Shown here: in pieces, positions 1 through 64,000 of the stretch
How the letters are laid out: each line of letters starts with the position of its first letter
How positions within the stretch are numbered: position 1 is the stretch's first letter
Assembly: GCF_030068605.1 (NCBI RefSeq)
Contig: NZ_JASJOU010000002.1
Location: 1 to 64,000 of the forward strand
Origin: Xanthocytophaga agilis
GTDB taxonomy: Bacteria; Bacteroidota; Bacteroidia; Cytophagales; 172606-1
Length of the DNA stretch: 64,000 nucleotides
Reading direction: 5' to 3'
The notes under the pieces: model-generated
Databases searched by the model: none
What the model was told of the DNA's origin: nothing
The model's input: only the letters and a program-made list of their open reading frames with translations
Position numbers and translations under genes: made by a program

Positions 1-119
1 TTTGCTCGAAAAGTTTATAAACAAATAGTAAAAGATGGCTTAAAAGAGAAAAGGAAGAATGAAAAGCGATTTGACTCCCGACTCCCTTTCGAGATCCTTT
101 TTACTTCTTAGCCTGACGG

Positions 120-394
120 CTATGTCAGAGCTGATCCATCAGCTACCAGTTGCTTGAGTTTGGCGTTTTCTTCCTCCAATTGACGCAGGCGGCGCAGTTA
201 AAGCCCATGTCCGAAGGTATCAGATTGATACACCTAAACCACCAAACTTCTTCTTCCAATTATAAAAAGTCGCATAGGAATCAGCTACGATCGGTGATTC
301 CCATCTTTCGACAGACTTCGTCAACCGAGACCCCACTCTCGGCTTGCTTTAAGGCAAAGGCAATCTGTGCCTCTGTAAATTTACTTTTTTTCAT
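120..394 (-). pseudogene. Decayed IS3-family transposase OrfA
   Basis: Read on the minus strand from the ATG at 394, the sequence gives MKKSKFTEAQIAFALKQAES, GVSVDEVCRKMGIT, and then, in other frames, ATFYNWKKKFGGLGVS and RLRQLEEENAKLKQLVAD, ending at a stop near 120. This is the Tnp HTH_8 plus leucine-zipper layout of IS3-family OrfA proteins. The frame breaks after the first helix-turn-helix segment and again near the 'GVS' segment, and no OrfB follows, so it cannot make a working transposase. The call rests on motif recognition. The exact IS subgroup is not determined. Confidence 0.75.
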
Positions 395-464
395 GGTGAC
401 TTTTTTGGTTAATTGAAACTAACAAAAATCACCGATTTTTTCTACTTCCCTTCGGTCCATTTTT

Positions 465-836
465 ATGGGAGGAGGTCAGGCTAGTAGTGAAAAAAACATA
501 GATAGCCACTTTATTATTGAGCAACTCGATCAATTTTCATTCACATTAGCCAAAGAGACCTTTCTGGTTTTAGATAATGCCCGTATTCATAGTTGTCGGT
601 TAGTCAAACAACAAATGAAGGTGTGGCAAAGCAGAGGTTTATTTATTTTCTTTTTACCTCCGTATTGCCCTCAGTTAAATCTGGCGGAAACCGTGTGGAG
701 AAAACTGAAAACCCACTGGATAAGGCCAGATGATTATCGACAGAAAGACTCACTTTTTTATGCAGTGAATCGATCTATGACCAAAATTGGTAAGGAGCTT
801 ACAATACAGTTTTCTCCTTTTAATATAAACTAATTG
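465..836 (+). pseudogene. IS630-family transposase, 3' half only
   Basis: About 122 residues match the C-terminal half of IS630/DDE_3 transposases: FLVLDNARIHSC carries the second catalytic Asp, and FLPPYCPQLNLAETVWRKLK carries the final Glu. The N-terminal helix-turn-helix and the first catalytic Asp are absent, and the frame closes just upstream at a stop at 420-422. The start given is only the first in-frame ATG. The copy is therefore a truncated relic, broken at its junction with the IS3 remnant. The two together indicate repeated insertion at this end of the island. Confidence 0.8.
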
Positions 837-1024
837 TGTGCAACTACTTATTTTCATTTAATTAATACTTAAAAATGAAATATCACGAGATTGGTTAATC
901 AAATATTCCAATTTAAGCTTATAATCTAATTATTGAAAAACAATTTATTTTGTTTTTGTTACATATTGTTATAATTTGTATAATATTTTGTAGCTATGTT
1001 ACTTAACTTATAACTGATTTTCAT

Positions 1025-1750
1025 ATGATTGATTACTCATATAGAACAAAGTTTGAGAAACATGTAGTTAAACTGCTTGATTTATATGATTTGTTTCCAT
1101 TTCATAAGCATCCTCTTTGGAGTGCCATCATAAATAAACAACTAACTAAAGAGCAGGTAGTTAAAGCTGAAGCTCAACATTATTTGCGTACTAAGGCTGG
1201 ACAAGTTTTACGACATGACGCAATGGTTCAGAGCGCATCTGTAAGTGAAGTGATTTGGAAAGCTATAATCGAAACATATTTTGAAGAATGTACAGATAAT
1301 GATGGTACACCTAATCATTTAGAGTATATTAAGAGATTAATTATTGAAGGAGGAATGAGTGAGAGAGAGATTGAGAATCTAAGAAATACTCCAGGCAATA
1401 TTGCTGCAATAGCTTTATATAAGATTATTGGAGAGCGAGGACCAGGTTGTCATGTTGTTGGTGCAGGAATGGTTGAATATTTCTATGCTCAGCTATCTCC
1501 TCACATATTCCGCTCATATGTTGACAATTACGGTTTTACTCCATATGCAGTAGAAACTTATGAAATACATGGAGTAATGGATCAAACACATGCAGAAAGG
1601 GCTTTAACAGCGATTGATGAGGCAGTAAATTTACATGGTTGGGAGGAAGTAGAGGACAGTGTTAGAGATGCATTCGTTGCAACTAGTCTTCACTATGACG
1701 GTATGTTACAGGCAGCATTAGGTGAAAATAATTATTGGAATGGTAAATAA
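1025..1750 (+). CDS. Haem-oxygenase-like di-iron oxidase (CADD/PqqC-type)
   Basis: A 241-residue, all-helical protein of the haem-oxygenase-like diiron oxidase (HDO) type, related to CADD, PqqC and TENA. The expected metal ligands are all visible: Glu87/Glu88 and His98 in the first half, Glu151 in 'GAGMVEYFY', and His182-Asp186-His189 in IHGVMDQTHAE. The His-x3-Asp-x2-His spacing is the one known for CADD. Family members use iron and oxygen to cleave or oxidise amino-acid or fatty-acid-like substrates; the substrate here is unknown. It is the first gene of a four-gene cluster with gaps of 2-9 bases, in DNA visibly richer in AT than the rest of the window. No signal peptide, so cytoplasmic. 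Confidence 0.78.
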   Translation: MIDYSYRTKFEKHVVKLLDLYDLFPFHKHPLWSAIINKQLTKEQVVKAEAQHYLRTKAGQVLRHDAMVQSASVSEVIWKAIIETYFEECTDNDGTPNHLEYIKRLIIEGGMSEREIENLRNTPGNIAAIALYKIIGERGPGCHVVGAGMVEYFYAQLSPHIFRSYVDNYGFTPYAVETYEIHGVMDQTHAERALTAIDEAVNLHGWEEVEDSVRDAFVATSLHYDGMLQAALGENNYWNGK

Positions 1751-1759
1751 ACTGTAAGT

Positions 1760-2332
1760 ATGAAAGGTTATATCTATACAATGTATGCAGGGGCTGACCC
1801 TGGAATGGGATGGAATCTAACAGATCCAATATTTGGAAAGATACCAACATTAGGTGCATGTATGCCAAATATAAGAAGATCTGTAACTACAGGAGATTAT
1901 ATTTTCTCAATTAGTGGAAGGGTTCTAAATGTTAAGCAATATATTGTAGGCGGATTTGAAGTAGATGAGAAACTAGATGCATTAACGGCATATGATAAGT
2001 TTCCTGAGTATAGAATGGAAAAAGATGAACATGGCTCATTAAAAGGAAATATTATTATTGATCAGAATGGCAATCATCTTGATTTTGATTATCATACTAA
2101 TTTTGAAACTAGAATTAATAATTACGTAGTAGGTAAGAATCCTATTTTTTTAGATGATAAGAAATCAATCGACAAAGCAAGAGAGGAAACGATAGATATA
2201 CTTAACTATTTATTTAATAAAAAAGAAGATAGCGTACATAAGATAATAGGGCGATGGAGAAAGATAGATACATCGCAAATTAATGATTTAATAAGTTGGT
2301 TTAAAGAAGTTAGAAATAGATCTAATCTGTAA
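1760..2332 (+). CDS. Nmad2-like (nucleotide-modification-associated) protein
   Basis: A 190-residue cytoplasmic protein. The N-terminal ~75 residues (MKGYIYTMYAGADPG, PTLGACMPNIRRSVTTGDYI, QYIVGGFEV) resemble the Nmad2 family: a beta-rich domain opening with a Y-x-Y strand, then a C-x-PxIRR turn and a 'GDYIF' strand. Nmad domains were defined by their association with DNA-base modification and phage systems, and a PUA/EVE-like nucleic-acid-binding role is plausible. The C-terminal 60 residues are charged and helical. The gene starts 9 bases after the diiron oxidase and ends 7 bases before the metalloprotease, so it is almost certainly cotranscribed with both. The family assignment is from remembered motifs; function is inferred. 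Confidence 0.55.
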   Translation: MKGYIYTMYAGADPGMGWNLTDPIFGKIPTLGACMPNIRRSVTTGDYIFSISGRVLNVKQYIVGGFEVDEKLDALTAYDKFPEYRMEKDEHGSLKGNIIIDQNGNHLDFDYHTNFETRINNYVVGKNPIFLDDKKSIDKAREETIDILNYLFNKKEDSVHKIIGRWRKIDTSQINDLISWFKEVRNRSNL

Positions 2333-2339
2333 ATAAGTG

Positions 2340-3455
2340 ATGCTTAATTTGATTCAACAACTCAGAAGCTTAGAGAATAATTTGGAGCTATTAGAGAAAA
2401 AGACTGGAATATCTAGAGAAAGACTTAACTCAATCACTGAGGGTCAAGCAGAACCTTCAATGACAGAAGTAAGAGCATTATCAAAGGTATTAAAGCTTTC
2501 AATTGATTTTCTACTTGGAGAGAATGAAGAGTTTAGTGAGATCAAAGTATTATTTCGCAGTTCAACTCCAAAAGAAGATACATTCAAGATAGATAGGATA
2601 TCACATATTATTGGTAACATCGTTGCACTAATTGGTAATAATAAATCTATTTCTCCTCTTTTCACAAGCATTTCAAGTTTTGATTCAAATAAAGCTATAA
2701 ACGCTGTAGCATTAGCTTATAAGTTTAGAGAGTTGTTCTTTAAAAATGATGTAATATCTCCTTTAATAAGTTTACCAAGAATACTTGTCGAAGAATTACA
2801 ATGCGTACTAAGTGTCAGTGATTTGGGAAAGGACACTGATGGAGCGTCTGCTGTTATAGATTCAATACCTTTCATTTTTGTCTCTCCAAGATTTGAAGGA
2901 AGGATGTTGTACACAATAGCTCACGAATTAGGTCATATTCTAGCACATCTAAGTGAGAATCAAAATTTTGGTGCTATAGATAAAGAAATAACTTATTTAA
3001 AGAATAATAGAGTTCATGAAGAATCATTCGCAAATATTTTTGCAGGATCTCTTTTATTACCTCAGCGAGGTGTTGGAGAGACATTAAAATATATTCGTGC
3101 TCAGAATAGAAGTCAAGGGCCAATAGGCGACATTGAAATAATATATTTAAGTAGAGTGTATGGAGTTAGTTTTGAAGTTGCCGCGAAACGTTGTGAGGAA
3201 TTAGAATTATTACCAGAAGGAGGCGCAATTTCTTTATATGAATATTTAAAGAAAGTACATGGTGGTCCAGAGCAAAGAGCTAAACAGCTCTCTCTACCTG
3301 AACGAGCTAAAATTGACTTTCCCAATATACCAGCATACATAGTTCATGCAGCACTAGATAAAATAAATCAAGGGGAACTTTCTTTGGGAAAAGCATCTGA
3401 GATATTACGAATGCCTATCACAAAAATTGTCAATTTAAATGCTTCAAACAATTAG
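2340..3455 (+). CDS. XRE-type HTH fused to ImmA/IrrE metallopeptidase
   Basis: 371 residues from the ATG at 2340 (an in-frame GTG lies immediately upstream). Residues 1-60 form a small XRE-like helix-turn-helix (LLEKKTGISRERLNSITEG). The middle and C-terminal parts are an ImmA/IrrE-type zinc peptidase with HELGH at 195-199 and the third-ligand segment HEESFANIFAGSLLLP near 226-241. Members of this family, such as ImmA of ICEBs1 and IrrE/DdrO of Deinococcus, cleave a partner repressor on a stress signal; here sensor, DNA-binding and peptidase parts are in one chain. It stops 2 bases before the PIN gene, a pairing typical of toxin-antitoxin-like and conflict modules. Likely the regulator of the cassette, but this is inference. 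Confidence 0.85.
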   Translation: MLNLIQQLRSLENNLELLEKKTGISRERLNSITEGQAEPSMTEVRALSKVLKLSIDFLLGENEEFSEIKVLFRSSTPKEDTFKIDRISHIIGNIVALIGNNKSISPLFTSISSFDSNKAINAVALAYKFRELFFKNDVISPLISLPRILVEELQCVLSVSDLGKDTDGASAVIDSIPFIFVSPRFEGRMLYTIAHELGHILAHLSENQNFGAIDKEITYLKNNRVHEESFANIFAGSLLLPQRGVGETLKYIRAQNRSQGPIGDIEIIYLSRVYGVSFEVAAKRCEELELLPEGGAISLYEYLKKVHGGPEQRAKQLSLPERAKIDFPNIPAYIVHAALDKINQGELSLGKASEILRMPITKIVNLNASNN

Positions 3456-3457
3456 CT

Positions 3458-3937
3458 ATGGACATTGTTTTAGACTCAAGCTCAATTATCAATCTAATAA
3501 ATGGTGAGGTGTTTTATAGTATCTTTTCACTGAAAAACTTTTATTTTAAAATAGGACCGCTTGTTAAAGAAGAATGTGAGAAGCATAATGAATTAGACGA
3601 TGCAATTGCTAAAGAGCTTCTTGAGTTATTACCAGATGTTTCATTACAACAATTTAAACTATTAAAAGGTAAATATAACCTTGGTGATGGTGAAACTGAA
3701 TGTATTATTAACTGTATGAATAATTTTAGTTTTTATTTGTCATGTGATGATTCTAAAGCAAGAAGAGATGCTGCCAAAGAAGTGAGTGAAGAAAGGGTAA
3801 AAGGAACTTTATTTTTATTGAGGGAAATGAGAATACAGAATTTACTCGATTGTGATGGTACGATTGATAGGCTCCAATTAATGAAGTCTAAAGGTGGTTT
3901 CTTACCAAATAAGGGAAAAGCTTATTTTTGTAAGTAG
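3458..3937 (+). CDS. PIN-domain ribonuclease (toxin-like)
   Basis: 159 residues beginning two bases after the HTH-metallopeptidase stop. It shows the acidic constellation of PIN-domain nucleases: Asp6 in 'IVLDSSSIINL', Glu38/Glu39, Asp77 and Glu79 in GDGETECI, and Asp97/Asp98 in 'SCDDSKARR'. Size and layout suit a VapC-like or DUF3368-like PIN protein. PIN enzymes cleave RNA, often tRNA or rRNA, and usually act as toxins held by a neighbouring regulator. The neighbour here is an XRE-ImmA protein rather than a short VapB antitoxin. Cytoplasmic; targets unknown. Confidence 0.75.
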   Translation: MDIVLDSSSIINLINGEVFYSIFSLKNFYFKIGPLVKEECEKHNELDDAIAKELLELLPDVSLQQFKLLKGKYNLGDGETECIINCMNNFSFYLSCDDSKARRDAAKEVSEERVKGTLFLLREMRIQNLLDCDGTIDRLQLMKSKGGFLPNKGKAYFCK

Positions 3938-4011
3938 CTTTACCTATTACTCTATATATAAAAAATAACAGGTGTAACTTGCTGATTAGTAGTGTAGTAA
4001 ATCTCTTAAGA

Positions 4012-4066
4012 GTGGTCTCGCCGGGTGTCGAACCCCAAACCTTCTGATCCGTAGTCAGTTGATAGA
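4012..4066 (-). pseudogene. tRNA-Arg(ACG) 3' fragment, degenerate
   Basis: On the minus strand the sequence reads as the anticodon arm (CTGA-CTACGGA-TCAG, anticodon ACG), the variable loop, a T-arm with GTTCGACACCC, and the acceptor 3' strand CGAGACCA. The partner 5' acceptor strand (expected GGTCTCG) and a proper D-arm are missing upstream. The T-stem has a mismatch. It is a decayed 3' half of a tRNA-Arg gene, of the kind left by or carried in integrative elements. Confidence 0.65.
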
Positions 4067-4302
4067 TCTCATTATGAACTTAGATATTTGTAATCTTGAA
4101 GTACTTATGTCTGAATATGATGTTTCCCATGATAATGTAACTTGAACCTTTTATATTTTAGAAGCAACATTAGCAGAATTTATTTGCTATCTTTTATAAA
4201 TTTTAAATTTAATTTCTGGTAGAGTAACTAAACGGAAATATATTTATTATGTTACCTATTTGTTACTCATATTATATAAAACACTGATAATCAACACTTA
4301 AA

Positions 4303-4352
4303 ACTTGCATGGGGTGCAAGGGGTCGCTGGTTCGAATCCAGTCATCCCGACT
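4303..4352 (+). pseudogene. tRNA-Pro(GGG) 3' fragment; probable att site
   Basis: The sequence gives an anticodon stem-loop CTTGC-ATGGGGT-GCAAG (anticodon GGG), then a T-arm CTGGTTCGAATCCAG and acceptor strand CATCCCG with discriminator and CT. This is the 3' portion of a bacterial tRNA-Pro. No 5' half (expected CGGGATG plus D-arm) precedes it. A strong terminator follows 13 bases later, as after a real tRNA. Integrases that target tRNA 3' ends leave exactly such a displaced fragment, so this probably marks the right end of the element covering the left of the window. Confidence 0.75.
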
Positions 4353-4364
4353 GAAATACGAAGA

Positions 4365-4402
4365 AGACTGTTTAAAATCTAGGTTTTAAACAGTCTTTTT
4401 GT
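4365..4402 (+). terminator. Rho-independent terminator after tRNA-Pro fragment
   Basis: A 13-bp perfect stem (AGACTGTTTAAAA with TTTTAAACAGTCT) and a 6-base loop, followed by a T run. It probably served the original tRNA-Pro transcript. Confidence 0.8.
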
Positions 4403-4486
4403 TTTTAGGGAGTTGTTACTCAGTCTTACTGTCTAAACTTCTCCTTTTAATAACTTTCTACACTATAAACTGCTCAAAAAGAAAGG

Positions 4487-5350
4487 TTATTTTGAAAGTT
4501 CTTCCAAGCCAAACGCAGCCAATACTTTTGGATATTCCACATTTACAGCGTCGTTGGCCCTTTGAACAATTTCTCCTGTCGAAGGGTCTACAACGGTTCG
4601 TAATGGCCTTTGTCCTTTCGGCAAATTAATCAGGTTCACTACTGCATCTGCAACATCTTGGGGATCAGGCTTTACAGACTCGATAATTTGCCCAATAGCA
4701 GCAAACATTTTATCTGGAAATTCCGCGATAGCACTATAATCGCCAACAATCGATGTATCAGAGCCAAATTGTACCTTCTGGGACATTTCGGTAGGGAAGG
4801 TTCCAGGTTGAACAATGGCTATATCCACTCCCAAAGATCGTAACTCATAATGCAAACCTTCACTTAGTCCTTCCAAACCAAACTTTGAAGCACTATAGAC
4901 TACAGAAAAAGGAAAGGAGAATGTTCCGAATCCACTCGAAACATTGATGATCAGGCCATCTGATTGTTTACGCATGAATGGTAAAACCAGTTTCATCAAC
5001 TTCCAGGGGGCAAACACATTCACATCAAATATTCGCTGAACATCTTCGGCAGTTGCGCTTTCAGCTATCCCGAACATTGTAACTCCTGCATTATTTACCA
5101 ATACATCAATTGTGCCTTCAGCAGCAATGATCGTGTTAATGGCATTTTTTAAACTCGCATCATCTGTCAGCGATACATCCAAAACCGTTACATTTTCTAC
5201 CTGTGCCAGTGCTTTCGCTTTGTCGGCATTCTTTCCATTGATGTCTCTCATTGTTGCATAAACTTTATGCCCCAAAGCTGCGACGGATTTGGCAGTAAGC
5301 CATCCAAACCCGCTATTTGTTCCTGTGATCAATACAACTTTCTTGCTCAT
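4487..5350 (-). CDS. SDR-family NAD(P)-dependent oxidoreductase
   Basis: A 287-residue classical short-chain dehydrogenase/reductase. The cofactor motif TGTNSGFG lies at 9-16, NNAG at 86-89, the catalytic Ser near 139, and YSASK with Tyr152 and Lys156. These enzymes reduce or oxidise a carbonyl/hydroxyl with NAD(P)H; the substrate cannot be told from sequence. It lies downstream of, and in the same direction as, the Crp-type gene at 5429-5998. Its 78-bp leader carries its own TTTACCA palindrome 55-70 bp before the ATG, which points to control by that regulator. Cytoplasmic. Confidence 0.9.
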   Translation of the reverse strand: MSKKVVLITGTNSGFGWLTAKSVAALGHKVYATMRDINGKNADKAKALAQVENVTVLDVSLTDDASLKNAINTIIAAEGTIDVLVNNAGVTMFGIAESATAEDVQRIFDVNVFAPWKLMKLVLPFMRKQSDGLIINVSSGFGTFSFPFSVVYSASKFGLEGLSEGLHYELRSLGVDIAIVQPGTFPTEMSQKVQFGSDTSIVGDYSAIAEFPDKMFAAIGQIIESVKPDPQDVADAVVNLINLPKGQRPLRTVVDPSTGEIVQRANDAVNVEYPKVLAAFGLEELSK

Positions 5351-5404
5351 TTTCTTATTAGTTAAAATACTGATACAAAGATCGCCATCTGCAAAACGAA
5401 AGCA

Positions 5405-5420
5405 TTTACCATTTGGTAAA
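5405..5420. promoter_or_regulatory. Palindromic operator upstream of SDR gene
   Basis: TTTACCATTTGGTAAA has arms TTTACCA and TGGTAAA with 2 centre bases. A -7-like element GATCTTTG (minus strand, 5376-5383) lies about 37 bp downstream of its centre, the place of an activator site near -41. The same arms recur at 6032-6047. Confidence 0.7.
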
Positions 5421-5428
5421 AAGTGATT

Positions 5429-5998
5429 TTAACGGATGTTTTTTCTTATCCTGCTTAATGATTGTTGTGTAATCCCGAGGTAAGATGCAACATAAGAAAG
5501 CGGAACACGATTGATAATTGTCGGAAATTGTTCAATGAACGATAAATAACGGGTGGTCGCATCTTCTGAAACCAAGGGGCTCCTCCTCTCAATCGTTTTT
5601 AACAAACAATTCTTTAAAATCAATCCTGTTATATTATCCCAGCCAACAATTGTATTGCCGATCTCGTCCCAGTCTTTTTTTGAAAAGACAAGAAGTTTAC
5701 AATCAGTGACAGCTTGTATATAGTCCGAAGCAGCTACTTGTGTCTCAAACTTTTGCTGGTCTGAAATAAAATTATTCTCATCAACGAAGTAATTGGTGAT
5801 TTCTTCGCCTTTGTTGTTATAATAGCAAAAACGAACGACACCTTCCAGAACGAATCCAACATATCGTGGGATCTTCCCGGCTTCTGAAAAGTACTCTTCT
5901 TTACGAAGTTCCAGCTCTTTTGCCTTACTCATAATGAAGTCTGTCTGGTGCTTGTTCAGATTCCCAAACTGCAATATATAATCGAGGAATGCTTTCAT
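5429..5998 (-). CDS. Crp/Fnr-family transcription regulator
   Basis: 189 residues: an N-terminal cyclic-nucleotide-binding-like beta barrel (about 25-115), a dimer helix, and a short C-terminal winged-helix region. The recognition helix is GITQQSLSRIRK (175-186). At the positions equivalent to Arg180/Glu181/Arg185 of E. coli CRP it has Gln178/Gln179/Arg183, so it should not read TGTGA. A TTTACCATATGGTAAA palindrome sits 34-49 bp before its start and a near copy precedes the downstream SDR gene, suggesting autoregulation plus control of that gene. No Fnr-type N-terminal cysteine cluster is seen. The effector is unknown. Confidence 0.88.
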   Translation of the reverse strand: MKAFLDYILQFGNLNKHQTDFIMSKAKELELRKEEYFSEAGKIPRYVGFVLEGVVRFCYYNNKGEEITNYFVDENNFISDQQKFETQVAASDYIQAVTDCKLLVFSKKDWDEIGNTIVGWDNITGLILKNCLLKTIERRSPLVSEDATTRYLSFIEQFPTIINRVPLSYVASYLGITQQSLSRIRKNIR

Positions 5999-6031
5999 AA
6001 GGTAAATTTCGCATTTATTGTGCGCAGTTTA

Positions 6032-6047
6032 TTTACCATATGGTAAA
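6032..6047. promoter_or_regulatory. Palindromic operator upstream of Crp-type gene
   Basis: TTTACCATATGGTAAA is a perfect 16-base palindrome in the leader of the Crp/Fnr-type gene. A further half-site GGTAAA lies at the start codon edge (6001-6006). Confidence 0.7.
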
Positions 6048-6401
6048 AATTAAACTTGCTAATGCTGCACTCCTACACCAATCAACAGAACCAAGGACTT
6101 ACTCAGAAAGTAGATATCAATGATGCGGGACATTACAGGCTATGTTCCAATGTAAAGATTTTCAGACTCACTTAATTCAATAACAAAAGCTGTTCAAGTT
6201 TCTTTCTCCCAACTTAGCTCAAACAGTTAAGTATTCCTCGAATGGCGTTATCTATTTGGCTATAAATGCTATTTCAGACAGGTTTGGAATCGGTAAGATA
6301 TCTCCCGTAAATCTGTGCTATTCTTCCCTACAAATGGACTATTTATCTGGTGCAAATGCCAGTAGTTTTGTCATATCAAAATAAACAAAACAAACACAAA
6401 T
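6048..6401. other. Non-coding stretch, nothing recognised
   Basis: About 350 bases between divergently transcribed genes. I see no reading frame with family features, no RNA gene and no clear hairpin. It presumably holds the promoter of the SDR gene at 6402. Confidence 0.5.
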
Positions 6402-7226
6402 ATGTCAAAAGTAGTTTTTATTACCGGTGCATCCAGAGGATTCGGTAAATTATGGGCAGAAGCCTTTTTGAAACGTGGTGATAAAGTAGCAGCAACAGCC
6501 AGAAATATCTCAGCTTTGGATGATCTGGTTAGCACATACGGAGATAACATATTACCTGTACAATTAGACGTAACCAACAGACCAGACAACTTTGAAGCTG
6601 TCAACAAAGTGGTTGAAAAATTTGGCCGAATAGATATTCTGATTAATAACGCAGGTTACGGTCTATTTGGTACTGTGGAAGAGTCCACTGAACAGCAAGC
6701 TCGTGCTCAAATGGAAACCAACTTCTTTGGTTTGTTATGGGTGACACAAGCAGTATTGCCTGTTATGCGGGCACAGAAAAGTGGTCATATCATTCAGGTT
6801 TCCAGCTTCCTGGGACTAACTACTATTCCAATGCTGGGTGTATACAATGCATCTAAATTTGCAGTAGAAGGGCTAAGCGAAACGCTGGCAAGTGAGGTAG
6901 CCCATCTGGGTATTAAAGTGACACTGATTGAGCCAAATGGATTCGCTACTGAATGGGCTGGAGCTTCTGCTATACAAACAGACAATACAATTCAGGACTA
7001 TACACCTGTACGTGAAGCTTTTGGAGAGTCTGGTAGTGACCCTAGCATCTGGGGTAAACCTGAAGCGACAGTAGCCCCTATTCTGCAAATAGCTGATAGT
7101 CCTAATCCTCCTTTACGATTATTACTTGGTAAAGTAGCATATCATGGTGTAGTCCAAGCCTATACCAAACAACTGGAGGAGGTAGAAACCTGGAAAGAAG
7201 TAAGTATTGCTGCTCATGGGCATTAA
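6402..7226 (+). CDS. SDR-family oxidoreductase
   Basis: A 274-residue classical SDR: TGASRGFG at 8-15 binds NAD(P), NNAG at 82-85, Ser134/135, and YNASK with Tyr148 and Lys152. It is a different paralogue from the SDR at 4487, which shares the fold but is clearly divergent. An AraC-type regulator follows 100 bp downstream on the same strand, a common arrangement for inducible SDR genes. Substrate unknown; cytoplasmic. Confidence 0.92.
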   Translation: MSKVVFITGASRGFGKLWAEAFLKRGDKVAATARNISALDDLVSTYGDNILPVQLDVTNRPDNFEAVNKVVEKFGRIDILINNAGYGLFGTVEESTEQQARAQMETNFFGLLWVTQAVLPVMRAQKSGHIIQVSSFLGLTTIPMLGVYNASKFAVEGLSETLASEVAHLGIKVTLIEPNGFATEWAGASAIQTDNTIQDYTPVREAFGESGSDPSIWGKPEATVAPILQIADSPNPPLRLLLGKVAYHGVVQAYTKQLEEVETWKEVSIAAHGH

Positions 7227-7326
7227 CAATAATTATCTTCCCATTGAGTTTTGGGAATGTTCTCCAGTATAATTTTGTTTACCTTCAAACTGAAAAAGCA
7301 TTTATCAACTCCATACAGGAAATGAT

Positions 7327-8226
7327 ATGAATAAGACAGTCCATTACAAAATGCTGGCTGATCTGCACAAAGGCAATGGCTGGCCTCCACCCGAACATCC
7401 GTTGCTAAGTGTTGTCAGTTGTAAGAAAGATTGCTCAATGGGAGATAGAGAGTTTACCAGCAATTGTTATCTGATCGGGTTCAAAAAGCTGAAAGCAGGT
7501 GTTATTCTGTATGGACGTACTCACTATGATCATACCAATGGTTCTATGTTATTTGTAAAGCCACGACAGATCATAGAAATGAAATATATGGAGTTTGAGG
7601 AGGATGGCTTTATGATACTAATCCATGAGGATTATCTTGCAGGACATGAACTGCATCATGCCATACAGAAATACAACTTCTTTGACTATGAAACCAATGA
7701 AGCGCTGCATCTGTCTCCGAAAGAGGAAGCAATTATCTGGGACTTATTTAACAAGATAGCAGGCGAATATAGTACGAATCAGGATGAATACAGCCGTGAG
7801 ATCATGATTGGTCATATTTCTTCCATACTTATGTACTCACAGCGCTTTTACAAAAGACAATTTATCAATCGTACGGATATGTCGGGCAAAACGGTGACTA
7901 AATTCAATGAAGCACTACGACTGTATTATGAAGCGGGTTATCTACAAACCAAAGGTCTTCCGTCTGTACAAAGTCTGGCAGAGCAGCTTTATGTATCTCC
8001 CCGCTATCTCAGTGATCTATTAAAGCAGGAAACAGGCAAGACAGCCATGGATCTTATCCATATTTCCTTAATATCCGAGGCAAAGAATCAACTGAGAGCG
8101 TCTGATCAGAGTGTAGCAGAAATCGCATATGGACTGGGTTTTGAAAACACGTCTTACTTCACACGATTGTTTAAGAAACAGGTAGGAATCAAACCACTTG
8201 AGTTCAAAAAACAATCTCTAAACTAA
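7327..8226 (+). CDS. AraC-family transcription regulator
   Basis: 299 residues. The C-terminal ~100 residues hold the two helix-turn-helix units of AraC/XylS proteins (QSLAEQLYVSPRYLSDLLKQ, then SVAEIAYGLGFENTSYFTRL with the usual FKKQVGIKPLEF ending). The N-terminal half is a cupin-like sensor region without an assignable ligand. It lies directly downstream of the SDR at 6402 and probably regulates it. A hairpin terminator follows at 8246. Confidence 0.92.
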   Translation: MNKTVHYKMLADLHKGNGWPPPEHPLLSVVSCKKDCSMGDREFTSNCYLIGFKKLKAGVILYGRTHYDHTNGSMLFVKPRQIIEMKYMEFEEDGFMILIHEDYLAGHELHHAIQKYNFFDYETNEALHLSPKEEAIIWDLFNKIAGEYSTNQDEYSREIMIGHISSILMYSQRFYKRQFINRTDMSGKTVTKFNEALRLYYEAGYLQTKGLPSVQSLAEQLYVSPRYLSDLLKQETGKTAMDLIHISLISEAKNQLRASDQSVAEIAYGLGFENTSYFTRLFKKQVGIKPLEFKKQSLN

Positions 8227-8245
8227 AGAATAATTTTGCATCTGT

Positions 8246-8278
8246 AGCCAGAATGACTCAACTCATTCTGGCTTTTCT
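8246..8278 (+). terminator. Terminator after AraC-type gene
   Basis: An 11-bp perfect stem AGCCAGAATGA / TCATTCTGGCT with a 6-base loop, followed by TTTTC. Confidence 0.75.
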
Positions 8279-8417
8279 ATTCTATATAAGTCTATATGGA
8301 AAGTGGTTTATAATCACATCATTTTTATACGAGTATATAGTCAAATCAATAACTATTGTAGTTTGAATCACTAACTGGCATTATTTTATAACTTTATTGA
8401 TCAATCATGTCTATCAA

Positions 8418-8984
8418 ATGGAGTCATTACGTTTATATTTACGTTCTCTTTCAGAAATTTCTGATACAAGCTGGGAAATTCTATCTACAACACTCCACAT
8501 GGTGACCTTTGCCAGAACCACCTGTTTGCTCAAATCTGGTCAGGTTTGTAACTCACTCTTTTTTATCAGCAAAGGATATTGCAGAGCCTTTTATGATAAA
8601 GATGGTCAGGAAGTTAACACATCATTCTTCTTTGAAAAGGATATTGCTACCAACCTTAACAGTTATGCTACCGACCAACCCTCTGCATATACAATTCAAG
8701 CCTGCGAAGATGTAACAACCATACAATTTGACAAGAAAAAATTGCTGAAAGTTTGTGAGCAAGACCCTCAGATCGCTTTATTGGGAAGAAAATGCCTGCA
8801 ATACATTGCAGCTAAAGAAGAAAAACATGCAGCAATCTATAAACTAATGACTGCACAGGAACGGTATGAATACATAGAAGATCTCTACCCACATATTATA
8901 CAACGTGTATCTCTTACTCACCTTTCTTCCTATTTGGGAATAGCCAGGGAAACATTAAGCCGAATTCGTAGCAGACGTATGTAG
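8418..8984 (+). CDS. Crp/Fnr-family transcription regulator
   Basis: 188 residues from the ATG at 8418; a TTG 21 bases upstream is also in frame but less likely. It has an N-terminal cyclic-nucleotide-binding-like domain and a C-terminal winged helix with recognition segment GIARETLSRIRS. Arg177, Glu178 and Arg182 align with Arg180, Glu181 and Arg185 of E. coli CRP, the three residues that read TGTGA/TCACA. A perfect TGTGACGATCGTCACA site lies in the short gap to the next gene, a SnoaL-like protein, its likely target. Similar to, but with different predicted DNA specificity from, the regulator at 5429. Confidence 0.88.
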   Translation: MESLRLYLRSLSEISDTSWEILSTTLHMVTFARTTCLLKSGQVCNSLFFISKGYCRAFYDKDGQEVNTSFFFEKDIATNLNSYATDQPSAYTIQACEDVTTIQFDKKKLLKVCEQDPQIALLGRKCLQYIAAKEEKHAAIYKLMTAQERYEYIEDLYPHIIQRVSLTHLSSYLGIARETLSRIRSRRM

Positions 8985-8994
8985 CCTATCATTT

Positions 8995-9010
8995 TGTGAC
9001 GATCGTCACA
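8995..9010. promoter_or_regulatory. Perfect CRP-type operator
   Basis: TGTGACGATCGTCACA matches TGTGA-N6-TCACA exactly and is fully palindromic. A -7-like element GATCTTTG lies at 9033-9040, about 37 bp from its centre, suggesting an activator position near -41. Confidence 0.8.
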
Positions 9011-9085
9011 TGATATGTTTCTCAGCCAGTATGATCTTTGTGTTATATATCAAAAATCTATATTCAACTGATAAACAATAAGATT

Positions 9086-9457
9086 ATGGCACAATATGAG
9101 TCACAACTTCCAGAAACCAGTACAAAAGAGACAGTGCTGTCTTTTATAGAAGCCTTAAATAAAGAAGACTTTGCCCAGGCCAGACGACTGGTACATGACG
9201 ATCTTACTTTTATAGGAGCATTGGGTACACGTAACGGAGCAGACGCTTATTTTGCAGATATGGAGCGCATGAAAATGAAATATGTGATTCAAAGAGCTTT
9301 TGTGGAAGGAAATGATGTTTGTCTTTTGTATGATTTTACAATTGACGGTATCACCATATTTGGCTGCGGATGGTATCAGCTTATCGACAACAGAATACGT
9401 TCTTTTAAAGTAATTTTTGACCCACGCCCTTTACTGGAAGGAGCCAATAAAAAATGA
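9086..9457 (+). CDS. SnoaL-like / NTF2-fold protein
   Basis: 123 residues from the ATG at 9086; the frame extends upstream to 9038 but that part would overlap the promoter. The pattern ETVLSFIEALNKEDFAQARRL followed by VHDDLTFIGALG, a DMERMKM helix and a final strand pair is that of the SnoaL/NTF2 cone fold, as in ketosteroid-isomerase-like proteins. No catalytic residue set can be assigned. Its promoter carries the CRP-type palindrome and it follows the Crp-type gene, so it is probably that regulator's target. Cytoplasmic. Confidence 0.75.
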   Translation: MAQYESQLPETSTKETVLSFIEALNKEDFAQARRLVHDDLTFIGALGTRNGADAYFADMERMKMKYVIQRAFVEGNDVCLLYDFTIDGITIFGCGWYQLIDNRIRSFKVIFDPRPLLEGANKK

Positions 9458-9483
9458 TACAGGATTGTCCTGTATCATTTTTT
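9449..9483. terminator. Bidirectional terminator
   Basis: A 16-bp perfect stem (AAAAAATGATACAGGA / TCCTGTATCATTTTTT) with a 3-base loop between the convergent SnoaL-like gene and rocD. Confidence 0.9.
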
Positions 9484-9505
9484 ACTAATTGTAATAGTTA
9501 GTTTA

Positions 9506-10738
9506 TCAAAAAGTCAGAATCGTCTTTTCAATAATATCACAGCATTCATGTAATTGTTCTTCAGTAATAGTTAAGGGAGGAGCAAAGCGAATTTTATCTC
9601 CATGAGTAGGTTTTGCCAGTAAGCTATTGTCACGCAGAGCCAGACATACATCCCAGGCAGTTCGGCCATCTGTAGTTTCTTTGATATCAATAGCATTCAG
9701 TAAGCCCTTTCCACGAACAGCCTTTACACGGTCTGTTTTAGTTTGCAGGATTTCCATACGATGACGAAACAACTCACCCATCTTGTGTGCATTCTCTATA
9801 AGTTTTTCTTCTCTTACCACTTCCAGGGCGGCCATGGCCACTGCGCATGCCAGAGGATTTCCACCAAAAGTGCTACCGTGTTCACCAGGTTTCAGTGTCA
9901 GCATAACCTCATTATCAGCCAGCACTGCCGATACAGGATATATACCTCCTGACAAAGCTTTACCGAGAACTACAATATCTGGCCGCACTCCTTCGTGGTC
10001 ACAACAAAGCATTTTACCTGTTCGGGCAATACCGGTTTGTACTTCATCCGCTATAAAAAGAACATTGTATTTTTCACAAAGTGCCTCCACCCCCTTCAGA
10101 TAACCAGCATCAGGAACAAATACACCTGCTTCACCCTGAATAGGCTCAACCCAGAATCCACATACATTGGGATTTTGCAGGGCTACTTCAACAGCATTCA
10201 GATCGTTGTAGGAAATAATCTGATATCCTGGCAAAAATGGGCCAAAATGCTTGGTTGCTATCGGATCTGTAGAAGCGGAAATGATACCAGTAGTCCGCCC
10301 ATGAAAGTTGTTCTGAACAGCCACAATCACCGCCTGATTATCTGGAATACCTTTTACTTCATATCCCCATTTACGGGCAAGCTTAATCGTAGACTCATTG
10401 GCTTCTGCTCCTGAATTCATCATCAGCACCTTATCATAACCAAAGTATTGAGTAATGTATCGGGAAAATTCTCCCAGCTTATCACTATGAAAAGCACGTG
10501 AAGTCAGTGTCAGTATTTGTGCCTGATCTATCAGGGCTTTTACAATCTTAGGATGACAATGCCCCTGATTGACTGCACTATATGCAGACAAAAAATCATA
10601 ATACCGCTTGCCGTTCACATCCCATAGAAAAACACCCTCTCCTCTCGCCAATACAACTGGCAAGGGATGATAATTGTGGGCTGAATACAGGTGTTCAAGT
10701 TCAATAAAGGTCTGTGATTGGTCAAGGGTGGTTATCAT
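9506..10738 (-). CDS. rocD: Ornithine--oxo-acid aminotransferase
   Basis: A 410-residue class III PLP aminotransferase. It converts L-ornithine and a 2-oxo acid to glutamate-5-semialdehyde and an amino acid, linking arginine/ornithine breakdown to proline and glutamate. Seen: [34 protein letters not shown], the cofactor-binding '[16 protein letters not shown]', '[16 protein letters not shown]' with the Schiff-base lysine, and '[14 protein letters not shown]'. These and the full length match ornithine aminotransferases closely. It is monocistronic, convergent with the SnoaL-like gene. Cytoplasmic. Confidence 0.93.
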
Positions 10739-10865
10739 AATGGTAAAATAATATAGATTAAACTAATGTGCTTCTTTAGTTTAAAGGCTTATTACGAAAT
10801 ATACTCAAAACATTTTTATCTGTCAAACTGTTTAAAAGCCAGATGTATTACCCATTTTTGCTTCT

Positions 10866-11039
10866 ATGTCCAAAAAGAAAGATAATTTATTAAACAACCG
10901 CGGACTTACTCCCGAAGATTACTATATCAACGAACAAGGTCTACTAGTTTTTACGGCACATTATCATCTCAAACGGGGCTATTGCTGCGGCAATCGCTGC
11001 AAGCATTGCCCTTATGACTATAAAAATACAAAATCTTAA
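10866..11039 (+). CDS. DUF5522 small cysteine-rich protein
   Basis: A 57-residue reading frame starting MSKKKDNLLNNRGLTPEDYY. It carries the conserved block GLLVFTAHYHLKRGYCCGNR followed by C-x-HCPY, which is the DUF5522 signature. Four Cys and one His in CCGNRCKHC could bind a metal or an iron-sulfur cluster. It lies 99 bp before rpmB on the same strand, so it may share regulation with translation genes. Function unknown; widely seen as a short orphan in Bacteroidota and some proteobacteria. Confidence 0.85.
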   Translation: MSKKKDNLLNNRGLTPEDYYINEQGLLVFTAHYHLKRGYCCGNRCKHCPYDYKNTKS

Positions 11040-11138
11040 CAATTGTTTTGTTTTTTTATTTAACAATGCTGATATTTGCAGCCCTGTTTTGTATCGGACT
11101 GAATTTATCCTATTTACTATATTTAAAGACTTAAGAAA

Positions 11139-11375
11139 ATGGCAAGAGTTTGTCAGATAACTGGAAAAAAGACCCAAGTAGGTAACAACGTTTCACACGC
11201 TAACAATAAAACAAAACGCAAGTTTTATCCTAATTTGCAAGTAAAACGTTTTTATGTACCTTCTGAAGATAAGTGGATTACTCTTAAAGTTTCTACAAGA
11301 GCTTTACGTACTATCTCTAAGAAAGGTATCGAAGCAGTGTTGAAAGAAGCACGTTTGGCTGGACAAGTATTATAA
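11139..11375 (+). CDS. rpmB: 50S ribosomal protein L28
   Basis: 78 residues beginning [20 protein letters not shown], the standard start of bacterial L28, and full length. It binds 23S rRNA in the large subunit. In many Bacteroidota rpmB is followed by rpmG and a DUF4295 gene; here a terminator follows directly, so that cluster is split. The protein starts with the cysteine-containing 'RVCQITGK' form. Confidence 0.96.
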
Positions 11376-11422
11376 TTTTGATACTGTTTTTCTGTAACAG
11401 CATATATTCAAAGACACCCACT

Positions 11423-11459
11423 AAAAAACTCCATCCTGTTAAACAAGATGGAGTTTTTT
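11423..11459. terminator. Bidirectional terminator after rpmB
   Basis: An AAAAAACTCCATC / GATGGAGTTTTTT stem with T run between rpmB and the convergent aspartyl protease gene. Confidence 0.88.
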
Positions 11460-11473
11460 AGTATATGAATTTC

Positions 11474-12733
11474 TCAGATCATTCGTTTGAGCCTGAACTC
11501 TGCATAAATAAAGTTATTCTCTCTTCTTACAAATAACTTTACCCATTTTCCCTCTCCCCGTTGGAGAATCTTTAGGACATCGCTCAGATGCAGATCAGAA
11601 GCCATATGGCTATTAAGTGAAATTATTTCGTCCCCTTTTTTAAGACCCGCTTTATCGGCAGGTGAATCCGGATGTATATATTCCAACACAAACTTCTGAA
11701 AAGTTGATCCGGTAGCCCGTACATCTAATCCACTCATATCACGTTCAAACCGCTCTTTGAATGATTTTTTATTGGGTTTCAGAATGATATAATTCTGAGG
11801 GTAATTAAATACAACATCAAATCGTTTAAGAAATTCGCAGCCAATATTTCCCTGGCGATTCAGGTGGCGTGCCATTTCCATAGCAAGAGAGTTTGTGTCC
11901 GGAAAGGAAGTAATAACCTGTTCCAGTTCATAATTGCCAATTTTCACTTTCTCCAGCCGTCCCAGACTTCCATTAATGATCCCATTCAATCCCCGGCCTA
12001 ACTGGGCACGTATAATCTTATCAGGCAATTGAATGTGTTCACTAGTTCCCAGATCAAGAGACAATGCATGACCTGCTCCTGTATCCAGGATAACCTTAAT
12101 GGGGATCTCTCGGTTATCTGCGTAAATAGCACTTGCATACACATACGGTTTGGTATCCTCTATCACAATAGGAATCCTCTCACCCTTACCTCTGTATTTA
12201 TATTTTTCTGGCTGATACAAACGTAATGTACGTGACCGAAAATCAATCTTGACTACAAAGTGTCGGAAAAGTTCAAATCCAAAAATACCATGAATAGGGA
12301 TGCCTACATAGCTTGAAAGTTGAAGGAGATCATCGGAAAGTGCGACTACATTCTGTCCAATAGCCTTGATGCCAGGCAAATAAATCTGATTATTTATAGC
12401 AACATATGCCTCCAGAGACGACCCCTGTCCGGCACCTGTTACATTCACTTTGCGAACAAATCGCAGATTCAGCTTTTTGGCTACTTCCGGATCTGTCAAC
12501 AGATTCATACTGATACCTGTATCTAATATAAAGTTTAACGTATCGGAGGTGTTGATACGTACCGGGATAACAATGAGATTGCTATGCCATTTAAATGGTA
12601 TAACAATGCATTTACGTTTCTCAGCGAAAAAGAAGCCGACATCCTGTGCCTGAACACATTCGACAGCTACAGTTATAACAAAAGAAAATATACAGAAGCT
12701 TCTCCACATAAGAGATGCCCGCAGAGCGCTCAT
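11474..12733 (-). CDS. Retropepsin-like aspartyl protease with PDZ domain
   Basis: 419 residues. An N-terminal signal sequence (about 1-30, ending 'ECVQAQD') is followed by two aspartyl-protease half domains. The first has FILDTGISMNLL (Asp71) and the second has VILDTGAGHALSL. A C-terminal PDZ domain (about 325-415) includes 'HPDSPADKAGLKKGDEIISL'. Bacteroidota encode many such exported retropepsin-PDZ proteins; their substrates are largely unknown. A start at the internal Met9 is also possible. Monocistronic and probably periplasmic. Confidence 0.88.
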   Translation of the reverse strand: MSALRASLMWRSFCIFSFVITVAVECVQAQDVGFFFAEKRKCIVIPFKWHSNLIVIPVRINTSDTLNFILDTGISMNLLTDPEVAKKLNLRFVRKVNVTGAGQGSSLEAYVAINNQIYLPGIKAIGQNVVALSDDLLQLSSYVGIPIHGIFGFELFRHFVVKIDFRSRTLRLYQPEKYKYRGKGERIPIVIEDTKPYVYASAIYADNREIPIKVILDTGAGHALSLDLGTSEHIQLPDKIIRAQLGRGLNGIINGSLGRLEKVKIGNYELEQVITSFPDTNSLAMEMARHLNRQGNIGCEFLKRFDVVFNYPQNYIILKPNKKSFKERFERDMSGLDVRATGSTFQKFVLEYIHPDSPADKAGLKKGDEIISLNSHMASDLHLSDVLKILQRGEGKWVKLFVRRENNFIYAEFRLKRMI

Positions 12734-12938
12734 AGCGGTTATAGTTAAAAATTTACATATAATAAGAATTAAATTTCACACTGATTTTCAACACAATAAC
12801 AATCCTTTCAACGAAAAGGTTGATTGCTGACCTGCTAATTTGTATGCCTCACATTTATAGACAAAAGATACCTTTTTTTTCTATCTGAAAACAGACTTTC
12901 TGCGCCAACTGCTCTAAATGCCTGATGAATGGTAGCTT

Positions 12939-14246
12939 CTAATCTTCTTTTATACGAAAGCACAACAGTGCAGCCAATACCATCAACCCTCCTCCTATCT
13001 GCACAGCCAGTAGCCGATCATTTCCTAATACATTTGCCATAAGCCATCCAAAGAATAACGAAGCAATGATCTCAGGCAGAACGATAAAGAAATTAAAGAT
13101 TCCCATATAAATACCTATTTTATCATCAGGCAGACAGCCCGCCAGAATTGCGTAAGGCATAGATAGAATACTCGCCCAGGCAATACCAATACATGACATA
13201 GACACAAACAACAGGTTAGGCTCCCGGATAAACCCTACAGAGAGTAAACCCAATGCACCTATAATCAGGCAAACCATATGAGTTATCCGTTTACCCAAAC
13301 GCATAGCAATAGCGGGAAGTATCAAAGCAAACAAAAACGTAACCAGATTGTAAAACGACAGTGTTAAGCCTGCAAATTGAATACCCTCTGTATATAAGGA
13401 AGACTTTTCATCTGGCGCCTGAAACACATTACGGGCCACTGCCGGCGAATAATAGAACCACATAAGAAACAACCCCGGCCATGTAAAAAACTGCACTAAT
13501 GCAATCTGTCTCATGCGCTGTGGCATATGACGAATAGCGTGAAAAATCTCAACAGCCCCTGCGCCAAAACCTTTATTACTTTCCTGTTTCTTCAAAACAA
13601 TATCAATGTCTACCGGAGGATATTCTTTTGTAGTAAGTATAGTATACAATACAGAGCCAAGAAAAGCAGCACCCCCTATATAAAAAGACAAACGAACAGT
13701 GGCAGGAATAGCCTCCTGTACATCGTTTTGTACATGAAACCAATGATCCATCATCCAGGGAAGCGCACTGGCAATTACAGAGCCTAAACCTATGAATAAA
13801 CTCTGCATCGAAAATCCGATAGTCCGCTGCTCTTCTGAGAGTTTATCAACTACAAACGCCCGAAATGGCTCCATACTGATATTGATAGAAGTATCCATAA
13901 TCCATAACAGTCCGGCAGCCATCCATAAAGCAGAAGAATTTGGCATGAGAACCAAAGCAATTGTACTTAGAATCGCACCAACCAAAAAATAAGGACGCCG
14001 ACGCCCCAGAACAGGATGCCAGGTACGATCACTCAAATATCCAACTATAGGTTGTACAATTAAGCCTGTAAGAGGTGCGGCTAAAAACAAAAGTGGTATT
14101 TCATCGGCATTTGCTCCCAGATATTCATAAATACTACTCATGTTTGCCATCTGTAGTGCCCACCCAAACTGAATACCACAAAAGCCAAATGTCATGTTCC
14201 ATATCTGCCAAAAACTCATTCTTGGCTTTGTAAGCGTTACGTTCAT
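12939..14246 (-). CDS. MFS transporter, SLC45/GPH sugar-transporter-like
   Basis: A 435-residue membrane protein with about 12 hydrophobic segments. The motif [20 protein letters not shown] after the second helix, and [20 protein letters not shown] in the next, are typical of SLC45-type and bacterial glycoside/sucrose-maltose symporters. It likely imports a disaccharide or oligosaccharide with a cation. No sugar-utilisation enzyme lies beside it, so the substrate is open. Inner membrane. Confidence 0.85.
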
Positions 14247-14417
14247 AAAGAATGTAAAGTAGAAATTCCCACCTATGGATACAAACTATAGTTACAACGT
14301 TAAATATAACTCAATTTATTCATAAAAAAACAATGATTCGTCAAATTTTACAGATACCAAAAAAGAACTGCCCTATCAGACAGTTCTTCTCTAATAATGA
14401 CTTATCATATATTTATA

Positions 14418-14462
14418 AAAGTAGCCCTATGAGGTTTGGTATAGCCACTTTAGGGCTACTTT
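14418..14462 (-). terminator. Terminator after universal stress gene
   Basis: AAAGTAGCCCTA / TAGGGCTACTTT stem overlapping the stop of the Usp gene. A second hairpin (AAGAACTG...CAGTTCTT) lies at about 14364-14390. Confidence 0.7.
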
Positions 14463-15268
14463 CATTCTGGAATTACCAATGTTGGCACATCTGTATATAA
14501 GGCAAGCTGACGAGTAACACTCCGATGAAAAAGTGAAGCAAAGAACCCACGCTTACGCGCAATTACAGCGACCAGGTCTGCATTCTGTTTATGAACAAAG
14601 GCATCAATTCCTTCCTGTACATCTTCATGTACCAGTGTATGCATAGAAAAAGGAACCGCTCCCAGCCAATCTTCCAAACGAATGGCTTCTACAGCCTTTT
14701 CTTCTGGTAGTTCCGTTGCCTCTGATTCTATATGTAAAGCAAGTATCTGCGCATTTGCCTGTTGTGCAATAGTAATCAGCGGGTTAAGTAACTGGTGTTT
14801 CGTTTCTTTAAAATCACTTGCTAGCACAATTGTATGTATAGGCTTCCAGGATACTTTTTGTGGAACAATAATCAAAGGACAAGATGTCTCCTGTGCAACA
14901 TCAGCAGTAACACTTCCAACTAAAGCCTCCGGCTTGTTACCGGCGCCTTTTGTTCCCATTACGATCCAATTTATATTTTTCTCTTTAGTGATGGTTATAA
15001 TCATATCTGAAGTTGCACCTGACTGAACCAGAAAATCACAGGGCACCTCTGTGGAGAACTCTTTACATAGTGCAGCTAACTGCTGGCGAGCCTCTTCCAG
15101 ATCGGCAATAACAGGTTCGGCAATAAATGTATCCGGGTCCAGATAAGGAATAGGTTCAATGTATACCAGTAATAACCGGGCGCCGATAAACTTCGCAAAC
15201 TGCGAGGCATATTTTAACTCTGAATGAGAGTTTTGAGAAAAATCAATTGGACAAAGAATGGTCTGCAT
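14462..15268 (-). CDS. Universal stress protein, two UspA domains
   Basis: 268 residues made of two tandem UspA folds (1-140 and 145-268). The first starts MQTILCPIDFSQNSHSELKY and has the ATP-binding pattern G-x2-G-x9-G in GTKGAGNKPEALVGS followed by 'CPLIIVP'. The second domain has only a weak form of that loop (ARKRGFFASLFHRSVTRQ) and probably does not bind nucleotide the same way. Role: general stress survival, cytoplasmic. Monocistronic with its own hairpin. Confidence 0.92.
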   Translation of the reverse strand: MQTILCPIDFSQNSHSELKYASQFAKFIGARLLLVYIEPIPYLDPDTFIAEPVIADLEEARQQLAALCKEFSTEVPCDFLVQSGATSDMIITITKEKNINWIVMGTKGAGNKPEALVGSVTADVAQETSCPLIIVPQKVSWKPIHTIVLASDFKETKHQLLNPLITIAQQANAQILALHIESEATELPEEKAVEAIRLEDWLGAVPFSMHTLVHEDVQEGIDAFVHKQNADLVAVIARKRGFFASLFHRSVTRQLALYTDVPTLVIPE

Positions 15269-15767
15269 GTGAGTCAGGTAAAGTAGTTAGATAATAGAAA
15301 CACACTACCAGGTTTTTCTATTCCTGGGCTAAGTATATATTTTCATGTTCAATAAGGCAATATAAAATAGAGCATTATCTGTGTTTATATCTGCGATATT
15401 AACAAAATGTTACTATTCAGATCTGCTATCTATTCAGAAACAAAGTAAATGTAGAAAGTAACTATGAGGTCTGGTCTGATAAAGATCAATTGAAAATATA
15501 ATTTTTGACATTCTCTTCTATTACTTTTAAAAATCAGTTTCAAGTTCATTATTTCAACCGATCTGCAAAACAGTCGAAGAAATATAAAATACCGTACCCA
15601 AAATACAATTCCTGCCTGCCATGAGTAATTCCTTACCAAATTTTGAGCAATTACTATCATTGATTTTTAGTTAAAAGACAGGGTTCAGAAAAATAACTAA
15701 CAACATAGTTTGAAAACTAAGAAATTAGTTTTAAGTTTGTCATATATAACTCCTATTATATAAAATC
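15269..15767. other. Intergenic region with BlaI-type operators at its right end
   Basis: About 500 bases between divergent genes. The left 400 bases show no credible gene or RNA; the right end holds the two dyads described separately. Confidence 0.5.
15695..15732. promoter_or_regulatory. Two tandem BlaI-type dyad operators
   Basis: AACTA-N6-TAGTT occurs at 15695-15710 and again at 15715-15730, where the wider copy AAAACTAAGAAATTAGTTTT is a perfect palindrome apart from its 4 centre bases. They lie 38-73 bp before the blaI-like gene, matching the usual autorepression position. The arm spacing equals that of the dyads at 29172-29246 while the base sequence differs. Confidence 0.6.
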
Positions 15768-16160
15768 ATGAAAAACCTGAGAGAACTTACCCGTGCAGAA
15801 GAAGAAGTTATGCAAATCCTGTGGAAACTAAATAAAGGATTTGTCAAAGACATCATAGAGCTCCTGCCAGAACCTAAGCCTGCATATAACACGGTATCAA
15901 CTATCGTTCGCATCCTGGAAACCAAAGGATTTATAGGGCATAATGCCTATGGAAAGACCCATGAATATTATCCTCTGATTTCAAAAACTGACTATACCCG
16001 TTTTTATTTTAAGAACTTTTTGAAAGGTTATTTTGGTGGATCATTTGCGGGTCTGGTTTCCTTCTTTGCAAAAGAAGAAGATGTGGATCTGAAAGAGTTG
16101 GAAGAATTGCTTAAAAACGTTCCAAAAGAAGACTCAGATGAAGATACCAGCAATGCTTAG
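15768..16160 (+). CDS. BlaI/MecI/CopY-family repressor
   Basis: 130 residues. An N-terminal winged helix (ELTRAEEEVMQILWKLNKGF, then PKPAYNTVSTIVRILETKGF) is typical of BlaI/MecI/CopY proteins, followed by a helical dimer part. Such repressors are cleaved or released when the partner M56 membrane peptidase is activated. The stop overlaps the start of that partner by 8 bases (ATGCTTAG). No beta-lactamase is nearby, so the regulon is not antibiotic resistance on the evidence here. Confidence 0.92.
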   Translation: MKNLRELTRAEEEVMQILWKLNKGFVKDIIELLPEPKPAYNTVSTIVRILETKGFIGHNAYGKTHEYYPLISKTDYTRFYFKNFLKGYFGGSFAGLVSFFAKEEDVDLKELEELLKNVPKEDSDEDTSNA

Positions 16161-17745
16161 CTACTTACTTGAAGCAAGTATAGCTATGAGTATCCTATAT
16201 ATAGTATATAAGGTATTACTCAGTCACTACAGAAACTTCCAGTTTAACCGGATATTTATTCTGGTAGCATTGAGTCTTTCAGCCCTGTTGCCTTTTATAG
16301 AGCTCCCAGCTGATACATCTCTGGTTTACATGGTTGGAATGCCAACATTTACATTGGCAGAGATTGATTTTGCAGCGTCTAAAGAAAAGCTACCTTTATT
16401 AACCAACAGGTTCACAGGATTTCAGTTACTCATGCTGATTTACTGGATAGGAGTATGTCTGGCCAGTTTACGCTTGGGTTTACAGTTAGTACGCCTCTGG
16501 CGGCAAAAACAGGCGTTTACCTACCAATCACAGGAAGGCTATCAACTTATCTTTACAAAAGGCCAGCTGCCTACCTTTTCTTTTTTCAAATGGCTCTTCT
16601 GGGATGATAGCCAAAAACTAACAGATAGAGAAACAGACTTAATCCTACTCCATGAGAAAACACATATACGCCAATGGCATTCTGCTGATATCTTACTGAC
16701 AGAGATATATAAGATCCTATTCTGGTTTCATCCTATTGTATATGCTTTCCAAAAATCACAACGTGCCATACATGAATACCTGGCAGATCAGGCAGCCTTA
16801 CAGGAAGGTTCATCAGAGATCTACATCAGGTTATTGACTCACTCTTTGTTAAAAAAACTGAATATCCCATTAGTACAGTCCTTTTATCATTCATCTTTAA
16901 AAAGTCGTATCAGTATGCTTCGTTCTGTTAAAACCAACAAGCCTACAACCTGGAAGGCTGTAGGCAGTATCCTTTCTGCTTTAGTACTTATATTAGTGTA
17001 TGCATGTAGAAGCCAGGATAGCATTAATCCATCTGCTCGTACTACTGCTGTAGATCAGATGCCTGAATATTCAGGAGGCACAGATGCTTTGTATAGAGAA
17101 ATATCACAAACTATACGCTATCCATTGTCTGCCCGTAAAGCAGGAGCGCAGGGACAGGTAGTAGCCTCTTATACTATCAATAAAGAGGGTAAACTGGAAA
17201 ATATAGAAATAACACAGGGAGTACACTCAGATGTAGATCAGGAAGTGATCAGAGTACTAAGCAATCTGAAACAAACATGGACACCCGGACAAAAAGGCAA
17301 GCAGGCAACCAATGTAAAAATGGCATTACCCATTCAGTTTGTCCTGGAGGGAAAAGATAAAAGCAATTCGGCTTCCGGTGGTAAAGGTCTGGTAGTAGTT
17401 GGCTATGCGCCTTCTGATAATATCAGTACAGATGAGCCATTTGTTGCCGTAGAGCACATGCCAGAGTTTCCGGGAGGGTTTCCAAAGCTAGGAGAATTTC
17501 TGGCTGAAAATCTGAAGTACCCGGCAGAATCACGCGAGAAAGGTGTATATGGAACAGTATTTCTGTCTTTTGTAGTAAAAGAGAACGGAGATATCTCTGA
17601 TATAAAAATTGCAAAAGGAGTTAACGCTGAAATGGATGCAGAAGCACTACGAGTAGCCAAACTAATGCCTAAGTGGATACCCGGAAAACAAAGTGGCAAA
17701 GAAGTGCCTGTCCGTTTTAGTCTACCTATCAAATTTACTTTGTAG
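16153..17745 (+). CDS. M56 (BlaR1-like) peptidase with two TonB C-terminal domains
   Basis: 530 residues from the ATG at 16153; an upstream in-frame ATG at 16138 is possible. Transmembrane helices near 5-25, 33-50 and 88-110 precede an M56 zinc-peptidase domain with HEKTH at 167-171 and EYLADQAA near 208-215, then a fourth helix at about 277-290. The periplasmic tail carries two TonB C-terminal-like domains (about 300-400 and 425-530), each opening MPE(Y/F)xGG and ending in a 'P(I)xF' strand. It is the sensor partner of the upstream BlaI-like repressor. The doubled TonB-like tail may contact an envelope partner; that is inference. Confidence 0.9.
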   Translation: MLSYLLEASIAMSILYIVYKVLLSHYRNFQFNRIFILVALSLSALLPFIELPADTSLVYMVGMPTFTLAEIDFAASKEKLPLLTNRFTGFQLLMLIYWIGVCLASLRLGLQLVRLWRQKQAFTYQSQEGYQLIFTKGQLPTFSFFKWLFWDDSQKLTDRETDLILLHEKTHIRQWHSADILLTEIYKILFWFHPIVYAFQKSQRAIHEYLADQAALQEGSSEIYIRLLTHSLLKKLNIPLVQSFYHSSLKSRISMLRSVKTNKPTTWKAVGSILSALVLILVYACRSQDSINPSARTTAVDQMPEYSGGTDALYREISQTIRYPLSARKAGAQGQVVASYTINKEGKLENIEITQGVHSDVDQEVIRVLSNLKQTWTPGQKGKQATNVKMALPIQFVLEGKDKSNSASGGKGLVVVGYAPSDNISTDEPFVAVEHMPEFPGGFPKLGEFLAENLKYPAESREKGVYGTVFLSFVVKENGDISDIKIAKGVNAEMDAEALRVAKLMPKWIPGKQSGKEVPVRFSLPIKFTL

Positions 17746-17788
17746 AAATCTAACAAAGTACTCGCTACTACAACCTATATCTATACAA

Positions 17789-17825
17789 AAAATAGCCCGA
17801 CTTCTGCAAAGTCGGGCTATTTTTT
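17789..17825. terminator. Bidirectional terminator
   Basis: A 13-bp stem AATAGCCCGACTT / AAGTCGGGCTATT with a 5-base loop and T runs on both strands, between the M56 gene and the convergent 104-aa gene. Confidence 0.92.
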
Positions 17826-18138
17826 ACTTGTCGTTTTTCTTAACAGTTTCATCCATAAATTTTTCCGTTACTTCAGGCTTATCCTCATCCTTATTATCAT
17901 TAAACCTGAGCAACCCATTGGCATTATCTGAGTCGTTATCCCTTGCTATGGTAGAGTGTCCCTCTGAATGTGTCAACTTTGGGACATCATGGAAATCACG
18001 TCCATTGGCTTCACTGGTATTCGCCTCATCTGGTTTACTAACCTGTTTGTCTGCATTGACAGACAGATCTTCGGCAGTATGTGGCTTATTTTCTATAGCT
18101 TTCTGCCTTTTTTCTTCTACTGATTTATCTGCTTTCAT
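17824..18138 (-). CDS. Hypothetical hydrophilic, disordered protein
   Basis: 104 residues, almost all polar and charged (Lys, Asp, Glu, Asn, Ser), with no hydrophobic core, signal peptide or cysteine. It starts MKADKSVEEKRQKAIENKPH and looks intrinsically disordered. I do not recognise a family. It is 39 bp downstream of a membrane protein gene in the same direction and may be cotranscribed with it. A real gene is likely from codon use and the terminator that abuts it, but function cannot be given. Confidence 0.6.
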   Translation of the reverse strand: MKADKSVEEKRQKAIENKPHTAEDLSVNADKQVSKPDEANTSEANGRDFHDVPKLTHSEGHSTIARDNDSDNANGLLRFNDNKDEDKPEVTEKFMDETVKKNDK

Positions 18139-18177
18139 AGTTCTACTTATTTATGTACAAGTAGTAGTAAGAAAAAA

Positions 18178-18594
18178 TTATGCCTTACTTTCCTGTTTCC
18201 AGGAATAATATAGGATGATGGCAAATGGTACTAGCCAAATCAGATCATTAGTTACATTGACCCAGCCAAATACCCAGGGTAGTTCACCTCTCCAGGCATA
18301 TAGAACCAAACCCACAGGTCCAAATAACTTACCCAGAAAACCTACCAGTATGATGGGCCAATGTCTTACAGGATCAAATGCAGCAATGTAATACCCCAAA
18401 CCATATACACCTACAATCATACCTACCGACTGCCATATACCAGGATAGTTTGGTTGTACCATACCTACCAGATCAAAAAAATGATGGGGGAACAATACTA
18501 TCCAGCTTCCCCAGAGTATATTATAGATTCCTGCCAGCTTTAGGGTAATTTTCATCCAGGCAGGTACCGTAGTAACACGATTTATGGGATTCAT
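18178..18594 (-). CDS. Small four-helix conserved membrane protein
   Basis: 138 residues with about four hydrophobic helices (16-34, 49-70, 77-97, 108-130). The stretch NYPGIWQSVGMIVGVYGLGY and 'HWPIILVGFLGKLFGP' is conserved in a family often mislabelled alkyl hydroperoxide reductase; no redox cysteine is present, so that name is not supported. Inner membrane, function unknown. Confidence 0.75.
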   Translation of the reverse strand: MNPINRVTTVPAWMKITLKLAGIYNILWGSWIVLFPHHFFDLVGMVQPNYPGIWQSVGMIVGVYGLGYYIAAFDPVRHWPIILVGFLGKLFGPVGLVLYAWRGELPWVFGWVNVTNDLIWLVPFAIILYYSWKQESKA

Positions 18595-18749
18595 TATCTA
18601 TCTGACGAGTTTCTCACTCAAAATAAGAGAAAACTCTATCACTTCATGAATATCTGATCTATTCATAAGTAAGTTAGATTTAATAGAGACGCACATTTTT
18701 CTCATATTTTACAGAATTAGCCTATTTCTCACACAACTCAGGATAGTAG

Positions 18750-20501
18750 TTATTTCAGATGTAGCTGTACCCCTGCTGAAACGCCAAAATAATAAGGTTG
18801 TATACGCAAATATCTCATAGGATCAGCATAGGTATTCAGCGAATATCTGAAGTTAGGCTCTATCCACCCTTCCAGTCTGTGACCGAAAAAATGCGCAATA
18901 CCATATCCAATTAATACATGAGTCTGAATACCTGATACTTTTTCATTCGTACGATAAATAGATCCTTGCAAACCTCCCAAAGCATAATGACGGAAGCCCT
19001 TGAGCATGCCAACCTGATACAATACATCCAGGCGTCCTCCAACGTTTTGCTGGATGGACTTCATTTCATAGGTATCTTTTCTATAGGTTGAAATGATAGT
19101 AACTCCCGTACTGCTATCTGTTCTCACATACGTTGACGTAGGATACAAACTCTTTGAATTATATTGTAACTGCTGTTCCTGACGATAGTAGAAAATTCCA
19201 CCGCGTAAACGCAGTCTCTGATTATAGACATATTCAATACCTGCCTGCCATTGCCAGCCCATACGTTGAGCAGCCATAGACTTGCCTAACTTGACTTGGT
19301 CTACCCATATGGAATCGGTAGTAACAGGTGAAACCATATAATAACTATTTGAATGTGTATAACTCACATATACACTCCATCTGCTTATTGGCAATTTAGA
19401 GTCTTTGGGTGTTATCTTTGGTATAGAAACATTGATTAAAGAAATTTTATTATCAGTTGCTTCTAAAGGACGATATTTCAGTTTTGACAAAACACTGATG
19501 TGTTCACTTTCAGATAATAAAAATTGTTTATCGGCACTCTCATTGTATTCATAGTTAAGTATACCTGTATTTTCATCTCTGGTATTACCATGAGATAGTA
19601 TTTTGGTCTTTATTTCACCCTTAACAGAATATTGTTTGTTTGAAGAGGTATAAAGTTTCTTTGAAACAACGAATTGTTTATCTTTTTTCCCTTTTATGAG
19701 CGGCTGTTTCTCAGCAGAGGACAATACACTATGTCCTTCATTTCTTAAAAGCTGTTTTTCCGATCTGACTATAATGCCAGACAAAGTATCCTCGGGAATA
19801 AAATCATTAGTATTCAAAGTTTTGTTGCCAGTGGTTTCCTTAGAAGAATAAATATCAGAAGTCTTTTTAGGTACGACGTTCTTGGTAGGCTTTCTGGTAT
19901 TGGAAGTCAGAGACCGATTAGAAACAGGATCAGCAGTTACAGAGTTTATAGTATCACCTTTATGTAATCTGTTTGTATAAGCAATAGTATTTTCAGTGGC
20001 AGGTTTAACTCTGTTACTCAGTTTATTATCAGTGTTCCTTAGAACCCGCTTTCTTTGGTGACGAGTAAATTTATTTTCAAAATTATCCTGAATAGGAAGA
20101 CCTATTTTTGTGTCGCTGTCTATAGTCCTATCAGCTAACATATTCTTTCCATTTGTAGAATAGCCAGAAGCTTTTTTGATATCAGACAAACCTGTGTCCT
20201 TTAGCTGGGAGGTATTTGTATATTCAGATACAACAGGATCTGTTGACTGCACAACAGGCTTCTCTTGTACTCCAGTAAATAAACGATGATCCGAAATAGT
20301 CAGACGTCCCAGACAAAACATCATTACCAGAATTGTATTTAATGTAATAAGTCTGCCATTTTGCCAAAAGAGATCCTGCCACGTCGGATGTCCCAACGTT
20401 TTCTGTATATTTTTCCATACCGCCTCATCCGGTTCGGATGTAAAGTCATCGAACCTGTTCTGGAAGAATTCTTTTTCGTTATCGTTAGGTTTGTTGCTCA
20501 T
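18750..20501 (-). CDS. Anti-sigma-like protein with long linker and C-terminal beta-barrel
   Basis: 583 residues. Residues 1-45 are cytoplasmic and acidic with the motif PDEAVWKNIQKTL; a single hydrophobic segment spans about 53-67; a Ser/Thr/Lys-rich, low-complexity region of some 300 residues follows; and the last ~190 residues alternate like outer-membrane strands (for example RLRGGIFYYRQEQQLQYNSK and the final SAGVQLHLK). It overlaps the upstream ECF sigma gene by 17 bases. The reading is an anti-sigma factor tethered through the periplasm to an outer-membrane domain. The same layout recurs at 45128-46924. Confidence 0.7.
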   Translation of the reverse strand: MSNKPNDNEKEFFQNRFDDFTSEPDEAVWKNIQKTLGHPTWQDLFWQNGRLITLNTILVMMFCLGRLTISDHRLFTGVQEKPVVQSTDPVVSEYTNTSQLKDTGLSDIKKASGYSTNGKNMLADRTIDSDTKIGLPIQDNFENKFTRHQRKRVLRNTDNKLSNRVKPATENTIAYTNRLHKGDTINSVTADPVSNRSLTSNTRKPTKNVVPKKTSDIYSSKETTGNKTLNTNDFIPEDTLSGIIVRSEKQLLRNEGHSVLSSAEKQPLIKGKKDKQFVVSKKLYTSSNKQYSVKGEIKTKILSHGNTRDENTGILNYEYNESADKQFLLSESEHISVLSKLKYRPLEATDNKISLINVSIPKITPKDSKLPISRWSVYVSYTHSNSYYMVSPVTTDSIWVDQVKLGKSMAAQRMGWQWQAGIEYVYNQRLRLRGGIFYYRQEQQLQYNSKSLYPTSTYVRTDSSTGVTIISTYRKDTYEMKSIQQNVGGRLDVLYQVGMLKGFRHYALGGLQGSIYRTNEKVSGIQTHVLIGYGIAHFFGHRLEGWIEPNFRYSLNTYADPMRYLRIQPYYFGVSAGVQLHLK

Positions 20502-21036
20502 AGTTCACGATTCCTAACTCTTTTAGTTTTTTCTTTAATACATCTCTCGCTTTAAACAATTGAGAGCGTGAGGTATTCTCAGATATGCCCAACATCTGTC
20601 CAATTTCAGCATGGTCATATCCATCGATTACATATAGGTTAAATACCATTCGATACCCATCAGGTAACGCGTTGATCACTTTTACAATCTCTTCATTGGA
20701 CAACTGTGCCATTAACTTCCAGTAATCATCATTGCTATGGGATATATCCTGGTAGTCGACAGTTTGCGGATAATGCAATTGTGACCGGTAATAATTCAAT
20801 GCCGTATTTGTGACAATTCGTTTCATCCATCCTACTATAGCATCGGGATTACGTATTTCTGCAATGTTTCTGAAGATCTTTATAAACGACTCTTGTAGAA
20901 TATCTTCCGCTTCCTCTGTATTCTTGGCATACCGACGGCAAATACCCATCAAACGGCTTTTATACTTTTGGTAAAAAGCCGTTTGAGATTTAGGATCATT
21001 TTGCTGGCAACCTAAAATCAGTTCTTTATCAGACAT
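20485..21036 (-). CDS. ECF RNA polymerase sigma factor
   Basis: 183 residues: region 2 (GICRRYAKNTEEAEDILQES, FIKIFRNI) and region 4 (INALPDGYRMVFNLYVIDGY, HAEIGQMLGISENTSRSQLF) of an ECF sigma-70 factor. The stop lies 17 bases inside the anti-sigma/barrel gene, implying translational coupling. It would direct RNA polymerase to a small envelope-response regulon. A long hairpin lies 33 bp before its start. Confidence 0.93.
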   Translation of the reverse strand: MSDKELILGCQQNDPKSQTAFYQKYKSRLMGICRRYAKNTEEAEDILQESFIKIFRNIAEIRNPDAIVGWMKRIVTNTALNYYRSQLHYPQTVDYQDISHSNDDYWKLMAQLSNEEIVKVINALPDGYRMVFNLYVIDGYDHAEIGQMLGISENTSRSQLFKARDVLKKKLKELGIVNYEQQT

Positions 21037-21068
21037 CTATATTCTAACGATCAAATCATTTCGGATAA

Positions 21069-21117
21069 CCTCATTATTCCAGAGTCATAAGATGTTTATG
21101 ACTCTGGAATAATGAGG
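21069..21117. repeat. 22-bp perfect inverted repeat hairpin
   Basis: CCTCATTATTCCAGAGTCATAA and its exact complement flank a 5-base loop GATGT. It lies after the repeat lipoprotein gene and before the sigma gene, and lacks a T run, so it may be a processing or attenuator hairpin rather than a simple terminator. Confidence 0.75.
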
Positions 21118-21129
21118 TATAGTAAGGGT

Positions 21130-22380
21130 CTATTTAATATCAAAATAGACAGTTGCTTTTTGTGTGCAGGAACTTGGGGTAACACATACACTATACTGGA
21201 GCGAATCTTTTCCTACAAAACCTGGATTTGCTTTAAATACAACTCTATTATCTCGTATTGAAGCGGTTCCATTTGAAGGCTGCTCAGCAATACGTATTCC
21301 ATGATAAACACATCTCAAATCGTCATTCTTCAGCACAGGAAAACTTGCTCCTTTTGTGTACAAGGAGTCAGATAGGAAAGCAGGTTTATAAGCAATTGTA
21401 TCACTATTCAGAATATTGGTACAGGCACCTGCATTAATCTGAAGAGAAACTCTCGCTGTATCACATACAGAGCCCTGGCAAATACGATAGTGGATATAAT
21501 CCATACCTACATAATCACTATTAATTGTATATAAACCATAGAATATCTTGTTACCAGATACTTCTGCACTACCATATTGAGGTGCTGAAATAATAGTTAA
21601 CACTGGCGCAACTTGTCCTGAACACAATGCATCATTTGCCAATACATCCAGAAATAGGCTATACGCTGTCTGAATAGCAAATGAATCACTCACAGCCTCC
21701 AGACAATTGGATATATTTTGACCAACTTGAATAGTTACAACAGCCATGGCGCAGGAACCTGTACTACTACAAACCTGATATATAAAGTAATCAGACCCTT
21801 CATAGTTACTATAAGGAGTGTATACAATCCTCTTATTTTGAATGCTGACCGTACCATGTTCAACAGCTCTGATTATATTCAGCGTTGCACTGTCTAGTGT
21901 TCCTTCACAAAAACTATCATTGCCAAGCACATTCATCGTGATCGGAGTGTTGAGGCTGGTAGTGAAGTTATCTGAGATAACGCCATTACTACAGGGAATA
22001 GAGTCAGTAGGCGTAAACTTGATAATAACTGTATCTACTATAGAAATAGGGCTAAGAGAATCACCAGAACTAACAGTAAGCAGAAAATAGTCTGAGCTTA
22101 CATTTTTGGTTGTGTCCGGAAAATATAACAAGGTAGCATCCTGTATAAAGCTAGCTTTTCCGTTTATCGGTTGTTGTGTAATACGAAAACCTGTTGCCCC
22201 CTTATACTCTTCCATTTCCAGAAGGTTTAGAGCTAATCCCGTCTTTGGTGTTGTGTAGAGTGTCGTTCCATTTTGTGGCGAGGGGGGAGTAAGGCTGCCA
22301 TCTTTGTTAATAATATCGCACGCATAAATAAACAAGGCAATAAACGCAACCAGCCACCAATAACTTTTTATATTTTTCAT
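21130..22380 (-). CDS. Lipoprotein with tandem Ig/cadherin-like repeats
   Basis: 416 residues from the ATG at 22380; an upstream ATG in frame gives six more residues that would spoil the signal peptide. The signal peptide ends in a lipobox (FIYAC, Cys21). Four or more repeats of about 85 residues follow, each with a 'VLxND' or 'ANDxLC' turn, a 'GTAS/GSAEV' strand and a 'YxGxDxxxYxVC' strand, like tandem cadherin-like/Ig-like domains. Cysteine pairs recur in each repeat. Likely lipid-anchored at the cell surface, perhaps for adhesion. Confidence 0.8.
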   Translation of the reverse strand: MKNIKSYWWLVAFIALFIYACDIINKDGSLTPPSPQNGTTLYTTPKTGLALNLLEMEEYKGATGFRITQQPINGKASFIQDATLLYFPDTTKNVSSDYFLLTVSSGDSLSPISIVDTVIIKFTPTDSIPCSNGVISDNFTTSLNTPITMNVLGNDSFCEGTLDSATLNIIRAVEHGTVSIQNKRIVYTPYSNYEGSDYFIYQVCSSTGSCAMAVVTIQVGQNISNCLEAVSDSFAIQTAYSLFLDVLANDALCSGQVAPVLTIISAPQYGSAEVSGNKIFYGLYTINSDYVGMDYIHYRICQGSVCDTARVSLQINAGACTNILNSDTIAYKPAFLSDSLYTKGASFPVLKNDDLRCVYHGIRIAEQPSNGTASIRDNRVVFKANPGFVGKDSLQYSVCVTPSSCTQKATVYFDIK

Positions 22381-22567
22381 ATAGATAATGTGTGTCAAAA
22401 ATAAGATATAAGATCACAGATAAACAGTTCTCGAGATTGCTATCTGCTATAAAGACCCCTACCCTTTTTGAAACGTTGTCTATACATTGAAAAAAATAAA
22501 AAATGCTGTCAGGTCATACAATATTTTTATTAATGTAAATCAGAGATAAGACAATATACTTACATTT

Positions 22568-23047
22568 TTACACTATACTTATTTTTGCCAACCTAACCAA
22601 CAAGCCTATCTGTCCCAAGTGATATACATCATGCTCAATAATTCCTTCCAGTAAAAACTTAAGTGTATATTGTTTAGGTCCCAGGCGCTTTGCCAGTAAG
22701 GTATCTGGCTGATTCTGTAATAAAGTAGTAATATCATCCTGAGACTGTGCTAAATTTGCTTTAAGACTTTCCCATCCTATGCCTTTTACATCTCTAAAAG
22801 GAGGCCATTCTTCTTCACTATCGAATTTAACATTGTATTCATCATTCCCTTTCAACCATTGAATCAATGCATTTCGCCAAATGGTCATATGGGCGACAAT
22901 TTCAGCAATGCAATGTACTTCAGGTCCCACTTTGTAATAGGCGTCCTTTGTTGTGATCACATTTACCTTCTGAAGGACAGAATCTCCATACCAGGGTTCT
23001 CCATTATAAATATTTTCCAGTTGCTGAACCAGGCTTTGCAGTTGCAT
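22568..23047 (-). CDS. DinB-family (DfrB/YfiT-like) protein
   Basis: 159 residues forming the four-helix DinB bundle. The metal-binding histidines are suggested by 'EIVAHMTIWRNAL' and the final IIEHDVYHLGQI. DinB-like proteins include thiol-dependent transferases and metal-dependent hydrolases. No further neighbours give a substrate. Cytoplasmic. Confidence 0.85.
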   Translation of the reverse strand: MQLQSLVQQLENIYNGEPWYGDSVLQKVNVITTKDAYYKVGPEVHCIAEIVAHMTIWRNALIQWLKGNDEYNVKFDSEEEWPPFRDVKGIGWESLKANLAQSQDDITTLLQNQPDTLLAKRLGPKQYTLKFLLEGIIEHDVYHLGQIGLLVRLAKISIV

Positions 23048-23578
23048 AAGTGTAAGATATTTTATATAATCTTGCTATACGACTCAAGTTCTGGATAAGT
23101 TTTCTATTATCAAAGGTTATTTATGAAATTGCATCATACCTCCAAAAACAAATAAAATCAAGCTAGATAGCCATATTACTATATGAACATTATTCAGCAA
23201 TTCCCTTCATTTATCTATCTGAATTTTGATGAATAATAGACGTAACCAGACTCCCCTAGCTATAGATGCTATATATTTCACTCAAATAAATATTTCTCAC
23301 TAACACTTTTTAATAAATAAGCCTATAATCAAACTATCACTATTTTCATGTAATATATCTGCTAAATCCGAAACAGATTAAAACTATACCTTTGTATAAT
23401 TTTGCGGATTTTTACTCTGTATTTATTTTATATTATTATTAAATATCTTATCCCTGAAATATTTATGGAATAAACGATTGTTTACATCTATTACTGGAAA
23501 GTTTCTTTTACTACAAAATTACATACATTACTTCTATAAAACCTCTAACTATTTATCTCAATTAATCTATAGTCAACT
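23048..23578. other. AT-rich intergenic region
   Basis: About 530 very AT-rich bases. A Bacteroidota-like -7 element TACCTTTG lies at 23387-23394, 185 bp before the LamG gene. No gene or stable RNA is recognised. Confidence 0.45.
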
Positions 23579-26141
23579 ATGCCCATCTCTACAAGTTATT
23601 TCCCTTTACAATTCAAGAAATCATACTGGCTGGTATTGGTATTATACCTACTATATTTTCCAGGTTGGTCTCAGAATTTACAACAAGGCTTGGTTGCCTG
23701 CTACCCATTTGAAGGCAATGCAAATGACTTTAGTGGCAATAGCAATAATGGCTATGTGAATGGAGCAACTCTCACTACAGGACGTCATGGCGAACCTAAT
23801 AGTGCCTACTTATTTAATGGGAAAGGTAACTACATTGAATTATACTCTGCCAGATTGAAAAACCCTAGTTATAGTTATTCATTATGGGTAAAACCTGTCA
23901 AACTACCCAGCACTGGAGAAGCTAGCATTATCTTCTCCATGGGAAGTACAGGAGGCGATCAAAATTTATCTATCAATAATAGTTACGCCAATATGCCTTC
24001 TGGGTATGGAGGTGGAGGATATAGCATTCCTGGTTCGGACCCCATTTAATGTATTTGTTCTGACAGGTACACTTCCAACAGTAGGAGAATGGATACATCT
24101 TGTAGTTACCAGAGATCAGAATGTTCTTAAATTCTATCATCAGGGTATACTAGTAGGATCAGATGAAACAAAAGGAGGCGCTACCTATTATGGTAGTGGT
24201 ACAGTCAGAGCCATACTAGGTGGACGTTCTACATTGACTCAATTCTTCAATGGAGTGGTAGATGATCTCACTATTTATAACCGGGCACTCACAGAAGAAG
24301 AAGTAAAACAGTTGTACATCTCCGGTTTGCCTTGCTCTTATTATACAGATAAGCTCCAAACAACTATCAAAGGCCGCATTTATTCAGATGAAAATCAAAA
24401 TTGTGCTTTTGACAACACTGATAAGCCTTTGAAGCAGGTTCTGGTAGTTACACAACCTGGTAATTACTATGGCATTACAGATTCCACAGGCTATTATCAA
24501 ATCTCTGCAGATACAGGTACTTATACAGTTAGTCAGCTCATTAATGCAACTGACAATCAATTTGTACAGCCACTTTGTCCAGCCAATAATGTATCTGCAT
24601 CTGTTACACTTAAAAATAGAGGTGATAGTGTGACAAATGTCAACTTTGCCAATAAAGTCACATTACTTCCTCATCTGGAAAGTGCTGTAAACTCAGATCG
24701 CCGTCGCAGATGTTTTACCAATGAAACGTTCGTAACCTACACAAATAATGGTTATGCAGCAGCTCAAGGTGTGAAGGTATATGTCAAAATGCCAAAGTAT
24801 GTAATCTTTAAATCAGCGGATAAACCATATACCATTGATAAAGACTCAAACTATGTTTTTGATATTGGCATACTCAATGCCAGTGAAACAGGGGCTATCC
24901 ATATTATTGATTCAGTATCCTGTGTTGCAAACATTACAGGATTGACAGCTTGTACTAAAGCGTGGATCACTCCTGCTAATGGATATACTCTTCCAGAAAA
25001 CTCACCATGGGATAGCTCAGATATCTCACTTACTGCTAAATGCATAGAAAATGGTCGTGTTCAGATGATTATTAAAAATGTGGGGCAAGCAGCTATGGCT
25101 GATAGCACAGAATTCAGAGTGTACCTAAATGCTCAATTAGCTTTCCGCAAAAATTACCTGTTAGCAAAAGGCGACAGCCTGATACTAAAAATCCCTGCTA
25201 ATGGTAAAACTATTCGTCTGGAAGCAGATCAAAGAACTGGCCATCCGCGTAAATCACAAACCAATCTTACTATTGAAGGGTGTGTATCATCAGTAAGTGA
25301 TGTGGTCAGTAAAGGCTTTGTAGATGTATTACCTCAGGATGATGCAGAACCAGAAGTATCCATCAACTGCCTGATGATACGTGATTCATACGATCCAAAT
25401 GATAAACAGGTTAGCCCTGCAGGTACAACCAATGATCATTATACATCACCAGGCTCTGAATTAAAGTATACTATCCGATTCCAGAATACAGGAACGGACT
25501 ATGCTTATACTGTGGTATTGATTGATACACTCTCGGAAAATCTGGATCTTTCCTCATTACATATGAGTGCGGCTTCTCATAAATATACCTTGAAAGTGAG
25601 CGGCAAAGAGAAACCTGTTTTGATCTGGACATTTAATAACATTAATCTTCCAGACAGCACCCTAGACCAGGCAGGAAGCAATGGATTTGTTCAGTTTTCG
25701 ATTAAACCTAAGGCAAATCTGCCAGAAAAGACATTGATTGAGAACTTTGCAGATATCTTCTTTGATTACAATGAGCCTGTTCGTACTAACACCACCGTAA
25801 ATGTTATATACGATGTACCAAAGGTGATTAATCCTGCAATTCAACTGAATGAGAGCATTATTGATAGGGTGATGGCAAGTGAACCAGAAGTACTGAGAGG
25901 CAAGATTTCATTGTATCCAAACCCTACCCAGAATCAGTTATGGATACAGGCTACTGATGCAACTGTGCGTATTGAACAGGTTACCGTTTATAATATGTTG
26001 GGAGAGAAACAAGTTATTTCCTATACGCAATCAACCACGCAGACTCTGGAAGTAAAGTTGGGTGAAAAATCAAGAGGCATGTATCTGCTTAGCATTCAAA
26101 CCAACAAAGGCACATCTATCCAAAGGATAATAGTACAATAA
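23579..26141 (+). pseudogene. LamG / DUF7619 surface protein with T9SS tail, frameshifted
   Basis: Two overlapping frames make one protein of about 850 residues. The first (23579-24049) has a signal peptide ending 'FPGWSQ' and the first half of a LamG lectin domain (GLVACYPFEGNANDFSGNSN). The second (from about 24020) resumes the same LamG domain (PFNVFVLTGTLPTVGEWIHL) and ends in frame at 26141. After LamG come a prealbumin/SdrD-like domain, repeat segments including SYDPNDKQVSPAG of the DUF7619 type, and a C-terminal type IX secretion sorting tail (LYPNPTQNQLWIQ). The shift lies between 24020 and 24045, near a C run. It is either a true lesion or a sequencing error. Confidence 0.85.
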
Positions 26142-26174
26142 ACAGTATTTCCTCTGTAGCTTTTCAATCATACC

Positions 26175-26216
26175 AATACTCCTGCATCAATTCGTTTATG
26201 CAGGAGTATTTCATTT
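26175..26216. terminator. Terminator after LamG gene
   Basis: A 13-bp stem AATACTCCTGCAT / ATGCAGGAGTATT, then TCATTTT. Confidence 0.8.
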
Positions 26217-26378
26217 TGTACTAATGAACTGTTAAGAACATAAACTTTAGCACTCTTGACAAGTTTAGTTATAATTATCAAAGTCAGTTTTACGTTCTGC
26301 TCCACCAAATGCTAAACAATTATCTTTTTCAACTTTCTTATCCATCACATTGTTCAGATTGGATAAATGCTTTAGTGA

Positions 26379-28631
26379 CTATTCATCATTATCGTTATCA
26401 TGCCAGTTATTATTGATTTGCATTTGTTGTCTATCACTCCACTTATCCAGATCCTCCCCTGATTCCTTCTTTATAAATTCTTTGTATTTCTGAAATACAG
26501 TATCAGGCAGTGTCTTTCCATTTACTACCATCTTTTTATTAGTGAGTTTCAAGCTATAACTATCCGCATTATTTATTAGTCCATCTTTCTTTAATTCACT
26601 GACAAAAAGCTTCATAAACTTATTATGCTTTTCCATTGCTTTCTCATGCTCCCGCATCTGTTCGTCATGTCGTTTCATCTGCTTTGCATGTTCTACCATT
26701 GCCCGCTCATGTGCTTCTTCCTGTTTTTTGTGCTGTTGCTCCCGAGTTCTGGCATTTACTTCATTTCTCAGATAAATATCATTCTCTCTCACTTCCTGTT
26801 CTAACTCTCTCTGATATTGTTTTAGCTCCTGCAAATAATCCCGCAGATTATCTCTGTATTGTTTACCAGCATCACTCTGTATTCTTTGTAGCTTTTCCTG
26901 TTGTTTTTGAGACAGTTGCAACATCTTATCTGAAAGAACATTCATCTTTTTCTTTACTTCTGCTATATGGTCATCATCAGGAGAACGTTTGCTATAAAGT
27001 CGGGATAACTCATCTCCCAGTCTACTTATTTTATCTCCCATCTCTCCTATTTCATTGCTGAACTCTGAGTCAAAGCCTATAAATGGAGGCATAGGAGGAA
27101 ATGGTGGAACCGGAGGTACTGGGGCTACTGGAGGAACAGGTTCTACAGGTGGGACTGGTGGTACAGGAGGTACAGCCAGAAAACTACCCTCATATTCTTC
27201 ATCCTCCTCTTCTTCTACTTTATCTTTACGGTATTTATCCATTTTATAGCCTTCAGCCAGTTTTTCATCGTCTTCTTTTGCTTCATTTAATTTAGATTCA
27301 ATAACCTGTTTGTAATTTTTCAATTCTTCTTTCTTCAGTTTTTTCCCATCAACCACTACCTCTGTCACTGCACCCTTCTTATCCTTTACAATAATGATCT
27401 CCCGAACTACCTTATTGGTATCTGTGAAAGTACTGTAATATGTTGTATTACCGGATAAACGCTCTGGTTTATCATCAGATACGGATTTAGTAGCCAAAGC
27501 AACTGGACGTTCCTGTGAAACAACCTCTTGATTAGCTGTGTTTTTCAGATTAGAAAAGGCACTGGCAGATGCAGCAACCAGACAGAGCATTAATACACCT
27601 GAAACTAATAGTCCTTCATTGAATGTCGGCTTTTGAGGAGACTGCTGAAGTAACCGCTGAATACGCCCCAACAAAGAACCTTTGTTTCCTGTTGCAGCCA
27701 TAGCCAGTTGAGGTACCGTTTGCATCACTTCCAGATTAGTCAGTGCCTGAGCAAAAGTAAGACTATCACCACTAAGCTGTACAGCCATATCATCACAGCA
27801 ATGCTCACGTTCCTGGCGTATTATACCTGATATCCACCAGATAGCAGGATGGAAAAATAATAAGATCTCAATGATTGATTGAAATATGTTTACCCAATAA
27901 TCATTGCGTACTATATGTGCTAATTCATGTGCCAGAATCGCTTCTACCTGCTGCGTAGAAAGACCTGTGAAAGTACCTACTGGCAATAGAATAACAGGTT
28001 TGAAATAGCCAATCGCCATTGGAACTTTGACAAGCACAGACTCCATCATCTGTACTGAACGAGTCAATCCCATCTTATGACTTAATATTTGTGTTTTATT
28101 TATCCATTCCTGAGAGACATCCAATGTTTTATAATTTTTGAGGCGTTGCACATACAACATTCCTCCCATAAATCGTAATGTCAATACCAGAATACCTAAA
28201 ACCCAGAGCGTCACTAATAATGGCAAATGTTCCTCAAAATAGCTATACCAGCGATCCTGCATTTGTCCCCAAACTGTAGTGGCAGTGGAAGTGTGGAGCT
28301 GATTGTATTGTTGAGCCACAGCCAGGCCAGTTGCTATTTTTCCTCCTGTCGATTCATTTTGTAAAGCTTGTCCTGAAAAATTGGGATCTACTATTTCGTT
28401 TGATTCATACACACTATAGAAGGTGATTCCAGCTACCAACAAAATAGAAAATAAAGCAGAAACGGCGACGAAATACCGGGCCTGAGCAGAACTCCGATTC
28501 ATTAGTAACATAACTAAAGCCATTAGAATTGCGATGACAGCCCCTTGCCATAATGAATGCAGCAGAGTCCAGCCAATAGCTTCTGTCAACTTAGGGGATA
28601 AAAGAGAAGAAAGCATAGTTTTCATAAGCAA
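26379..28631 (-). CDS. M56 (BlaR1-like) peptidase with Pro-rich and coiled-coil tail
   Basis: 750 residues (starts at Met4 or Met6 are also possible). N-terminal helices near 24-44, 53-72 and 138-158 lead to an M56 domain with HELAH at 235-239 and EREHCCDDMAV near 274-284, then a helix at about 340-360. The C-terminal half is unusual. It has a region of repeated P-P-V and P-P-F triplets, then about 200 residues of charged, Gln/Glu/Lys-rich coiled coil, in place of a penicillin-binding sensor. It is 130 bp downstream of a BlaI-like gene, its likely partner, and is read as a membrane stress sensor of unknown signal. Confidence 0.9.
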   Translation of the reverse strand: MLMKTMLSSLLSPKLTEAIGWTLLHSLWQGAVIAILMALVMLLMNRSSAQARYFVAVSALFSILLVAGITFYSVYESNEIVDPNFSGQALQNESTGGKIATGLAVAQQYNQLHTSTATTVWGQMQDRWYSYFEEHLPLLVTLWVLGILVLTLRFMGGMLYVQRLKNYKTLDVSQEWINKTQILSHKMGLTRSVQMMESVLVKVPMAIGYFKPVILLPVGTFTGLSTQQVEAILAHELAHIVRNDYWVNIFQSIIEILLFFHPAIWWISGIIRQEREHCCDDMAVQLSGDSLTFAQALTNLEVMQTVPQLAMAATGNKGSLLGRIQRLLQQSPQKPTFNEGLLVSGVLMLCLVAASASAFSNLKNTANQEVVSQERPVALATKSVSDDKPERLSGNTTYYSTFTDTNKVVREIIIVKDKKGAVTEVVVDGKKLKKEELKNYKQVIESKLNEAKEDDEKLAEGYKMDKYRKDKVEEEEDEEYEGSFLAVPPVPPVPPVEPVPPVAPVPPVPPFPPMPPFIGFDSEFSNEIGEMGDKISRLGDELSRLYSKRSPDDDHIAEVKKKMNVLSDKMLQLSQKQQEKLQRIQSDAGKQYRDNLRDYLQELKQYQRELEQEVRENDIYLRNEVNARTREQQHKKQEEAHERAMVEHAKQMKRHDEQMREHEKAMEKHNKFMKLFVSELKKDGLINNADSYSLKLTNKKMVVNGKTLPDTVFQKYKEFIKKESGEDLDKWSDRQQMQINNNWHDNDNDE

Positions 28632-28761
28632 TAGTATAAATATAGTGACCTGAAGATTTTAAATAGGAGAATAATTTACTGGATTTAGTAAAGTCTATAG
28701 CCCCATACTAACCTGTTTTTATCGTATGTCTTTTATAAGAAACCTAGTGCCATAATTATAT

Positions 28762-29157
28762 TCAGGATGGTTTTTTCCCTCTCATCTGTTCCAGTAGACG
28801 CTGAATTTCAGCAAGCTCTTCTGAAGATGTTTTATTATTTCCCAGAGCCTGCATTACCAACTTCATAGCGGATCCCCGAAAAGTGGTATCTATAAACTTA
28901 TCAAGCAGTGTTTTCTGTATATCCTCTTCTTTCACAGCTGCCATATAGATATGTGTCCGATTTTCTTCGTTACGTGTTACCAAGCCCTTCTCCGCCATAA
29001 TTTGCATAATCTTGAGAGTGGTTGTATATACAGACTCTTTTGACTGAGTTAGTTGTTCATGAACATCTCGTACAGTAGACTCCCCTTTTTGCCATAAAAC
29101 TTGTAAAACCTCCAACTCTGCTTCGGTTGGCTTTGGAATAGGATTTTGCATGATCAA
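28762..29157 (-). CDS. BlaI/MecI/CopY-family repressor
   Basis: 131 residues with the winged helix PTEAELEVLQVLWQKGESTV, VRDVHEQLTQSKESVYTTTL and a helical dimerisation tail, as in BlaI and MecI. Three matching dyads lie just upstream (29172-29246), so it very likely represses itself and the downstream M56 gene. No beta-lactamase or PBP gene is nearby. Start chosen at the ATG at 29157; an ATG two codons downstream is possible. Confidence 0.92.
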   Translation of the reverse strand: MIMQNPIPKPTEAELEVLQVLWQKGESTVRDVHEQLTQSKESVYTTTLKIMQIMAEKGLVTRNEENRTHIYMAAVKEEDIQKTLLDKFIDTTFRGSAMKLVMQALGNNKTSSEELAEIQRLLEQMRGKKPS

Positions 29158-29171
29158 TATGTGTATTATAT

Positions 29172-29246
29172 CTACGATTCATTTCGTAGTCAAATATACT
29201 ACGATTGCTTTCGTATTTCCAAATTTATCTACGAAATTTTTCGTAT
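29172..29246. promoter_or_regulatory. Three tandem BlaI-type dyad operators
   Basis: CTACGATTCATTTCGTAG (29172), CTACGATTGCTTTCGTAT (29199) and CTACGAAATTTTTCGTAT (29229) share arms CTACGA and TCGTAG/TCGTAT with a 6-base centre. They are spaced 27 and 30 bases apart and lie 15-89 bp before the repressor start. Confidence 0.85.
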
Positions 29247-29386
29247 ATGTTTACTTTATTTGGTAGAATACATTAAAATAGAAGTTGGAACTTACTAGCA
29301 GTATTTCTTTTCAGGTTTTTTTTGGAAGTTTGTACCAGCCTTAGCCTTTGGGAACATGAACCTTTTTGCTGTCTTTCTTTATTTAG

Positions 29387-30943
29387 ATGTTCACCTTATT
29401 TATGAGGCTTTCTTTACAATTATTTGATTTCTCACAAAAAGTTAATTATCAAACAGAAGTTCTTTCCGGCCTTACAGTTGCATTAGCGTTAATTCCTGAA
29501 GCCCTTGCCTTTGCCATAGTAGCAGGTTTATCTCCTATGATTGGTTTGTATGCAGCCTTTATTATGGGCTTCATCACTTCTGTATTTGGAGGAAGACCAG
29601 GTATGATTGCAGGAGCAACTGGAGCCGTTGCAGTTGTGCTGACTTCACTTGTCAAAGATAATGGACCTGAATATGTTTTTGCAACGGTTATACTGGCAGG
29701 CCTGCTCCAGATAACAATTGGTATATTCCGGTTGGGAAAGTTTATACGGTTGGTACCTCAACCTGTAATGTATGGATTTGTCAATGGATTAGGTATTGTC
29801 ATTTTTCTTGCTCAGCTTACTCATTTCAAGACGACTGATTCAACAGGAGTACAGCACTGGATTACAGGTCCCCCCCTATGGATTATGCTTGGTCTGGTAA
29901 TACTTACACTTCTTATCATTATCTGGCTTCCACGTTTTACTAAAGCCGTTCCGTCCTCTCTGGCTGCTATTCTGATTGTATCAGGTATTGTACTAGGTTT
30001 TGGTATTGAGACTAAAACAGTAGGTGATGTAGCATCTATTCAGGCTGGCTTTCCTCCAGTCCATATTCCTCAAGTTCCTTTGCAATGGAAAACACTAATC
30101 ATTATATTCCCCTATTCTCTTGTGGTAGCCTGTGTAGGTTTAACGGAGAGTCTTTTGACATTGAATCTTATTGATGAAGTTACACAAACACGAGGACGTG
30201 GTAATAAAGAATGTGTAGCTCAGGGACTTGCAAATATTACCTGTGGGTTCTTTTATGGGATGGGAGGTTGCACCCTGGTAGGCCAAAGTATCATAAATAT
30301 ATCTGCGGGAGCACGTGCCCGGTTATCAGGTATTGTAGCATCTGTTATGCTTTTGGTGTTCATTGTCTTCTTTGCTAATATCGTTGAAAAGCTACCTATG
30401 GCAGCCTTGACAGGTGTAATGTTTATGGTAGCGGCCACTACTTTTGCATGGGCCAGCCTAAAGGCATTTGGCAGAATGCCCTTAGCAGATGTATTAACTA
30501 TGGTGATTGTAGCAGTTATTACAATCATTCTTCATAACCTCGCTCTGGCAGTTCTGATTGGTGTCATCATTTCAGCATTAGTTTTCGCCTGGGAAAGTGC
30601 CAAAAGAATACATGCAAAGAAATATAGAGACAAACAGGGAGTACAACATTATGAATTGTATGGACCTTTATTTTTTGCTTCTGTAACTGCTTTTTCAGGG
30701 ATTTTTGATGTGTCCACAGATCCGGCAGAGGTAGTTATAGACTTCAAAGAAAGTAGAGTAGCTGATATGTCAGGAATTGATGCACTTGACAAACTCACAG
30801 AACGCTATCAAAAGGCGGGAAAAAAGCTTCACCTGAAACATCTAAGTCCGGACTGTCGTCAATTACTAAAGAATGCAGAAAAGATTGTTGAGGTAAATAT
30901 CATTGAAGATCCTAGTTATCAGATCGCAGTAGATACCAAATAG
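29387..30943 (+). CDS. SulP-family anion transporter with STAS domain
   Basis: 518 residues; the Met at 29402 may be the true start. It begins with the SulP signature LSGLTVALALIPEALAFAIV in the first helix, has about 11 further hydrophobic segments, and ends with a cytoplasmic STAS domain (about 430-510: VVIDFKESRVADMSGIDALD). SulP proteins move sulfate, bicarbonate or other anions across the inner membrane. No carbonic anhydrase or sulfate-assimilation gene is adjacent, so the anion is not determined. Confidence 0.93.
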   Translation: MFTLFMRLSLQLFDFSQKVNYQTEVLSGLTVALALIPEALAFAIVAGLSPMIGLYAAFIMGFITSVFGGRPGMIAGATGAVAVVLTSLVKDNGPEYVFATVILAGLLQITIGIFRLGKFIRLVPQPVMYGFVNGLGIVIFLAQLTHFKTTDSTGVQHWITGPPLWIMLGLVILTLLIIIWLPRFTKAVPSSLAAILIVSGIVLGFGIETKTVGDVASIQAGFPPVHIPQVPLQWKTLIIIFPYSLVVACVGLTESLLTLNLIDEVTQTRGRGNKECVAQGLANITCGFFYGMGGCTLVGQSIINISAGARARLSGIVASVMLLVFIVFFANIVEKLPMAALTGVMFMVAATTFAWASLKAFGRMPLADVLTMVIVAVITIILHNLALAVLIGVIISALVFAWESAKRIHAKKYRDKQGVQHYELYGPLFFASVTAFSGIFDVSTDPAEVVIDFKESRVADMSGIDALDKLTERYQKAGKKLHLKHLSPDCRQLLKNAEKIVEVNIIEDPSYQIAVDTK

Positions 30944-31047
30944 GCTCCTGTATGTTGAATTACTTTATAATCATATTTCATCAGAGTGGCATGTATTTTT
31001 AGATTTCTATAGAAGTTTTTTTTATCTTCTCAGAATAAACTAATACT

Positions 31048-31614
31048 GTGATGAATATTCCTATGAATAACCGAAACATTGCGATAGCTTCAACGCTGTT
31101 ATCAGCAGCAGCAATTGGAGCATATGCTATATTACATAAATCAAACAATCATTCAGAATTACCTGTCGAAGAATCAGTAGATCTGGATCGCTACCTGGGA
31201 GAATGGTATGAAATTGCTCACTTGCCTTTTAAGTACGAAAAAGGTTGTTATGGTGTAAAGGCAATTTATGCCAAACGGGATGATGGAGATATTGATGTGT
31301 TGAATATATGCCACAAAGACTCTCTTACAGGCGAGTTAGATATTGCCAAAGGGAAAGCCTGTGTAGTAGATAAGAAGACTAATGCCAAGTTAAAAGTTAC
31401 ATTTGCCTGGCCTTTTAGTGGTGATTACTGGATATTGAAGGTTGGAAAGAAATATGATTTTGCATTAGTAGGTACACCTGACAGAGACAACCTCTGGATT
31501 TTAAGCCGTACACCAGAAATGGATCAAAACCGCCTTGAAAAACTACGTACTCATGCTCAAAATCTTGGGTTTGATACATCCAAGCTAATTTATACTACAC
31601 AAGTAGAAGCGTAA
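31048..31614 (+). CDS. blc: Lipocalin family protein (Blc-like)
   Basis: 188 residues (Met2 is an alternative start). The N-terminal hydrophobic segment is followed by the lipocalin motif RYLGEWYEIAHLPFKYEKGC, then beta strands, and the Blc-type ending 'ALVGTPDRDNLWILSRTPEM'. Bacterial lipocalins bind lysophospholipids or fatty acids in the envelope. There is no lipobox Cys in the N-terminal region, so it may be anchored by its helix rather than lipid-linked as in E. coli Blc. Confidence 0.9.
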   Translation: MMNIPMNNRNIAIASTLLSAAAIGAYAILHKSNNHSELPVEESVDLDRYLGEWYEIAHLPFKYEKGCYGVKAIYAKRDDGDIDVLNICHKDSLTGELDIAKGKACVVDKKTNAKLKVTFAWPFSGDYWILKVGKKYDFALVGTPDRDNLWILSRTPEMDQNRLEKLRTHAQNLGFDTSKLIYTTQVEA

Positions 31615-31647
31615 CAGCAATTTGTCATATGTAACAAGGCAATATGT

Positions 31648-31689
31648 AACAAGACAATATATAGTCGAACTACTATACATTGTCTTGTT
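31648..31689. terminator. Hairpin between lipocalin and Fpg/Nei genes
   Basis: AACAAGACAAT pairs with ATTGTCTTGTT, and an inner TATAGT/ACTATA stem continues it. Two tandem copies of a 15-base unit GTAACAAG(G/A)CAATAT lie on its left side. No strong T run. Confidence 0.55.
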
Positions 31690-31777
31690 GCCACAAAAGC
31701 TGATTCCTCAGAATATCCCTAGTCTTGTAGCTTGCCCTATTAATGCAGGCCTACTGATGTAATATGGTTCAATAAAT

Positions 31778-32557
31778 CTAACCATAATATATCTGCTCTT
31801 CTGTAAAGTAACTGGTTTTACCAGATACATCTTTCTGCTGAATTATAAATCCTGTGGTTGTTTTGTCTAAATCCTTACGATGCACTCTCATAAAAGTCCT
31901 TCCTTCTCCAGACACTGCATCAGGGGTTAACTTTCTGATCTCATCTACTCCCCATTGTAGTGTTAAAGGGATCTGTTTATGTAATGATACGATAATCTCA
32001 TCTGGTAGTTTATTACATAATGAGGCAGGATCTACTTTTATATCATAGAGAATCTCATCTGCATATGCATTACCAATGCCTTTCATTACCGCTTGATCAA
32101 TTAAAAAAGCTTTTACTGGCTTACCGTGAAAGCGTCTAAGAGCAGATTTAAAATCATCTAAAGTTAAAGATCCTAACAATGCATCTGGCGTTGAGTCTTT
32201 AGCTAGGTTAACTATTACCTTTGCCCAACGCTGGGGATCTGTAATTACAACAAATTTTCCATCATTGAATCCAAAAGCTGCAATTTTATAGGAAATACTT
32301 TCCAAGTCTTCACTGATAGCAGTACCTCCCTTCAACATCAGATGTACACCAAAATGAACATCTTCTCCAAAGTGAAAGAACATTTCTTTACCGATTGTTT
32401 TTACTTCACTCAATGTCTTATTGAGTACATTTTCTTCAAACACCTGAGAGGCATCGCATCTCTTTCCATGAAAAATTCGAACAGACGTAAGTGTCTTTCC
32501 TTTAAAAGCTTTGGTGAGATTTTCTGAGAAAACAGTTAAATCAGGTAATTCCGGCAT
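31778..32557 (-). CDS. Fpg/Nei-family DNA glycosylase, zincless form
   Basis: 259 residues starting MPELPDLTVFSENLTKAFKG, so the catalytic Pro and Glu of the family follow Met. The H2TH region (DQAVMKGIGNAYADEILYDI) is present. The usual C-terminal four-cysteine zinc finger is absent: the chain ends RKDLDKTTTGFIIQQKDVSG without Cys, as in zincless members. It would excise oxidised bases from DNA. Often labelled MutM, but which substrates it prefers cannot be decided here. Confidence 0.88.
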   Translation of the reverse strand: MPELPDLTVFSENLTKAFKGKTLTSVRIFHGKRCDASQVFEENVLNKTLSEVKTIGKEMFFHFGEDVHFGVHLMLKGGTAISEDLESISYKIAAFGFNDGKFVVITDPQRWAKVIVNLAKDSTPDALLGSLTLDDFKSALRRFHGKPVKAFLIDQAVMKGIGNAYADEILYDIKVDPASLCNKLPDEIIVSLHKQIPLTLQWGVDEIRKLTPDAVSGEGRTFMRVHRKDLDKTTTGFIIQQKDVSGKTSYFTEEQIYYG

Positions 32558-32628
32558 AAGATCAGAGTATAGATATGGAAAGTAAAGCTACAAAAGACGA
32601 CGAAATATTCCTCTATACTAATACAAAC

Positions 32629-32664
32629 AAAAAGCCCGTTACCAATACTTGATAGCGGGCTTTT
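32629..32664. terminator. Bidirectional terminator
   Basis: An AAAAGCCCG / CGGGCTTTT stem with T run, between the glycosylase gene and the end of dnaK. Confidence 0.8.
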
Positions 32665-32712
32665 GTATAAACTTATCTATAAAATCCTCCACTCTTTCGA
32701 GCGGGAAATAAA

Positions 32713-34626
32713 TTATTTTCCAACTTCTTCGTAATCTACATCTGTTACTTCGGAATCTTTTCCAGAATTGGTATTACCTTGTCCCTGACCTGCATCAGCT
32801 CCAGGCTGTTGACCTGCTGCTCCAGCAGCATTATACATTTCTTGAGAAGCAGCCTGCCATGCATTGTTCAGCTTTTCCATTGCAGCATCTATAGCAGCAA
32901 TATCACGACTACCATGTGCAGTACGCAGATCTGTTAATGCAGATTCAATAGCAGATTTATTTCCATCAGAAAGTTTATCACCATAATCTTTCAGCTGTTT
33001 TTCAGTTTGGAAGATCAGCGAATCAGCAGCATTTACTTTCTCTACTTTTTCTTTTTCTATTCTGTCAGTCTCTTCGTTTGCTTTTGCTTCATTACGCATT
33101 TTTTCGATTTCAGCATCAGTCAAACCAGATGAAGCTTCAATACGGATTTTCTGCTCTTTGCCCGTTCCACGATCTTTAGCAGAAACGTGCAATATACCGT
33201 TAGCATCAATATCGAAAGTTACTTCAACCTGAGGCACACCACGTGGTGCAGGCGGAATACCATCTAAGTGGAATCGTCCAATAGTACGGTTACCACTTGC
33301 CATCTGGCGTTCTCCTTGCAGTACATGTATTTCTACTGAAGGCTGATTATCAGACGCCGTTGAGAACACCTCTGATTTTTTAGTAGGAATAGTAGTATTA
33401 GACTCAATCAATTTGGTAAACACACCACCTAAAGTTTCAATACCCAAAGAAAGTGGTGTTACATCCAACAATAACACATCTTTTACTTCTCCAGTGAATA
33501 CACCACCTTGAATAGCAGCACCTACAGCAACTGCCTCATCTGGGTTAACATTCTTGGAAGGTTTCTTTCCGAAGAACTTTTCAACTTCTTCCTGAATACG
33601 TGGGATACGAGTAGAACCACCTACCAGAATAACTTCAGTAATCTCAGAAGTAGAGAAACCGGAATTTTTCATAGCACGACGGCAAGGTTCTAATGTACGC
33701 TGAATCAGATCATCGCACAGTTGCTCAAATTTTGCACGTGTCAAAGTACGAACCAAGTGCTGAGGAATACCATCAATCGGCATGATATATGGTAAGTTCA
33801 CCTCTGTTTGAGTAGAGCTGGATAATTCAATCTTAGCTTTCTCAGCAGCTTCTTTCAAACGTTGTAAAGCCATTGGGTCTTTACGCAGATCTATTTTCGG
33901 ATGATCTTTCTGGAATTCTTCAGCCAGCCAGTCAATAATCTTCTGATCAAAGTCATCACCACCCAGGTGAGTATCCCCGTCAGTAGACTTTACTTCAAAT
34001 ACACCATCACCCAACTCTAAAATAGAAACGTCAAACGTTCCACCACCCAAATCAAATACAGCAATTTTCAATTCCTGGTTTTTCTTGTCCAGACCATAAG
34101 CCAGTGCCGCAGCAGTAGGCTCATTGATGATCCGTTTTACAGTCAAACCTGCAATCTCACCCGCCTCTTTTGTAGCCTGACGTTCTGCATCATTGAAGTA
34201 AGCAGGTACTGTAATAACAGCTTCGGTTACTGTTGTTCCCAGATAATCTTCAGCTGTAGACTTCATTTTCTGAAGAATCATAGCTGATAATTCTTGAGGA
34301 GTATATTGACGATCACCTATACGTACACGAGGTGTATCATTTGGTCCTTTTTCAACCTGATAGGAAACACGACCTGCTTCTGTTGTAACTTCAGAGAAGC
34401 GTTTTCCCATAAAACGTTTGATAGATTGAATAGTATCTTTAGGATTTGTGATAGCCTGACGTTTTGCAGGGTCTCCTACCTTCCGCTCACCATTTGCTAA
34501 GAAAGCAACAATAGAAGGTGTAGTACGTCGTCCTTCACTATTTGGAATTACAACCGGCTCGTTACCTTCCATTACAGCAACGCAGGAGTTTGTAGTACCT
34601 AAGTCTATTCCAATAATTTTTCCCAT
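32713..34626 (-). CDS. dnaK: Chaperone DnaK (Hsp70)
   Basis: 637 residues, full length. It starts [20 protein letters not shown], includes [20 protein letters not shown], the substrate-binding domain, and the C-terminal 'DVDYEEVGK' tail after a Gly/Gln-rich lid end. It is the ATP-dependent Hsp70 for folding and heat shock. No dnaJ or grpE lies alongside, so it stands alone. No CIRCE-type repeat is visible upstream. Confidence 0.97.
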
Positions 34627-35108
34627 TGTTATAACTAGTTTGATAGTTGAATATTCTGTTTTGTAACGATCTTAATCTAACAAGAGCTGTGCCATTACCA
34701 GAACTTACAACTTATTTTAGGCTATCGGCAAGACAAACCACGTACATAACACACTGAAAAACAAATAATTAACGCAAAAACCGATAAATCCAGCTGACAA
34801 AGCATCCATAAATCCGGAGCATTTCTGATGACATAATGACAGTTTTGTATTCTTCGAAAAGTAAATTTACTGCCGAATTAACGTAAAGTATGTCATAGCT
34901 AACTACTCTGGTAACCTCATCCTCCAGTAAAGTCATCTGAATTTGTCATTATTTCTTACATATCAATTTTCCTTTTTGTCAGACGTAGGAATAAAATTTT
35001 CTACATTGTTTTAAACTTTATACAATTTTGTAAATCTAAGGTTGTATATTTTACTCTAAAGCAACTTTTAAATATAAATTATGCGATTTTACTCACATTC
35101 TGTTAGCG
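34627..35108. other. Intergenic region upstream of dnaK and of receptor gene
   Basis: About 480 bases between divergent genes, presumably both promoters. Near the right end a TATATTTTAC box (about 35046) is a candidate -10 region. Nothing else is recognised. Confidence 0.45.
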
Positions 35109-37934
35109 ATGAACGCTCAACATAAGTTATACTCAATCTGTACTTTAGTACTACTATTATTTACTTTTTCTGCTCAGGCTCAGAACCTGCAATTAACAGG
35201 ACTCCTCTCAGATCAAAAAGATCATTCACCTTTGATTGGAGCAACTGTCATGCTTGCTCCACAGGCAGACACTACCAAAAAGGTTTATATATTAACAGAT
35301 GTAGAAGGTCGATTCACCTTTGCATCACTCTCAAATCAGACATACATACTATCTGTAAGTTATCTAGGGTATGAACCATTCAAACAGACTGTATTTGTAA
35401 CATCACCTAAACAAGATCTGGGTAATCTACAGATCAATCCTAAAACCACCCAATTAAATGAAGTTCAGATCCGGGCCAAACGATACGAAGAAAGAACTGT
35501 CCAGAAAGGCGATACAACAGAGTACAATGCGGGTGCCTTTAAAACCAATAGAGATGCCAGTGCAGAAGATTTAGTTACTAAAATGCCTGGTGTATCAATG
35601 GAAAACGGAGCAGTGAAGGCTCAAGGCGAAGATGTAAAAAAGGTCTTGGTAGATGGTAAAGAATTCTTTGGAGATGATGCAACCCTAGCCTTACGCAATC
35701 TGCCGGCAGAAGTGATTGATAAAATTCAGGTATTTGACCGAATGAGTGAGCAATCACAGTTTACCGGTTTTGATGACGGGCAATCTGTAAAGACTATTAA
35801 CATTGTTACTAAGGCAGATAAACGTAACGGCAAATTTGGGAAGATATACGCTGGGTACGGCACAGATGACCGCTATCAGGCTGGTGGTAATCTCAATATC
35901 TTTAAAGGAAGTAACAGAATTTCTATTCTGGGGTTATCTAACAATATAAATCAACAGAACTTTGCGACACAAGACTTGGTAGGTGCCTTTAGTAGTGGTG
36001 GTAATCAACGAGGCGGAGGTGGAAATCGTGGAGGTGGTGGAGGCCAGGGAGGAGGCGGAAATAATGCCTCCAACAACTTTCTGGTAGGACAACAAAGTGG
36101 TATCTCAACAACCAATTCACTGGGACTTAATTACTCAGGAAACTGGGGTAAAAAGGTAACGATAAACGGCAGTTATTTTTTTAATAAAGCAAATACTCAG
36201 AATCAGACATTACTGAATCGTGAATATTTCATTGATGCTGATTCAAGTCAATATTATACTACCAATACTTTTTCTGGAAACACAAACTGGAATCACCGTT
36301 TTAACTTGAGAATTGAGTACAAAATAGACTCAGCCAATTCTATTGTATTTACACCAAGACTCAGTTTTCAAACCAACAATTCAATAAGCAACACCCTGGG
36401 TCGTACCCAATTGTCAGATGGCAACTTACTGAATGACATCACCAATACTTATAACTCTGATAGAAAAGGATATACTATTGGAAACGAGATTTTGTACAGA
36501 CATCGTTTCACCAAGCAAGGCAGAACATTTTCTTTTGGAATTAATACCGGTTGGAACAAAAACGATGGAAATAATCGCCTGTATTCATTAGCTCACTATT
36601 ATACAGATGAAATAGCTACTCAGGAAACAACTGATCAAGTATCTATATCCAATACAGATGGCTATACACTGTCAGGTAATGTGGTATATACAGAACCAGT
36701 AAGTCGTAAAAGCCAGTTACAGTTCAATTATAATTCATCTTTCACTCAATCAAATGCTTTAAAGGAAACGTATGATTATGATGAAAATACAGATTCTCAC
36801 AGTAATCTGAATCCAAGTTTATCCAATACATTTGACAATCAGAATTATGTAAATCGGGCGAGTGTTGGGTATCGGATCAACGACAAAAAACTTAACATGA
36901 TGGCTAATGTAGGGTTTCAGAAAGCTGACCTTATTGGCAATCAACTTTTTCCAATAACCAATAAAATTAATCGGAGCTTCTATAATGCATTACCTTCTTT
37001 GATGCTTAATTATAAGTTTACCACCAGTCGAAATATTCGTATATTCTATCGCACGTCAACCAATCTTCCGTCAATCACGCAGTTGCAAAATGTCATCAAT
37101 AACAACAACCCGCTTTTACTTACAGGTGGTAACTCCAATCTGAGACAAGAGTTTGTTCATTCGTTTATGGCACGTTACTCTGCTGCTCAACCCACAAAAG
37201 GCAGAACATTGCTGGCTATGATCTCTCTTACACGAACTAACAACAATATAGGGAACTCCACATTTATTGCCACTAAAGACTCAGTATTAACTCAGGATAT
37301 AACCTTAAAAAAAGGTGCTCAATTATCAACCCCAGTTAATTTGAATGGATCATGGAGTGCACGTTCATTATTTACGTATGGTTTACCAGTGGGTTTTCTG
37401 AAAAGCAATCTCAATCTGACATCAAGTGTTACGTACAATAACACACCTGCCTTAATCAATACTGCTATCAATACATCCAACAGTTACACACTTAGTCAGG
37501 GCTTGACTTTAAGTAGTAACATAAGCGAAAAAATAGATTTCACCCTTGGCTACACAGGCAACTATAATATAGTACGTAATACACTGCAACCTCAATTGAA
37601 CAACAATTACTTTTATCATCTGGCAAATGGTAAGCTCAACTGGACATTTGGGAAGGGGTTTGTATTGCAGAATAATGTCAGCTATACCCAATATTTCGGT
37701 CTGGAAGGTGGATATAATCAAAGTTATGTACTCTGGAATGCAAGCTTTGCAAAAAAATTCCTCAAGGATCAGAATGGAGAATTGAAACTCTCAGTGTTTG
37801 ACTTACTCAATCAGAATAACAACATATCCCGTAATGTAACGGAAACATATATAGAAGACTCACAAACACAGGTGCTAAAGCAATACTTTATGCTTACCTT
37901 CACCTACACTCTGAGAAGTTTCGGAAAAAAATAG
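35109..37934 (+). CDS. Outer-membrane beta-barrel receptor (Oar/TonB-dependent type)
   Basis: 941 residues. A signal peptide (to about residue 24, 'FSAQAQ') is followed by a carboxypeptidase-regulatory-like domain (27-110), then a plug-like segment (EDLVTKMPGVSMENGAVKAQ, 'KKVLVDGKEFFGDDATLALR') and a long barrel ending in an aromatic strand. A glycine-rich insert (about residues 300-320) sits in the early barrel. It belongs with Oar/SusC-like and 'outer membrane beta-barrel' receptors. No SusD partner follows, so a glycan role is not supported. Outer membrane. Confidence 0.9.
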   Translation: MNAQHKLYSICTLVLLLFTFSAQAQNLQLTGLLSDQKDHSPLIGATVMLAPQADTTKKVYILTDVEGRFTFASLSNQTYILSVSYLGYEPFKQTVFVTSPKQDLGNLQINPKTTQLNEVQIRAKRYEERTVQKGDTTEYNAGAFKTNRDASAEDLVTKMPGVSMENGAVKAQGEDVKKVLVDGKEFFGDDATLALRNLPAEVIDKIQVFDRMSEQSQFTGFDDGQSVKTINIVTKADKRNGKFGKIYAGYGTDDRYQAGGNLNIFKGSNRISILGLSNNINQQNFATQDLVGAFSSGGNQRGGGGNRGGGGGQGGGGNNASNNFLVGQQSGISTTNSLGLNYSGNWGKKVTINGSYFFNKANTQNQTLLNREYFIDADSSQYYTTNTFSGNTNWNHRFNLRIEYKIDSANSIVFTPRLSFQTNNSISNTLGRTQLSDGNLLNDITNTYNSDRKGYTIGNEILYRHRFTKQGRTFSFGINTGWNKNDGNNRLYSLAHYYTDEIATQETTDQVSISNTDGYTLSGNVVYTEPVSRKSQLQFNYNSSFTQSNALKETYDYDENTDSHSNLNPSLSNTFDNQNYVNRASVGYRINDKKLNMMANVGFQKADLIGNQLFPITNKINRSFYNALPSLMLNYKFTTSRNIRIFYRTSTNLPSITQLQNVINNNNPLLLTGGNSNLRQEFVHSFMARYSAAQPTKGRTLLAMISLTRTNNNIGNSTFIATKDSVLTQDITLKKGAQLSTPVNLNGSWSARSLFTYGLPVGFLKSNLNLTSSVTYNNTPALINTAINTSNSYTLSQGLTLSSNISEKIDFTLGYTGNYNIVRNTLQPQLNNNYFYHLANGKLNWTFGKGFVLQNNVSYTQYFGLEGGYNQSYVLWNASFAKKFLKDQNGELKLSVFDLLNQNNNISRNVTETYIEDSQTQVLKQYFMLTFTYTLRSFGKK

Positions 37935-37951
37935 AATAAAGAATTCAAATC

Positions 37952-37991
37952 CTTTTCCAGTAGAATCGTGTACATAATGCTGCTGGAAAAG
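37952..37991 (+). terminator. Possible terminator after receptor gene
   Basis: CTTTTCCAG / CTGGAAAAG stem with a long loop; no T run. Confidence 0.4.
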
Positions 37992-38061
37992 AATTCGGAA
38001 ATGTAATAGCTAATGCAACCATTTAATCTAAGATCGTGTCTTGACTAAAAAACGTGATCTT

Positions 38062-38493
38062 ATGAAACCTGCTTTATTTATTGTAAGTCTCCTGCTATTT
38101 CTAGCATGTTCTAAAGATGAATCTACATCTGCAGACCTAAAAGCCAACTCATCTCGCTGGGCATCCAATCAATTAGTAAATTATACCTTCACTCAACGAT
38201 TAAATTGTTTCTGTATCAGAGGAGGTGAAAAGATGACAGTAATAGTACAAAATAACCAGATTGTAGATGTGAAAGATACTAATGGAGTTAGCTTGCCTGC
38301 AGATTTGCAAAAAAGCTATAAAACCATTGATGAACTTTTTCAGCTCATCCAAACTACAGATCCTAAAAGCGTGGCTGTTATCAAAGTTACCTATGATGAT
38401 GTATTAGGATATCCTAAGTCTATCTATATAGATAAGAGCGAACAAATGGCGGATGAGGAGATTGGCTATGATTCTGAAAATATATCCCATTAG
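38062..38493 (+). CDS. DUF6174 lipoprotein
   Basis: 143 residues from the ATG at 38062 (an in-frame TTG 21 bases upstream is less likely, since MKPALFIVSLLLFLAC is a clean lipoprotein signal). The body resembles DUF6174: 'NYTFTQRLNCFC...', 'VIVQNNQIVDVKD', 'TIDELFQLIQ' and 'YDDVLGYPKSIYID'. The cysteines in NCFC may be oxidised in the envelope. Function unknown. Confidence 0.85.
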   Translation: MKPALFIVSLLLFLACSKDESTSADLKANSSRWASNQLVNYTFTQRLNCFCIRGGEKMTVIVQNNQIVDVKDTNGVSLPADLQKSYKTIDELFQLIQTTDPKSVAVIKVTYDDVLGYPKSIYIDKSEQMADEEIGYDSENISH

Positions 38494-38508
38494 GACTACT
38501 AATCGCAT

Positions 38509-38545
38509 AAACTGATTCCTTTGCCACATGGAATCAGTTATTTAT
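38509..38545. terminator. Bidirectional terminator
   Basis: AACTGATTCC / GGAATCAGTT stem followed by ATTTATTTT, overlapping the stop of the convergent glutamine cyclotransferase gene. Confidence 0.75.
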
Positions 38546-39355
38546 TTTCACCTCATAGATAACAGGCCAAAACTTACCAGTAATATAGACTGTATTTCGT
38601 GTCGAATCATAGGCAATACCATTCATTTCCAAAGCTGAAGGGTTTTTAGCCTTGGCGTCATAGACAAGAGTAGAAAAATCCAGCCGACCTGCCACTTTGC
38701 CTGTACCAGGATCTATTTTAACAATAAAGTTTGTTGTATAGACATTTGCATAAATAAATCCATTAATATATTCCAGTTCATTAAGATTTGTGACTGGATT
38801 TCCGTTCTCTATAACTGATAATACTTTCTCAACTTTAAAAGATTTTGGATTCAGATAGGTTAGTTTGTTAGAACCATCGCTCATAATTAAAGCGGTACTG
38901 TCTGTAGTAAATCCCCATCCCTCACTACTTGGAAAGGTAAATGTTCCGATTTGCTTGAAAGTAGTGGCATCATATATAAATCCAATCTTTGTTCGGTATG
39001 TGAGTTGGTAAAGTTTATCATGCAGGAATACAATGCCTTCCCCAAAATATTTGTTTCGATCAAGTTCTATTTTCTCTTCCATCTTACCATTAGCGAGATC
39101 TACAACTCCTACCAGAGATCGTGTTTGTTGTAATTCACTAGGTGATCCTGTGCTTTCATATAACTTACCTTTATACATCAATAAACCCTCAGTAAATAAA
39201 GTAGCGTCATGTGGATAGGTTGTTAGTACACCATAATTGAGAGCAGAAACTGAAGATATTGCCGTTGTAGAAGTTTCATCTGTATGAGTCTCACTCGTAC
39301 ATCCCACAAGTATGCTAACTAGAATTACTCCCCAAAGTATGTATGATCTTATCAT
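38534..39355 (-). CDS. Glutaminyl-peptide cyclotransferase lipoprotein
   Basis: 273 residues from the ATG at 39355; a longer frame exists but its added N-terminus would precede a good lipoprotein signal (lipobox ILVGC). The beta-propeller repeats and YPHDATLFTEGLLMYKGKLY and 'NELEYINGFIYANVYTTNFI' are those of plant/bacterial-type glutamine cyclotransferases, which form N-terminal pyroglutamate. Inner- or outer-membrane lipoprotein acting in the envelope. The gene is divergent from the phospholipase-like gene. Confidence 0.9.
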   Translation of the reverse strand: MIRSYILWGVILVSILVGCTSETHTDETSTTAISSVSALNYGVLTTYPHDATLFTEGLLMYKGKLYESTGSPSELQQTRSLVGVVDLANGKMEEKIELDRNKYFGEGIVFLHDKLYQLTYRTKIGFIYDATTFKQIGTFTFPSSEGWGFTTDSTALIMSDGSNKLTYLNPKSFKVEKVLSVIENGNPVTNLNELEYINGFIYANVYTTNFIVKIDPGTGKVAGRLDFSTLVYDAKAKNPSALEMNGIAYDSTRNTVYITGKFWPVIYEVKINN

Positions 39356-39457
39356 GTATTTGTATTCAATTGATATATGTGTCAAAAGTACAATGCGAGA
39401 TTTTCTCATCAAAACAACAGGACAAAGAACACAATAAATTACACTTTATTAAAAAAA

Positions 39458-40600
39458 ATGGGATACCACAAAACAAATAATTATTCAATCACTTATTTTA
39501 CGCAAACTTTATATGTGTGTATTTTTCCATTTTTATCTGACACTTTCTTGAACCTCCAAAGACTATCTTGCATTTTTATTTTATTCTGTAGCACCTCCAC
39601 ATCTTTTGGATGGGGATTTTATGCCCACAAACAGATTAACAGATTAGCCATTTTTGGCCTTCCCCCTGAAATGATCTCATTCTATAAACATCACATTGTG
39701 TTTATTACAGAGAATGCCGTTAATCCAGATCGCAGGCGTTACATTGTGCCAGGAGAAGCTGTAAAACATTATATTGATATGGAGGCGTATGGTGATAGTG
39801 CTATTTTTAAACTACCACGTAACTGGAAGGATGCGATAAAACACTATACAGAAGATACGCTTCAGACCCATGGTATTGTTCCATGGTGGGTTATGCAAAT
39901 GAAGTTTCAATTGACAGAAGCTTTTCTTCAACGCAATCCCAAACGTATTTTAACATTATCAGCTGATATAGGACATTATATTGGAGATCTGAATGTACCA
40001 TTACATACTACCCGGAATTATAATGGGCAACTTACCAACCAGCATGGTATCCATGGATTATGGGAAGCACGCATACCAGAGTTATTTTCCCCAAATTATG
40101 ACTTCTGGATAGGTCAGGCGCATTACCTGTACCATCCACAACAACGTATATGGCAAGCATTGCAACAGGCGAATAATGCTGTAGACTCAGTATTACGTTT
40201 TGAGAAGCTAGTTTCCCAAAAATTCTCAGATGATAAAAAATACAGCTTTGAACAGCGAGGTGCCACAACGCAACGTGTATACTCACGAGACTATGTAAAC
40301 GCCTATCATCATATGCTTAATGGCCAGGTTGAACGGCAGATGCGTATGGCAATTGAACTTGTCCGTGATTTCTGGTTTACCTGCTGGGTAGATGCAGGAC
40401 AACCTGATCTTTACCCTCTTTCGGTATTTGAATTTTCTCCTTCAGAATCAGATTCTATAGAAAGAGCTAAACAATTATGGGATAAAGGAAATCTTAAAGT
40501 CCGCCCACATGAGAATAGCTCCCAACTAGCCAATCCGGAAAAATATCCTTTTCTGGAAAGACCTCTTTATGTCAGACGACGCAGCTATTATTCTGCCTAG
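39458..40600 (+). CDS. Zinc-dependent phospholipase C / S1-P1-like exported protein
   Basis: The core has the zinc-PLC/S1-P1 nuclease layout: mature N-terminal Trp followed by His (SFG/WGFYAHKQINRLAIFG), then 'SADIGHYIGDLNVPLHTT' and 'HGIHGLWEARIPELF', giving the Asp, His and Glu metal ligands. The mature Trp is expected to bind zinc through its own N-terminus. The start is unresolved. The frame opens at 39377, an ATG exists at 39458, and a TTG at 39548 would give a better signal peptide (LNLQRLSCIFILFCSTSTS). Substrate, lipid or nucleic acid, cannot be told. Exported. Confidence 0.8.
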   Translation: MGYHKTNNYSITYFTQTLYVCIFPFLSDTFLNLQRLSCIFILFCSTSTSFGWGFYAHKQINRLAIFGLPPEMISFYKHHIVFITENAVNPDRRRYIVPGEAVKHYIDMEAYGDSAIFKLPRNWKDAIKHYTEDTLQTHGIVPWWVMQMKFQLTEAFLQRNPKRILTLSADIGHYIGDLNVPLHTTRNYNGQLTNQHGIHGLWEARIPELFSPNYDFWIGQAHYLYHPQQRIWQALQQANNAVDSVLRFEKLVSQKFSDDKKYSFEQRGATTQRVYSRDYVNAYHHMLNGQVERQMRMAIELVRDFWFTCWVDAGQPDLYPLSVFEFSPSESDSIERAKQLWDKGNLKVRPHENSSQLANPEKYPFLERPLYVRRRSYYSA

Positions 40601-40707
40601 AAAAAGTTAACACCTTGAACTATTTCAACATTCAATTTAAATCTACCAGCTTTTTTTACTTATTTTTACCCGAACAGAAAAAATATTTATAACCCCTATA
40701 TATCACT

Positions 40708-42381
40708 ATGAAGTTTTGTACTACTATCGTTTATAGTTTTCTATTTGCGTTTATCCCATTTGTAATCTACAGTCAGAATTTTACAACATCCAACCTTCCT
40801 ATTATCATCATTGATACTCATGGTCAGACAATAGTTGATGATCCCAAAATCATTGCAGACATGGGTATGATAGATAATGGTCCAGGGACCATCAATAAAA
40901 TCACAGATAACTGGAATAATTATACTGGTAAAATTGGCATAGAAATCCGGGGTTCCAGTTCACAAATGTATCCTAAGAAATCATATGGCTTTGAAACACG
41001 AGATCCATCTGATACAGAAGAGAGTCATGATGTTTCTCTATTAGGTCTACCTGCTGAAAACGATTGGATTCTTTATGCACCTTACAGTGATAAGAGTATG
41101 TTAAGGGATGTTATTGCGTATCATCTTTCCCAAAGAATGGGATGGTATGCAAGCCGTTTTCGATATTGTGAACTGGTTGTAGATGGAGAGTACAAAGGTG
41201 TTTATATTCTGCTTGAAAAAATCAAACGAAATTCCAATCGGGTTAATATTTCAAAATTAAAAAGTACAGACAACTCGGGTGATAATGTTACAGGAGGTTA
41301 TATACTAAAGATAGATAAGACAACTGGAACTATAGGAGGAGGCTTTGACTCTCAATATCAGCCCAATCTCCCGTCTGGAACAAATCAGGGACAGAAGATT
41401 ACTTTTCTATATGAATACCCAGAACGGAATGATCCACCTAAAGGGGATGATATTACTCCTGAGCAGGAACAATATATTCAGGGATTTATGCATGCTTTTG
41501 AAAGTAGCCTGAAGGGCAGCAATTTCGCAGATTCTGCTCAGGGAGGATATCGCAAGTATATTAATACAGCTTCTTTTATTGATTATTTTCTCCTAACAGA
41601 AGCAGTATTTAATGTCGATGGTTATCGTATAAGTACGTTCATGCATAAAAATAAGGACAGTAAAGGAGGATTATTAACTATGGGTCCAGTATGGGATTAT
41701 AATATTTCACAAGGGAATGCTGATTACTATAATGGCAATAAAACAGATCAGTGGGCATATCGAATGAATTATTCATTTTCTACAGATAACTCATTAGTTC
41801 CTTTCTGGTGGGAACGTCTACTGGAAGATACAAGATATAGAGATGAAGCAAAGTGCAGGTGGATTACACTACGCAAAGGAGCATTTTATACAGACTCTCT
41901 GATGCATTTTATAGACTCATTGGCTACTATTCTACAGGAAGCGCAAAACCGTAATTACCAGAGATGGCCAATCTTAAAAGAATATGTATGGCCTAATGCT
42001 GTCATTCCCGGTAGCTATCAGGGAGAGGTAGATTATCTGAAAACCTGGCTGACTACCCGACTAGCATGGCTAGACTATGCAATTCCAGGGGTATGTGATG
42101 CACTTGCAACTGAAAATGAAAATAAGTCAAGTCAGGTCTATCTCTATCCTAATCCATCATCTGGTGATGTATATATCCAATTTGATCACCTCACTGAAAA
42201 CACACCTATTACAGCAGAAGTATATAATATGTTGGGACAAAAAATTGCTACTCAGTCTTTTAAATGGACAAACACTCCCAAATTACTACCTGCTTCACAA
42301 TTGTCGCCAGGAATACTGCTTATAAAACTGTATATAAGAGATACACTTATTTCTACTAAAAAGGTCATTAGAAGCAATTAA
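40708..42381 (+). CDS. CotH kinase-family protein with T9SS sorting tail
   Basis: 557 residues. A signal peptide precedes a CotH domain (about 45-400) with GIEIRGSSSQMYPKKSYGFE, 'SDKSMLRDVIAYHLSQRM' and MGPVWDYNISQGNADYY, the active region of the CotH protein-kinase-like fold that phosphorylates proteins in spore coats. The last ~75 residues are a type IX secretion sorting domain (VYLYPNPSSGDVYIQFDHLT). It is therefore secreted or surface-attached. Target proteins are unknown. Confidence 0.92.
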   Translation: MKFCTTIVYSFLFAFIPFVIYSQNFTTSNLPIIIIDTHGQTIVDDPKIIADMGMIDNGPGTINKITDNWNNYTGKIGIEIRGSSSQMYPKKSYGFETRDPSDTEESHDVSLLGLPAENDWILYAPYSDKSMLRDVIAYHLSQRMGWYASRFRYCELVVDGEYKGVYILLEKIKRNSNRVNISKLKSTDNSGDNVTGGYILKIDKTTGTIGGGFDSQYQPNLPSGTNQGQKITFLYEYPERNDPPKGDDITPEQEQYIQGFMHAFESSLKGSNFADSAQGGYRKYINTASFIDYFLLTEAVFNVDGYRISTFMHKNKDSKGGLLTMGPVWDYNISQGNADYYNGNKTDQWAYRMNYSFSTDNSLVPFWWERLLEDTRYRDEAKCRWITLRKGAFYTDSLMHFIDSLATILQEAQNRNYQRWPILKEYVWPNAVIPGSYQGEVDYLKTWLTTRLAWLDYAIPGVCDALATENENKSSQVYLYPNPSSGDVYIQFDHLTENTPITAEVYNMLGQKIATQSFKWTNTPKLLPASQLSPGILLIKLYIRDTLISTKKVIRSN

Positions 42382-42559
42382 AGGAACTATTTTTTACAAG
42401 AACCTTCTTTAATTATGTAGACTCTAATTTTGTAGAAAAACTATCTATGTAAATTATGATAGGGAGATAGTCTTACTTGCATCATTTTACTATTATCCTA
42501 CATAATTATTTAGAGTATACCTACTATTTATACTTTTACAAATTTGCTGCCTTTTATAT

Positions 42560-44098
42560 ATGAAAATAGTATCTGCAACTCAAATACGTGAAATAGATGA
42601 GTATACGATAAACCATGAACCTGTTACTTCCATTGATCTTATGGAACGGGCAGCCACTGCGTTCTCTAGCTGGTTTATGCAGCATTATTCCAATATAAAG
42701 AGAATTAAAATTGTATGCGGACCAGGTAATAATGGTGGAGATGGCCTGGTAATTGCAAGAATCTTATATTCTTATGGTTACAAAGTTGAGGTGTATACTA
42801 TCTTGCCTACAGCAAAAACATCCAAAGATTTTGATATCAATCTCCAGCGCTTATCCTCTTTAATCTCTGAACAAAGGATCACACCCAACTCAAAGCTTCC
42901 TCAATTTCACACTGAAGATATTTTGATTGATGCGTTATTTGGTTCGGGGTTAAATCGTCCATTAGCTGGTCTGGCGGCCGATATAGTACAGGCTATGAAC
43001 CAAGCCAAAACCATTATCGCTGTCGATATTCCTTCAGGTCTCTTTACAGATACAAATAACTCAAAAGAAGATGTTATTATAAAAGCCACTCAAACCATTG
43101 CCTTCCAACTTCCTAAACTTGCATTTATGCTTCCACAAAATGCCGATTTCATAGGAGATTGGCATCTGGTAGATATTGGCTTACATCCTACTGCTATCGC
43201 TCAAGCTAGCACAAACTATTTTTATACACATACAAGGAAAGCAATTACATACCTGAAAAAACGATCAAAGTTTTCACATAAGGGAACCAATGGCCACGCA
43301 TTATTGATAGCAGGCAGCTATGGGATGATGGGAGCAGCAATCCTTTCTGCACGAGCCTGTTTACGTAGCGGAGTGGGTAAATTAACTCTCCATGCACCTA
43401 AACATGCAAATGACCTGGTACAATCCAACATACCAGAAGCTTTGTTTTCGGCAGATGACAATAAGTATCTATCTACAACCGAATGGACAGAAGACCAACT
43501 CAAAAGCTATTCTGCGATAGGTCTCGGTCCCGGACTTAGTATTGATACGAAGATTCTTTCCTTAATCCATTCTATTATAGAACATGGCAGTTCCATTCCA
43601 TTAATTATAGACGCAGATGGAATTAACAATTTATCTACTCCTGAAGGTAGAGACCTACTAGACAAACTACCTGAAAATACAATCATTACCCCCCACCCCA
43701 AGGAATTTCAGAAATTATTAAATCGTTCATGGCAGAATGATTATGAAAAGTTAGATCTGCTACGAGAGTTTTCTGTAAAATATCAGGTTATTGTGTGTTT
43801 AAAAGGTGCACATACAGCAGTAGCTCTACCAGATGGTAGCATTCACTTTAACTCAACTGGGAATCCAGGTATGGCAACAGGAGGGTCTGGAGATGTGCTT
43901 ACAGGGATAATTACGGCTCTTCTAGCCCAAAAGTATAACCCTGCACATGCAGCAATCTTTGGCGTATATCTTCATGGATTAGCAGGAGATATAGCAGTAA
44001 AAGAGAAAAGTATATATAGTATGGTTGCATCTGATTTGACTGACAATCTGCCAAAAGCTTTTTTGGAGATTACAGCGTTGCAGACCCAAAACTCATAA
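42560..44098 (+). CDS. nnr: Bifunctional NAD(P)H-hydrate repair enzyme
   Basis: 512 residues fusing two domains. The N-terminal YjeF epimerase (1-215: CGPGNNGGDGLVIARIL) interconverts R- and S-NAD(P)HX. The C-terminal ADP-dependent dehydratase (220-512: 'KGTNGHALLIAGSYGMMGAA', 'STGNPGMATGGSGDVLTGII') restores NAD(P)H. Together they repair damaged cofactor. It meets the 91-aa membrane gene tail to tail with a 6-bp overlap of stops. Cytoplasmic. Confidence 0.96.
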   Translation: MKIVSATQIREIDEYTINHEPVTSIDLMERAATAFSSWFMQHYSNIKRIKIVCGPGNNGGDGLVIARILYSYGYKVEVYTILPTAKTSKDFDINLQRLSSLISEQRITPNSKLPQFHTEDILIDALFGSGLNRPLAGLAADIVQAMNQAKTIIAVDIPSGLFTDTNNSKEDVIIKATQTIAFQLPKLAFMLPQNADFIGDWHLVDIGLHPTAIAQASTNYFYTHTRKAITYLKKRSKFSHKGTNGHALLIAGSYGMMGAAILSARACLRSGVGKLTLHAPKHANDLVQSNIPEALFSADDNKYLSTTEWTEDQLKSYSAIGLGPGLSIDTKILSLIHSIIEHGSSIPLIIDADGINNLSTPEGRDLLDKLPENTIITPHPKEFQKLLNRSWQNDYEKLDLLREFSVKYQVIVCLKGAHTAVALPDGSIHFNSTGNPGMATGGSGDVLTGIITALLAQKYNPAHAAIFGVYLHGLAGDIAVKEKSIYSMVASDLTDNLPKAFLEITALQTQNS

Positions 44099-44368
44099 CT
44101 GCTTCGATTCTACTTTCGGCTGTTTTCTGGCTGTCCTGATCAATGCCGCAATTCCAATTACTGTCCAGATTATATTTACCACCGCAGAGGGAATAGCCTT
44201 ATGATATAAAGTAAGAATGATTAAGCCTGCACTACCTATAATGTTTAACCATTTGTATAGAGTAGATTGGGCATCTATTTTACCACTCATATTTAAAAAG
44301 TAAGCTGTTACTACTAATACAGAACCTATCCAACCGACAGTTTCTACCACGATATCTGTTGTGGTCAT
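44093..44368 (-). CDS. Small membrane protein, CBU_0592-like
   Basis: 91 residues with three hydrophobic helices (VGWIGSVLVVTAYFLN, LYKWLNIIGSAGLIILTLYH, VNIIWTVIGIAALIRT) and a lysine-rich cytoplasmic end. The 'GWxGxxLxxxAYxL' pattern fits the CBU_0592 family of small integral membrane proteins. Function unknown. Convergent with nnr, overlapping it by 6 bases. Confidence 0.75.
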   Translation of the reverse strand: MTTTDIVVETVGWIGSVLVVTAYFLNMSGKIDAQSTLYKWLNIIGSAGLIILTLYHKAIPSAVVNIIWTVIGIAALIRTARKQPKVESKQL

Positions 44369-44589
44369 TTGTTAAAATCGTTAAAAAATGAATCTATTCC
44401 AGTCTAAAATTGTAAATTATCAGGAAGATCATGTTTTTTAATTACAATAGAAATTATTTTTTATACTGAATGCAACCATTTCAACTATTTAAGAGTCTTG
44501 GAGAAAGCAGATACTGAATAATCCGTCTGTAGCTATGAAATCGATCTTTTGATTTACCACTTTTACCACATTACTCCCAACCAGACTGA

Positions 44590-45150
44590 ATGTTATTCAG
44601 TGAAGACGAACTTATAGAAGGCTGTATAAGAGGAGATAGAACCCAACAGCGACGCCTCTACGAACTTTTCTCCAAAAGAATGTTTGTAGTGTGCTTGCGC
44701 TATGCAAAAAGCCGACTGGAAGCAGAAGATGTATTACAGGAATCGTTTATTAAAGTTTTTGAGAAAATAAAAGATTTTCGGAGAGATTGTCCTCTTGAGG
44801 GATGGATCAAACGTATTGTTATCAATACAGCATTGAATCAGAATCGTAGTAAATTATACATGTTTCCAGCAGTAGATATAGATGATATACATGAAGCAGA
44901 AGATAGTCATTCATCCCTTTCAGATCTGAGTTTCCAGGAATTACTGGAGATGGTGCAACAGCTGGCACCACGTTATCAGGTCATTTTTAACCTGTATGCC
45001 ATTGAAGGTTATCAACATAATGAAATTGGCACTATGCTGGGTATTAGCGAAGGCACTTCCAAGTCGCAATATGCACGTGCTAGAGCTATACTCCGCCAAA
45101 TGATAGAAGATAAACAACAAATAAAATATGAACGCTTCCGAAAAGAATAG
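44590..45150 (+). CDS. ECF RNA polymerase sigma factor
   Basis: 186 residues with ECF region 2 (VCLRYAKSRLEAEDVLQESF) and region 4 (LAPRYQVIFNLYAIEGYQHN, EIGTMLGISEGTSKSQYARA). It is a paralogue of the factor at 20485-21036: both share 'EDxLQESFIK(V/I)F', and both overlap a large anti-sigma/barrel-like gene (here by 23 bases). It would respond to an envelope signal passed by that partner. Confidence 0.93.
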   Translation: MLFSEDELIEGCIRGDRTQQRRLYELFSKRMFVVCLRYAKSRLEAEDVLQESFIKVFEKIKDFRRDCPLEGWIKRIVINTALNQNRSKLYMFPAVDIDDIHEAEDSHSSLSDLSFQELLEMVQQLAPRYQVIFNLYAIEGYQHNEIGTMLGISEGTSKSQYARARAILRQMIEDKQQIKYERFRKE

Positions 45151-46924
45151 CTTTGAAGAGCAGTGGAGAGACGCGTTTGAAAACGCTGAGTTACCCCCAG
45201 ATCCAATGATCTGGTCAAATATTGAAACAAAACTGGCAGATGCAGAAAGAGATAAATATAAAAGAAAGCTATATTTATTTAAGCTGCGAGTCGCTGCTGC
45301 CGTAGCATTACTGGTATTGGCAACTGGTATATGGACCATCCAGCAGTCCATGAAAGGGAATAGTATTGCCATTGTAAATCATTATGAGAAAGAAATCCAT
45401 AGTTCTGGCCCTGACAAAGGAGTATCCATATCTTCTGGAGACAAAACTTTCAATACAGATTCTACGCGATCTGCTATTTCTAATGTGTCTGCCTCTAATA
45501 CAGCCAGTAATACTTTATCTCAGCATTCGTCAACCCCTGTCCTTCAACCAGCTACAAAAACAGAATCATCTTCCAATACAGTCAGAAACAACTCAGAAAG
45601 TGGAAAGACCAGTTCAACTCAGTTTGTAGAAAAACAGGATCAACTTTCCTATGAATCAACAAAATCAGGTACTAAGACATCAGCTATTAAGACAGATGCA
45701 CAAACAACATCTATAGGCAAAGCACCACAAAATCAGGAAACATCTATTGTTACAAATGGTAAATTATTATCGGATAAACAAAAGAAAAGTTTACAGACAA
45801 CGAATGTGGAAGATAATGTTGCTTATTACGAAGCTTCACCAACAAAGAAAAACACACTCAAAAATACCGGAAAAAATGTTGAGAGTTCATCAATAGTAGA
45901 TCAAAACCTTAACCCAGCTAGTGAAAATTATATATCAGCAATTCATTCCCAATCAAATAATTATCAAGCAAATAATTATATAGTAGCTGTTGAACCTATC
46001 TCAGGAAAGTCTGTTCATACGCAAATGGCAAAAGCTGTAGTGAAAGATATTCGCTGGAAACTTAATCAGGATTTCTGGGATCAGTTGACAGCACAGGATC
46101 TGGCAGCACAGCAAAAGAAACAAATGCACAGAGCACGTTGGAGATTAGATGGTGGTGCAACTCCAGGAAGCTTTAATCCAAATTTTAACTCAACCAGTTA
46201 TTCTGCAATGAATAGTTATGCTGATCAAGCACTTACTCCGACAACAGTAGGAAAAACCAATGCTGTTAGCCCATCAAGTAAGGACATAGGTAGCATGACA
46301 CATTCGGGTACTTTTTATGCAACAGGTTTACAAACAGAGTTTGCACTATCAGAAAGGTTTTCCATCCTAGGAGGAGTTCAGTATACTTATAGTAAGTCTC
46401 AGATAGATGTGACTCAGTATACCGCATTTAGTAATAGTTCTGCTATTCAGCCCGACTTTTATGAATTATTTGGGGCTTCATCAAGAAGTACACCTACTAA
46501 TACACTGGCCCAAAATAATATATCTTATAGGACGTCTCTAAACACCAATGAAGTACAAAGTCTGGATAATACCTATCATTATATTGGATTTCCAATGCGA
46601 GTTCTTTACAAAGTACTCAATCGAAAAGTAAAAGCCAGTATAGGTGCAGGAGTGTCTACAGACCTATTTCTGAAGAGCCAGATTAGTAGTTCTGAAAACA
46701 ATATAGAAACACTCGAATTCAATCGTTCACAGAATTCATTCTATAAGAGTACAATTTTTAGTGGATTGTTAAGTGTAAAGCTGGATTATGCCATTGACAA
46801 TAAATACAGTATTTATCTTGAACCCAGCTTCCGCAGAACATTATCATCTTCAACTACCTCATCTACTTTGAGTAGTTTTCCTGGATGGTGGGGAGTAGGA
46901 ACAGGTATAATGTATAGATTTTAA
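45128..46924 (+). CDS. Anti-sigma-like protein with long linker and C-terminal beta-barrel
   Basis: 598 residues. Residues 1-55 are cytoplasmic with PPDPMIWSNIETKLADAERD, equivalent to the PDEAVWKNIQKTL motif of the protein at 18750. A single hydrophobic segment lies at about 57-73. About 250 Ser/Thr/Asn-rich residues follow, then a ~270-residue domain of beta strands (EFALSERFSILGGVQYTYSK, 'YHYIGFPMRVLYKVLNRKVK') ending 'GTGIMYRF', as outer-membrane barrels do. Proposed as the partner of the overlapping ECF sigma factor, spanning both membranes. That topology is inferred. Confidence 0.72.
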   Translation: MNASEKNSFEEQWRDAFENAELPPDPMIWSNIETKLADAERDKYKRKLYLFKLRVAAAVALLVLATGIWTIQQSMKGNSIAIVNHYEKEIHSSGPDKGVSISSGDKTFNTDSTRSAISNVSASNTASNTLSQHSSTPVLQPATKTESSSNTVRNNSESGKTSSTQFVEKQDQLSYESTKSGTKTSAIKTDAQTTSIGKAPQNQETSIVTNGKLLSDKQKKSLQTTNVEDNVAYYEASPTKKNTLKNTGKNVESSSIVDQNLNPASENYISAIHSQSNNYQANNYIVAVEPISGKSVHTQMAKAVVKDIRWKLNQDFWDQLTAQDLAAQQKKQMHRARWRLDGGATPGSFNPNFNSTSYSAMNSYADQALTPTTVGKTNAVSPSSKDIGSMTHSGTFYATGLQTEFALSERFSILGGVQYTYSKSQIDVTQYTAFSNSSAIQPDFYELFGASSRSTPTNTLAQNNISYRTSLNTNEVQSLDNTYHYIGFPMRVLYKVLNRKVKASIGAGVSTDLFLKSQISSSENNIETLEFNRSQNSFYKSTIFSGLLSVKLDYAIDNKYSIYLEPSFRRTLSSSTTSSTLSSFPGWWGVGTGIMYRF

Positions 46925-46927
46925 CAG

Positions 46928-46951
46928 AAGGCAACCAAAAGGTTGCTTTTT
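46928..46951 (+). terminator. Terminator
   Basis: GCAACC-AAAA-GGTTGC stem followed by TTTTT. Confidence 0.85.
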
Positions 46952-47006
46952 CAATATAATTCATATTTTTAACTAGCCAATCTACCACAAATACATTGCC
47001 ATATAG

Positions 47007-47684
47007 ATGAAAAGAATTTTACTCTGCATTTTGACTAACATACTGCTTTTTAGCTGTGACAATCAGGAGCAGATACATCCAATCATCATTGACCCTGTCA
47101 CCCCAATCCATCTTGGAACGGAAACACTAACAACTGGTACATATCTTGGTTTCACTATAGGTGATTCTCCCCAAACAACTTATACAAAGACTCAAGCACT
47201 AATCACTAGCAAAGGGTTAAATAATTTATCTATTACCCACTCTATTTATACAGATCTGCCTTTGGTAAAAAACACATTATCATTATATACATCTATCTTT
47301 TTGGATGAAGAAAAAGGAACAGATTCTGGAGTACAAATTTATTTTGAGAATAATACGGTTAAAAGCATATACTTAAATAGTGGTAAAAAACTAAACAGAT
47401 GGCCTAATTCTTTTCCTCAAGTATCTATCCAGCTTGGTGAATCTGTAGATAATCTCTATTCAAAACTTGAAAGAATAGCTGCTAACTCTGTCTATAGGAA
47501 GAAGTTCGAACGAATCAGTCTTTTTTTCAAGGATATTAACAAGGTATATGACTCCAATATGGGAATGTCTCCACAATGGTACTTCGGGTATAGCTATGAT
47601 ATAAACAAGACAGAACGTGTTCAGCTTAATTTTCAGGATCAGAAATTAGTATCTATTCATGTTGAACGTTATCAGGCCAGGTAA
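47007..47684 (+). CDS. Hypothetical lipoprotein
   Basis: 225 residues with a lipoprotein signal (ILLFSCDNQ, Cys17). The rest is beta-rich with no motif I recognise. It shares the strand of the sigma pair but is separated from it by a terminator, so it is its own unit. Probably periplasmic or surface-anchored. Confidence 0.7.
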   Translation: MKRILLCILTNILLFSCDNQEQIHPIIIDPVTPIHLGTETLTTGTYLGFTIGDSPQTTYTKTQALITSKGLNNLSITHSIYTDLPLVKNTLSLYTSIFLDEEKGTDSGVQIYFENNTVKSIYLNSGKKLNRWPNSFPQVSIQLGESVDNLYSKLERIAANSVYRKKFERISLFFKDINKVYDSNMGMSPQWYFGYSYDINKTERVQLNFQDQKLVSIHVERYQAR

Positions 47685-47777
47685 TCTCACCCCTATCTTG
47701 GCTCTCTTACATTGAGCATAGATTTTTACGTATACTTGTTATATTAAAGTTATACTATTGTCAAATAAGACGATCCT

Positions 47778-48515
47778 ATGCATAAGCTTAAAAATACAGA
47801 TACAAAACCTCCTCAAGAAACTGATAAAGAAGCATGTAAACTCAAAACAGGAGAATTGCAGGAACAATTACGGGAAAAGCAAAAGATCCTTTATGCACAG
47901 GGAGAATATAGTATTTTAGTTATTCTTCAGGGATTAGACGCATCAGGAAAGGACGGCGTTCTCAATGATGTATTCAGTGGGTTAAATCTATTAGGAGTAC
48001 AGGTTGCAGCCTTTAAAGCTCCTACAGAAGAAGAATCCCGGCACGATTTTTTATGGCGCATCCATCAGAAAGTACCAGGTAAAGGTATAATTGGCATTTT
48101 TAATCGTTCACATTATGAAGATGTTCTGGTGCCTCGGGTAGAAAAATGGATAGATGACAAAACAATAAAGAAACGCTTCAAACACATCAACGACTTTGAA
48201 TCGTTACTTATTGAGAACAATACAGTTATTCTCAAATTCTACCTGCATGTTTCTGCAGAAGAACAAAAGGAACGGTTAACAGAACGAATGGAAAATCGCA
48301 CCAAGTTCTGGAAACATAATGACAATGACTGGCAGGTTGCAACAAAAAGAGACATATATTTGGATGCATACGAAGATATTTTTGAACACTGCTCGAAGGC
48401 TGCAGACTGGCACATTGTTCCGGCAGATAAGAACTGGTACAAAAACCATATAATAGCCAAAGCAACATTAAAGGCACTGGAACAACTACCCTTGAAATAT
48501 CCAGACTTAAAATAG
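47778..48515 (+). CDS. ppk2: Polyphosphate kinase 2 (PPK2 family)
   Basis: 245 residues with the P-loop GLDASGKDG at 52-60, the Walker-B-like NRSHYEDVLVPRV, and the lid region ERMENRTKFWKHNDNDWQVA. PPK2 enzymes transfer phosphate from polyphosphate to nucleotides; class (AMP, ADP or NDP acceptor) cannot be settled, though the length and lack of a second domain fit single-domain class I or III enzymes. Cytoplasmic. Confidence 0.94.
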   Translation: MHKLKNTDTKPPQETDKEACKLKTGELQEQLREKQKILYAQGEYSILVILQGLDASGKDGVLNDVFSGLNLLGVQVAAFKAPTEEESRHDFLWRIHQKVPGKGIIGIFNRSHYEDVLVPRVEKWIDDKTIKKRFKHINDFESLLIENNTVILKFYLHVSAEEQKERLTERMENRTKFWKHNDNDWQVATKRDIYLDAYEDIFEHCSKAADWHIVPADKNWYKNHIIAKATLKALEQLPLKYPDLK

Positions 48516-48607
48516 TAGATACAACCTGACTAGTTGTTTCAACAATATTTTCACATCCATTATCTCATGTTAGAAGATAGTAAGCATGGGATAATATTTA
48601 TCCCCTT

Positions 48608-49345
48608 ATGAAAAAGCTAGTATTGTTTATATTCATGTGCATTAGCCTATGTCAATTCAGTAAAGCACAACAAAAGCGTACTCAAGAAGTCCTCTATTTA
48701 AAAAATGGTAGCATTATTCGAAATGCAAAATCCTTACAGTACCTGGATTCTCTAATAGAAATCCATACAACAGAAGGCTCAATATTCCGGTTTGAACTCA
48801 GTGATCTGGACAGTATCGCCCGTGAACCTGTCCGAGTTAAGTTTCGTACACATGGATACTTCCTTGCTGTTGAAGCTGGGTTCCTTTCCGGACATAGTAC
48901 AAATACAACCACAACGATAGAGAAACGGAATAATGATGCGTCACTCCAGATTGTCTCAGGCTATCAATGGAATTCTCATTGGGCTACTGGTATAGGAGCA
49001 GCAATGGATATCTATCAGACAGGCACAATCTTACCCCTATTTCTGCGAAGTATGTACACTCCTCTCACTAACCGGCTAACCCCTCTTATCTCTTTTGATA
49101 TAGGTTATGGACTCTATACAAGAGTTTTCAATGGCAGCCCCACTAATGGTCAACTTTCTCAGGGCGGTTTATTTATAAATCCGGCAGTTGGCTTTATTGC
49201 CAGGTCAGAGAAAAGAACAGCATTTTCCTTTGCAATAGGTTATCGCCGACAACATGTATATCAAAGCTTTGTAAATGAGGAGACTACCTCTTCCAAAAAT
49301 ATTATTCTGCATCGTATGTCTATTCGAGTAGGCTTATCCTTTTGA
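48608..49345 (+). CDS. Hypothetical outer-membrane beta-barrel protein
   Basis: 245 residues: signal peptide (to about 20, 'FSKAQQ'), an N-terminal ~60-residue segment with VLYLKNGSIIRNAKSLQYLD (a common motif of Bacteroidota envelope proteins), then alternating strands such as 'LVSGYQWNSHWATGIGAAMD'-type repeats ending in 'RVGLSF'. Probably a small outer-membrane barrel. No assigned function. Confidence 0.7.
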   Translation: MKKLVLFIFMCISLCQFSKAQQKRTQEVLYLKNGSIIRNAKSLQYLDSLIEIHTTEGSIFRFELSDLDSIAREPVRVKFRTHGYFLAVEAGFLSGHSTNTTTTIEKRNNDASLQIVSGYQWNSHWATGIGAAMDIYQTGTILPLFLRSMYTPLTNRLTPLISFDIGYGLYTRVFNGSPTNGQLSQGGLFINPAVGFIARSEKRTAFSFAIGYRRQHVYQSFVNEETTSSKNIILHRMSIRVGLSF

Positions 49346-49400
49346 TACTTTCCCAAAATAATGCGTTTACATTTTATATTTTGATCTTACTAATGTACTA

Positions 49401-49426
49401 AAAGGCTCGCCTATCGGTGGGCCTTT
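49401..49426 (+). terminator. Terminator
   Basis: AAAGGCTCGCC / GGTGGGCCTTT stem with 4-base loop (two G-T pairs), then a short T-rich tract. Confidence 0.7.
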
Positions 49427-49527
49427 CTATTTGGATTTTGTCCAACTTTATGTTATATACAACAGCATATAAAACAGACATTTTTTAATAAACTGTTTTA
49501 TAATTCTTTTATCTATTCATACTTACT

Positions 49528-51501
49528 ATGAAAAGCCTACTTTCTCTTACGACCTGTAGTATTTTACTTTCCATCTTTGGACTACAAAGCCTATATGCAC
49601 AATACAATTACGCAGAAGGCTTGCAAAAAACATTGCTTTTTTATGAAGCTCAGCGTTCAGGAAAGATGCCCGCCAACAATCGCCTTAGTTGGCGAGGCGA
49701 TTCTCATTTACGTGATGGAAAGGATGTAGGTATTGATCTGACAGGAGGCTGGTACGATGCAGGAGATTCGCCTAAGTGGAATGCAACTATGTCATTTGCA
49801 GCCTCTACTCTGGCATGGAGTGCGCTGGAATACCCCAAAGGATATCAACAATCAGGTCAAATCTCCTATTTGCTAAATAATTTAAAATGGGTAGGCGACT
49901 ATTTTATTAAATGTCTTCGATTTAAAACCATTAATGATCTGCCTACATATCGGGTTTTTGTCGAAGTAGGTAATGTAGACGAAGAACATAAATCATGGGT
50001 TGCGAACGAAGTTATGCAGGCATTATATCCTAATCGTCCCTCCTTTTATGCAGATAAAGATGCTCCTGCAACCAGTATAGTAGCTGCAATGGCAGCTTCT
50101 CAGGCAGTATCTTCCATTGTTTTTCGAACTAATGGAAATACTCAATATGCAGATGCTCTACTATTAAATGCACAAAAATTATACGAATTTGCTACTACCT
50201 ATCAAGGAAATGGAACCGTTAAAAATGCAAGAGGAGAAATTGTAAAACATACAGAGAACTATGATGAGAATCGCTTTGAGGATCAAGTTTGTCTGGCAGC
50301 AATCTGGTTATATCGTGCCACCAAATCCTTACAACCAGAGGCTTCTGCTCAATATCTGAAACAGGCGGAAAAACTAGCTGGTGGATTTGCAAATCGGGTA
50401 CCAGAAGCTTATTATAGTTATAGTACATATGAAATCCCTTGCTTCATACTACTTTCTGAAGAATTTCCAGATAATATTTTGTATAAGCAAAAGACAGAAG
50501 CTGCCCTGGATCGTTTTGTTAATCTCCCTAAAAGTCCGGGCGGACTAGCAAAAATAGGATATGAATGGGGTACTCTCCGACATGCAAACAATACAGCATG
50601 GTTATTTTTTGTGTATGCAGATCACTTAGCGGAAGGTGCACGCAAAACTAAATATGAACAATGGGCTAAAAGTCAGCTAGATTACTCTTTGGGCAGCAAC
50701 CCTCAAAACAGAAGTTATCTTTTGGGTTTCCAGCCAGCAGGTAAAACGGTTGTTAATACTCCCCATCATGGCACAGCACATGCACCCTGGGCAGGTTGGG
50801 AACACCTGAATAAGGAGAAACCGGAATTTCGGTATCAACCACGTCATATTTTATATGGAGGTTTATTAGGGGGACCAAACTGGAACGATGAATTCAAAGC
50901 AGAGGTTGGAAATGCAGCACAAACTGAAGTTGCCTTGGACTTTAATGCAGGTATTACAGCCAATATGGCTCGTATGACATCTGTAATTGGAGGTAAACCA
51001 CTTCCTAATTTCCCACCCAAAGAAAAACCAGATGATGAATATTTTGTTGAAGCATCTATTGCAGACACGGATAATGAATCTGTAGAGATAAAGGCATGGT
51101 TGAATAACCGTTCTGCTTTTCCTGCAAAAGTATCATCTAACCTTTCCTTCAGGTATTATTTTCAGGCAGAACCCGGTACTCAAATACAGGCAGAAATTGT
51201 AAATGGTAAAGGTGCAGCCATATCCCAGCCAACTCTCTACCAAGGAAGTATATATTTTGTGACAGTTACCTTCCCCAATATACCTATTTTTCCGGGAGGC
51301 CTTGATCCCAATAACGGATGGACGCCATTTTATCGAAAAGAAGTTGTTTTTCGTCTGAAGAGCTCCGGCAGCTGGAATAATGCAAACGACTGGTCATTCA
51401 AAGGAATTACCACCCAGGGAAAATCTCCTGTAAAAGTAAATCAGATCAGTGTATGGGAGGGTAAAAAGAAACTAGGTGGTATTGATCCACCAAAAGGATA
51501 A
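49528..51501 (+). CDS. GH9 endoglucanase (cellulase)
   Basis: 657 residues. A signal peptide (to about 24, 'LYAQ') precedes the GH9 catalytic domain (26-490) with GGWYDAGDSPKWN (Asp77 and Asp80, the catalytic base region), HHGTAHAPWAGWE, and the acid Glu region QTEVALDFNAGITANMARM. It hydrolyses beta-1,4-glucan. The C-terminal ~150 residues form a beta-sandwich resembling a CBM3-type or cellulose-binding module ('FVEASIADTDNESVEIKAWL', 'VFRLKSSGSWNNANDWSFKG'). No T9SS tail is seen, so it is exported by Sec and may stay periplasmic or be released. No other cellulase is beside it. Confidence 0.92.
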   Translation: MKSLLSLTTCSILLSIFGLQSLYAQYNYAEGLQKTLLFYEAQRSGKMPANNRLSWRGDSHLRDGKDVGIDLTGGWYDAGDSPKWNATMSFAASTLAWSALEYPKGYQQSGQISYLLNNLKWVGDYFIKCLRFKTINDLPTYRVFVEVGNVDEEHKSWVANEVMQALYPNRPSFYADKDAPATSIVAAMAASQAVSSIVFRTNGNTQYADALLLNAQKLYEFATTYQGNGTVKNARGEIVKHTENYDENRFEDQVCLAAIWLYRATKSLQPEASAQYLKQAEKLAGGFANRVPEAYYSYSTYEIPCFILLSEEFPDNILYKQKTEAALDRFVNLPKSPGGLAKIGYEWGTLRHANNTAWLFFVYADHLAEGARKTKYEQWAKSQLDYSLGSNPQNRSYLLGFQPAGKTVVNTPHHGTAHAPWAGWEHLNKEKPEFRYQPRHILYGGLLGGPNWNDEFKAEVGNAAQTEVALDFNAGITANMARMTSVIGGKPLPNFPPKEKPDDEYFVEASIADTDNESVEIKAWLNNRSAFPAKVSSNLSFRYYFQAEPGTQIQAEIVNGKGAAISQPTLYQGSIYFVTVTFPNIPIFPGGLDPNNGWTPFYRKEVVFRLKSSGSWNNANDWSFKGITTQGKSPVKVNQISVWEGKKKLGGIDPPKG

Positions 51502-51551
51502 GTATTCTCTTTATAATTTATCAATATTTCAAACTAACAGAATTAATCCTT

Positions 51552-51595
51552 AATCTTCAGTAAGAGATGTGGTATCTTTTACTGAAGATTTTTTG
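51552..51595 (+). terminator. Terminator after GH9 gene
   Basis: AATCTTCAGTAA / TTACTGAAGATT stem extended by AGAT/ATCT, followed by TTTTTTG. Confidence 0.85.
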
Positions 51596-51798
51596 TTTGC
51601 GCATAGTTCACGGCATGGCTCCTCAATGGGGCTGACTCGGTTGCCTGGCCACGAAAGATCATTTTGATCAGAACTCACGGCAATTTTGTGTTTGACCTGA
51701 ACTCCAGTCAATTTTTCTCTTGCGCATAGTTCACAGCAAAACTTTTGTTTGCGTATAACTCACGGCAAAACTTTTTTTGAGCGGAATTCACTACAAAC
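51591..51798. repeat. Degenerate ~28-bp tandem repeats
   Basis: Six imperfect units of about 24-30 bases share TTTTG(TTT)GCGCATAGTTCACGGCAA in part. Clear ones start at 51591, 51662, 51716 and 51743; weaker ones at 51688 and 51772. A 47-bp unrelated insert separates the first from the second. The stretch is not coding in any frame I can support. Confidence 0.6.
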
Positions 51799-52216
51799 TA
51801 CGGAGATACCATAAAGAACATCCTATCAACAACGAAATATGCGTCTCAAACCTATTGGTGTGAATCCACTACCATCTCCTGGGTAGACAAGTCGTTAACT
51901 GAACTTTGGGATGATATACTATTATCTTCTCCCCTACTTTTGCCATGTATTTAAAGTCATAGCCTAACTTCATTGGTTCATAGCCTCAAATAGTGTATAG
52001 AAACCAGCATTGATATAGGAACGTCACATGAGATAGATGTATTTTTGGCTATAATCAAAAATGCTATTGGAATATTTCAAAACACACAGCACTAATAGAA
52101 TATTAAACTATATAATCCCAAATTACTGGAATTAAATTTTGAGTATACTATGAAATAATATAATATTGGTTACCACTTGATACAACAAACCAAAGATCAT
52201 TTTTACCTTTCCACCT
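51799..52216. other. Intergenic region, nothing recognised
   Basis: About 420 bases between the degenerate repeats and the amine oxidase gene. No gene, RNA or clear hairpin is seen; it presumably holds the oxidase promoter. Confidence 0.4.
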
Positions 52217-53779
52217 ATGACCACATTTACACGCCGTAATTTTATACAGAAGGTTGCCGCTATTACAGGGTCTGGATACACTGCAATGGTTGCCCTTGAC
52301 ATGATCCCTGCAGCACCAGCAAAACCACTATCATTACAAGGGCAAGCCGGAAAAAAAGTAATCATATTGGGCGCAGGTATGGCAGGGCTGGCATCTGCCT
52401 ATCAATTAACCAAACTTGGTTATGATTGTACCATTCTTGAAGCTCGCGGACGAGCAGGAGGACGCGTATGGACAATCCGGCCAGGTGCGAAAGAAACAGA
52501 ACTGAACGGAGCATTACAAACCTGTCGATTTGATGAAGGACAATTCTACAATGCAGGTGCCATGCGTATTCCACACCATCATACATCTGTGATTCAATAT
52601 TGCCGGGAATTAGGTGTGCCAATGGAAAACTTCCCTAATACCAATGAAGGAGCCTATTATTATAGTGAAGGCAAAGGTCCTTACTCCAATAAACGCATTC
52701 GACAACGGGAAATTCACAATGATATACGAGGATATACGTCAGAAATGCTGGCAAAAGTGATGGATCAAAGTTCACTGGATACACCCCTCACCAAAGAAGA
52801 CAAAGAGAAAATTATCGAATATCTGATGGCAGAAGGAGCATTGGATAAAAGTAAATTATACAAAGGATCACCTCGTCGCGGTTTTGATGTTCCTCCCGGG
52901 GCATATAGTCAGGCAGGTAAACCCGCCCCTCTTCCTTCGTTAGTAGACCTTCTTCAGTCAGGTTTTTATGATCCCTATTTTTACAACATTCCGGAATACA
53001 CATATGAGCAACAAAATACTATGCTTATGGTCTCCGGAGGAACAGATAAACTTACAGAAGCATTTACAAAACAGTTAGGCAAGAAAATCACCTACAATGC
53101 AGAAGTCACCAAGATATATAAAACAGAAAATGGGGCAAAAGTATCTTACAAAGATACAACCAAAGGCTCTGTACATGAAATCACAGGTGATTTCTGTATC
53201 TGCACTATTCCATTACCTGTTTTGAGCAGCATTGAACACAACTTTTCTTCCAATATCTCCCGTGCCATTGATCTAATACCACATAACAGTGCCTGTAAAA
53301 TAGGACTACAGTTCAAACGAAGATTCTGGGAAGAAGATGATAATATATTTGGAGGAATTAGTCGTACCAATATGGATATTACTCAAATTGTATATCCTAG
53401 TACAGGCTATTTTTCTAAAAAAGGAGTGGTTATCGGCTACTATAATTACGGATCTACAGCGGAACGCATTGGCAATCTATCTCTGGCAGATCGTGAAAAA
53501 CTGGCATTAGAACAAGGCAGTAAGATACATCCACAATACAAAACAGAGTTTGAAAGTTCGTTTTCTGTGGCCTGGCAGAAGGTACGTTACAGTCAGGCTG
53601 GCTGGGCTATGTATCCACAGGACGTACGTGATAAATATTATCCAGCCCTGCAACAAGCAGAAGGCAATATCTATTTCGCAGGAGATCATACTTCTTACTT
53701 AACCGCATGGATTGCTGGTGCATTCGAAGCCGCACATCAAACAGTAAAATCCATCCACGAACGTGTACAAAAGTCTTAA
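52217..53779 (+). CDS. Tat-exported flavin monoamine/L-amino-acid oxidase
   Basis: 520 residues. A twin-arginine signal (TTFTRRNFIQKVAAITGSGY) leads a FAD-binding amine oxidase: GAGMAGLASAYQL then 'LEARGRAGGRVWT', substrate domain, and the C-terminal NIYFAGDHTSYLTAWIAGAF motif of L-amino-acid and monoamine oxidases. It would oxidise an amino acid or amine to the imine with hydrogen peroxide release, in the periplasm. It is followed by a protease gene and an M20 gene on the same strand, an exported peptide/amino-acid breakdown set. Confidence 0.93.
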   Translation: MTTFTRRNFIQKVAAITGSGYTAMVALDMIPAAPAKPLSLQGQAGKKVIILGAGMAGLASAYQLTKLGYDCTILEARGRAGGRVWTIRPGAKETELNGALQTCRFDEGQFYNAGAMRIPHHHTSVIQYCRELGVPMENFPNTNEGAYYYSEGKGPYSNKRIRQREIHNDIRGYTSEMLAKVMDQSSLDTPLTKEDKEKIIEYLMAEGALDKSKLYKGSPRRGFDVPPGAYSQAGKPAPLPSLVDLLQSGFYDPYFYNIPEYTYEQQNTMLMVSGGTDKLTEAFTKQLGKKITYNAEVTKIYKTENGAKVSYKDTTKGSVHEITGDFCICTIPLPVLSSIEHNFSSNISRAIDLIPHNSACKIGLQFKRRFWEEDDNIFGGISRTNMDITQIVYPSTGYFSKKGVVIGYYNYGSTAERIGNLSLADREKLALEQGSKIHPQYKTEFESSFSVAWQKVRYSQAGWAMYPQDVRDKYYPALQQAEGNIYFAGDHTSYLTAWIAGAFEAAHQTVKSIHERVQKS

Positions 53780-53863
53780 TTATTCTATTACAACAAACTA
53801 CCACTTATCACCTGTAATCACAGATAGGTTATGCTGCAAAAAACAGTGTAATCCTTTAAACCT

Positions 53864-56365
53864 ATGAAAAAATCACTTATTCTACTTTATGCAGTTATCA
53901 TTGGCTTTCAAGTCGCACTTGCACAGAAGAAGGCCTCAGGAACAGAATCTGCAGCTTCCTCACTATCATCTGCCACTCAGGGAGCTGAACGCATGGAGGG
54001 ATTTATTCCTTTTTACTGGGATGCTAAAAAAGGAAAGATATTTCTTGAGATTAGTCGCTTTGATACTGAGTTTTTATATTATCCATCCCTTGCTTCGGGT
54101 ATCGGATCAAATGATATTGGACTAGATCGTGGACGGCTGAGCCAAGAGCATGTCGTAAAATTTCAACGCAGCGGCAACAAAGTATTACTGATTGAATCTA
54201 ATTATGCATATAGAGCTATAAGTAAAGACCCATTGGAACAACAGGCAGTTACAGAATCATTTGCTCAGTCTGTACATTGGGGTTTTGAGGTGATGGCTGA
54301 AGAAAATGGTAAGGTGCTGGTTGATGCCACTAACTTCTTCATACAAGATGCAGCGGGTGCAGTTCAGGCAATTAGTCGCACCAAACAAGGTAATTTTCGA
54401 ATAGACCCATCCCGCTGTGCATTCTATCTACCTCACATAAAGAATTTTCCACAAAATACAGAAGTTGAGGCAACCATCACTTTAGTAGGAGATCAACCAG
54501 GCGGATACCTGCAGGAAGTAGTACCGACACCTACCATGGTAACAATGCGTCAACATTACTCTTTTGTTCAGTTACCAGAACTGGAAACGTATAAACCCAG
54601 AGTATTCGATCCACGTTCTGGCATGATTCCTATGCAGTATTTTGACTATGCCACTCCTGTAAGTGAACCCATTATTAAACGTTTTATCATCCGCCACCGA
54701 CTGGAGAAGAAAGACCCAACAGCAACAGTTAGTGAAGCCGTAAAGCCAATTGTATACTATATGGATCCAGGTGCTCCTGAACCTATCCGGTCAGCACTCA
54801 TGGAAGGAACAGCCTGGTGGAATCAAGCATTTGAAGCAGCAGGCTATAAAGATGCATTTCAGGTTAAGTTATTACCTGCAGATGCCGATCCTATGGATGT
54901 ACGTTACAATATTATTCAGTGGGTGCATCGTTCCACACGTGGCTGGTCATATGGAAGCAGCATTATTGACCCTCGTACAGGTGAAATATTGAAAGGTAAG
55001 GTAACTTTAGGTTCTCTGCGGGTTAGACAAGACTTCCTGATTGCTCAAGGTCTGGTAGCAGCCTATGAAGAAGGAAAGCCTGTGTCAGAAGCCATGATGA
55101 AAATGGCCCTTGCACGTTTACGCCAGCTAGCTGCCCATGAAGTAGGACATACATTAGGATTGCCTCACAATTATATTGCCAGTACCAACGACAGAGCCTC
55201 TGTAATGGATTATCCTCATCCATTGGTAGATATCAAAGGAAACAACCTGGAGTTATCGAATGCCTATGCAACTGGCATTGGAGAATGGGACAAGGTAGCC
55301 ATAAACTATGCCTATCAGGATTTTCCTAAAGGAACAGAGGAAAAAACTGCATTGGATAAGATTTTATCAGATTACATAAAGAAAGGTCTTTATTTCCTTA
55401 GTGACCAGGATGCCCGTCCAGAAGGCAGTGCACATCCAACTACTCACCTATGGGACAATGGAAAAAGCGCGGCAGAGGAATTAAATCGAATGATGCAGAT
55501 ACGAAAAATTGCATTGGATCATTTTTCAGAAAAGAAGATCCCTGTAGGTTCTCCGATGGCAACCCTGGAAGAGGTTCTTGTTCCGATGTATATGTTTCAT
55601 CGTTATCAAACTGAAGCCACAGCCAAAGTAATAGGTGGAGCTTTCTATACCTACGCAGCACGTGGTGATGGTCAGAAAATCTATGAACCTGTTTCAGCAT
55701 CTGACCAAAAGCAAGCCTTAACGGCGTTGTTAGCCACTATAAAGCCTGAAGCATTGGTAGTGCCAGATAAAGTTCTTAAGTTAATACCCCCTCGTGCATT
55801 TGGATACGATGCCAATCCGCGAGAGGTCTTTAAAGGACGTACAGGCCTGACATTTGATCCACTTGGACCAGCGGAAGCAGCAGCGGGCATGACATTACGG
55901 TTGTTATTTAATCCGGAACGGGCGTCCCGCCTGGTAAGCCAGCAAGCTATTGACTCATCTCTACCAAGCTTGGCAGACATTATAGAAAACACATATGCGG
56001 CAACCTGGAAAAGCAACACCCAAAATGGATATACAGGTGAAGTAAGCCGAATCGTAAATAATCTTGTCTTAAAGAATATTATACAATTAGCCGCCAACAA
56101 AAATATATCTGAACAAGCACGAGCTATTGCCAATCTGAAAGTTAATGAACTTAAAACCTGGCTTTCTGCTAGTGTCGGCAAACAGACAGATGTAAACTGG
56201 AAAGCCCATTATCTGTTTGCGTTGAATCAAATTAGTGAATACGAACAGAAAGGTGCCGAGTCCACAGTAGTTACACCACTAACACCTCCGGATGGAGCCC
56301 CTATCGATCCTGGTTATGAATGGCTGGATATGGATATGTGTAGTTGGGAAAATAGTTCCAGATAA
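53864..56365 (+). CDS. Zinc metalloprotease (DUF5117/DUF5118 type)
   Basis: 833 residues with a signal peptide (to about 20, 'QVALAQKKA'). A long N-terminal beta-rich region (DUF5118/DUF5117-like: 'GFIPFYWDAKKGKIFLEISR') precedes a metzincin-type zinc site HEVGHTLGLPHNY, with His425, Glu426, His429 and His435 as ligands, and a DUF5117-type C-terminus. Such proteins are secreted peptidases of unknown substrate in many Bacteroidota. A 27-bp stem terminator follows at its stop. Confidence 0.92.
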   Translation: MKKSLILLYAVIIGFQVALAQKKASGTESAASSLSSATQGAERMEGFIPFYWDAKKGKIFLEISRFDTEFLYYPSLASGIGSNDIGLDRGRLSQEHVVKFQRSGNKVLLIESNYAYRAISKDPLEQQAVTESFAQSVHWGFEVMAEENGKVLVDATNFFIQDAAGAVQAISRTKQGNFRIDPSRCAFYLPHIKNFPQNTEVEATITLVGDQPGGYLQEVVPTPTMVTMRQHYSFVQLPELETYKPRVFDPRSGMIPMQYFDYATPVSEPIIKRFIIRHRLEKKDPTATVSEAVKPIVYYMDPGAPEPIRSALMEGTAWWNQAFEAAGYKDAFQVKLLPADADPMDVRYNIIQWVHRSTRGWSYGSSIIDPRTGEILKGKVTLGSLRVRQDFLIAQGLVAAYEEGKPVSEAMMKMALARLRQLAAHEVGHTLGLPHNYIASTNDRASVMDYPHPLVDIKGNNLELSNAYATGIGEWDKVAINYAYQDFPKGTEEKTALDKILSDYIKKGLYFLSDQDARPEGSAHPTTHLWDNGKSAAEELNRMMQIRKIALDHFSEKKIPVGSPMATLEEVLVPMYMFHRYQTEATAKVIGGAFYTYAARGDGQKIYEPVSASDQKQALTALLATIKPEALVVPDKVLKLIPPRAFGYDANPREVFKGRTGLTFDPLGPAEAAAGMTLRLLFNPERASRLVSQQAIDSSLPSLADIIENTYAATWKSNTQNGYTGEVSRIVNNLVLKNIIQLAANKNISEQARAIANLKVNELKTWLSASVGKQTDVNWKAHYLFALNQISEYEQKGAESTVVTPLTPPDGAPIDPGYEWLDMDMCSWENSSR

Positions 56366-56420
56366 AAAGAAATTGCCAACCTGAATGAAGTAACTTCATT
56401 CAGGTTGGCAATTTCTTTTT
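56364..56420 (+). terminator. Very long stem terminator
   Basis: A perfect 27-bp inverted repeat (56364-56390 with 56394-56420) and a 3-base TAA loop, starting inside the protease stop codon and ending in TTTTT. Confidence 0.92.
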
Positions 56421-56540
56421 AGGCAAGACATCATAGTTAAGATTGTACAGCTATGGTTTGTGATCATTATAAATCCTGAATTACCATGATAACAATAGAT
56501 GTTCAGAATAACCTATTAACTCCAAACCAAACAATGTATT

Positions 56541-58199
56541 ATGAAAAGCTGTATTCGCCTCCTCTGTCTTTTGTTATGTGTACCCATGTGGGTCTCTGCC
56601 CAAAATCAGCCATCCATTTCTCCTGAAAAATTAGAAACATTAAAACAGGAACTGGTAACGGAAATTGACAAGAATGCCAAGTTTACTCAGGAAATGATAG
56701 ATATGGTATTCAGTTTTGGCGAACTAGGTTTCCAGGAAACTGAAACCTCCAAATACCTAACAGATATTCTTAAAAAGAACGGCTTTAGGATAGAGTATGG
56801 TATTTCAGGCGTTCCAACAGCATGGATTGCCAAATGGGGAACAGGAAAGCCTCTGATTGCTGTCGGTAGTGATATTGATTGTATTCCTAAGGCCTCACAA
56901 AAACCGGGTGTTGCCTATCATGATCCTGTTATTGAAGGAGCTCCAGGACATGGGGAAGGGCACAATTCAGGCGTTCCACTCAATATTACTTCTGTACTTG
57001 CCTTAAAGAAAATCATGGAACGTGAAAAAATTCCTGGCACCTTGATGCTTTGGCCTGGAGTAGCAGAAGAACAATTAGGAACTAAAGCTTTCTATATTCG
57101 GGATGGTTACTTCAAAGATGTAGATGCATGTATTTTCACACACGTAGATGACAACCTGGCGGTATCCTGGGGAGATGCAGGTTACAATGGAATGATATCT
57201 GTCAAGTTTACCTTTGAAGGACAAGCAGCTCATGCCGCAGGAGCACCCTGGCGAGGGAAAAGTGCACTGGATGCCGTAGAATTAATGAATATCGGATGGA
57301 ACTTTAAAAGAGAGCACCTTGAACCAACCCAACGTTCTCATTATGTGATTGTTGATGGGGGCGATCAGCCCAATGTTGTTCCGTCAAAGGCTTCTGTCTG
57401 GTACTACTTTAGAGAACGGACTTATCCCAAGATAAAATCACTCTATGATGCAGGCATCAAGATTGCAAACGGCGCAGCAATGATGACAGATACAAAGATG
57501 ACATATGAAGTAATGGGAAGTGCGTGGCCTGGACACTTCAATAAGCCTATTGCAGAAACAATGTATGAAAATATCAAACGCGTAGGCCTGCCAACCTGGA
57601 CTGAAGCAGATCAGATGCTGGCCAAAGCCAGCCAGAAAGAAATGAATGCTCCCAAAATTACAGGATTAGATACGAAACTGGATACCTTGGGAAAACCTGT
57701 TACATTCTCTTTGGGAGGAGGTTCAGACGATATTGCAGATATTTCATGGAGTTTACCTACAGTAGTGTTACGCTATCCATCCAATATGCCTGGTCTTCCT
57801 GGCCACCATTGGTCCAATGCCATTGCCATGGCAACTCCTATAGCACACAAAGGTGCTACCGCAGGAGCCAAAGCAGAGGCACTTACCTTGCTGGATATGC
57901 TTACAAAGCCTGAGATCATTACACAAGCTTGGGAGTATTACAACAAAGAACAAACCAAAGAGACCAAATACACGCCTTTAATATCAGATAAGGATAAACC
58001 TGCTATTCACCTGAATGAAAAGATTATGGCTCAGTATCGTCCCCAAATGAAAAAATACTATTACGATCCAACAAAATATAAAAGCTATCTGGAACAGTTG
58101 GGAATTAAATATCCTGTATTACGGGACGATCAGAAAGCAGCTATACAGTCAGAGTCAAAAGCGGCAGAAGCGTCTGGAAATAGCCCTAAAAATCCCTAA
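56541..58199 (+). CDS. M20-family amidohydrolase (AbgB-like)
   Basis: 552 residues with a signal peptide (to about 21, 'WVSAQ'). The peptidase M20 core has AVGSDIDCIPKAS, 'GHGEGHNSGVP', EEQLGTKAF and VDDNLAVSW, plus the lid domain and the closing 'LPGHHWSNAIAMATPIAHKG'. The closest remembered relatives are p-aminobenzoyl-glutamate hydrolase subunit B-like amidohydrolases, but the substrate cannot be fixed. Exported, in a run of exported peptide/amino-acid enzymes. Confidence 0.9.
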   Translation: MKSCIRLLCLLLCVPMWVSAQNQPSISPEKLETLKQELVTEIDKNAKFTQEMIDMVFSFGELGFQETETSKYLTDILKKNGFRIEYGISGVPTAWIAKWGTGKPLIAVGSDIDCIPKASQKPGVAYHDPVIEGAPGHGEGHNSGVPLNITSVLALKKIMEREKIPGTLMLWPGVAEEQLGTKAFYIRDGYFKDVDACIFTHVDDNLAVSWGDAGYNGMISVKFTFEGQAAHAAGAPWRGKSALDAVELMNIGWNFKREHLEPTQRSHYVIVDGGDQPNVVPSKASVWYYFRERTYPKIKSLYDAGIKIANGAAMMTDTKMTYEVMGSAWPGHFNKPIAETMYENIKRVGLPTWTEADQMLAKASQKEMNAPKITGLDTKLDTLGKPVTFSLGGGSDDIADISWSLPTVVLRYPSNMPGLPGHHWSNAIAMATPIAHKGATAGAKAEALTLLDMLTKPEIITQAWEYYNKEQTKETKYTPLISDKDKPAIHLNEKIMAQYRPQMKKYYYDPTKYKSYLEQLGIKYPVLRDDQKAAIQSESKAAEASGNSPKNP

Positions 58200-58226
58200 A
58201 TTGGCTCTAACCTGTAAGTAACTAAT

Positions 58227-58262
58227 AAAACTGTCTCTAAACCAGTGATAGAGACAGTTTTA
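58227..58262 (+). terminator. Terminator after M20 gene
   Basis: AAAACTGTCTCTA / TAGAGACAGTTTT stem with a 9-base loop. Confidence 0.85.
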
Positions 58263-58275
58263 CCTCTAAGTATTT

Positions 58276-58887
58276 ATGTATAAAAGCAGACTTTCATCTC
58301 TTATTTCTATAGGATTTATAATCCTTATTTTATTAGTATCCTGTAGAAGTACATCTATTCCAAAATCCACTATCTCAGAATCTGATTCTATAGCCTTAGC
58401 AGCCCCTCTGGTAGTAACACTCACAGCCCAGGATCTTACAGAAGATGGATCACAGGTTTCTTCTGGTAATGATGAGATAGAGTTATTATGCTATATAAGC
58501 TCAGACTCAGGAGCACACGTTCTATCTGTGATAAAAGATCTAACAATCTTTGATAAAAACACTGACAAGACCAAAACATATCTCTCCCACACAAACATTA
58601 GATCTTCAGATCAGCTTATTCTGCTGGTAATAGAGATTGATTCAGAAAGAAGTATATCAGAAATAGAAAGAGCAGTACAAAAACATTTAAAAGAAATTCT
58701 AACAGCATATCAATCCAGAAATTCAACACAGATTCAAAAATATTTGCAAGACGAAGATCTGTTAACACTGGAAATCATTCCAGTTAGTCTGCTAAAAGAT
58801 AAACCCCAGACTTTCCAGCTTAATGGGTTTCGTCTCTTTGATAAATATGCCTATCAGCTTGTAGTTAAAGTAAATAGTATTCCTTAA
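58276..58887 (+). CDS. Hypothetical lipoprotein
   Basis: 203 residues with a lipoprotein signal (ILLVSCRS, Cys23). The mature part has strands and one long helix (SISEIERAVQKHLKEILTAY). It matches no family I recognise. The gene lies 14 bp after a terminator, so it is transcribed on its own. Likely membrane-anchored. Confidence 0.65.
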   Translation: MYKSRLSSLISIGFIILILLVSCRSTSIPKSTISESDSIALAAPLVVTLTAQDLTEDGSQVSSGNDEIELLCYISSDSGAHVLSVIKDLTIFDKNTDKTKTYLSHTNIRSSDQLILLVIEIDSERSISEIERAVQKHLKEILTAYQSRNSTQIQKYLQDEDLLTLEIIPVSLLKDKPQTFQLNGFRLFDKYAYQLVVKVNSIP

Positions 58888-58891
58888 ATCC

Positions 58892-59395
58892 TTATTGAGA
58901 TACCTCTACAAACTCTGCATCCTCAAGGATATATATTAGTCGGTATGAGTCTGTTTCATTTAAAGTAAGTTTACCCTTTAGACGAATAGGCTTCTTTGTA
59001 TATTCGATTGGGTTTTTCATTTGAATCTCTGCCACAGACTCGGGGCCACCAATTCCACAGAAAAAGCAAGCCTCAACAGGAAGAGAAGAAAGCACAAAAT
59101 GATCCGCTTTGAATGCACCTTCAATACCATCCAATGGAATAATATAGCCTGGCAATATAACTGTTTTACCAGCTAAAGCCTTCGTTTCTGCACTGAATAC
59201 AGGTACACTAATATCTCCATAGGCGTCTTTTGTAGTCTTATAGGTAACTTTGGATAATGTTACCCATTCATTAGAAGTCAGGCGCTTTCCACCCTGTGCC
59301 ATAATAAATTCCGAATAGATACAAGTCAAAAGAAATACTACCATCCCAAAAAATACTCTTTTAAAAGAATTAAGCTGCAGATGAAGGTTTGTCAT
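58892..59395 (-). CDS. DUF3299-like exported protein
   Basis: 167 residues from the ATG at 59395; an in-frame Met 24 bases upstream adds residues before the hydrophobic segment and is less likely. The signal peptide ends 'FIMAQG'. The core ('ILPGYIIPLDG', 'FVLSSLPVEACFFCGIGGPE') fits the DUF3299 pattern of a conserved CFFCG cysteine pair, which could bind a metal or form a disulfide. Function unknown. Tail to tail with the 58276 lipoprotein. Confidence 0.8.
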   Translation of the reverse strand: MTNLHLQLNSFKRVFFGMVVFLLTCIYSEFIMAQGGKRLTSNEWVTLSKVTYKTTKDAYGDISVPVFSAETKALAGKTVILPGYIIPLDGIEGAFKADHFVLSSLPVEACFFCGIGGPESVAEIQMKNPIEYTKKPIRLKGKLTLNETDSYRLIYILEDAEFVEVSQ

Positions 59396-59419
59396 AATAG
59401 TATATGTTTTATCCAGCAA

Positions 59420-59988
59420 TAAATATATAGTTAGTATAAATATGAATATTGTAATTTTTAAATATAATTTTTTACTTAACTCATTTTGCTATAATATTAA
59501 ATTCGGCCTATTAATTTAAAATAAAAATTTAATACTAATTACAACAAAATATCACATATAAAATTTTGCATTTCACTTTAAAAATACAATATTAGCACTA
59601 TCAAATAAAATCAACTCGAATCAAACGAATTTCTCTCATAAGAGCCGCATGACAGAGATATGTTTGTAGTAATATAGAATGCACTTTATGCTATTTTGTG
59701 TATTCTCTCTATCAGTAATTACCTTTTTCTTTTAAGTCAGAAACTGTCCGGAAGTTATCCAACTTCTGTCAGTATATAACTCGGCTGGGCTTGCCGTATC
59801 GGGATATTGCGGCTCATTTCGGTTGGCAAGCCATAGTCGGGCATTAGGATAGTATACAAATAAGGAGCAACCCTATTCCCTGATTCTTACAATCAAACCA
59901 AACAAAAGCGCTTTTATGAGTAGCAAAGCATGATTACTGTTTATACTCATACTGCATTTCCTAAATCTTAAAAAACTTTTTGTTTCCT
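59420..59988. other. AT-rich leader region with a GC-rich structured patch
   Basis: The first ~320 bases are very AT-rich with no gene. From 59745 to 59840 the composition shifts to GC and shows stems GAAGTT-ATCC-AACTTC (59751-59766) and GGCTTGCC/GGCAAGCC (59788-59795 with 59825-59832). It may be a structured RNA leader of the aminotransferase gene; no known riboswitch class is recognised. Confidence 0.45.
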
Positions 59989-61131
59989 ATGCTTACTTCA
60001 TCTATCAATCGTCGGCAATGGCTTAAATTAGGAGCAATGTTTACTACAGGCGCAGCACTAGGTACGTCCTTGAATGCATCTGGCATGTCTCAACGCAAAA
60101 AATTCCTGGCAGATATTCCTGCTATTAAAGCCCGGTTGTCTGCCAATGAAAATCCATTTGGTCCTTCAGAAAAGGCAAAAAAGGCATTGATGCAAGCTGT
60201 TCCTGACAGTTATCTCTATCCCAGAGAGTCATTGATGCAATTACGAAAGCTTATTGCTCAGGAAGAAGGTGTAAGTGAAGATTCTATATTACTTGGAGCT
60301 GGATCAGGGGGGCTTCTTACAGGCACCGCCTTATACTTTGCATTCAAAGCAGGCTCAGATAGTCATATTTTATCAGGCGACCCTAGCTATATGCAGTTGG
60401 TACGTGCAGCTACTCAGGTAGGTTGTGGCTGGGAAAAAGTATCTTTAACAAAAGATTACGATTATGACTATGATTCCCTTTCAGCAAAGGTGACAGACAA
60501 AACATCGCTTGTTTATATCTGCAACCCCAATAATCCAACAGGTATTGTCTCCAACTCTCAGAAGCTTATGGCCTTTTGCGAATCTGTTTCTCCAAAGAAA
60601 CCCATCTTTATAGATGAAGCCTATATCGACTATGCAGATGATCCGAAAAAGACTACCATGATGGAATGTGTACGCAAAGGTCAGAATGTGCTGATTGCCC
60701 GCACATTTTCAAAAGTACATGGTTTTGCAGGACTACGTATCGGATATTTAGTGGCTAAACCTGAAACTATTAAAGAGATTAGCAAATTCACTCCTGGACC
60801 AAGTGCCATCAGTGCAACATCTGCACAGGCTGCTCTTGCCAGTTATCAGGATAAGGAATTTATCAAATATTCAATTGCAAAGAATAATGAATGTAAAGCA
60901 TTTCTCTACAAAGTTTTAAAAGAACAAGGATACAACTATTTACCATCAGCTACCAATTTTGTTTTCTTCCCTATTAAAATGGATGGTAAACGATTTTTAG
61001 AGGAAATGAGCAAACGTGGTGTTAGCATTCGTACAGAATGGCAATATGCAGGCCAAAACTGGTGCCGTGTAAGCCTTGGTACCATGGAACAGATGAAGAT
61101 GTTTGCAGATGCATTCAAAGAGATTGCATAA
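59989..61131 (+). CDS. Tat-exported HisC-like aminotransferase (copy 1)
   Basis: 380 residues from the ATG at 59989. A twin-arginine signal (SSINRRQWLKLGAMFTTGAA) is followed by a full-length class I/II PLP aminotransferase domain close to histidinol-phosphate aminotransferases. Seen: 'LSANENPFGPSEKAKKAL', 'YICNPNNPTG', 'FIDEAYIDYADD', and IARTFSKVHGFAGLRIGY with the Schiff-base Lys. Export of a PLP enzyme suggests an amino-acid-handling role in the periplasm, not histidine biosynthesis. It is a tandem paralogue of the gene at 61482 with the same signal type. Confidence 0.9.
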   Translation: MLTSSINRRQWLKLGAMFTTGAALGTSLNASGMSQRKKFLADIPAIKARLSANENPFGPSEKAKKALMQAVPDSYLYPRESLMQLRKLIAQEEGVSEDSILLGAGSGGLLTGTALYFAFKAGSDSHILSGDPSYMQLVRAATQVGCGWEKVSLTKDYDYDYDSLSAKVTDKTSLVYICNPNNPTGIVSNSQKLMAFCESVSPKKPIFIDEAYIDYADDPKKTTMMECVRKGQNVLIARTFSKVHGFAGLRIGYLVAKPETIKEISKFTPGPSAISATSAQAALASYQDKEFIKYSIAKNNECKAFLYKVLKEQGYNYLPSATNFVFFPIKMDGKRFLEEMSKRGVSIRTEWQYAGQNWCRVSLGTMEQMKMFADAFKEIA

Positions 61132-61481
61132 TAAAGTAAATCCGTGTTATTATAGATTATAACAAGATAACAATAGATAAGCCCATGAATAGCACATTCG
61201 CTCTCATTCATGGGCTTATGTGCTTAAACACACATACAAAAAGCTTTACTAACTATAAGGTTCTCTTATTTCACTATTAACAATAGTCACACACTATCAC
61301 ACACAAACTCTATCAAAATAGTATACTACTCATCACACAAACAACAAAATAATATTTCGCATTTCAATATCAGAATTTGGGCATTGTTTCGAATTGCAGT
61401 ATTTTTGATTGTTTCGGAGATTGTCTATAATATTCTTGCATTTCCATAAACCAAACCTAAATCAAAACATCCTAAAACCAT
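61132..61481. other. Intergenic region between aminotransferase paralogues
   Basis: A hairpin ATAAGCCCATGAAT / ATTCATGGGCTTAT lies at 61177-61219 without a T run; the rest is AT-rich promoter-like DNA. Confidence 0.5.
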
Positions 61482-62642
61482 ATGTCTGCATCATTTACCC
61501 GACGTGATTGGCTAAAAGCCAGTGTTGCTCTCACTGCTGGTGCTGCGTTTAGTGGCATCACTCCTCAAGAAGTTGCAGCAGCTACGGCTGATTTTCGTCG
61601 TCTTCGAATGAGTCGTGAAGCACAAATCGCGGCTGACATGCCAGTTATTAAAGCTAGGCTATTTGCGAATGAAAATCCCTGGGGACCTTCAGAGAAGGTA
61701 AAGAATGCTATTACAGGTGCACTAAACGATAGCTATATGTATCCGTTTATGGCGCAACGCCAGTTTGTACAGATGATAGCAAAAGAAGAAGGTATTACAC
61801 CTGATCATATTATAGTGGGTGCAGGTTCTAGCGAGATGTTAATGGCTGCAGCTATGTATTATAGTAAAAAAGGGGGTGACATTATCTCTGCAGATCCAAC
61901 GTATGATTATTTAATGGAAATGGCAGCAGGCTGGGGCGCCAACTGGGTGAAAGTTCCTTTAACTAAAGACTATACACATGATTTGGATGCAATGGAAAAA
62001 CGTGTAGGCTCCAATACCCGCCTTATGTATGTTTGTAACCCCAACAATCCTACAGGTACTATTGTACAGACTGAAAAACTTCGGTCATTCTGTGAATCAG
62101 TTTCCCGTAAAGTACCTGTATTTATAGATGAGGCATATATTGACTATCTTGGCGATATAAAACAACATTCCATGGTAGAGTGTGTACGTAAAGGACAGAA
62201 TGTAATTGTTGCTCGCACTTTCTCAAAAGTACATGGTTTTGCAGGATTACGCGTTGGATATCTGATAGCCAAACCTGAAATCATAAAAGAACTGGAAAAA
62301 TTGTATACAGGAGGGATGGATATGTCTTCGTTATCAATACAAGGGGCAATGGTTAGCTATCAGGATAAAGAATTTCCAAAGCAGGTGGTACAGAAAACAA
62401 CACAATCCCGAGAGTTCTTATACAAGACATTAAAAGATGAAGGATATGAATATGTGCCATCCTATGCCAACTTCGTTATCTTTCCAGTAAAAATGGATGC
62501 CAAAAAATTTACAGAAGAAATGATGAAGCGAGGAGTAGGTGTACGTAACTGGCAGTTCAATAACAAGCAATGGTGCCGTATCAGTATTGGTACTATGGAA
62601 CAAATGCAAATCTTTGCACAAGCCTTCAAGGAGATCAGTTAG
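61482..62642 (+). CDS. Tat-exported HisC-like aminotransferase (copy 2)
   Basis: 386 residues with a twin-arginine signal (SFTRRDWLKASVALTAGAAF) and the same PLP domain as the upstream copy: 'LFANENPWGPSEKVKNAI', 'YVCNPNNPTG', 'FIDEAYIDYLGD' and IVARTFSKVHGFAGLRVGYL. The two are clear tandem duplicates that have diverged. Substrate unknown; likely periplasmic. A perfect 20-bp hairpin terminator follows. Confidence 0.9.
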   Translation: MSASFTRRDWLKASVALTAGAAFSGITPQEVAAATADFRRLRMSREAQIAADMPVIKARLFANENPWGPSEKVKNAITGALNDSYMYPFMAQRQFVQMIAKEEGITPDHIIVGAGSSEMLMAAAMYYSKKGGDIISADPTYDYLMEMAAGWGANWVKVPLTKDYTHDLDAMEKRVGSNTRLMYVCNPNNPTGTIVQTEKLRSFCESVSRKVPVFIDEAYIDYLGDIKQHSMVECVRKGQNVIVARTFSKVHGFAGLRVGYLIAKPEIIKELEKLYTGGMDMSSLSIQGAMVSYQDKEFPKQVVQKTTQSREFLYKTLKDEGYEYVPSYANFVIFPVKMDAKKFTEEMMKRGVGVRNWQFNNKQWCRISIGTMEQMQIFAQAFKEIS

Positions 62643-62643
62643 T

Positions 62644-62689
62644 AATTACAAAAATCCCCTGTTGTGTGTAACAGGGGATTTTTGTAATT
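62644..62689. terminator. Bidirectional terminator
   Basis: A perfect 20-bp stem (AATTACAAAAATCCCCTGTT with its complement) and a 6-base loop between the aminotransferase and the convergent DUF1684 gene. Confidence 0.92.
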
Positions 62690-63305
62690 ACCGTTTTGCA
62701 AAGTCTTTTTCCCCTGCCTTGATAGGGATATCCAAAAAGTTCTGAGCTGGAGGGATAGGACAAGAATAATTGGCATTGTATGTACAAAATGGATTATAGG
62801 CAAAATTAAAATCTATAACAACCTTTGCTTTTTCCTCTTTCCAGTCTATATCCAGATATCGTCCCCCACCATATGTATCAAACCCATTCGTTTTGTCATT
62901 GAAAGGCAAAAACAACCGATTCTTATCGCCATCATCACTCGATTTTAAAAGAAGTAATTTGTGTTGCTTCCCTCCTAACTGAAAAATAGCATAAGCATAC
63001 CGAATCATATATTCTGTTGTCCCATCTGTACGTCCTACTCTTAAACGAGTGGTATCTTTGATCAGATTTATATCTGCGTTGATCCTAAATGCCTGATCTG
63101 GAGGAAAGTAATTGAGTTTAGTAAACACCTCTTTGTTTTGGATGGGCGAGTCAGGTGACTCTTTAAAAAACTCATCTTTTTCAACACGGAACTTAATGAG
63201 TTCACTTATATAAGAGTCTTTCTTGCCTGTAAAGACAAATGTATATACCAGTACAAGTACTACAATAGCAACAACGCCAAAGAAATATATTTTACCTGCA
63301 TTCAT
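62688..63305 (-). CDS. DUF1684 protein
   Basis: 205 residues from the ATG at 63305; a Met six codons upstream is also in frame. After an N-terminal membrane anchor (YFFGVVAIVVLVLVYTFVF) the DUF1684 core follows, with 'LNYFPPDQAFRINADINLI', 'YGGGRYLDIDW' and the cysteine-bearing YNPFCTYNANYSCPIPPAQN. DUF1684 proteins are common in Bacteroidota and of unknown function. Tethered in the periplasm. Confidence 0.88.
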   Translation of the reverse strand: MNAGKIYFFGVVAIVVLVLVYTFVFTGKKDSYISELIKFRVEKDEFFKESPDSPIQNKEVFTKLNYFPPDQAFRINADINLIKDTTRLRVGRTDGTTEYMIRYAYAIFQLGGKQHKLLLLKSSDDGDKNRLFLPFNDKTNGFDTYGGGRYLDIDWKEEKAKVVIDFNFAYNPFCTYNANYSCPIPPAQNFLDIPIKAGEKDFAKR

Positions 63306-63367
63306 AGATTCATTTTTCTGCAATGATACAAATGAATTTCATATGATAACATTTGCTAAAAATAATG

Positions 63368-64000
63368 TTATAGAATCCCTTCATCAGCAAAACTAAAATA
63401 GCTTTTTTCTGTAATAATTACATGATCCAGAACAGGTATCTCAAGATACTTACCAGCCTCTTTAAGTTTGTGTGTCAAATCTTTATCAGCTTGACTAGGT
63501 TTTAGATTTCCGGATGGATGATTATGTACCAGAATAATAGAGCTTGCCAGGTTTTCCAGAGCGGTTTTGAAGATCAGTTTTGGGTCCGCTACTGTGCCGG
63601 ACACTCCTCCTACACTAATCTGAACCTTCTTCATTACAACATTGGATCGGTTTAATAACACCACCCAAAACTCCTCATGCAAAAGGTCCAGCAAATGGGA
63701 ATGCATAATAGTAAAGACATCCTTCGAAGAAGTGATAACCTGTCTTTGAGGTAATTCACTATCTTTCCTTCGTCTACCAAGCTCTAATGCTGCAACAATA
63801 GTAATGGCTTTTGCCTCACCAATTCCTTTAAACTTTTCTAGGTCTTTTATAGAAAGCTTAGCCAGACTGGTCAGATTATTGTCAACACTACTCAGAATCT
63901 GTTTAGCAAGATCAACTGCACTTAAAGAAACCGTTCCTGACCCTAACAAAATTCCAATTAATTCAGCATCAGACAGAGCAGCTTTGCCTTTTAGCAACAG
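63368..64000 (-). CDS. radC: DNA repair protein RadC, partial (5' end off window)
   Basis: The 3' part of a radC gene; the coding frame runs past the right edge, where the usual N-terminus (a D-R-P-REKLLL segment) would lie. Seen: 'KGKAALSDAELIGILLGSGT', HhH region, then the MPN/JAB-like domain with 'EFWVVLLNRSNVVMKKVQIS' and the metal-site HNHPSGNLKPSQADKDLTHK. RadC-type MPN proteins have an unclear role in repair or recombination. Confidence 0.93.
   Translation of the reverse strand: MLLKGKAALSDAELIGILLGSGTVSLSAVDLAKQILSSVDNNLTSLAKLSIKDLEKFKGIGEAKAITIVAALELGRRRKDSELPQRQVITSSKDVFTIMHSHLLDLLHEEFWVVLLNRSNVVMKKVQISVGGVSGTVADPKLIFKTALENLASSIILVHNHPSGNLKPSQADKDLTHKLKEAGKYLEIPVLDHVIITEKSYFSFADEGIL

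Follow-up and report, generated by a model that had tools for sequence, protein, structure and literature searches.

Can a single protein hold an ECF sigma factor at the inner membrane and also report on the outer membrane? Two overlapping genes at positions 18750-21036 of the window, by which we mean the whole 64,000-nucleotide stretch of Xanthocytophaga agilis DNA that was analysed (host genome 9.77 Mb, 66 contigs), raise this question. In the FecI/FecR/FecA system, an event at the outer membrane reaches the ECF sigma factor through a separate FecR and a TonB-dependent receptor. A first-pass annotation of the window had proposed that here a one-chain anti-sigma factor ends in the outer membrane and senses the surface state directly.

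Gene pair and partner architecture

The following features, all on the reverse strand, make up the locus.

20485..21036, reverse strand: ECF sigma factor gene (ORF, 183 aa, regions 2 and 4)
18750..20501, reverse strand: predicted Dma-like anti-sigma partner gene (ORF, 583 aa)
20485..20501, reverse strand: overlap of the sigma and partner genes (17 bases)
20358..20501, reverse strand: partner residues 1-48, predicted cytoplasmic sigma-binding region with PDEAVWKNIQKTL and conserved W29
20295..20351, reverse strand: partner residues 51-69, inner-membrane helix (mean hydropathy 1.86)
19386..20294, reverse strand: partner residues 70-372, polar low-complexity periplasmic linker (by composition)
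18753..19385, reverse strand: partner residues 373-583, predicted outer-membrane beta-barrel domain (AF2 model, fold matches and Pfam matches in the family)

The window sigma factor matched Pfam families Sigma70_r2 (E 6.4e-15) and Sigma70_r4_2 (E 1.2e-14), both above the Pfam cut-off. As the first-pass annotation had noted, its gene shares 17 bases with that of the partner, and an overlap of at least one base recurs in 48 of 54 homologous sigma/partner pairs from other genomes; we infer that the overlap couples the translation of the two genes. A perfect 23-base inverted repeat with a 5-base spacing (21068-21118) lies between the sigma gene and its upstream neighbour (21130-22398, reverse strand), which encodes bacterial Ig-like (Big_9) and cadherin-like repeats; the inverted repeat may be a terminator or a regulatory site.

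The tryptophan motif PDEAVWKNIQKTL covers residues 24-36 of the partner, and W29 is kept in at least 90% of 59 relatives (alignment rows). The tryptophan is also invariant in three Bacteroidales members, for which the profile comparisons given below aligned the barrel only, without the N-terminal region. Residues 51-69 are the sole stretch of the partner with a mean hydropathy of at least 1.6 over 19 residues, and the helix starts between residues 30 and 115 in 54 of 54 paired homologues. Within the linker, residues 71-372 (302 residues) are 71% S/T/N/K/Q/D/E/P/G/R/H, and aromatic residues make up 5% of this segment versus 16% of residues 373-583; composition was the sole criterion for calling a tether in the window partner. 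Linker length varies from roughly 138 to 458 residues across the 54 homologues. The W-containing motif, the one helix and the linker of about 300 residues that had been read from the window at first sight were all recovered.

Searched at full length, the partner matched no Pfam family at E <= 1 and no solved structure by sequence similarity at E <= 1, and its NCBIfam matches to a PorV family (E 0.0032) and a sugar isomerase (E 0.0018) both fell far below the cut-offs. There was no Pfam match to an ASDI or zinc-binding domain (class I anti-sigma, ASDI/ZAS), in a region of about 48 residues that may escape such models. The comparison with FecI/FecR/FecA is one of outcome, in that an outer-membrane event would reach an ECF sigma factor in both cases, and the partner differs in having no FecR match. 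Given no FecR and no Pfam family at E <= 1, we rejected FecR/FecA-type signalling for the window partner, and the original distinction from the FecR/FecA pair held.

Predicted C-terminal barrel domain

An AF2 model of the C-terminus, built on a three-sequence alignment, had eight long strands and two short ones at low confidence (mean pLDDT 50.1, with five models running from 50.1 down to 24.2; pTM 0.45). The top 19 structural matches of this model were membrane barrels, natural or designed, with Z-scores of up to 8.8 (NspA 8.8, OprF 8.4, OmpA 8.2), and a soluble enzyme stood in the same list at rank 46 (Z 5.2). Foldseek TM-scores were low, at about 0.1-0.24. Structure prediction had been put forward as a check on the C-terminus: the fold matches speak for a membrane barrel, and the model itself is of low confidence.

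The stronger evidence for a barrel comes from sequence comparison rather than from the structure model. The C-terminal part of the window partner alone gave two Pfam matches, both weak (Toluene_X the better, E 0.069), and its X. flavus orthologue (L080, 87% identical) matched OMP_b-brl at E 4.4e-4, below the cut-off. Across the family, 44 of 59 members matched OMP_b-brl_2 at E <= 0.01, both proteins from the window being without a Pfam match, and one paralogue elsewhere in the host genome (L017) exceeded the OMP_b-brl_2 cut-off (28.9 vs 27 bits). Taken with the eight-strand model, these matches bear out a barrel-like C-terminus.

Survey of the barrel across the class

A whole-protein search of 59 related genomes matched in three, the window's own among them, and a scan of genome contigs for close relatives found one locus only, in X. 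flavus. Because whole-protein relatives were so few, we sought distant ones with a barrel profile. Profile A5, made from five barrels, was searched against 198 genomes of the class and matched in 62, the host genome included. Joining rows of one ORF left 84 places outside the host genome; 83 had an ORF, and L195, which had none, was dropped.

An ECF sigma gene lay directly upstream of 54 of 58 barrel ORFs of at least 390 aa versus 1 of 25 shorter ORFs, where both the 390-aa cut and the adjacency window (gap <= 60, overlap <= 200) were set after the list was seen. The 54 sigma/barrel pairs are spread over 42 genomes outside the host's. The sole short ORF with an upstream sigma gene, L174, is probably a broken fused gene. 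Four long ORFs had no counted sigma: L122 (none found), L164, L171 (a fusion, described below) and L183, which contains an undetermined residue and has a 75-aa sigma fragment 122 bases away. The L164 product (483 aa) carries a barrel, begins with a stretch resembling a signal peptide and, judged by eye, has an STN-like region; a sigma gene is found about 1 kb upstream. The short ORFs, mostly about 220-310 aa, have a signal-peptide-like start in 20 of 25 cases. A tryptophan pattern, W..[IVLMF], occurred within the first 90 residues of 49 of the 54 sigma-paired long forms versus 4 of the 25 short ones. As predicted from these sequences, the barrel is found in two settings, either as a stand-alone, putatively exported protein or at the far end of a sigma-linked chain.

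Kinship with Dma and related systems

Pardue 2024 is said to be the founding paper of the Dma family. The one-chain, two-membrane anti-sigma architecture is already known from two published systems: the accessible text of Pardue 2026 (PMC13088901) describes Dma (dual membrane-spanning anti-sigma) in Bacteroides as an N-terminal anti-sigma region, a helix, a disordered tether and a C-terminal barrel, with an adjoining ECF21 sigma factor, and that of Evans 2022 (PMC9308784) describes an unusual sigma/anti-sigma pair in Phocaeicola (M0N98_03760/03761) whose partner is predicted to span the periplasm and to carry an outer-membrane barrel at its C-terminus. The window pair shares with the Phocaeicola pair this periplasm-spanning layout; the Phocaeicola pair differs in that the toxin BcpT induces it and that it is linked to O-antigen length, according to the same part of PMC9308784.

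To place the window pair relative to Dma, we used a B. finegoldii dma2-type operon standing in for the B. theta sequences. By the locus tags and annotations in the accessible text of PMC13088901, the B. theta order is das2 - dma2 - BT_1557 - BT_1556 - BT_1555, and the B. finegoldii order (L230) of sigma - OMP - DUF4943 - DUF4858 - nitronate monooxygenase is the same as in that published das2-dma2 region. Compared by hhalign, a window-seeded family profile (A7) matched the B. finegoldii OMP at 99.0% (E 7.7e-18), over the barrel only. Profiles made from Cytophagales alone matched the three Bacteroidales members, also over the barrel only (A3, 96.9%, E 1.4e-10; A5, 97.4%, E 1.2e-11). The L230 record (NZ_OY725915.1) is labelled a plasmid and carries nadC along with the dma2-type operon; the label may be wrong and the record part of the chromosome. 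At another B. finegoldii locus (L228 586-3291), a sigma/barrel pair has a divergently oriented NigD-like gene as its neighbour; in B. theta, NigD1 is induced on loss of dma1, as stated in part of PMC13088901.

The sigma factors are related as well. The window sigma is 35% identical to that of the B. finegoldii dma2-type operon (E 3e-38), and in a 152-row sigma tree both fall in one 94-row group (SH-aLRT 99). This group holds all 57 barrel-paired sigmas (three from the host genome), 4 from Bacteroidales, 27 rows of the fused set described below and only 6 of the 64 other host-genome sigmas in the tree. The tree excludes the long-branched L029, L050, L023 and L059 and own-genome sigmas outside 150-235 aa, and its 27 fusion rows count L221, which has a frame ending short of the barrel, and do not count L207; an earlier sigma tree took every second other sigma.

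The window pair has in common with Dma2/Das2 of B. theta, as described in the accessible part of its source, an ECF sigma factor beside a partner with an N-terminal anti-sigma region, here a predicted one, a helix, a tether and a barrel, and its barrel and sigma factor are homologous to those of the corresponding B. finegoldii operon. It differs in its Cytophagales host, in partner length (583 aa vs 349 aa in B. finegoldii) and in its other neighbour genes. Judged from sequence, the pair appears to be a new relative of the Dma family in Cytophagales. The one-chain, two-membrane anti-sigma first proposed for this locus is supported in its layout and by homology to a dma2/das2-type locus, and the architecture itself had been described before.

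Relatives in X. flavus and in the host genome

The X. flavus locus keeps the gene arrangement, with a partner 87% identical to that of the window. Relative to it, dN/dS was 0.13 in the barrel, 0.80 in linker residues 71-240 and 0.48 in the N-terminal 48 residues, the last value coming from few sites and from a comparison disturbed by patchy identity. Two linker bins, 19800 and 19900 (62% and 73% identical), are the least alike of the 11-kb comparison, its frayed end excepted. Over 14500-25400, patches of about 98-100% identity to L080 lie beside patches of about 81-90%, which suggests recombination between two close species. Since this patchiness runs across 11 kb, we read the low dS of linker residues 241-372 (0.012) as recombination as well, and rejected a nucleotide-level element there.

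The host genome contains two further pairs of this type, one of them in the window.

44590..45150, forward strand: second ECF sigma gene, same clade as the first (186 aa; Pfam, tree)
45128..46924, forward strand: second Dma-like partner gene (598 aa), overlapping its own sigma gene by 23 bases
L017 1074-3178, reverse strand: third sigma/Dma-like pair of the host genome, barrel above the OMP_b-brl_2 cut-off

The second partner has a hydrophobic stretch at residues 50-68 and a C-terminal part 22% identical to that of the first; it had no Pfam match at E <= 1, and its AF2 model reached a pLDDT of 28. A close relative of the L017 pair was seen in genome G006 (L082). Four other host-genome sigmas of the same clade (L020, L027, L030 and L035) have partners with a tryptophan-bearing start and one helix and with different far ends: no barrel was seen in L020 and L027, L030 is weakly barrel-like (OMP_b-brl_2 E 0.14), and L035 is von Willebrand-A-like by eye, with no Pfam match over the cut-off. 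It looks as if different sensors can be plugged onto one kind of anti-sigma region.

Fused sigma-barrel relatives

One of the long barrel ORFs, L171 (489-2132, reverse strand), is a single frame of 547 aa in which sigma regions 2 and 4 are followed by a helix, a linker and a barrel, with Sigma70_r2, Sigma70_r4_2, OMP_b-brl_2 and OMP_b-brl all over their cut-offs. We searched 151 genomes of family f53 (the family of genome G224) for such fusions and then read the frames.

L171; L197-L220, L222, L224, L225; L233, L236-L241, L245, L246: fused single frames (ECF sigma, helix, linker, barrel)

Among the matches listed, 28 of 30 loci had a sigma ORF of more than 330 aa with a hydrophobic stretch right where the sigma match ends; 27 of those 28 ORFs were at least 490 aa long, and the last residue was tryptophan in 24 of the 27. 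Eighteen further stretches comprised 12 single-frame sigma-barrel proteins, 4 two-gene pairs, 1 broken gene (G321) and 1 at a contig edge. A clear helix followed the sigma part in 11 of the 12 single-frame stretches and was absent in L244 (G379), and two of these 12 repeat counted loci. Left outside the fused count were G302, G320, G354 and G396, ordinary two-gene pairs by frame reading, and L226/L248 (G395), which runs off the contig edge. In total, at least 33 of the 151 genomes of the family carry a fused frame. Besides L171, six of these fused proteins passed both sigma-region cut-offs in 6 of 6 cases and a barrel cut-off in 5 of 6. Broken-looking genes of the fused type, with sigma and barrel in nearby separate frames, were seen at L221 + L247 (G321) and at L174 + L223 (G089).

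In the sigma tree the fused set is a single clade (SH-aLRT 100) placed next to Bacteroidales pairs (90), and a search of 295 class genomes at E <= 1e-45 matched in only three, all of family f53 (two full-length, one on the sigma side only). The helix of the fused proteins starts at the end of sigma region 4, so there is no room for an N-terminal anti-sigma region. A literature search, largely limited to open-access journal papers, found no description of a sigma-barrel fusion. The nearest precedent is IutY together with the actinobacterial ECF48/52/53 groups, in which, according to the accessible text of PMC8999054, a sigma factor is likewise fused to a membrane-bound regulatory extension, from which proteolysis releases it (IutY) or is expected to release it. 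The fused relatives differ by adding an outer-membrane barrel to the same chain, and none is mentioned in that part of PMC8999054, whose text contains neither 'barrel' nor 'bacteroid'.

We lean towards the view that, in this one family, sigma factor, helix, linker and barrel form one protein that is inactive while anchored in both membranes and active after cutting, so that the barrel would be the direct switch of a transcription factor. A sigma factor joined to a membrane helix is free only when cut.

Proposed mechanism and alternatives

For the window pair, we consider it likely that this is a Dma-type sigma/anti-sigma pair, with the sigma factor held at the inner membrane, a barrel sensor in the outer membrane and release by proteolysis. 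The gene layout, the helix, the linker composition and the homology of barrel and sigma factor to a dma2/das2-type locus are observed. In the proposed sequence of events, the N-terminal ~48 residues of the partner would bind the ECF sigma factor and hold it at the inner membrane, the one helix would cross that membrane, and the ~300-residue flexible tether would cross the periplasm to a C-terminal 8-stranded barrel which, inserted in the outer membrane, would act as the sensor. Once the barrel encounters its signal, fails to insert or comes under strain from envelope damage, cleavage would occur in the periplasmic tether, and a site-2 (M50) protease would then cleave the remaining stub within the membrane. 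The freed sigma factor would transcribe its regulon, its own operon probably among the targets.

That the N-terminal region holds the sigma factor and the barrel senses is, by analogy with the published pairs, most likely. Release by proteolysis is favoured because of the fused relatives, in which the sigma factor is covalently joined to a membrane helix. We also counted in its favour two M50 proteases in the host genome and the precedent of IutY in Pseudomonas putida, a membrane-fused sigma factor freed by proteolysis (accessible text of PMC8999054); the presence of M50 proteases says little, since they are universal (14 of 14 control genomes). The same protein might instead signal mechanically, with a pull or conformational change along an intact tether loosening the sigma factor without a cut. 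We think this unlikely, even though a single chain runs from helix to barrel in the 54 paired homologues and no computed result separates the two modes in two-gene pairs: the linker, which in the window protein is polar with few aromatics and which ranges over the 54 homologues from roughly 138 to 458 residues, is poorly suited to passing force, and in the fused relatives, where the sigma factor is part of the chain, release needs a cut.

Two other readings would change what the partner is. The C-terminus could be a soluble, beta-rich periplasmic fold, making the partner an ordinary one-membrane anti-sigma factor with a long sensor, and the low-confidence model (pLDDT 50.1, pTM 0.45), the failed one of the paralogue (pLDDT 28) and the lack of a Pfam match in the window protein would fit this. 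It is nevertheless improbable in our estimate, given that membrane barrels fill the first 19 places among the fold matches, that 44 of 59 relatives match OMP_b-brl_2 and L017 passes its cut-off, and that the profile relatives include the short proteins, with their signal-peptide-like starts in 20 of 25. The partner might also be no anti-sigma factor, only an outer-membrane protein sharing the operon, with its N-terminal helix an uncleaved anchor. The case for this is that sigma binding by the partner is indirectly deduced, and we give it hardly any credence: the tryptophan pattern marks sigma-paired long forms (49 of 54) and not short ones (4 of 25), loss of the Phocaeicola partner switches on genes that the toxin also induces (accessible text of PMC9308784), and the B. 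theta dma2 phenotype needs das2 (likewise from part of PMC13088901).

Implications

The interest of the window pair lies in how widespread its plan is and in the fused relatives that were reached through it. With those relatives the mode of signal transfer can be tested cleanly, in that a sigma factor built into its own tether needs a cut for its release; if they work as we suggest, sigma factors of the Dma lineage, including that of the window pair, would in general be released by cutting and not by loosening. The Dma plan extends from Bacteroides to Cytophagales and appears to be widely used, with 54 pairs spread over 42 other genomes in the 198-genome sample of the class, and a one-chain link from the outer membrane to RNA polymerase would not be a gut-specific oddity.
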